From: an uncultured Loktanella sp.
GTDB taxonomy: Bacteria > Pseudomonadota > Alphaproteobacteria > Rhodobacterales > Rhodobacteraceae
DNA: 33,954 bases
Assembly: GCA_913061335.1 (NCBI GenBank)
Contig: CAJXTP010000003.1
Span: forward strand, 1 to 33,954
Direction: 5' to 3'
The notes beneath the pieces are model-generated. The model saw nothing but the letters and a program-made list of their open reading frames with translations. It was not told the origin of the DNA and did not search any database. Of the stretch, positions 1-33,954 are shown one piece after another. How positions within the stretch are numbered: position 1 is the stretch's first letter; each line of letters opens with the position of its first letter. The position numbers and the translations under genes are program-made.

Positions 1-2
1 AT

Positions 3-2621
3 GCGATTGAGCGCATGTTGTCGCACCGTACAGGTGTGATTGGCCTGCCGTTACGTCTTCTGGCGCGCGAGGTTTACGACCGGATCGTCGCCGTCAAAGG
101 GCCAGGTGTGGTTGCGATGATTACCGGTGAGGAACGGATTGTGCCGCCGCGTGCCGCCTATTGGGTCTGCACGGTTGAGGCGATGCCAGAGGGCTTGGGC
201 TGTGACTTTTTGGCCGTCGACGAGATACAGCTTTGCGCCGATCCTGAGCGTGGCCATGTATTCACCGACCGGTTGCTGCATGCGCGCGGGTTGCGCGAGA
301 CGTTGTTTTTGGGCGCAGAAACGATGAAGCCCGCGATTGCTGAGATGATTCCACAAGCCGAGTTTATGCGGCGCGAACGCATGTCGACGCTGACTTATTC
401 GGGGTCCAAAAAACTGTCTCGGATGCCTGCGCGGGCCGCAATCGTTGGGTTTTCAGTTGAAAATGTCTATGCGATTGCCGAATTATTGCGCCGTCAAAAG
501 GGCGGTGCTGCGGTTGTGATGGGCGCGCTTAGCCCACGCACGCGCAACGCGCAGGTCGAGATGTATCAAAACGGTGACGTTGATTATTTGGTGGCCACTG
601 ATGCTATTGGCATGGGGTTAAATCTTGATATTTCCCACGTCGCATTTTCCAGCCTGTCAAAGTTTGACGGCCAAAGGATGCGGTATTTGGCACCTGAAGA
701 GCTGGCTCAGATTGCGGGTCGCGCGGGCCGCTATATGGAAAATGGCACCTTTGGTGTAACGGGCGAAGCCCCGCCGCTAGATGACATGGTCGCAAGGGCG
801 ATAATGGATCATAAGTTTCGTCCAGTGCAGAAATTACATTGGCGTAACAGTCGGTTACAATATGGGTCACCCAAGAGATTGATCCAGACGTTGGAAGAAC
901 GCACCAATGATCCGCTGCTTACCCGTGTGCGTGAAAGCGATGATTTGGCGGCGTTAAAGGCATTGGCCGCGGACGAAATTATCGCCGCACGGGCAAAAGA
1001 TGGCCCATCGGTTAAGCTATTGTGGGAAGTCTGCCGTATACCGGATTTTCGTGGTATAAGCCGCGGCGAACATGCGGGGCTTTTGAGCCAAATATTCACG
1101 GACTTGCATCAAGACGGGCATGTGTCGTCGAACTGGTTTGGCCTGCAAATTCGCCGTATTGATCGCACGGACGGGGATATTGATACGCTGTCAAAACGGC
1201 TGGCTTATATTCGGACGTGGACATATGTCGCACAGCGCAAAGGGTGGCTGCGTGACGAAAACCATTGGCGCGGTGAAACCCGTGCGGTAGAAGACCGACT
1301 ATCAGATGCGCTACATGGTGCATTGACGCAAAGATTTGTGGACCGGCGGACAAGCATTTTGCTTCGCCGGCTCAAACAGAAGGAGAGCCTGTTGGCTGAC
1401 GTAAACGACAAAGGCGAAGTCACCGTAGAGGGTGAATTTGTAGGCAAACTCGAAGGCTTCCGCTTTCGCATGGACAAAGCTGGTAGCCCCGATGAGGCCA
1501 AGACATTGCGTCAGGCGTCAACGCAGGCGCTGATGCCGCAGTTTCACCTGCTGGCGGACCGGTTTTATAATGCACCTGATCCTGAATTGGATTTCACAGA
1601 ACAGGGTGGTCTGATGTGGGGCGATGCGGCTGTTGGGAAACTGACTGCTGGATCTGATCCGCTGAAGCCCGAAGTCGTCGCGTTTGTTGATGACGAGGCA
1701 GGTGCCGATGTGATCGCCAAAGTGCAGCGCCGTTTGCAGCATTTTATTGATCGTAAGATTGCTGCTGGGTTCGAATCACTTTTGACGTTGAAAAACGACG
1801 AGACGCTTGTGGGGTCCGCTAAGGGTTTTGCTTTCCGTCTGGTTGAAGGTTTTGGCATCGTGCCGCGCGGTGATGTGGCCGATGAGGTCAAAGCGCTGGA
1901 TCAAGACGCCCGTGGCAGCCTGCGCAAGCACGGTATCCGCTTTGGTCAGTTCACGATCTTTATGCCGCTTTTGCTAAAGCCCGCGCCGACGCGTTTGCGT
2001 CTTGTGCTGTGGTCGCTGACCAAAGGACTGTCAGAATTTCCAGAAAGCCCGCCCCCAGGTTTGGTCACTGTACCAGCCGCAAAGGACGCTGTGCATGGCT
2101 ATTATGCTATGTCCGGTTACCGCGCTGCTGGCACCCGTGCGATCCGCATTGATATGCTGGAACGTCTGGCCGATATGCTGCGCGACAAAGACAGCCGCGG
2201 TGGTTTTGAAGCCAACGCAGATATGCTGTCGATCACGGGTATGACGCTTGATCAGTTCGCTGATCTGATGGCTGGACTTGGATACAAAGCCGAGAAGGGC
2301 GAGCGTGAAAAAGTTAAAGCGCCGAAGCCTGAAGCCGTGCAAGATGCTGAAAAACCAGCGGAAACAACGGAACCTGTTGAGGCTGTGGCTGAAGAAGCCC
2401 CTGAGATGGAAGTGTTTTACACGTTCACTTGGGCTGGTCGGGCTGCGCGCGAAAATGCACGTCCCAAGCGTGACAATGTCAAGCCTGCCAAGGGCAAAGG
2501 CAAGCGTCCTGCAAAGGGTGGCGATGAGCGTCAAAAGTTCACAGCCAAACCGAAGGTCGAAAAGAAAATCGACCCCGACAACCCGTTTGCCGCTGCATTG
2601 GCAGGGTTCAATAAAGGTTGA
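3..2621 (+). CDS. Helicase C-terminal domain protein, Suv3-like (5' end truncated by window)
   Basis: Open frame reads in from the window edge (AIERMLSHRTGVIGLPLRLLAREVYDRI). Motifs VATDAIGMGLNLDISHVAFSSLSKFDG and QIAGRAGR match superfamily 2 helicase motifs V/VI of Suv3 type. Basic Lys-rich C-terminus. Confidence 0.85.
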   Translation, partial: AIERMLSHRTGVIGLPLRLLAREVYDRIVAVKGPGVVAMITGEERIVPPRAAYWVCTVEAMPEGLGCDFLAVDEIQLCADPERGHVFTDRLLHARGLRETLFLGAETMKPAIAEMIPQAEFMRRERMSTLTYSGSKKLSRMPARAAIVGFSVENVYAIAELLRRQKGGAAVVMGALSPRTRNAQVEMYQNGDVDYLVATDAIGMGLNLDISHVAFSSLSKFDGQRMRYLAPEELAQIAGRAGRYMENGTFGVTGEAPPLDDMVARAIMDHKFRPVQKLHWRNSRLQYGSPKRLIQTLEERTNDPLLTRVRESDDLAALKALAADEIIAARAKDGPSVKLLWEVCRIPDFRGISRGEHAGLLSQIFTDLHQDGHVSSNWFGLQIRRIDRTDGDIDTLSKRLAYIRTWTYVAQRKGWLRDENHWRGETRAVEDRLSDALHGALTQRFVDRRTSILLRRLKQKESLLADVNDKGEVTVEGEFVGKLEGFRFRMDKAGSPDEAKTLRQASTQALMPQFHLLADRFYNAPDPELDFTEQGGLMWGDAAVGKLTAGSDPLKPEVVAFVDDEAGADVIAKVQRRLQHFIDRKIAAGFESLLTLKNDETLVGSAKGFAFRLVEGFGIVPRGDVADEVKALDQDARGSLRKHGIRFGQFTIFMPLLLKPAPTRLRLVLWSLTKGLSEFPESPPPGLVTVPAAKDAVHGYYAMSGYRAAGTRAIRIDMLERLADMLRDKDSRGGFEANADMLSITGMTLDQFADLMAGLGYKAEKGEREKVKAPKPEAVQDAEKPAETTEPVEAVAEEAPEMEVFYTFTWAGRAARENARPKRDNVKPAKGKGKRPAKGGDERQKFTAKPKVEKKIDPDNPFAAALAGFNKG

Positions 2622-3004
2622 ACGACAAGCGTGACACGATCCGAATAGACAAATGGTTATGGCAGGCGCGGTTTTTCAAATCGCGCTCCATCGCGGCCAC
2701 GGCTGTGAGGACAAGCAAAGTGCGGATCAATGGCGATGTGGCGGCGAAACCCGCCCGCGCCGTTGGTGCCGATGACGTTTTGACATTTCACCAACAAACA
2801 GACGTACGGATCGTTAAGATTCTTGCCTGTGGTAAGCGGCGCGGCCCTGCGCCCGAGGCACAAATGCTGTACGAGGATATGTCGCCTCCCAAGGTTCATG
2901 TTCCTAAAAACCCTAAATTTGAGGGAAAAGGTCGCCCCACTAAGAAGGATCGGCGGGACATGCTGTCTCATCCCCGTGATGGGGGTCTGTTTGACCTTGA
3001 TTGA
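2618..3004 (+). CDS. S4-domain RNA-binding protein (Hsp15-like)
   Basis: TIRIDKWLWQARFFKSRSIAATAV..RINGDVAAKPARAVGADDVLTF is a typical S4 domain. TTG start overlaps the helicase TGA stop. Confidence 0.85.
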   Translation: MNDKRDTIRIDKWLWQARFFKSRSIAATAVRTSKVRINGDVAAKPARAVGADDVLTFHQQTDVRIVKILACGKRRGPAPEAQMLYEDMSPPKVHVPKNPKFEGKGRPTKKDRRDMLSHPRDGGLFDLD

Positions 3005-3015
3005 GGCGACGGGTT

Positions 3016-3029
3016 GGCCTAGCTAGGCC
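3016..3029. repeat. 14-bp perfect palindrome GGCCTAGCTAGGCC
   Basis: Read directly; lies between the S4 protein gene and fdxA. Confidence 0.6.
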
Positions 3030-3052
3030 GAGACAATTTTCCGGATGAACCC

Positions 3053-3388
3053 ATGACCTATATCGTCAACGACAACTGCATTGCCTGCAAATTCACCGAC
3101 TGCGTGGAAGTCTGCCCCGTGGACTGTTTCTATGAGGGGGAAAACATGCTGGTGATCCACCCCGATGAATGCATCGACTGCGGTGTGTGCGAACCCGAGT
3201 GCCCCGCTGACGCGATCCGCCCTGATACAGAGCCGGATATGGAGAAATGGGTAGAGTTTAACCGCAAGTATTCCGAGTTGTGGCCAGTCATTATCACCAA
3301 GAAAGACCAATTGCCGAATGCCGAAGAGATGGACGGCAAAGATGGCAAGATGGAGCTGTTTTCAGAAGCGCCAGGTGAAGGCGGCTGA
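3053..3388 (+). CDS. fdxA: 7Fe ferredoxin FdxA
   Basis: [47 protein letters not shown] is the canonical FdxA cysteine pattern. Confidence 0.95.
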
Positions 3389-3438
3389 TTCGCACAGTAT
3401 TTGCTGTGAGCCCTTGTTTGCATAGAAAATGAGATATG

Positions 3439-3472
3439 ATCGCGCCCCTTTTTTGTGGCGCGATTTTGTGTT
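3439..3472 (+). terminator. Intrinsic terminator downstream of fdxA
   Basis: ATCGCGCC-N10-GGCGCGAT stem followed by TTTGTGTT. Confidence 0.7.
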
Positions 3473-3586
3473 ATAGTTACTTCAATGTTTTAGAATAAAT
3501 ACTGTACTGACGAACCAAAAGACACCGACGTGAACAAGTTGTTCTCGCCGGATTTTTTGTCTGTGCAGTCACCTGAAAGGACGACC

Positions 3587-4093
3587 ATGAGTAAGAAGAA
3601 ACTAGACTTTAGCCCGAATGATTTCGTCGTCTACCCTGCCCACGGTGTCGGTAAGGTTGTGTCGGTTGAGACCCAAGAAGTTGCTGGCTTTGAGCTGGAA
3701 ATGTTTGTCATTGCGTTTGAGAAAGACAAAATGACCCTGCGTGTGCCGACACATAAGGCCATCGACGTTGGCATGCGGTCGCTGGCGACCCCTGATGTTG
3801 TGGCCCATGCGATGAAAACTTTGCGCGGCAAAGCCAAGGTTAAGAAGGCTATGTGGTCGCGGCGTGCGCAGGAATACGAGCAAAAGATTAACTCTGGTGA
3901 TTTGATTGCGATTGCCGAAGTTGTGCGCGATTTGCACCGCCAAGATGACCAGCGCGAGCAAAGCTATTCTGAGCGTCAGTTGTATGAAGCCGCGTTAGAG
4001 CGTTTGACCCGTGAAATTGCTGTTGTTGCTGGTAGCGACGAAAATGCGGCAGTTGCCGAGATCACAGGCGTGCTTGTTGCCCGCGCGGCGTAA
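3587..4093 (+). CDS. carD: CarD family transcriptional regulator
   Basis: FSPNDFVVYPAHGVGKVVSVETQEVAGFELEMFVIAFEKDKMTLRVP; GAAAGG upstream of the ATG at 3587 (the ORF-track start at 3530 is too early). Confidence 0.93.
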   Translation: MSKKKLDFSPNDFVVYPAHGVGKVVSVETQEVAGFELEMFVIAFEKDKMTLRVPTHKAIDVGMRSLATPDVVAHAMKTLRGKAKVKKAMWSRRAQEYEQKINSGDLIAIAEVVRDLHRQDDQREQSYSERQLYEAALERLTREIAVVAGSDENAAVAEITGVLVARAA

Positions 4094-4121
4094 GCTGCTT
4101 TTGGATTTATAGAAAAGAATG

Positions 4122-4147
4122 GGCCGATGCTGTTGTCAGCATCGGCC
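4122..4147. terminator. Bidirectional terminator between convergent carD and purD
   Basis: Perfect hairpin GGCCGATGCTG-TTGT-CAGCATCGGCC with T-rich flank on the + side (TAATTTGTTT) and on the - side (ATTCTTTTCT). Confidence 0.85.
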
Positions 4148-4172
4148 TAATTTGTTTCGCGGCTTGAGGTGC

Positions 4173-5435
4173 TTAAAGCGCCCGCCAGCCGATATCGTTT
4201 CGATAAAACCCTGCGGGCCAATCAATGGATTTGGTCATTTTGTAAGCCCGTTCGCGTGCCTCTGCTAGCGTTTCACCGCATGCAGTGACAGCCAAAACGC
4301 GCCCGCCAGTTGCCGTGATTGCTCCATCTTTCTCCGCAGTGCCCGCGTGGAACACCATGTTTTTGCTGTCGGCGGGCAGGGTATCCAGCCCTTTGATAAC
4401 AGAGCCTTTTTCATAAGCACCGGGGTATCCGTTTGCCGCCATAACGATGGTGATCGCATGGTCATCGGCCCAGTTTGCTTTGATATCGTGCAGGCGGTGC
4501 TCTGCACAGGCTTGGAGCAGGTCCAAAATCTGTCCACCGAGCCGCATCATCAGCGTTTGGCATTCCGGATCACCAAAGCGCACGTTGTATTCAACAAGCC
4601 GCGGCTGGCCGTCTTTGATCATCAAGCCTACAAACAAGACGCCTTCAAACGGCGTACCGCGTTTGCGCATCTCGTCCATGCAGGGCTTGACGATTTCATC
4701 CATCGCCTTTTGGGTCACGCTTTCGGTCATGACAGGGGCTGGGGAATATGCGCCCATGCCGCCGGTGTTTGGCCCTGTGTCGCCTTCGCCCACGCGTTTG
4801 TGGTCTTGGGCAGTGCCAATGGGCAGAATGTTGGTTCCGTCGCACAGCACAAAGAACGACGCCTCTTCGCCGTCCATGAATTCTTCGATCACGACCTCTG
4901 CGCCCGCGTCGCCGAATGATCCGTCGAACATATCGTCAATAGCGTCCAGCGCCTCGGCTTCAGACATTGCTACGATGACGCCTTTGCCAGCGGCAAGCCC
5001 GTCTGCTTTGACGACGATGGGTGCGCCTTGCGCCTTGATATAGGCTTTGGCGGCGTCCGCGTTATGGAAATGACCGTAACCCGCTGTGGGGGCGTTCGCT
5101 GCGTCGCAGATCGCTTTTGTGAAAGATTTGGACGCTTCTAGCGCTGCGGCGGCCTTGGAAGGTCCGAAAACCAACAGGCCCGCGTCGCGAAGGCGGTCTG
5201 CGACACCTGCCGCGAGGGGGGCTTCTGGTCCGATGATCACGAAATCAATTGCGTTTTCTTCGGCAAAGGTCGCGACCGTATCACCATCCATAATGTCGAT
5301 GCCTGCACATTCGCAAATTTGCGCGATCCCAGCGTTGCCAGGGGCCACAATCAACCGATCGCATTTTGGATTCTGCTGAATGGCCCAAGCGAGGCTGTGT
5401 TCGCGCCCACCGCTGCCCAAAATAAGGATGTTCAT
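4173..5435 (-). CDS. purD: Phosphoribosylamine--glycine ligase
   Basis: MNILILGSGGREHSLAW...GPEAPLAAGVADRL...VVKADGLAAGKGVIVA...GPNTGGMGAYSP. Start at 5435 with AGGAGA upstream, not 5507. Confidence 0.97.
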   Translation of the reverse strand: MNILILGSGGREHSLAWAIQQNPKCDRLIVAPGNAGIAQICECAGIDIMDGDTVATFAEENAIDFVIIGPEAPLAAGVADRLRDAGLLVFGPSKAAAALEASKSFTKAICDAANAPTAGYGHFHNADAAKAYIKAQGAPIVVKADGLAAGKGVIVAMSEAEALDAIDDMFDGSFGDAGAEVVIEEFMDGEEASFFVLCDGTNILPIGTAQDHKRVGEGDTGPNTGGMGAYSPAPVMTESVTQKAMDEIVKPCMDEMRKRGTPFEGVLFVGLMIKDGQPRLVEYNVRFGDPECQTLMMRLGGQILDLLQACAEHRLHDIKANWADDHAITIVMAANGYPGAYEKGSVIKGLDTLPADSKNMVFHAGTAEKDGAITATGGRVLAVTACGETLAEARERAYKMTKSIDWPAGFYRNDIGWRAL

Positions 5436-5505
5436 GGTCGTCTCCTGCTTGGCCTTCGTCTGGATGCGTTCTAAGGTTAGCACAGGCTGATCACAAGGGC
5501 GCAGC

Positions 5506-6927
5506 ATGGACCTTTTCGACGACGACCCCGCGGGCGATAATGCCCCTGAATTTTCCGTATCCGAGATTTCGGGGGCGGTGAAAAAGGCGATTGAAGGCGG
5601 GTTTTCTCACGTTCGTGTGCGCGGTGAGGTTGGGCGCGTGTCGCGGCCTGCGTCTGGACACATCTATATGGACTTGAAGGACGAGCGCTCCGTGCTGGCC
5701 GGCGTTATCTGGAAGGGCCGCGCAGCAGCACTTGCAACCCGCCCCGAAGAGGGGATGGAGGTGATCGCAACTGGCAAGCTGACGACGTTTCCTGGTCAGT
5801 CGAAATATCAGATGGTGATAGAAAGCGTGGTGCCAGCGGGGGCTGGTGCATTGATGGCGATGCTGGAAAAGCGCAAGGCGCAGCTAGCATCCGAAGGACT
5901 GTTTGCGCCAGAGCGTAAGAAAGAACTGCCGTATCTGCCTGAGGTCATCGGCGTTGTGACGTCCCCGTCTGGTGCGGTCATTCGCGATATTTTGCACCGC
6001 TTACGCGACCGGTTCCCGCGTAAAGTGTTGATTTGGCCTGTCGCCGTGCAGGGGCAACGTTGCGCGCCCGAGGTCGCGAATGCGATCCGTGGGTTTAACG
6101 CTATGACGGCTGGGGGTGCATTGCCGCGCCCTGATTTGATCATTGTGGCGCGTGGTGGTGGATCTTTAGAAGATTTGTGGGGCTTTAACGAAGAAATCGT
6201 GGCCCGCGCTGCTGCGGCGTCAGATATCCCGCTGATTTCGGCTGTCGGGCATGAAACTGATACGACGCTGATCGATTTTGTGTCTGATATGCGCGCCCCG
6301 ACACCGACTGCTGCTGCTGAAATGGCCGTGCCTGTGCGCATGGAATTGATGGCATGGGTGGATCAGCAAAGTGCGCGGCTTAGCCAATCGTTAAGTAATG
6401 GATTGACCCAGCGCGGGCAACGGCTGCGCGATTTGTCACGTGGGTTCCCGAGCAAGGATAGCTTGCTGGAAGTGCCGCGTCAGCGATTTGATACGGTTGC
6501 CGACCGGTTGCCTGTCGCATTGCGCGGCGCGATTGCAAAAAAACAGTTGAAGATTTCGGACGCGTCCGGCCCATTGCGGCCTAGCATTTTGCAAACACGG
6601 ATTGCGCGTGCAAAAGACAAACTTGATAGTGCATCGCGTGGATTGCGCACCGATGTGATTGCACGCGATGTGGTGCGCAAACGCGAGCGGCTTGATGCGG
6701 TTATGGCGCGGCTGTCCGCGCGCGCGCAAAGTGATCAGACAGCCCGCGAGGCGCGGCTTGCGTCATTGGACCGGCTGCGTGAAACGCTCGGGTATGTCGA
6801 AACGCTTAAGCGCGGATATGCTGTTGTGCGTGGTGATGGTGCCGTTGTGACGGCGACAGCAGGGGCCAAAGCGGCGACGTCTATTGAGATCGAATTTGCA
6901 GACGGGCGCGTGACCCTAGGATCCTAG
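5506..6927 (+). CDS. xseA: Exodeoxyribonuclease VII large subunit
   Basis: EFSVSEISGAVKKAIEGGFSHVRVRGEVGRVSRPASGHIYMDLKDE; VVTSPSGAVIRDILHRLRDRFPRKVLIWPVAVQG; ARGGGSLEDLWGFNEE. Confidence 0.97.
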   Translation: MDLFDDDPAGDNAPEFSVSEISGAVKKAIEGGFSHVRVRGEVGRVSRPASGHIYMDLKDERSVLAGVIWKGRAAALATRPEEGMEVIATGKLTTFPGQSKYQMVIESVVPAGAGALMAMLEKRKAQLASEGLFAPERKKELPYLPEVIGVVTSPSGAVIRDILHRLRDRFPRKVLIWPVAVQGQRCAPEVANAIRGFNAMTAGGALPRPDLIIVARGGGSLEDLWGFNEEIVARAAAASDIPLISAVGHETDTTLIDFVSDMRAPTPTAAAEMAVPVRMELMAWVDQQSARLSQSLSNGLTQRGQRLRDLSRGFPSKDSLLEVPRQRFDTVADRLPVALRGAIAKKQLKISDASGPLRPSILQTRIARAKDKLDSASRGLRTDVIARDVVRKRERLDAVMARLSARAQSDQTAREARLASLDRLRETLGYVETLKRGYAVVRGDGAVVTATAGAKAATSIEIEFADGRVTLGS

Positions 6928-6931
6928 GGTC
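6912..6931. repeat. 20-bp perfect palindrome GACCCTAGGATCCTAGGGTC spanning both convergent stop codons
   Basis: Read directly. It encodes TLGS-stop for xseA on + and TLGS-stop for the minus-strand gene. Confidence 0.9.
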
Positions 6932-7305
6932 GGGCCGGGACAAATCAACGGCTCACCGCTGTTTTGTGCCTCATAAAGAATGGACGTCTTGGGGCGGCTC
7001 ATGAAAATTGCGCGCAGGCCGTTGGGCTCGTCGTAGAACTTCCAACACTTGGGGGTAGGGTCAAAGTCGTAGCGAAAACAAATGCTTCCCTTACTTTCGT
7101 ACCAGACGCCATTGCTACACTCGCCGTCCAAAAATGACCAGATGACGCGTTGATCGTCTTGGTATTGCTCGACGCCATACGCCGCGTCGCCGGCCACGCC
7201 AAACGTCAGGGTTTTCCCATTGGTATAGGCATCAAATTCGGCGGCATTCATCGCGCTCTGCGCAAATGCAGGGGCGGCCAAGAAAAGTAAAATCAGGTAT
7301 TTCAT
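6916..7305 (-). CDS. Small secreted hypothetical protein
   Basis: Signal peptide MKYLILLFLAAPAFAQS; mature region with four Cys; same strand and directly downstream of the AlkB-like gene. Confidence 0.75.
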   Translation of the reverse strand: MKYLILLFLAAPAFAQSAMNAAEFDAYTNGKTLTFGVAGDAAYGVEQYQDDQRVIWSFLDGECSNGVWYESKGSICFRYDFDPTPKCWKFYDEPNGLRAIFMSRPKTSILYEAQNSGEPLICPGPTLGS

Positions 7306-7352
7306 CGGGTTAGACTGCCAAGTTTTGGTGGATTTGGCCAGCGATGTCAGTG

Positions 7353-8384
7353 TCACTTCGCGGACCATTGTGCTGCGAGCGGATCCATGACCTTGCGCCA
7401 GCGGCGTGGCGCGAGCGCCAGACAGGCCATAACAGGCAAGGATCGCGGCAACATTGGGCAGTCTTCTGGGATGATCAGGGTGTTGTAGGGCCGCGAAGGA
7501 TGCGCGTGGTGGTCAGAATGACGTGGCGCGTTCAGCATCACGGCAGAGGAAAACCAATGCGGGCTATTCCAGCTATGGCGTGCGGTGACGGGTTCATATT
7601 TGCCATCAACCTTTGAGCGCATCAGCCCATAGTGCTGGATATAGTCGGACAGCAATAATTGCGATGTGCTAAAAGTGGCGAGGGCAACATAGATTGTGGC
7701 TCCAAGGGGGCCGCCGATGAACCAAGCCAATGCAACGAAGCCGACAGCACCCCCGATATATGCCACATAGGGATGGCGGTAGGCGGGGGGGCCGATGCGC
7801 TGTTGGCGTTCAGTTTCGGCAGCGAGCCCTTTGCGGAATGAGCCGCGCCAAGCACGTGCTGCAAATTTGTAATAGCTTTCGCCGCGTCGAGATGTCGACG
7901 GGTCCAATGGGGTGGCCACATAGCGGTGGTGCACAAGCACATGCGCAGATGTGTGATGCCCAAACAGCAATGAAATGTAGACCCATTTCCCCATACTGTG
8001 CAGTCCACGCCCACCGCGATGTATCAGTTCATGCGCGTTGGAATTGCTGATTTGACCAAAGAAAAACCCAGTGGCGATGAAAATGCCAACTTTGGCGACG
8101 AAGCCGCTGTTTCCGTTTGCGAGTGCATCAACGACCAGCGCAAGTAGCCCAAAGTGAGCGACGCCAAGGGTGACCAGCAAAACCATTGCGGCAGGGAATT
8201 CGCTGTCTTTTGTCGGTGGTGTGACGTGATGTATTACCTCGTCCAGACACGCTGCCATTGCGGTCAGATAGATCAGGCCTGCCAAAACCCAAACCCCACC
8301 CAAGATTACAGCCGCGCAAATAAGTGCGACCGGGATCAGCGTGGCGAATGTGAATAAGCGCATTGGTGTGAAAAAACGGATCAT
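7353..8384 (-). CDS. AlkB-like membrane di-iron hydroxylase (alkane 1-monooxygenase / fatty acid hydroxylase family)
   Basis: NAHELIHR, HVLVHHRYVATPLDPSTSRRGESYYKF, DYIQHYGL (HYG motif) and RHSDHHAHPSRPY histidine boxes plus multiple TM segments. Confidence 0.85.
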   Translation of the reverse strand: MIRFFTPMRLFTFATLIPVALICAAVILGGVWVLAGLIYLTAMAACLDEVIHHVTPPTKDSEFPAAMVLLVTLGVAHFGLLALVVDALANGNSGFVAKVGIFIATGFFFGQISNSNAHELIHRGGRGLHSMGKWVYISLLFGHHTSAHVLVHHRYVATPLDPSTSRRGESYYKFAARAWRGSFRKGLAAETERQQRIGPPAYRHPYVAYIGGAVGFVALAWFIGGPLGATIYVALATFSTSQLLLSDYIQHYGLMRSKVDGKYEPVTARHSWNSPHWFSSAVMLNAPRHSDHHAHPSRPYNTLIIPEDCPMLPRSLPVMACLALAPRRWRKVMDPLAAQWSAK

Positions 8385-8535
8385 TTACCGGATGTAGCAT
8401 GCAATCATTAAAACGTCAGTGCCTGATCCCGCGACGCCTTGTTTCAGTTATGGGGTCCACCCTAATCGCGCCGCCTCTTTCAATATCGATCAATCGGGAC
8501 TAAGTGTTTGGAGTTCAGTGTTTAAAGGCCGCACG

Positions 8536-9747
8536 ATGTCGTTTTTCAAAAAACTCAAAGACCGGATGCTTCGGTCGTCTTCCAAAATTGACGAAGGTTT
8601 GGACGCGATTGTCAGTGATGGCGGGGCGCCCGCGCTTGAAGATGTTGATGTCCCAGCGGTTGATCCCGAAGACGTCAGTGCCGACCCCGTCCAAGCGGAC
8701 GTAATTCCAGAGCCGGTAGCGTTGGAACCGGAACCTGATGTCGAAGAGCCAAGCCCAGAAGTCGTTGAGCCAGCACCTGTTGCCGCGCCGCGTGCGGCGG
8801 TGGTCGCCCCAATGACGACGCTGGAGCCGTCCCCGCTTGAGATTGAAGCAACGCCTGCGAAAGCGGGTCTTTTCGGCCGATTGATGGGCCGAGGGACCGA
8901 AAGTAGTGTCGTGCGTCGCGCGCTTGACGACGACATGCTCGAACAGCTTGAGGAACTGCTTATTTCGACCGACATGGGCGTGGACACGGCGCTGCGTGTC
9001 ACCGCGAACATGGCCGAAGGACGGATGGGCAAGAAGTTATCTACGGATGAGATCAAAGCTTTGATGGCCGCCGAAATTGGGCGTATTATGGAGCCTGTCG
9101 CGCGACCAATGCCGCTTTATGCTAAAAAGCCGCAAGTTGTGCTGGTGGTTGGCGTCAATGGTTCGGGTAAGACAACGACAATTGGCAAGCTGGCGAGCCA
9201 GTTTAAGGCTGCTGGGAAAACGGTTGTGATTGCAGCGGGTGATACGTTCCGTGCGGCAGCGGTTGAACAACTTCAGGTGTGGGGCGACCGCGCAGGAGTT
9301 CCGGTTTTGACGGCGCCTGAAGGGTCCGATCCTGCAAGTTTGGCATATGATGCGATGGAACAGGCGCACCGCGATGGCGTCGATTTGTTGATGATCGACA
9401 CGGCTGGCCGATTGCAAAACCGCGCCGATTTGATGGAAGAGCTGACCAAGATTGTGCGTGTGATCCGCAAAAAAGACCCTGACGCGCCGCATAATACGCT
9501 GCTGGTGCTGGATGCGACGACGGGGCAAAATGCGTTGCAACAGGTTAAGGTGTTCCAAGAGCTTTCGGATGTATCCGGCCTTGTGATGACGAAACTGGAC
9601 GGAACTGCAAAAGGCGGCGTGCTTGTTGCGCTGGCCGATAAATTCGGATTGCCGATCCATGCGATTGGCGTTGGCGAACAGATTGATGATCTTGCCCCGT
9701 TTGACCCTGAAGATTTCGCGAATGCGCTTGTCGGACGCGATGTCTAG
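8536..9747 (+). CDS. ftsY: Signal recognition particle receptor FtsY
   Basis: Acidic N-terminal region then VVLVVGVNGSGKTTTIGKLASQFK, AAGDTFRAAAVEQLQVW, IDTAGRLQNRADLMEEL, TKLDGTAKGGVLVAL. Confidence 0.97.
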   Translation: MSFFKKLKDRMLRSSSKIDEGLDAIVSDGGAPALEDVDVPAVDPEDVSADPVQADVIPEPVALEPEPDVEEPSPEVVEPAPVAAPRAAVVAPMTTLEPSPLEIEATPAKAGLFGRLMGRGTESSVVRRALDDDMLEQLEELLISTDMGVDTALRVTANMAEGRMGKKLSTDEIKALMAAEIGRIMEPVARPMPLYAKKPQVVLVVGVNGSGKTTTIGKLASQFKAAGKTVVIAAGDTFRAAAVEQLQVWGDRAGVPVLTAPEGSDPASLAYDAMEQAHRDGVDLLMIDTAGRLQNRADLMEELTKIVRVIRKKDPDAPHNTLLVLDATTGQNALQQVKVFQELSDVSGLVMTKLDGTAKGGVLVALADKFGLPIHAIGVGEQIDDLAPFDPEDFANALVGRDV

Positions 9748-9761
9748 CAGCGACCGCTCTT

Positions 9762-10664
9762 GTGGGTGATTGGATTGTTCAACTTGCAGGGACACCTCAA
9801 GGGGCCCAATTAGCGACGGCGCTGGCGCTGATGTCTGCCGTCGCGCACGCTGTATTTGGCGCGCTGCAAAAGGGGCGGCATGATCCTTGGCTGACGCGCG
9901 GTGCGATTGATGGCTGGCTTGCCGTGATCTCTGCGCCTGTGGCACTGTTTTTGGTGCCTTGGCCCAATGCATTCACGGCTTGGATGTTGGCCGGTGCGGT
10001 GGTGATCCATTTCATTTATAAGCTGACGATGGCGCTGGCGTATGAAAAAGCGGCCTACACGGTGGTATATCCGGTCGTACGCGGCACTGGTCCGTTGGTG
10101 ACTGTGATCGCGGCATCTGCAATTTTTGGCGAACACTTTACGGTTGTTCAATGGATGGGGGTCGCCTGTTTATCAGGGGGAATCTTGCTGCTCGCGCTGC
10201 GCAATCTGTCCGAAGAAACCATTGATAGGGCGGCGCTGAAAGCTGGATTGGCTTGGGCCGTTCTTGGCGGTGTGACCGTTGCGATTTATACGACGTGGGA
10301 CGCGTATGGTATTCGGTCCAGCCTGAACCCGTTTACGTTTTTGGCATGGTTTTTCTTTGTGACGGCGCTTGATTTTCCGATCATCGCAGCGGCCCGTTAT
10401 CGCCGGATGTCGGCCAAGCCCGATCTTGGCCCACTCTTGTGGCGCGGATTTGCTGGTGCGTTCATTGCTTGGTTTAGCTTTGGTGGTGTCATGCTTGCGA
10501 CCCGTCTTGATAAAGTGGGCGAAGCTGCGGTGCTTCGAGAGACGTCAACCGTATTTGCAGCACTGATCGGATGGTTCATCTTGGGCGAAAAAGTGGGTCC
10601 GCGCCGGTTATTTCTGATGGCATTGGTTGCACTTGGCGCTGTGATCGTTGAAATGGGCGGATGA
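9762..10664 (+). CDS. EamA/DMT-family transporter
   Basis: About 10 hydrophobic segments in two repeats; AYTVVYPVVRGTGPLVTVIAASAIFGE. GTG start. Confidence 0.85.
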   Translation: MGDWIVQLAGTPQGAQLATALALMSAVAHAVFGALQKGRHDPWLTRGAIDGWLAVISAPVALFLVPWPNAFTAWMLAGAVVIHFIYKLTMALAYEKAAYTVVYPVVRGTGPLVTVIAASAIFGEHFTVVQWMGVACLSGGILLLALRNLSEETIDRAALKAGLAWAVLGGVTVAIYTTWDAYGIRSSLNPFTFLAWFFFVTALDFPIIAAARYRRMSAKPDLGPLLWRGFAGAFIAWFSFGGVMLATRLDKVGEAAVLRETSTVFAALIGWFILGEKVGPRRLFLMALVALGAVIVEMGG

Positions 10665-11278
10665 AGGAGACTTTGATGGCTGAAAAACAGATTAACCCAA
10701 TTCTAAAACAGGTGCTGGAGCTTGGCCCGACGTTGGTATTTTTCCTGATTTACCTGCGGATTAAGGACGATGTGTTTACGGTTTCTGGCACCGAATATTC
10801 TGGTTTCATCGTTGCAACGCTTGTGTTCGTACCGATCTTACTGGTGTCGATGGGTATCCTTTGGCAACTAACCGGCAAACTAAGCCGGATGCAGGTTTTC
10901 ACCGCGTTTATGGTCATCTTTTTTGGCGGGCTCACCGCGTGGTTTAATGATGAGCGATTTTTCAAGATGAAAACCAGCATTGTCTATGGATGCTTTGCCG
11001 GCATTTTGGGTTTCGGTCTACTGCGTGGGCGTAGTTATTTGCGGTACATCATGGAAGATTTCCTACCAATGCAGCAGGAAGGTTGGATGATTTTGACCCG
11101 TCGTTTGACGTTTATGTTCTTGGGCTTGGCTGTTGCCAATGAACTGATCTGGCGCACGCAATCCACGGATCTGTGGGTGAAATTGGAAACGTTTGCTTTT
11201 CCTGCAGTACTGTTCTTGTTCTTGTGGCTACAGATTGTTGCGCTTCAGAAATACCTAATTGAACCGGAACAGGGTTAA
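10661..11278 (+). CDS. ispZ: Septation protein IspZ/YciB family inner membrane protein
   Basis: LELGPTLVFFLIYLR...TGKLSRMQVFTAFMVIFFGGLTAWFNDERFFKMKTSIVYGCFAGILGFGL; ATGA overlap with the upstream gene. Confidence 0.88.
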   Translation: MKETLMAEKQINPILKQVLELGPTLVFFLIYLRIKDDVFTVSGTEYSGFIVATLVFVPILLVSMGILWQLTGKLSRMQVFTAFMVIFFGGLTAWFNDERFFKMKTSIVYGCFAGILGFGLLRGRSYLRYIMEDFLPMQQEGWMILTRRLTFMFLGLAVANELIWRTQSTDLWVKLETFAFPAVLFLFLWLQIVALQKYLIEPEQG

Positions 11279-11598
11279 CGCATCTCGGTGTACCCGGTGG
11301 AGTTGTGGCGTATGCCGCGATGACCGGATTGTTTGTATCTTAGTGAATCCACCTGCGTGGTCGTTAGGTGTGGGCGGAAGGTGACCCCGCACCGCCCACC
11401 TGCCGACCACTGAACAATGCCTGATACTCTGTTGTTTAGAAACAAAATTTCAATTTTGTGCCCTCGTAAAAGAGACACGGATGTTTCCATAAGCGCTCCA
11501 GTTTCGTTCACATCGTTAATCACCGCCTTGGCTGGACCAAAGGGTGTTCTCACGGTGGTCGGAAACTCGGTGCGGTAGCGGTGCGGGCGATATTGCAT
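11275..11598 (-). CDS. PilZ-like domain protein
   Basis: Short basic beta-rich protein YRPHRYRTEFPTTVRTPFGPAKAVINDVNETGALMET...VQWSAGGRCGVTF, PilZ-like spacing. Confidence 0.65.
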   Translation of the reverse strand: MQYRPHRYRTEFPTTVRTPFGPAKAVINDVNETGALMETSVSLLRGHKIEILFLNNRVSGIVQWSAGGRCGVTFRPHLTTTQVDSLRYKQSGHRGIRHNSTGYTEMR

Positions 11599-11676
11599 GG
11601 GTCTGCTTTCGTTTGAAACACCTAGACTAGACTACCAAACATTTAAGGTTCCGTTACCGTTCAATAACCGCGTTGC

Positions 11677-11705
11677 TTGACGCTGCACTGCAGCGGGTCT
11701 AGGAC
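11677..11705 (+). promoter_or_regulatory. Candidate sigma-70 promoter of metZ leader
   Basis: TTGACG (11677-11682), 17 nt, TAGGAC (11700-11705). Expected start about 11711, at the 5' edge of the riboswitch. Confidence 0.45.
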
Positions 11706-11710
11706 AGCAC

Positions 11711-11765
11711 CGTGGCGATTTGTTACCGGATTGCGGGCCACGTTAAATATGCCGCTAAAAAGGGT
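11711..11765 (+). ncRNA. SAM-II riboswitch
   Basis: CGTGGCGATTTGTTACCGGATTGCGGGCCACGTTAAATATGCCGCTAAAAAGGGT has P1 CGTGGC/GCCACG, conserved GATTTG, GATTGC, TTAAA and GCTAAAAAGGG, and pseudoknot pairing GCGG/CCGC. Lies upstream of metZ. Confidence 0.92.
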
Positions 11766-11779
11766 CACGGGCGTTGCAG

Positions 11780-11812
11780 CCCCGATACCTTTGATCGGTG
11801 TCGGGGTTTTTT
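11780..11812 (+). terminator. Intrinsic terminator, expression platform of SAM-II riboswitch
   Basis: CCCCGATACC-TTTGATC-GGTGTCGGGG followed by TTTTTT, between aptamer and metZ ATG. Confidence 0.9.
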
Positions 11813-11841
11813 GGTGGCCAATCGCCAACTGGAGAAGATAC

Positions 11842-13020
11842 ATGACCAACTGGAGCAAGCGCACCAAAGCCGTTCACACAGGCACCCGCCGGAGCCAATA
11901 CGGCGAGGTGTCAGAAGCGATATTTCTGACCCAAGGCTTTGTTTATGAAACTGCAGAGGCCGCAGAGGCTCGTTTCATCAAAGCAGGGGCCGACGAGTTT
12001 ATCTATGCCCGTTACGGCAACCCGACCGTGCGCATGTTCGAAGACCGCTTGGCGGAAATGCTGGGATATGAAGACTGTTTTGCCTGTAACTCAGGTATGG
12101 CGGCTGTCAGCGGCGCGTTGATGGCGCTTGTGAAGGCCGGCGACCATATCGTGTCATCGCGCGCGCTGTTTGGGTCTTGTTTGTATGTGCTCGAAGACGT
12201 GCTTGCACGGTTCGGTGTTGAAATCACGCTTGTTGATGGCATGGACAATGCGGCTTGGGACGCGGCCATTCGGCCTGACACGCGGATCGTTTTCTTTGAA
12301 AGCATTTCGAACCCCACGCTTGAGGTGGTCGATATTCGCCACATCGTCAAAGCAGCCCATGCCGTTGGAGCGTTAGTTTTGGCCGATGATGCGATGGCCA
12401 CACCGATCTATTCATATGCCGCCGAATGTGGTGCCGACCTTGCGATCATTTCCACGACAAAACATGTGGATGGGCAGGGCCGTATGTTGGGCGGCGCGAT
12501 CTGTGGATCTCGTGATCTGATCCGCGGTCCGATTGAGACTTATGTCAAACACACCGGCGGTGCGATGAACCCGTTTACCGCTTGGACACACTTGAAATCA
12601 TTGGAAACAATCGATTTGCGTGTCCGTGCGCAGGCAGCGGCCACAGCGGAGATCGCAATTGCTTTGGCGGGACACCCTAAGTTGACGTCGGTACGCTATC
12701 CGACTCACGTGGATCATCCGCAACAGGCATTGGCTTTGTCCCAATCGCAGGCGGGTGGCACTGTGATGGCATTTGAAGTGGATGGCGGCCGTGATGCCTG
12801 TTTCAAATTTCTGAACGCGCTAGAGCTGTTTACGATTTCCAACAACTTTGCTGATGCCAAGTCCATCGTGACCCATCCGGCAACAACAACACATCAGCGG
12901 TTGCCGCAGGCACAAAAAGATATGTTGGGTATTTCCATGGGGTTAGTGCGTCTTTCGGTCGGATTAGAGGACCCTGTTGATCTGATCGCTGACCTGAAAC
13001 AGGCACTTAACGCGATCTGA
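11842..13020 (+). CDS. metZ: O-succinylhomoserine sulfhydrylase (PLP-dependent Cys/Met metabolism family)
   Basis: MTNWSKRTKAVHTGTRRSQYGEVSEAIFLTQGFVY; YARYGNPTVRMFEDRLA; STTKHVDGQGRMLGGAI; GGAGAAG upstream; SAM-II leader supports a methionine-pathway role. Confidence 0.93.
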   Translation: MTNWSKRTKAVHTGTRRSQYGEVSEAIFLTQGFVYETAEAAEARFIKAGADEFIYARYGNPTVRMFEDRLAEMLGYEDCFACNSGMAAVSGALMALVKAGDHIVSSRALFGSCLYVLEDVLARFGVEITLVDGMDNAAWDAAIRPDTRIVFFESISNPTLEVVDIRHIVKAAHAVGALVLADDAMATPIYSYAAECGADLAIISTTKHVDGQGRMLGGAICGSRDLIRGPIETYVKHTGGAMNPFTAWTHLKSLETIDLRVRAQAAATAEIAIALAGHPKLTSVRYPTHVDHPQQALALSQSQAGGTVMAFEVDGGRDACFKFLNALELFTISNNFADAKSIVTHPATTTHQRLPQAQKDMLGISMGLVRLSVGLEDPVDLIADLKQALNAI

Positions 13021-13032
13021 TTGCGGATATGA

Positions 13033-13065
13033 CGCAGGTTGTGGCGTTTTTCACCACACCCTGCG
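13033..13065. other. Stem-loop between metZ and folE2
   Basis: CGCAGGTTGTGG-CGTTTTTCA-CCACACCCTGCG: 6+5 bp with one mismatch; no T-run after the stem. Confidence 0.5.
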
Positions 13066-13104
13066 CTGGCTGATCTGGTATGTTGTCCGCAAGGAGACCG
13101 CGTT

Positions 13105-14316
13105 ATGACTGATTTACGGGCCACATTGTCACGACTCTATCACGAGAATAATGGAAGTTCCGACGCGGCACCCCATGTAAGTGGGGACGATGCACCAGAC
13201 GGGGCCAAAGATATGAACGTTCATGATACTGATTTTGACCGTGAGCCAACCCGCCAAGAAGCCGAGGCCGCTTTGGCGTTGCTGCGCCGCTGGGCGATTG
13301 ATGTCACACCAGAAGAGGTGTCGACGCTTGACCCGTTGGTTAGCCGTCTGATCCCAGGGCAAGAGGTCAGCAATTACCCTGCATTAGCCCGCGCATACCC
13401 CGACGCATTTGAAGTTGATGATGCCTATAAGGCGACGATGCCCGACCTGCAGAACGGCCCAAGCAGCCTGATCCGTGGCACCAAACAGCAAATTCAGCAT
13501 GTTGGTATCAGCAATTTTCGCCTGCCGATCCGGTTTCATACCCGTGATGGTGGTGATCTGACGCTCGAGACCTCGGTCACTGGATCGGTCAGTCTTGAGG
13601 CCGAGAAAAAGGGCATCAACATGTCCCGCATTATGCGTACGTTTTATAAGCATGCCGAAGAGACGTTCAGCTTTGAAGTGATTGAACGCGCGTTGGATGC
13701 CTATAAATCCGACCTCGAAAGCTTTGACGCGCGCATTCAGATGCGGTTTTCATTTCCGATGAAGGTCAATAGCCTGCGGTCTGGCCTGTCGGGCTATCAA
13801 TATTACGACATCGCGCTGGAGCTGATTGAAGTCGACGGTGTGCGCCGCAAAATTGTGCATCTGGATTACGTATATTCAAGCACATGCCCGTGTTCGCTGG
13901 AATTGTCCGAACATGCCCGCCAATTCCGTGGCCAGCTTGCGACGCCGCACAGCCAACGGTCCGTGGCGCGCATGTCGTTGGTGGTTGAAGCCGATCAGCC
14001 GATTTTGTGGTTTGAGGATGTGATAGATATGGCCCGCGCCGCCGTGCCTACCGAAACCCAAGTCATGGTGAAACGCGAAGATGAGCAGGCGTTTGCCGAA
14101 CTCAACGCCGCCAACCCGATCTTTGTCGAAGACGCAGCACGGCTGTTTTGTGAACAACTGCTAAAAGATCCGCGCGTCGGTGATTTCCGTATTGTTGCCA
14201 GCCATCAAGAAAGCCTGCACAGCCATGATGCTGTGTCGATCCTGACCGAAGGCGCGACTTTTAACGCCGCATCGATTGATCCGCGCATGTTCCAGACGCT
14301 GTTCCATACGGGATAG
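13105..14316 (+). CDS. folE2: GTP cyclohydrolase FolE2 (GCYH-IB)
   Basis: YSSTCPCSLELSEHARQF, MRFSFPMKVNSLRSGLSGYQYYDIALE, ASHQESLHSHDAVS. ATG at 13105 with AAGGAG upstream; internal MNVHDTD is an alternative start. Confidence 0.93.
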   Translation: MTDLRATLSRLYHENNGSSDAAPHVSGDDAPDGAKDMNVHDTDFDREPTRQEAEAALALLRRWAIDVTPEEVSTLDPLVSRLIPGQEVSNYPALARAYPDAFEVDDAYKATMPDLQNGPSSLIRGTKQQIQHVGISNFRLPIRFHTRDGGDLTLETSVTGSVSLEAEKKGINMSRIMRTFYKHAEETFSFEVIERALDAYKSDLESFDARIQMRFSFPMKVNSLRSGLSGYQYYDIALELIEVDGVRRKIVHLDYVYSSTCPCSLELSEHARQFRGQLATPHSQRSVARMSLVVEADQPILWFEDVIDMARAAVPTETQVMVKREDEQAFAELNAANPIFVEDAARLFCEQLLKDPRVGDFRIVASHQESLHSHDAVSILTEGATFNAASIDPRMFQTLFHTG

Positions 14317-14365
14317 GCGCACGTCGATCCTTGACATGGATGCAATGGCGGGCCACCCCTGACGC

Positions 14366-15814
14366 ATGCTTGATTTACGCCCAGTGGGATATGTTATCGG
14401 ACTGCTTGTGGCGTCGCTTGGGATCACCATGCTGGCGCCTTTGGCCGCTGATCTGCAGGCTGGTAACGGCCATTGGCCAGTGTTCATGGAAAGCGCGATT
14501 ATCACGATCCTGACGGGTGGTTTGCTGGCCGGGGCCTGTGCAAACGGAGTCACGGCGGGCCTAACGCTGCGGCAGACGTTTTTGCTAACCTCGCTTGTTT
14601 GGCTGACACTACCAGTGTTTGGCGCGATCCCGTTTGTTATCGGGGCCACGAACGCAGATTTCACCGATGCATTCTTTGAGGCGATGTCAGGGCTGACGAC
14701 GACAGGATCAACTGTTTTCAGCGGGCTAGAGGCATTGCCTGAAGGGCTCAAGCTGTGGCGCGGCATCCTGCAATGGCTTGGCGGCGTTGGTATTATTGTG
14801 GTTGCGATGGTGTTTTTGCCGGAACTGCGGGTCGGCGGCATGCAAATTTTCCGCACCGAGGGGTTTGACACTGGCGGCAAAATCTTGCCCCGCGCAGGTG
14901 AAATTGCCAGCAGGATTGCGGTAATTTATGTGTCGCTAACCATCACCTGCGCATTGGCCTATTCTGCGTTTGGCATGACCGGATTTGATGCCATGACCCA
15001 CGCAATGACGACGGTGTCGACGGGGGGCATGGCCAATTCTGATGCATCGTTTGGCAACTACGGCATGGCGGTTCATTATACTGCTGTGGTGTTCATGATT
15101 TTAGCGGCATTGCCGTTTGTGCGCTACGTTCAGCTACTCGCAGGGACCGCCGTGCCGATGTACCGCGACAGTCAAATTCGCGTGTTTTTCATGATCGTCA
15201 GCACCTGTGTCTTGCTTATTTCCGCATGGATTTGGGGCCGCGACGGGATCATCACTGAAACGGCGTTCCGCGAAGCATTGTTCAACGTCACATCGATCAT
15301 ATCTGGCACCGGATATTCGAACGCTGACTACATGACATGGGGCACGTTTCCGGTTGTGATGTTCTTTTTCATCGGCCTGATTGGCGGTTGCGCGGGATCA
15401 ACGGCCTGTTCAGTTAAAGTGTTCCGGTACCAGTTGCTTGTCGCGTCGATCAAAAGCCAAATTCGGCAAATCCACTCGCCGCATGGCATATTCGAGCCGC
15501 GCTACGACGGGCGCCCAGTGTCTGAAGATGTTCTCAATTCGGTCATGGCGTTCTTTGTGGCCTTTGTGCTGGCGCTTGGCATTGTGGCGACGTTGCTTGG
15601 GCTGACCGGATTAGATTTTATCACGTCTGTATCAGGTGCTGCATCCGCAATTGCAAACATTGGCCCCGGTCTGGGAACAGAGATCGGTCCGTCAGGCAAT
15701 TTCTCTGGGCTTAATGACACTGCGAAGTGGATTTTATCCGTGGCGATGTTCTTTGGCCGCCTTGAAATCATGGCTGTTCTGACCATTCTAACCGTATCTT
15801 TCTGGAGATCATAA
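14366..15814 (+). CDS. trkH: Trk-type potassium uptake protein TrkH
   Basis: FFEAMSGLTTTGSTVFSGLEALPEGLKLWRGILQWLGGVGIIVVAMVFLPELRVGGMQIFRTE; TTVSTGGMANSDAS; GGCAGSTACSVKVFR. Confidence 0.95.
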   Translation: MLDLRPVGYVIGLLVASLGITMLAPLAADLQAGNGHWPVFMESAIITILTGGLLAGACANGVTAGLTLRQTFLLTSLVWLTLPVFGAIPFVIGATNADFTDAFFEAMSGLTTTGSTVFSGLEALPEGLKLWRGILQWLGGVGIIVVAMVFLPELRVGGMQIFRTEGFDTGGKILPRAGEIASRIAVIYVSLTITCALAYSAFGMTGFDAMTHAMTTVSTGGMANSDASFGNYGMAVHYTAVVFMILAALPFVRYVQLLAGTAVPMYRDSQIRVFFMIVSTCVLLISAWIWGRDGIITETAFREALFNVTSIISGTGYSNADYMTWGTFPVVMFFFIGLIGGCAGSTACSVKVFRYQLLVASIKSQIRQIHSPHGIFEPRYDGRPVSEDVLNSVMAFFVAFVLALGIVATLLGLTGLDFITSVSGAASAIANIGPGLGTEIGPSGNFSGLNDTAKWILSVAMFFGRLEIMAVLTILTVSFWRS

Positions 15815-17395
15815 ATGACCCAACGCCCCCTCGGTGCCCAAATTTCCCACATGCTTAAGGATCGCGGTGTCGATGTGATCTTTGGCATTCCGGGGGTACA
15901 TAACCAAGAAATGTACCGTGGAATCGAAGAGGCAGGGTTGACCCATGTACTTGCGCGCCACGAACAGGGTGCGGGTTTTATGGCCGATGGCTATGCGCGG
16001 GCCACAGGCAAGCCGGGGGTGGCTTATGTCATCACGGGGCCGGGGGTTTGCAACATTATGACCCCGATGGGTCAAGCCTATTCCGACAGTGTGCCGCTGC
16101 TGGTGTTGTCATCATGTCTCGATGAAACCGAAGGCACGCGCGGCCAATTGCACCAGATGAAAGACCAAGAAGCCGCCGCTGCAACGGTTTGCGATTGGTC
16201 TGCGACAGCCCGTACCGTTTCGGCTGCATATACGCTGATTGACCGCGCGCTGTTTGAATTTGATGCGCAGCGCAAACGCCCCAAGCACATCACCTTTCCC
16301 ATTGGACTGTTGCAAGGCAATGCCGACGCCGCACCGAAGATGCCTCAGGCTGTTGTCAGCCTGCCAGATCCAGTTGACGGGCAGGTCGCCGCTTTGGCCG
16401 ATATGATCCGCGAGGCGCGCAGACCGCTATTCATCTTTGGCGGTGGGGCCGTGCATCTGGACTTTGCAGGCGCTGTTATGGCCAATTTGGGGGCTGCGAG
16501 CCTTTCGACATATGCAGGGCGCGGTATCATACCGTCCAGCGATCCGCTGCACTTTGGCTCCCCCCTTGCTCGGCCCTCAAGCGTCGATGTGATCGCCAGC
16601 GCCGATTTAGTAATCGCCTTGGGGTCGGAACTGTCAGAGGTTGATCTGTGGCGCGATAGCTTGGGGCACACCGCACGCTTAGTGCGCGTTGATATCGATC
16701 CAGAGGTGTTGTGCGATCGCCACGGCGCCGACTATGTGATTCTGGCGGATTGCTTTGCTGTGCTGGATCAATTGTCAGACCTGCTTGATGCGCCGCTCGA
16801 TACCGATTGGACGGCGGCAGAGGTGACCAAAGCACGGGCCAAATGGCGGTCCGAAGTTGAGGCAGAACGTGTTGGCATCCTGCCGGTGGCCGATGCACTG
16901 CGCGAGGCGTTGCCAGTGGATACGTTAATTTATTCTGACATGACCCAATTTGCCTATGCGGCCAAAGAAGTTTGGCCACTGGAGCAATCAGGCCTTTGGC
17001 ACCACCCTTGCGGCTTTGGGACGCTGGGCTATGCGCTGCCTGCGGCGATTGGCGGCAAAATCGGGGCAGGGGATCAACCTGTTGTGGCCATCGCGGGGGA
17101 TTATGGTTTCCAGTACACGCTGCAGGAACTGATGGTGGCGGTTGAACTGAACCTGTGCCTGCCGATCATCATTTGGGACAACGGCAAACTGGGCGAAATC
17201 GAAGACGGCATGATCCGCGCACAGATCGCACCAAATGCGGTCATTCAAAAGAATCCGGATTTTGTGAAACTGGCAGAGGCTTATGGATGTGCCACGGCTG
17301 CGCCCAAATCGCTCGCGGACCTAAAAGCAGCCGTGACCAAGGCGCTTGGGGCGGATGGGCCAACAGTCATCCATGTGACGTCTGACATCAGTTAA
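15815..17395 (+). CDS. Thiamine pyrophosphate-dependent decarboxylase, AruI-like (5-guanidino-2-oxopentanoate decarboxylase type)
   Basis: VDVIFGIPGVHNQEMYRGIEEAGLTHVLARHEQGAGFMADGYARATGKPGVAYVITGPG; TPP motif GDYGFQYTLQELMVAVELNLCLPIIIWDNGKLGEI. Confidence 0.8.
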   Translation: MTQRPLGAQISHMLKDRGVDVIFGIPGVHNQEMYRGIEEAGLTHVLARHEQGAGFMADGYARATGKPGVAYVITGPGVCNIMTPMGQAYSDSVPLLVLSSCLDETEGTRGQLHQMKDQEAAAATVCDWSATARTVSAAYTLIDRALFEFDAQRKRPKHITFPIGLLQGNADAAPKMPQAVVSLPDPVDGQVAALADMIREARRPLFIFGGGAVHLDFAGAVMANLGAASLSTYAGRGIIPSSDPLHFGSPLARPSSVDVIASADLVIALGSELSEVDLWRDSLGHTARLVRVDIDPEVLCDRHGADYVILADCFAVLDQLSDLLDAPLDTDWTAAEVTKARAKWRSEVEAERVGILPVADALREALPVDTLIYSDMTQFAYAAKEVWPLEQSGLWHHPCGFGTLGYALPAAIGGKIGAGDQPVVAIAGDYGFQYTLQELMVAVELNLCLPIIIWDNGKLGEIEDGMIRAQIAPNAVIQKNPDFVKLAEAYGCATAAPKSLADLKAAVTKALGADGPTVIHVTSDIS

Positions 17396-17401
17396 ATGTG
17401 T

Positions 17402-17423
17402 AGGATGGGTTTTAACCCATCCT
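17402..17423. terminator. Hairpin between convergent genes
   Basis: AGGATGGGTTTTAACCCATCCT, near-perfect palindrome between the TPP enzyme stop and the minus-strand gene stop. Confidence 0.65.
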
Positions 17424-17424
17424 G

Positions 17425-19188
17425 TTACCAGCAGCTGACCAATACGGTGTTGTCGGCGGCCCGTAGTGTCAGTGTCTCTGGCGGCACAAACGCCACCGCG
17501 GCTGTGGTCCGCACCGCGATCCCAGCCGTGATCAAAGATGCCAAAATCTCGTCGCTATCGACGGAAAAGCTGACTTCTGGGGGTAACACTTGCCCGCCGC
17601 TAACTTCGCGCGGCAACAGCATGCCCAGCACGGACCCAGCGTTGTCAAACACAGGGCCGCCCGCATCGCCGGATTGCGCGGTCAGAGCCAACCGCTTGAT
17701 GGTTTCTTCGCCGTTTAAGCCGCGCATGTCGGCCAAACGACCAAACGTCAGCGACGGTGCCACAAGAACGCCGCCATAGGGGAAACCTGCGACAGCCACG
17801 CTGGCCTGTAAGCGCGGAACGCCGGTCTGGAACATGACAACATCAAGGGGCGACAAAACAACGTCAGGCTGCAAAACTGCTAACCCTAGCGCTTCGTCCA
17901 AGTGCACAACTTGCGCTTCATGTTCACTATTCAGAGAAATTCGGTCGCATGATCCAACAGCCTCTGCCGTGGTCAGCACTGCACCTGCGTCATTGATGAA
18001 AAAGCCCGATCGCGACAGCTTGGGTTTGCGTACGGCCAAGCCGGCAACTTGATCGATGGCTTGATCTTCGGTCGGGGCTGCCAGCGACGGGTCCAACGTG
18101 CCGTCCAAAACCACAAAGCTGGCCTTCATCTCGGCCAATACACGGCGACGGCGTTCGTCGTCACTGGCCGGCCAAATCAGGCTAAAGCCCTTGATCGTGC
18201 CATTGTCGAGCTTGGCATAGGTGTAGGAGTGAATGTCATTGTCGATGCCTTCCAGCTCGAATGACCGATTATTGCGCGCGCGCGGACCTTCATGAGGGAC
18301 AATCGCGAGGGTTTGCAAAATTTCATACAGACCAAACAAGCGGTTCTGATCGCCGTCTTGCGAGATAAGCAGGACACTGGCGTCCAGATCACCTTTGGGG
18401 TCAAACCGCACGAACGGGGGTTCATATTCGGTAAACGCAACAACGCCTGTTGGAACCAGCATTTCAATGCCAGATGCGTCATCGCGGAACAACGTTAGGT
18501 CCATGCCATCGAGCACGGCATTGTAGGACGCGAGCAACGTAGCCCTCTGCGTGGTTGTCAGGACGCCTGTTGGATCCGCGTTATTGGCGTTTTGCCACGC
18601 ACGCATCGATGCACGTGTGCCGCGCCCATAGGCTCCATCGATAGCAGACGTATAAAAACCGGCCCACTTTAGTGCTGTTTGAAGGTCTTTGCGTTGATCA
18701 CGGTCTAGCAGTTTTTCCGATGCCTGCGCTTGCCTGCGGGTTTCGGTGGGGATCGCGACGACGGGTTCAATAACCTGTACCAGTGGCGCAACATCGACTG
18801 ATGTGACAGTTTCAACGTCTGGCGCCGTTGCGTCTGGTAACGGCTGCGCAGTCGTTTGCGCTCCAACCCCGACAGGCCAAAACTGTTGCCGAAGGCGACT
18901 GCCTGAGACGATAAAGCTGTCGTTGGGGATTGCCCTGTCACGGCGCATTTGGCGTAGCAACGTGTTCGCATCATTGGGTGCATATGGCCCGAGAACGACG
19001 CCGTACCAACCGCCGCCGAGGGAAAATCCGTTTACGTTGTCCAACTGTCCAGCATAGAACCTTGCGCGCGCTTGCGCAGAGGTAAGCGTCGGGTGCGCCT
19101 CTACCTGAACGTAAGATACGTCCTGTGCCAAAGTGGCCATTGGCCAAAGGCCAAGAAAAATAAATGCAATAAATGACCGCAACATCAT
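17425..19188 (-). CDS. Secreted peptidoglycan-binding / trypsin-fold protein with degenerate catalytic triad
   Basis: Signal peptide MMLRSFIAFIFLGLWPMATLAQD; SPOR-like N-terminal region; PG_binding-type LQTALKWAGFYTSAIDGAYGRGTRASMRAWQ; C-terminal trypsin-like fold GFFINDAGAVLTTAEAVGSC..LGLAVLQ..SGDAGGPVFDNAGSVLGML. Confidence 0.8.
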   Translation of the reverse strand: MMLRSFIAFIFLGLWPMATLAQDVSYVQVEAHPTLTSAQARARFYAGQLDNVNGFSLGGGWYGVVLGPYAPNDANTLLRQMRRDRAIPNDSFIVSGSRLRQQFWPVGVGAQTTAQPLPDATAPDVETVTSVDVAPLVQVIEPVVAIPTETRRQAQASEKLLDRDQRKDLQTALKWAGFYTSAIDGAYGRGTRASMRAWQNANNADPTGVLTTTQRATLLASYNAVLDGMDLTLFRDDASGIEMLVPTGVVAFTEYEPPFVRFDPKGDLDASVLLISQDGDQNRLFGLYEILQTLAIVPHEGPRARNNRSFELEGIDNDIHSYTYAKLDNGTIKGFSLIWPASDDERRRRVLAEMKASFVVLDGTLDPSLAAPTEDQAIDQVAGLAVRKPKLSRSGFFINDAGAVLTTAEAVGSCDRISLNSEHEAQVVHLDEALGLAVLQPDVVLSPLDVVMFQTGVPRLQASVAVAGFPYGGVLVAPSLTFGRLADMRGLNGEETIKRLALTAQSGDAGGPVFDNAGSVLGMLLPREVSGGQVLPPEVSFSVDSDEILASLITAGIAVRTTAAVAFVPPETLTLRAADNTVLVSCW

Positions 19189-19367
19189 GACGCCTCAAAA
19201 TCTGGAATACCAATCCCGCATATGCGGATTGCCGCCGTAGCTAACAGAGATCCGCCAAAGTGCAGCCCCGAAAATACCGACGGGACGAAGAATTAAGCAG
19301 CCGTGTTCTAATTGACCCTGTGGGTCCATCTGCGTATGACGTGATCAACCAGTCAAAGAGGGCAAAG

Positions 19368-20288
19368 ATGACCGATAAACCACGCAGTTTTCAGGAAATC
19401 ATCCTACGGCTCCAGAATTATTGGTCGGCCAACGGCTGTGCCATTCTACAGCCCTACGACATGGAAGTCGGCGCAGGGACATTTCACCCCGCCACAACCT
19501 TGCGTGCGCTTGGCAATAAGCCGTGGGCTGCGGCCTATGTGCAGCCATCCCGCAGGCCAACCGATGGGCGCTACGGTGAGAACCCGAACCGCCTGCAGCA
19601 CTATTACCAGTTTCAGGTGATCATTAAACCGAGCCCTCCGGAATTGCAGGCGCTTTACCTTGGGTCGCTAGAGGCAATCGGGATTGATGCGTCGATGCAC
19701 GATCTGCGCTTTGTCGAAGACGACTGGGAAAGCCCGACATTGGGCGCTTGGGGCCTCGGCTGGGAAGTTTGGTGTGACGGCATGGAAGTCAGCCAGTTCA
19801 CTTACTTTCAGCAGGTCGGCGGCCATGACTGCAAGCCTGTATCGGGCGAACTGACCTACGGTTTGGAACGCCTCGCGATGTATGTGCTTGAATGCGACCA
19901 TGTGATGGACATGCCGTTTAACGACCCAGACGCGGCCACCGCGATGACCTACGGCGATGTGTTTTTGCAGACCGAACAGGAATACGCGCGTTGGAACTTT
20001 GACGTGGCTGACACCGATACGTTGTTGCAGCACTTTAAGGATGCAGAGGCCGAGTGTGGACGCATTTTGGCGATGCCTGCGGATGACCCAAAGACCGGTC
20101 GCCGCATCATCATGGCCCATCCGGCGTATGACCAATGCATCAAGGCCAGCCATGTGTTTAACTTGCTTGACGCGCGCGGTGTGATTTCGGTCACCGAACG
20201 CCAAGCTTATATTGGACGTGTGCGGACATTGTCCAAAGCCTGCGCGGATGCATTTGTGCAGACCACTGCTGGAGGATTTGTCGCATGA
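19368..20288 (+). CDS. glyQ: Glycyl-tRNA synthetase alpha subunit
   Basis: [43 protein letters not shown]...[29 protein letters not shown]. Start at 19368, not 19260. Confidence 0.97.
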
Positions 20289-20812
20289 TTGGCCGCATTG
20301 CGATTGTTGGGCTTTTTGTGATCGCAATCATCGCAGGGGCAGTGATGTATTATTTACAAGTTTACGCCTATTACGACGATGTATCGGCGCAGATTGAAGA
20401 CGTGCAGATGGTGTCGATTGCAACTGGTGAACCCGAGGGTATTTTGTTCGAAAACCTAAAGGCGATCGACAGCGACAGCAGCCCGCTGCGGTTCCGGTCT
20501 TGTTTCACCACCAGTCTGTCTCAGGCCTTATTGACCGAAACCTATGTAATGTCCGACGACGCGGAACCCCGCGTTGCGCCCGGTTGGTTTGACTGCTTTG
20601 ACGCCGCCCAAATTGGCGAAGATCTGTCCACGGGCAGCGCAATCGGCTTTATGGGCCAAGAAAATATCCAATACGGCATCGACCGCGTTATCGCCGTGTA
20701 CCCCGATGGCCGCGCGTTTTCGTGGCACCAGATCAATTTCTGCGGCGAGGTCGTCTTTGACGGCAACCCTGTGCCGTTTGAATGCCCTCCAGCTCCTGAA
20801 AGACTGCAATAA
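20285..20812 (+). CDS. Membrane-anchored protein of unknown function between glyQ and glyS
   Basis: One N-terminal TM helix [29 protein letters not shown], then a soluble domain with four Cys; ATGA overlap with glyQ and TAATG overlap with glyS. Confidence 0.85.
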
Positions 20813-23046
20813 TGCCTGATCTTCTGATTGAACTTTTCTCCGAGGAAATTCCGGCGCGTATGCAGGGCAGGGCGGCGTCTGATCTGCAAAAGCTGGTCAC
20901 TGACGGGCTGGTCGAGGCAGGTTTGACTTATAAATCCGCTGCCGTGTTTTCCACGCCGCGCCGTTTGACACTATCGGTCGAAGATTTGCTGGCTGAAAGC
21001 AAACCTGTGCGCGAAGAACGCAAAGGCCCCAAGGTTGGTGCGCCCGATCAGGCGATTGACGGGTTTTTGCGCGGCGCAGGCGTGACCCGTGACGATCTGG
21101 AAATCCGCGACGACAAAAAGGGTCAGGTGTATTTCGCTGTGATCCAAAAACCTGGCCGGATGGCTGCTGATGTGATTGCAGAGGTGCTTGAAAAAGCGAT
21201 CCGCAATTTCCCATGGCCGAAATCCATGCGCTGGGGGACTGGCACCTTGAAATGGGTCCGTCCGTTGCATTCGGTTCTGTGCATTCTGACCGATGAGGCG
21301 GGCGCCGAAGTTGTGCCGCTGGATATCGACGGAATCGTGTCAGGGAACACGACCCGTGGGCACCGGTTCCTAAGCCCTGACGTGTTTACGGTCACGAATT
21401 TCGAAGACTATGAGGCCAAGCTGAAACGCGCCCATGTCATGCTGCGCGCGGATGAACGCGCAGATATGATCTGGAACGACGCGACCAATCAGGCGTTTGC
21501 GCTGGGTCTTGAGGTTGTCGAGGATCGCGGCCTGCTGGCCGAGGTCGCAGGGCTGGTTGAATGGCCTGTTGTCCTGCTGGGTCAGATCGACCCAACGTTT
21601 TATGAATTACCCGACGAAGTTTTGCAGACGTCGATGAAAGAGCATCAGAAATTCTTTTCCGTGCGCAATGCCAAGACCGGCCAGATCGAACGCTTTGTCA
21701 CCGTCGCCAATACTGTGACGGCGGATAACGGCGCGACGATCCTGAAGGGCAACCAAAAGGTGCTGTTTGCGCGCCTGTCGGATGCGAAATTCTTTTGGGA
21801 AAACGATCTGCGGGTGGCGAATGCGGGCATGGGGCCGTGGCTTGATAGCCTGTCCAACGTGACGTTCCACAATAAGCTGGGCACACAGAAAGACCGGATT
21901 GACCGGATCATTGCGCTGGCAAGCGAGATAGCACCGCTGGTCGGTGCCGATGTGGCTGAAGTGGCTGAGGCCGCGCGCGTTGCTAAGGCCGATCTGTCAT
22001 CAGAGATGGTCTATGAATTCCCCGAACTTCAAGGGCTTATGGGGCGGAAGTATGCATCCAAAGCTGGATTGTCCGATGCCATCGCCGCCGCCGCGCAAGA
22101 ACATTACTCGCCGCTCGGCCCGTCAGATGACGTGCCAACCGCGCCCGTATCTGTGGCTGTGGCGCTGGCAGATAAGCTCGACACGCTGACAGGGTTCTGG
22201 GCGATTGACGAGAAGCCAACAGGGTCAAAAGACCCGTTTGCGCTGCGCCGTGCGGCGCTCGGTGTTATTCGGTTGATTTTGGATAATCAGCTTCCAGTCA
22301 ACATGTCGTTTTTAATCGCTTGGGCATATGAGCGTATAATGCGTCCGATCTGTGAAATTGATCTCTTGTCGGACAGTCAAGAAGGTGGTCCCCATAGTTT
22401 TGAGTTTTTAACCAGTGATAAACAAAAGAGTTTGAAGTTCGAACTCCCGCTGACCTTCGGCGAACCCTTCAATTTAAAAATTCGAAACGGATATCGGATT
22501 CCTTCTGGCGTTTGGGCCAAAGCAGATCTACTCTCCTTCTTCCACGACCGCCTCAAGGTTTACCTCAAAGACCAAGGCATCCGCCATGACATCATCGACG
22601 CCTGCGTCGCGATGGAGGGGTCGGATGATCTGACGTTGTTGGTCAAACGCGCTAAGGCGCTGGCGGCGACATTGGCCACGGATGACGGTGAAAACCTGAT
22701 CCAAGGGTTCAAGCGCGCCAACAACATCCTGACCAAGGAAGAAGCCAAAGACGGCGTCGAATATTCCTATGGCGCGGACATCAAACACGCACAGCATGAC
22801 AGCGAACGCAGCTTGTTCACCGCACTTGATGCAGCCGAAACAGTGATCGCCCCTGCGATGGTGGCCCAAGACTTTGGCACAGCAATGACCGCAATGGCTG
22901 CACTGCGTGGACCAATTGACGCATTCTTTACGGATGTGCAGGTCAACGCGGACCAACAGGTGGTGCGGCGTAATCGGCTTAACCTGTTGTCACGCATCAG
23001 AAAAACATGCCTCGGCGTGGCTGATCTGACACGTATTGAAGGCTAG
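20812..23046 (+). CDS. glyS: Glycyl-tRNA synthetase beta subunit
   Basis: [29 protein letters not shown]...WPKSMRWGTGTLKWVRPLHSVLC...KDPFALRRAALGVIRLILDN...ADLLSFFHDRLKVYLKDQGIRHDIIDA. Confidence 0.97.
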   Translation: MPDLLIELFSEEIPARMQGRAASDLQKLVTDGLVEAGLTYKSAAVFSTPRRLTLSVEDLLAESKPVREERKGPKVGAPDQAIDGFLRGAGVTRDDLEIRDDKKGQVYFAVIQKPGRMAADVIAEVLEKAIRNFPWPKSMRWGTGTLKWVRPLHSVLCILTDEAGAEVVPLDIDGIVSGNTTRGHRFLSPDVFTVTNFEDYEAKLKRAHVMLRADERADMIWNDATNQAFALGLEVVEDRGLLAEVAGLVEWPVVLLGQIDPTFYELPDEVLQTSMKEHQKFFSVRNAKTGQIERFVTVANTVTADNGATILKGNQKVLFARLSDAKFFWENDLRVANAGMGPWLDSLSNVTFHNKLGTQKDRIDRIIALASEIAPLVGADVAEVAEAARVAKADLSSEMVYEFPELQGLMGRKYASKAGLSDAIAAAAQEHYSPLGPSDDVPTAPVSVAVALADKLDTLTGFWAIDEKPTGSKDPFALRRAALGVIRLILDNQLPVNMSFLIAWAYERIMRPICEIDLLSDSQEGGPHSFEFLTSDKQKSLKFELPLTFGEPFNLKIRNGYRIPSGVWAKADLLSFFHDRLKVYLKDQGIRHDIIDACVAMEGSDDLTLLVKRAKALAATLATDDGENLIQGFKRANNILTKEEAKDGVEYSYGADIKHAQHDSERSLFTALDAAETVIAPAMVAQDFGTAMTAMAALRGPIDAFFTDVQVNADQQVVRRNRLNLLSRIRKTCLGVADLTRIEG

Positions 23047-23067
23047 GACTGCATAGGCGAAGTTTTT

Positions 23068-23096
23068 TTGACGCCTTGGGGATCGCTCCCTATGCT
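23068..23096 (+). promoter_or_regulatory. Candidate sigma-70 promoter upstream of PPDK-like gene
   Basis: TTGACG (23068-23073), 17 nt, TATGCT (23091-23096). Confidence 0.55.
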
Positions 23097-23122
23097 GCGC
23101 CTACACAAAGGATGGTGCTGCA

Positions 23123-25672
23123 GTGCAGAATGAGAAAATCTTTGAACCGATCACGTTGATCACGCCGACCGCTGCAATGGCGCCGGATGTGCATGGTGGT
23201 CGCGCAAAATGCCTGCAACGCCTTGTGCGTTTGGACATGCCTGTGCCGCTGACAGTCGCGTTGTCGTTCAAAGCGGTGCACGATATTGCGATTGGCCAGA
23301 TGCCCGACATGGATGCGTTGATCGTGCCATTTGGTGAAAACCCGTTGTTGTCTGTGCGCCCGTCAAGCCAAGGGCCCGATTGGGGCGGCCCAAGTGCCAT
23401 TTTGAACGTCGGTATGAATGACGTGCGCCACGCGATTATGGTCGATGATCTGGGTGAGGCTGCCGCGACTGCGCTTTACCTGCGGTTTGTGCGCTCATTT
23501 GCTGTGCATGTGTCGCGGCTTGATCCCGATGCGTTTGATATTCCCGACAATGCCGACCGCATCACGCTTGCGCGTATGTTGGAAGCCTATGAATTCGAGA
23601 CAGACGAGCCGTTTCCGCAGGACCCCGCCGTGCAACTAGCCGAAGTATTACGGTCGATGGCGCGCGCATGGGATGGTACCACTGCCCGCCTGCTGCGCCA
23701 AGCCAAAGGCGCGCCCGCGGATGCCGGATTGGGCCTTGTAGTGCAGGCAATGGCTCTCGGTGTGGGGCAAGGTGAAAGTGGCTCTGGCGTCATTCAATAT
23801 ATCAACCACACAACAGGGTTGCCGCAGGTCACTGGCCGGTATTTGGGGCAAAGCCAAGGGCGCGATGCCTTGGGCAATGCAGACGGTGCGATTTATCTGA
23901 CCAAGGATGACCGCGGTGCGTCGCTGGAAGAGCTGTGTCCAGATGTATTTAGCCAGTTGATTGCGCTTGGTGATGTGTGCCGTCGCAAGCTGCGCGAAGA
24001 GATGCAGGTGGAATTCACTATTGAGAACAGCCGCTTGCGTGTCCTTGATGCCGTCCGTGTGCAGCGCTCATCGCGGGCCTCTGTGCAGATCGCGGTGGCA
24101 TTGGCTGTCGATAATATTATCCCGCGCGAAGAGGCCGTGATGCGGATTGAACCTGCAACACTGTCCGAACTGCTGCACCGCCAGATAGACCCAAGCGCCC
24201 CGCGTGACCGGATTGTCAGCGGAATTGCAGCCAGTCCGGGTGCGGCCACTGGCCGAATAGTATTGACTGCCAATGAAGCCCAAGCAAGTGCAGCGCGCCG
24301 CGAACCCTGCGTGTTGGTCCGGCGTGAAACAACGCCTGAAGATATTCGTGGCATGCATGCCGCTGCGGCAGTTTTGACTATGCGCGGCGGTGTCACGAGC
24401 CACGCGGCGGTGATTGGTCGCGGCCTTGGTCTGCCGTGTGTTGTCGGCGCGTTCGACTTGGTGATTGACCGTAAAGCACAGATGATCGTGTCCCCAGACG
24501 GCCGCCGTTTTGCGGTCGGTGATTTGATCACAGTGGACGGTACGACGGGCGAAATTCTGGCCGGTGCGCCCGCAATGCTTGAAGCCTCGTTGGATGAGGC
24601 GTTCCAAACGCTGTTGGACTGGGCCGATCAGTTCCGCGATATTGGCGTCCGTGCGAATGCAGATACGCCCGCCGATGCGAAAACTGCGCGTAACTTTAAG
24701 GCGCAGGGGATTGGGCTGTGCCGGACGGAACATATGTTCTTTGAAGGGGATCGTCTTGGCGTTATGCGCGAGATGATTTTTGCCAACAATGGCGACGATC
24801 GACGTGCTGTGCTTGACCGCTTGCTCCCAATGCAGCGCGATGATTTCACCGAGCTGTTTCGGATTATGCAGGGTCAACCCGTGTGTATTCGCCTGTTTGA
24901 TCCGCCCTTGCACGAATTTTTACCGTCAGGCAAAGCGGGCCTGCGGGACTTGGCGGAACAATTGGCCTTGCCAGTCAGCGATGTGGCCGATCGTGTGGCC
25001 GCGCTGTCTGAATATAACCCGATGTTGGGGATGCGTGGCGTCCGTTTGGGTATTACGCTGCCCGAAATTTACGAAATGCAAGCGCGCGCGATCTTTGAAG
25101 CTACGGCGGAGTTCGCGCTTGCGGATGACCCGTTTGTCGTTGAAATTATGATCCCGTTGGTCAGTGCGATGCGTGAAGTTGAATTGGTCAAATCGCAGAT
25201 AGATGCCATCGCTGCAGCCGTGCGTGCAGAACTTAACGTGGATTTCGCCTACCGGTTAGGTGTTATGGTGGAAACGCCACGTGCCGCGCTGCGGGCCGAG
25301 GATATTGCGCAGCACGCTGCATTCTTATCGTTTGGGACCAATGATTTGACCCAAATGACCTATGGGCTTTCGCGTGATGATGCCGGGCGGTTCATGTCCG
25401 CTTATGTGCAACAAGGCGTATATGAAGAGGATCCTTTTCACACGCTTGACGTTGAAGGTGTGGGCGAGTTGTTGTCGATTGGCGCAGAGCGCGGACGTAA
25501 AGGCCGGCCTGATGTGGTGTTGTCGCTTTGCGGCGAACATGGCGGTAGCCGGACGGCCATTGCATTTTGCCGTAAGCAAGGTTTTGACTATGTGTCTTGT
25601 TCGCCGTTTCGTGTGCCGGCGGCCAGACTATCTGCGGCGCAATTGGCCATTGCGGACAAAATGCAGCCTTAG
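23123..25672 (+). CDS. PEP-utilizing enzyme, pyruvate phosphate dikinase-like
   Basis: Phospho-His domain MRGGVTSHAAVIGRGLGLPCVVG; PEP domain GIGLCRTEHMFFEGDRL, EYNPMLGMRGVRLGI, SFGTNDLTQMTYGLSRDDAGRF, CGEHGGS. GTG start. Confidence 0.88.
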   Translation: MQNEKIFEPITLITPTAAMAPDVHGGRAKCLQRLVRLDMPVPLTVALSFKAVHDIAIGQMPDMDALIVPFGENPLLSVRPSSQGPDWGGPSAILNVGMNDVRHAIMVDDLGEAAATALYLRFVRSFAVHVSRLDPDAFDIPDNADRITLARMLEAYEFETDEPFPQDPAVQLAEVLRSMARAWDGTTARLLRQAKGAPADAGLGLVVQAMALGVGQGESGSGVIQYINHTTGLPQVTGRYLGQSQGRDALGNADGAIYLTKDDRGASLEELCPDVFSQLIALGDVCRRKLREEMQVEFTIENSRLRVLDAVRVQRSSRASVQIAVALAVDNIIPREEAVMRIEPATLSELLHRQIDPSAPRDRIVSGIAASPGAATGRIVLTANEAQASAARREPCVLVRRETTPEDIRGMHAAAAVLTMRGGVTSHAAVIGRGLGLPCVVGAFDLVIDRKAQMIVSPDGRRFAVGDLITVDGTTGEILAGAPAMLEASLDEAFQTLLDWADQFRDIGVRANADTPADAKTARNFKAQGIGLCRTEHMFFEGDRLGVMREMIFANNGDDRRAVLDRLLPMQRDDFTELFRIMQGQPVCIRLFDPPLHEFLPSGKAGLRDLAEQLALPVSDVADRVAALSEYNPMLGMRGVRLGITLPEIYEMQARAIFEATAEFALADDPFVVEIMIPLVSAMREVELVKSQIDAIAAAVRAELNVDFAYRLGVMVETPRAALRAEDIAQHAAFLSFGTNDLTQMTYGLSRDDAGRFMSAYVQQGVYEEDPFHTLDVEGVGELLSIGAERGRKGRPDVVLSLCGEHGGSRTAIAFCRKQGFDYVSCSPFRVPAARLSAAQLAIADKMQP

Positions 25673-25787
25673 CTAATTATATCACATTTGCGTTTGTCGC
25701 AGCCGCTAGGGTAGACGGATTGATCTGTTTCGCCTAAAGGTGCCGCGCCTGCGTGGGGCTTTCTGCGCGATGCATGGATACGTGAAA

Positions 25788-26456
25788 ATGCGTAATCGCC
25801 TTGGGACTGTTTTAAAGACGGCAGCTGTTTTGCTGACTTTCACGGCACCTTTACACGCGGATCAAATGATCACGAGCAGGCTTGAAGCACTGCTCGGACA
25901 GGAGCGTCAATCGCTTTCGGTTGTTCCTGCTGCGCGGATGACGGCATTGAGCACATTGCCACCCGTATCCGAGCGCCAAGTCCAGACATCACCAGCGGGC
26001 CTGACATATGACCGCGCATTTTTGGCCGCGCTTCCCACAGCGACGGGTGGCCCAGCATGGCGATGTTTGTCTGAGGCGCTGTATTTTGAAGCGCGCGGCG
26101 AAAGCGTCAAAGGCATGTTTGCTGTGGCAGAAGTTATTATGAACCGCGTCGACAGCAGCCGTTACCCAAATTCGGTTTGTGGCGTGATTCATCAGGGCAC
26201 AGGCCGCAAATTTGGCTGTCAGTTTACATATACATGCGACGGCAAAGCTGAAATCGTCTCTGAGCCGGCCGCCTTTATACGGGTCGGAAAAGTGGCTAAA
26301 TTTCTTGTCGATGGGGCAGAGCGCCCTTTGACAAGCGGGGCGACGCATTATCACACCAAGGCTGTAAACCCGTCTTGGGCAAGCCGTTTCCCGCGCACGG
26401 CAACCATCGGTGTCCACCATTTCTACCGACAGCCAACACGGACCGCATCCAACTAA
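25788..26456 (+). CDS. Cell wall hydrolase, SleB/CwlJ-type (Hydrolase_2) domain
   Basis: CLSEALYFEARGESVKGMFAVAEVIMNRVDSSRYPNSVCGVIHQG..GCQFTYTCDG...GATHYHTKAVNPSWA; signal peptide at N-terminus. Confidence 0.9.
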   Translation: MRNRLGTVLKTAAVLLTFTAPLHADQMITSRLEALLGQERQSLSVVPAARMTALSTLPPVSERQVQTSPAGLTYDRAFLAALPTATGGPAWRCLSEALYFEARGESVKGMFAVAEVIMNRVDSSRYPNSVCGVIHQGTGRKFGCQFTYTCDGKAEIVSEPAAFIRVGKVAKFLVDGAERPLTSGATHYHTKAVNPSWASRFPRTATIGVHHFYRQPTRTASN

Positions 26457-26550
26457 AGTCGTGCTTGCAAGTCGCAATGGCGTCTTTGTGGGTCTTGCAA
26501 GGACCCTGTCCGGCTAGTATGCCGGAAAGGCTCTTTTGGGACGAATAAAT

Positions 26551-27471
26551 ATGACTGATGATATCCGCCTTGCGTTTGCGCACCCTAGCGCGCGCGCCGA
26601 GGCAAGTGAGACGACGCCATGCGACCGTATTTCCCTGCGCGACTATACTGTCGAAGTGGAGATTGGGGCGTTTCAGCTGGAACGCGGCACCCTGCAACGG
26701 GTCAAATTCAATATTGTCGTTGAAGTCGCCCCGATCACCGGCCCGATCGATGATGACGTTGATCGTATCCTGTCCTATGACCGCGTGATCGAGGCCATTG
26801 GGATCGAGCTTGAAGCCGAGCGGATCAACCTGTTAGAAACTCTCGCGGCGCGCGTTGCCGAGCGTATTTTGGTTGAGCCGCAAGCGGAGCGAGTCTTTGT
26901 GCGTATCGAAAAGCTGGATCGTGGGCCGTTTGCATTGGGCGTCGAGATCGTGCGTTCTCGTGATGGCGTGTCGCATGCTGGGCAAACACATCAAGAGGCG
27001 CCGCATCCAAGAGTTCTTTTCCTGACGAACGACGCGATCGCGTCGCCGTATTTGAAAGGCTGGATTGATGCACTTGCAGGTCGTGACGCGCCGCTGATTA
27101 TTTGCGCGGGTGCCGCGGACCTCGCGGCCCCACAAACCGGACATGCGATGACGCAACGCCGGATTGATTTGCTGGCGATTGAACAAAACGCGTGGGTGTT
27201 GGCCGCAACTGACTTGCGCTGCAAGGTTGTTGAAACCCGTACCGAGCTGGATTGGGCGATGAAGAACGGACAGATTTGCGTCTGGGCACCGTCAAAAATT
27301 GTGCTCGATGCGGTTGACGGCCCATCAACAAATCCACGCGATGCGTTGGCTTTGGCGGTGTGGTTCGCGTCCGAAATCCAAGCCAAAGAGCTGTTTGTTA
27401 TTGGGGCTGATGCCCCTGACGCAGAAATGCCTGTGATAGCTATCCCTGTGGACCAGCCCGCGCTGTTATGA
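26551..27471 (+). CDS. folB: Dihydroneopterin aldolase with C-terminal amino-acid-kinase-like extension
   Basis: DRISLRDYTVEVEIGAFQLERGTLQRVKFNIVVEV...ILSYDRVIEAI...NLLETLAARVAERIL is FolB; about 170 extra residues follow. Confidence 0.88.
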   Translation: MTDDIRLAFAHPSARAEASETTPCDRISLRDYTVEVEIGAFQLERGTLQRVKFNIVVEVAPITGPIDDDVDRILSYDRVIEAIGIELEAERINLLETLAARVAERILVEPQAERVFVRIEKLDRGPFALGVEIVRSRDGVSHAGQTHQEAPHPRVLFLTNDAIASPYLKGWIDALAGRDAPLIICAGAADLAAPQTGHAMTQRRIDLLAIEQNAWVLAATDLRCKVVETRTELDWAMKNGQICVWAPSKIVLDAVDGPSTNPRDALALAVWFASEIQAKELFVIGADAPDAEMPVIAIPVDQPALL

Positions 27472-28481
27472 GCAAAGTATATTATCAGCCGATATTGCAC
27501 AGCACCGGACCACGGTCATTTGATGCAGTTTCACTCGGCTGGTGCTGGTTCGACCGTGTCGCGGTGCTCCGTCGTGGTACGGCCCCGCAGTTTGTTGCCG
27601 CCACGGACGTACCTGCGGACGTGTTGCGCCGTATGACCCGACCGCGCGCACCGATCGCTGGCCTGACAATGGATCAGCCACGCATCATGGCTATTTTGAA
27701 TGTTACCCCAGATAGTTTTTCGGATGGCGGTCTTTTTGAAAACCCCGATGTTGCAGTGTCCCATGCGCTGGCAATGGTGCAAGCGGGTGCCGATATGCTT
27801 GATATTGGCGGTGAGAGCACGCGCCCCGGAGCCAAAGTCGTGGGTAATGCGGATGAAATTGCGCGGGCAGTCCCTGTTATTGCCGCAATTCGCACGCAAA
27901 GTGATGTGCCCATTTCAATCGATACGCGCAAGGCCGAGGTGGCCCAAGCGGCACTGAATGCTGGTGCGTCGTTGGTCAATGATGTGGCCGCAATGACCTA
28001 TGATGCTGCAATCGGGTCTGTAGCAGCTGAGGCCGGCGCGCCGATCTGTCTTATGCATGCACAGGGTGATCCGGCGACGATGCAGGACGCACCTACATAT
28101 GACAACGTTCTGCTGGATGTTTACGATTTTTTAGCCGCGCGGGTTGCTGAGGCCGAGGCGTTAGGCATCGCGCGCGATTTGATCGTCGTGGATCCGGGTA
28201 TTGGATTCGGGAAAACTCTGGAACACAACTTAACCTTGATGCGCGGATTGTCGCTGTTCCACGGGCTTGGTTGTCCGATCTTGTTGGGGGCATCGCGCAA
28301 GCGGTTTATTGGCACGATTGGACATGCGATCGAGGCGCGCGACCGGATGGCAGGCTCGGTTGCAGTTGCGTTGCACGGTGTCGCGGCAGGGGTGCAATTG
28401 TTGCGGGTCCACGATACACTCGAGACAAAGCAGGCGATCAGGCTGGCCTTGGCAATGACGACGAAAGTGACCGACACATGA
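27468..28481 (+). CDS. folP: Dihydropteroate synthase
   Basis: [69 protein letters not shown] overlap with folB. Confidence 0.96.
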
Positions 28482-29821
28482 CACGCAAGTTATTTGGCAC
28501 CGACGGTGTGCGCGGCAAGGCCAATATTCATCCGATGACCGCCGAGATGGCGTTGAAAATTGGTGCTGCTGCGGGTCGTTATTTCCGCAACGACGGATCA
28601 AATGGCCACCGTGTTGTGATTGGCAAAGATACACGCCTATCGGGGTATATGTTTGAAAATGCGCTGACGGCTGGTCTGACGAGCACGGGCATGAATGTGC
28701 TGCTGCTTGGCCCAGTTCCGACTCCTGCGGTGGGGCTGCTGACGACATCGATGCGCGCGGATGTAGGCATTATGATTTCAGCAAGTCACAACCCGCATCA
28801 TGACAATGGGATAAAGTTCTTTGGACCTGACGGGTTTAAGCTGTCGGATGAAGCCGAAGCCGAAATCGAAGACTTGGTGGCGGGTGTGATTGAGCCTGCT
28901 CAGGCCAACAACATTGGCCGCGCAAAACGGATTGATGACGGGCGATTCCGCTATGCGGAGCGGGTCAAAGCAACATTCCCGCATGGAATGCGGCTCGACG
29001 GCCTAAAGGTTGTGATCGATTGCGCCAATGGCGCTGGCTACAAAGTTGCCCCAGAAGTGTTGTGGGAACTTGGTGCGACGGTCATTCCTGTCGGGGTGAC
29101 GCCGGATGGGTTTAACATCAACGAAGGCTGTGGGTCGACGTCGCCTATGTCGGCCGCCGAGACGATTATATCGCATGGTGCCGACGTTGGCATTTGCCTT
29201 GATGGCGACGCGGACCGTGTCATGATTTTGGACGAAACGGGCCAAGTTGCAGATGGCGACCAGATCATGGCGCTGTTTGCAAGGCGTTGGGCTGAGACAG
29301 GTAAGCTGAATGGCGGGACTTTGGTTGCCACTGTGATGTCAAACCTTGGCCTCGAACGTCATATGGAGTCGCAGGGGCTGACATTGCTGCGCACTGATGT
29401 CGGCGACCGCTATGTGGTTGAAGCGATGCGCGCGGGTGGATTTAACCTTGGTGGCGAACAGTCGGGGCATATTGTCATGACTGATTATGCCACAACGGGC
29501 GATGGCTTGCTGGCGGGCCTGCAGTTTTTGGCTGCGATGATTGAGACCGGTGAAAAGGCCAGCGGGTTGACCCGCAGCTTTGAAACCGTGCCGCAGCTGT
29601 TGAAAAATGTTCGTTACGGGGTTGGTCAGACGCCATTGCAGGCTAACAAAGTCAAAGCCGTGATCGCAGACGCCGAGGCAAAGTTGATTGGCAAAGGCCG
29701 GTTGTTGATCCGCAAGTCGGGCACTGAGCCACTGGTGCGTGTTATGGCCGAATGCGAAGATGCTGATCTGTTGGCCCAAGTTGTGGACGGTATTGTTTCG
29801 GAAGTTGAAGCCGCAGTTTGA
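28478..29821 (+). CDS. glmM: Phosphoglucosamine mutase
   Basis: [71 protein letters not shown]. Start at 28478 (ATGA overlap with folP), not 28271. Confidence 0.97.
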
Positions 29822-29837
29822 TTTGAAATTTTCGGTG

Positions 29838-30749
29838 TTAGTTGCGCGAAAACGCTTGTCTGGCAAGTGTTCGCAGGCTCGACCATTGGCTGATAATTAG
29901 ACCGATCATGATTAGGCCCAATGCGATGAAGAACCGCAGCGGTAGGATTTCCGCTAAAATCCATGCGCCAAATATCATCGACCAAACGGGGACTTGATAG
30001 TTCACGAGGGTGAGGAAAACCGCGCCCGCTGATCTGATTGTATAAACCCGCAATAGCGCCGCGAGCGCAGTCGGCACGATCCCAAGAAAGATGATTGCGA
30101 TTGTGCTGGTGCGATCAGTCACGGTTGGTACGCCTTCCACGATTAACATGGCGGGGATCAGGGCAATTGCACCCACCACCAGCAATAATGCGGCCATGGT
30201 AATAGGGTCAATGGGCGGACAGCGGCGCGTCATGATGCTTGAGATTGCGTAAGATAAGGCGGCTGCGATGCAGGCTATTTGGCCCAATGGCTCCCAGCCT
30301 GATCCGATGCGCAAGATTGATGGCCCGATAAGCACCACTGCGCCGACAAAGCCCAAAGTTACGCCGACCAGGTTTCGTGTGCTCAACTTTTCGTCGGTGA
30401 ATACATGCGCCAATGGCAAAACGAAAAGCGGCAGGGCGGCCATTGAAATGCCGGCAAACGCGGACGGCACATATTGTTGCCCCCAACTAAGAAGCGCGAA
30501 CGGCAACGCCGTGTTCAGTAGGCCGATGACGATAAGGTATTTCCACATCCGTCCGTTGAAGTCGGGCAAAGGGCGATTGAGTGCGCGCATGAGCATCAAC
30601 AACGCCGCTGCACCCAATGTGGTGCGTGCGCAGGCAACGGTGAGCGGGCCGTAGCCTTGCAGTGCGATTGACACGACCATAAATGTGCCGCCCCAGATCA
30701 CCCCAAGTGCAAGGATCGACAGCCAGTTTGTGAGTGTAGGTGTTTGCAT
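29838..30749 (-). CDS. EamA/DMT-family transporter
   Basis: About 10 TM segments; GVIWGGTFMVVSIALQGYGPLTVACARTTLGAAALL; AGISMAALPLFVLPLAH. Confidence 0.88.
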   Translation of the reverse strand: MQTPTLTNWLSILALGVIWGGTFMVVSIALQGYGPLTVACARTTLGAAALLMLMRALNRPLPDFNGRMWKYLIVIGLLNTALPFALLSWGQQYVPSAFAGISMAALPLFVLPLAHVFTDEKLSTRNLVGVTLGFVGAVVLIGPSILRIGSGWEPLGQIACIAAALSYAISSIMTRRCPPIDPITMAALLLVVGAIALIPAMLIVEGVPTVTDRTSTIAIIFLGIVPTALAALLRVYTIRSAGAVFLTLVNYQVPVWSMIFGAWILAEILPLRFFIALGLIMIGLIISQWSSLRTLARQAFSRN

Positions 30750-30793
30750 GGTTTGGTTTGATCATGAGGCGGCGGGACTGTCCATGCAGGGGC

Positions 30794-30823
30794 TTGGCAG
30801 GCAAAGGTTTCCTTGCCTGCCAA
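30794..30823. other. Stem-loop downstream of lipoprotein gene (terminator-like)
   Basis: TTGGCAGGCAA-AGGTTTCC-TTGCCTGCCAA, 11-bp stem, no clear T-run. Confidence 0.5.
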
Positions 30824-30842
30824 CACGTCAGCCGCGCATCGG

Positions 30843-31433
30843 CTAGTCTGCTGCGAATACAACGCCTGCGTCGTAAACGTTACCCAAATACGTCTCGATC
30901 CCAGTACCACCTGCGACGAGACCACTTGCGCCAGCACCCATGAAGTTGCCATAGATATCATACTCCAAGGCGAATGGCTCATCGGCGGCGTTGGTTAGTG
31001 TCCCGGTCAGTGTTCCCGCGATACCAGCCTCACCATCACGCAAAATATCGGCCTCCAATATCAACTCGCCTCCAATATCAGTCCCGCTATTAAAACGAAA
31101 ATCTGATGCGATACCGTCAACTTCATTTGAGGCAAAATCAACGCTGACGTCGATCTGACCCACCACATTGGCAGCGTCTAAATTAGTCCCATCCACGATA
31201 CCTGGACCACCAAGAAGAATGGCACCGCTCATGGTTGCGCGACCCGTTGTGGGTACAGCCGACGCGAAGTTACCGTTTTCATAGTCGTCGACATAGGCAT
31301 CGGCGAGTTCGCCTATACGATTGCTTAATGCATCATCAGAAATTGGGTCGCTCAAGACTATATTGTCGATATTGCTGCCGCCACAGGCCGCCAATGAAAA
31401 TGCCAACGGCACCGCTAAAAATATTTAGTTCAC
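30843..31433 (-). pseudogene. Lipoprotein (TbpB/fHbp beta-barrel-like C-terminus); reading frame interrupted by TAA at codon 3, or re-initiated at GTG 31412
   Basis: AAGGAG-6nt-GTG AAC TAA ATA TTT TTA GCG GTG CCG TTG GCA TTT TCA TTG GCG GCC TGT GGC. Lipobox LAAC. Intact ORF from 31412 to 30843. Confidence 0.55.
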
Positions 31434-31464
31434 TTTTTACTCCTTAAGTTGAAATATAAGGGAA

Positions 31465-31492
31465 ATATTAACGACACTAGAATTGAAAACAA
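31465..31492 (-). promoter_or_regulatory. Candidate promoter of lipoprotein gene
   Basis: Minus strand TTGTTT (31492-31487), 16 nt, TAATAT (31470-31465). Confidence 0.3.
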
Positions 31493-31542
31493 GATCGTTT
31501 TAGTAGCGATTGAAATCAATTAACTTATTGTCAGCAAAAACA

Positions 31543-31566
31543 AAACCTTACCCGCGGATAAGGTTT
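31543..31566 (-). terminator. Second hairpin of tandem ilvC terminator
   Basis: Minus strand AAACCTTA-TCCGCGGG-TAAGGTTT followed by TGTTTTTGC. Confidence 0.75.
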
Positions 31567-31574
31567 GATAAAAT

Positions 31575-31600
31575 GGGGTGTCCCAATATTGGAACACCCC
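31575..31600 (-). terminator. First hairpin of tandem ilvC terminator
   Basis: Minus strand GGGGTGTTCCAATATTGGGACACCCC, continuous stem with one G-U pair on the minus-strand RNA (C-A mismatch on the plus strand), then ATTTTATC. Confidence 0.75.
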
Positions 31601-31639
31601 TCTCTCGATGGGTTAAAATCCATTCTACGCAAATTGCGT

Positions 31640-32674
<1,035 letters not shown>

Positions 32675-32794
32675 TTATATTGGTTTCTGTGAATGCTTAT
32701 ATCAAGCGTGTTGGATGTTGTGAGGTTCAGATTTTACATATTTATGCCGAGAAGGAGATTGTTATGTGTAGATTTAGTGATTATCGATGTATTT

Positions 32795-33250
32795 ATGCTT
32801 GATGATACCTCTCGCGCGATATTGCGCCAATTACAAACCGATCCGACCCTAACTGTGCCAGAGCTTGCGGCGCTGACCCACTTGACGGCGGGTAAGGTGG
32901 CGCGCCGCTTGGACCGCATGACAACTGATGGCGTCATCAAAGGGCAGGTTGCAGTGATCAACTGGGCCGCACTGGGCTTTGCGGTGCAGGTGTCTTTGCG
33001 GGTCACATTGGATAAAACGCAGGCCCGCGCATTTGATGATTTTCTGGCGGCGGCCCGTTTGGTGCCCGAAGTGATTGAGCTGCAAACATTCCTTGGGCGT
33101 GTCGATGTGCGTCTATCTTTGGTCACGCGCGACTTGCCGCATTATCAGCAGGTGTACCGTGATCAAATCCTGACATTGCCGCATATTGCCGACATTGAGG
33201 CGCTGATGACGGTGGCGACGGTGAAGGCGGATCGGGTGCTGCCGTTATGA
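32795..33250 (+). CDS. Lrp/AsnC family transcriptional regulator
   Basis: LDDTSRAILRQLQTDPTLTVPELAALTHLTAGKVARRLDRMTTDGVIKG HTH plus AsnC ligand-binding region. Start at 32795. Confidence 0.92.
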   Translation: MLDDTSRAILRQLQTDPTLTVPELAALTHLTAGKVARRLDRMTTDGVIKGQVAVINWAALGFAVQVSLRVTLDKTQARAFDDFLAAARLVPEVIELQTFLGRVDVRLSLVTRDLPHYQQVYRDQILTLPHIADIEALMTVATVKADRVLPL

Positions 33251-33699
33251 CCTTGGACGATCAAGATTTTGAAATTCTACGACAGTTGCAGCGCGATGCG
33301 ACCCAGACTGCCAGTCAGCTCGCACGCAAAATGGGGCTAAGTCAGCCTGCCATGTGGCGCCGGATTAAACGGTTGCAGGATGCAGGGATCATCTCGGGGC
33401 GCGAATTGTTGCTGGATGCCGAAAAGGTGGGCTTTGGCGTGACCGTCTTTCTAGGGATTAAGCTGGCGACCAAAGGCCGCGTCAGTCTGGACGATTTTGA
33501 ACGCACGGTTGGGGCCATCCCAGAGGTGCAAACCGTTGAGCATGTGCTTGGGCTTTATGATTACAGACTGCGTGTTGTTGCCCGCGATCTTGCAGATTTT
33601 GAGCGTGTTCTGCGCCGCCGGATCATGGCGTTGCCGGGGGTCGGTGATGTTGAGGCAAATGTGCTTTTGTCCGAGGAACGATTGTGTGGCCCTATTTGA
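33247..33699 (+). CDS. Lrp/AsnC family transcriptional regulator
   Basis: LDDQDFEILRQLQRDATQTASQLARKMGLSQPAMWRRIKRLQDAGIISG; ATGA overlap with the preceding regulator. Confidence 0.94.
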   Translation: MTLDDQDFEILRQLQRDATQTASQLARKMGLSQPAMWRRIKRLQDAGIISGRELLLDAEKVGFGVTVFLGIKLATKGRVSLDDFERTVGAIPEVQTVEHVLGLYDYRLRVVARDLADFERVLRRRIMALPGVGDVEANVLLSEERLCGPI

Positions 33700-33801
33700 T
33701 CGTGGTTCTTCATTTCCGCCCAATTGTATACACAAATAGACTTTGCCAATGATCCGCGTCTGGGTCATTCTGACCACAATTGTTAATAGGAGCCACGTCC
33801 A

Positions 33802-33912
33802 ATGTCGCAGATTGATCCCACTGGGTTGATGGAGTTTTCGGTTGTTTTCACTGACCGGTCGCTGAACCATATGTCAAAGGCATTTCAAGGCGTCATGACC
33901 GATGTCTCGGAG
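33802..33912 (+). CDS. 5' fragment of a class V aminotransferase-like protein, truncated by adapter
   Basis: MSQIDPTGLMEFSVVFTDRSLNHMSKAFQGVMTDVSE; AGGAG upstream of the ATG. Genomic sequence ends at about 33912. Confidence 0.6.
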
Positions 33913-33954
33913 CTGTCTCTTATACACATCTGACGCTGCCGACGAATAGAGAGG
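33913..33954 (+). other. Illumina Nextera adapter read-through (non-genomic)
   Basis: CTGTCTCTTATACACATCT (Tn5 mosaic end) + GACGCTGCCGACGA (Nextera read-1 adapter) + ATAGAGAG (reverse complement of S502 index CTCTCTAT) + G. Confidence 0.98.

Follow-up and report, generated by a model that had tools for sequence, protein, structure and literature searches.

Untrimmed Nextera adapter at the end of a contig in an uncultured Loktanella genome assembly

The window analysed here, i.e., the whole 33,954-nt stretch of contig C3, breaks off within a gene. The terminus reads ...GATGTCTCGGAG followed by CTGTCTCTTATACACATCTGACGCTGCCGACGAATAGAGAGG, the boundary between genomic and adapter sequence lying between the two. 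Oligonucleotide sequences were taken from publications for comparison with the window end: Tn5MErev and Tn5ME-A (PMC4248319), the S502 primer, composed of AATGATACGGCGACCACCGAGATCTACAC-CTCTCTAT-TCGTCGGCAGCGTC (PMC7757419), and the Nextera index table (PMC7589761). Positions 33913-33931 match Tn5MErev (CTGTCTCTTATACACATCT) exactly on the plus strand, so the adapter starts, next to the insert, with the Tn5 mosaic end of 19 bp. Immediately 3' of it and on the same strand, 33932-33945 read GACGCTGCCGACGA, the reverse complement of the Nextera read-1 arm TCGTCGGCAGCGTC and an exact prefix match to the published S502 and Tn5ME-A oligos; 33946-33953 read ATAGAGAG, the reverse complement of the 8-nt kit-list i5 index S502 (CTCTCTAT) according to both table and oligo; and the G at 33954 is base 1 of the reverse-complemented P5 arm (GTGTAGATCT...), by prefix match to the reverse complement of S502 plus mosaic end. 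The P5 continuation GTGTAGATC is present on further contigs of the same assembly. Compared as a whole, 33913-33954 is identical to the reverse-complemented S502 and mosaic-end oligo at 42 of 42 positions, counted from the first base of the latter, and the chance of such a match is about 68,000 x 4^-42, roughly 3e-21. The mosaic end has this single match in the window even when up to three mismatches are allowed; its expectation from dinucleotide shuffles is 0, and it was never seen in them. The sequence-only reading had named the same four elements, S502 included, and the comparison with Illumina adapter sequences proves it correct base for base. Bases 33913-33954 are an Illumina Nextera adapter, a laboratory artefact without biological function.

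The 19-bp mosaic end is also used in mini-transposons, and one could therefore read the terminus as a Tn5/IS50 end that occurs naturally in the chromosome or as a mini-Tn5 engineered into it. Tn5 transposase does recognise the mosaic end, but the sequence is an engineered substitute for both wild-type ends, outside and inside (PMC4248319). An insertion should show a wild-type outside or inside end leading into IS50 or cargo DNA, whereas in the window the synthetic mosaic end runs on into primer arm, index and P5, and never into transposon cargo. Moreover, the assembly holds about 270 copies, nearly all at contig ends. Given the index and P5 sequence and this distribution, we reject a Tn5 or mini-Tn5 insertion as extremely improbable.

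The assembly to which the window belongs is a draft of 3,086,631 bases in 380 contigs, 92.9% complete. A pattern count over the entire assembly found 270 mosaic-end sites at no more than one mismatch (267 exact); the read-1 arm follows at 108 of them and the read-2 arm at 129, and a reversed control pattern gave zero matches. End statistics combine such whole-assembly counts with 102 contigs examined whole, a set that overlaps partly with the 30 ends inspected first. Every one of those first 30 tails matches i5 S502 or i7 N707 exactly, as a library with a single i5/i7 pair should. Among the 102 contigs, the complete mosaic end is found on 90 of the 204 ends, always facing outward, and 5 further ends have only 12-17 nt of adapter; 87 tails agree exactly with the start of one of the S502/N707 adapters and 3 contain errors. 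Tail length is 19-51 nt for exact tails and 49-54 nt for the three with errors, all below 55. The adapter is thus present on about a third of the assembly's contig ends, and the suspicion that other contigs carry the same contamination is confirmed by the 270 copies over 380 contigs and by the one dual-index pair at the 30 inspected ends.

A sequence found at about 35% of contig ends (270/760) could be imagined as a native family of short repeats, each copy of which interrupts the assembly, and contigs do commonly end at repeats. Such a family would hardly be letter for letter a commercial oligo, however, and the two index variants correspond to the two ends of a library. Nor do relatives carry it: the 56 other genomes in the genus contain no copy of the mosaic-end motif. 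A sample of 385 genomes of the class yielded two further genomes with the motif, G335, with the adapter on one end, and G407, a class-level relative with 26 mosaic-end sites and a different index pair (reverse-complemented i5 GCGATCTA and i7 CGTACTAG), which makes it another member of the species collection contaminated in this way. Mosaic end plus read-1 arm was also found in at least 120 viral contigs (IMG/VR); in 119 of the 120 listed, no more than 100 nt separate the match from an end of the available stretch, and in most of those listed the i5 index differs from S502 (GCGATCTA, CTCCTTAC, TCTACTCT and others). A further 30 phage records and 8 plasmid records match the adapter, and a search of 5,426 complete E. 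coli genomes gave no match. The distribution of the motif follows libraries rather than lineages. On the index match and this distribution we reject the native repeat, the least credible of the explanations weighed.

The 37 codons directly before the tail, 33802-33912 on the plus strand, are genomic and form the true start of a class-V aminotransferase gene, which the contig end interrupts. They encode MSQIDPTGLMEFSVVFTDRSLNHMSKAFQGVMTDVSE, and nine genomes of the genus, among them records labelled Yoonia, Loktanella and Roseobacter sp. CCS2, have a protein whose N-terminus is 82-86% identical to it. In the MAG contig CAJJCJ010000001.1 (L178), about 90% identical to the window over 31607-33910, the gene continues past the junction without adapter to a full 371 aa, and its product belongs to Pfam PF00266 (class-V aminotransferase); no NCBIfam equivalog scored at or above cut-off for it. 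This ordinary coding sequence in a relative, together with the oligo identity, upholds the earlier claim that the tail is not biological. The adapter creates an artificial reading-frame tail at 33913-33933 (plus strand), which translates as L-S-L-I-H-I-stop. The sequence-only reading gave this false tail as ELSLIHI-stop, one residue too long: LSLIHI-stop is adapter, but the E is genomic (GAG at 33910-33912, 5' of the adapter; L178 has A at the same place).

Several other features of this end of the window are worth recording. Upstream of the aminotransferase lie two tandem Lrp/AsnC-family regulators, 32783-33250 and 33247-33699, which overlap by 4 nt, and a ketol-acid reductoisomerase gene (31640-32662, minus strand) stands in the opposite orientation to this pair. 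The stretch 30787-31606 has no match in L178 and separates two 90%-identical blocks (29961-30786 and 31607-33910); a small lipoprotein-like ORF lies within it (30843-31412, minus strand).

Did the adapter itself cut the gene? The sequence-only reading had said that it truncates the aminotransferase, and the gene is indeed cut at the adapter boundary. It is conceivable that the adapter misled the assembly graph and broke the assembly, in which case re-assembly of trimmed reads would extend the contig into the rest of the gene. Four adapter-ended junctions do overlap their neighbours: C27-C3 by 36 nt, C32-C37 by 16 nt, C119-C138 by 25 nt and C125-C132 by 40 nt. In three pairs of neighbouring ends that lack adapter the overlap is exactly 55 nt, and from these we infer a de Bruijn graph assembler with k = 55, SPAdes-like. 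All the adapter-junction overlaps are shorter than 55 nt, and a k = 55 graph therefore could not have joined them regardless; we infer that low coverage left these ends unjoined. Furthermore, a search with the full-length relative protein as query retrieved only paralogues of 24-34% identity from the assembly, the remainder of the aminotransferase being absent, and the last 18 genomic bases of the window occur in no other contig of the assembly. Since the assembly lacks the remainder of the gene, the adapter probably lies at a coverage gap and is not by itself the cause of the truncation; that part of the earlier claim needs qualifying, and a break caused by the adapter is unlikely. The contig most likely ends at a gap in coverage, with the tail contributed by a read-through read.

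At the other end of the window, positions 1-36 are the true genomic start of the contig, and C27 has the same 36 bases as the end of its genomic part before it enters adapter. Because of this shared sequence, C27 and C3 are probably neighbours in the genome.

The origin of the tail is best explained as follows. Its source is the 3' adapter of a dual-index Illumina library made by Nextera (Tn5) tagmentation with the pair S502/N707. Inserts shorter than the read led to read-through into the adapter, left untrimmed before assembly; the assembler would have extended the contig up to a coverage gap, where the last insert stopped, and then run on into adapter, stopping short of one whole adapter k-mer. 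A tail reaching k would be common to all read-through reads, and the graph would collapse it. The identity over 42 bases, the adapter on about a third of the contig ends, the one index pair at the inspected ends, the outward orientation, the limit on tail length and the gene continuing in a relative are all direct observations, and no point against the adapter was found in the assembled sequences. We put the probability that untrimmed S502/N707 adapter read-through was carried into the contig end at a coverage gap at about 0.995.

The artefact is of a kind already well known, nothing biologically novel remains, and its significance is limited to data quality. Bases 33913-33954, and likewise the other affected ends of the assembly, should be trimmed before gene annotation, and the 43-aa ORF at 33802-33933 should not be called a complete gene. 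The tails are also a usable provenance mark through their index pair S502/N707, and they probably show which contig ends are coverage gaps. Peptide ends made by the adapter include LSLIHI, LSLIHISEPTR, CLLYTSPSPRD and VSYTHLRAHET, with the read-1 counterparts CLLYTSDAADE and VSYTHLTLPT. A literature search for LSLIHISEPTR, CLLYTSPSPRD and VSYTHLRAHET found no paper in the collection searched. Public genomes very probably contain a class of false protein termini of this kind that could be counted, and this contig supplies one of them.

A single internal adapter copy was found among the 102 contigs, in C219 (G000:C219, L162), where an in-frame piece of about 33 nt occupies 1844-1876, just upstream of a gene that, judged by eye, resembles sulfoacetaldehyde acetyltransferase (xsc). 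The fused ORF reads ...APMKTVSYTHLTLPTAPMKMTTEEAF, and the adapter would give the predicted protein a false N-terminal stretch. The flanks of the insertion adjoin each other in relatives, and C219 is therefore probably a merger of two adapter-bearing ends.

Comparable cases occur in phage records. In Escherichia phage vB_EcoM_WFK (MK373775.1, L366), mosaic end and read-1 arm lie inside a 'complete' record at about 149749-149781, and at the adapter site the long-tail-fibre gene is annotated as two separate CDS, with a hypothetical protein overlapping them; the adapter probably sits at a false join. In LR597643.1 (L358; 50020-50060) and MZ092003.1 (L359; 27885-27918), an annotated CDS or a misc_feature ('similar to recombinase') contains the adapter. 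The window shares the mosaic end and read-1 arm at contig ends with the other public records (IMG/VR, phage and plasmid) and differs from most of them in its i5 index, S502. The Nextera and Nextera XT read-through described in the Trimmomatic paper, where an assembly from unfiltered data contained a 34-bp perfect adapter match (PMC4103590), is the same phenomenon: inserts shorter than the read, a 3' adapter left untrimmed and its passage into contigs. Our case differs from that one only in extent, with about a third of the contig ends affected in a genome of a public collection.
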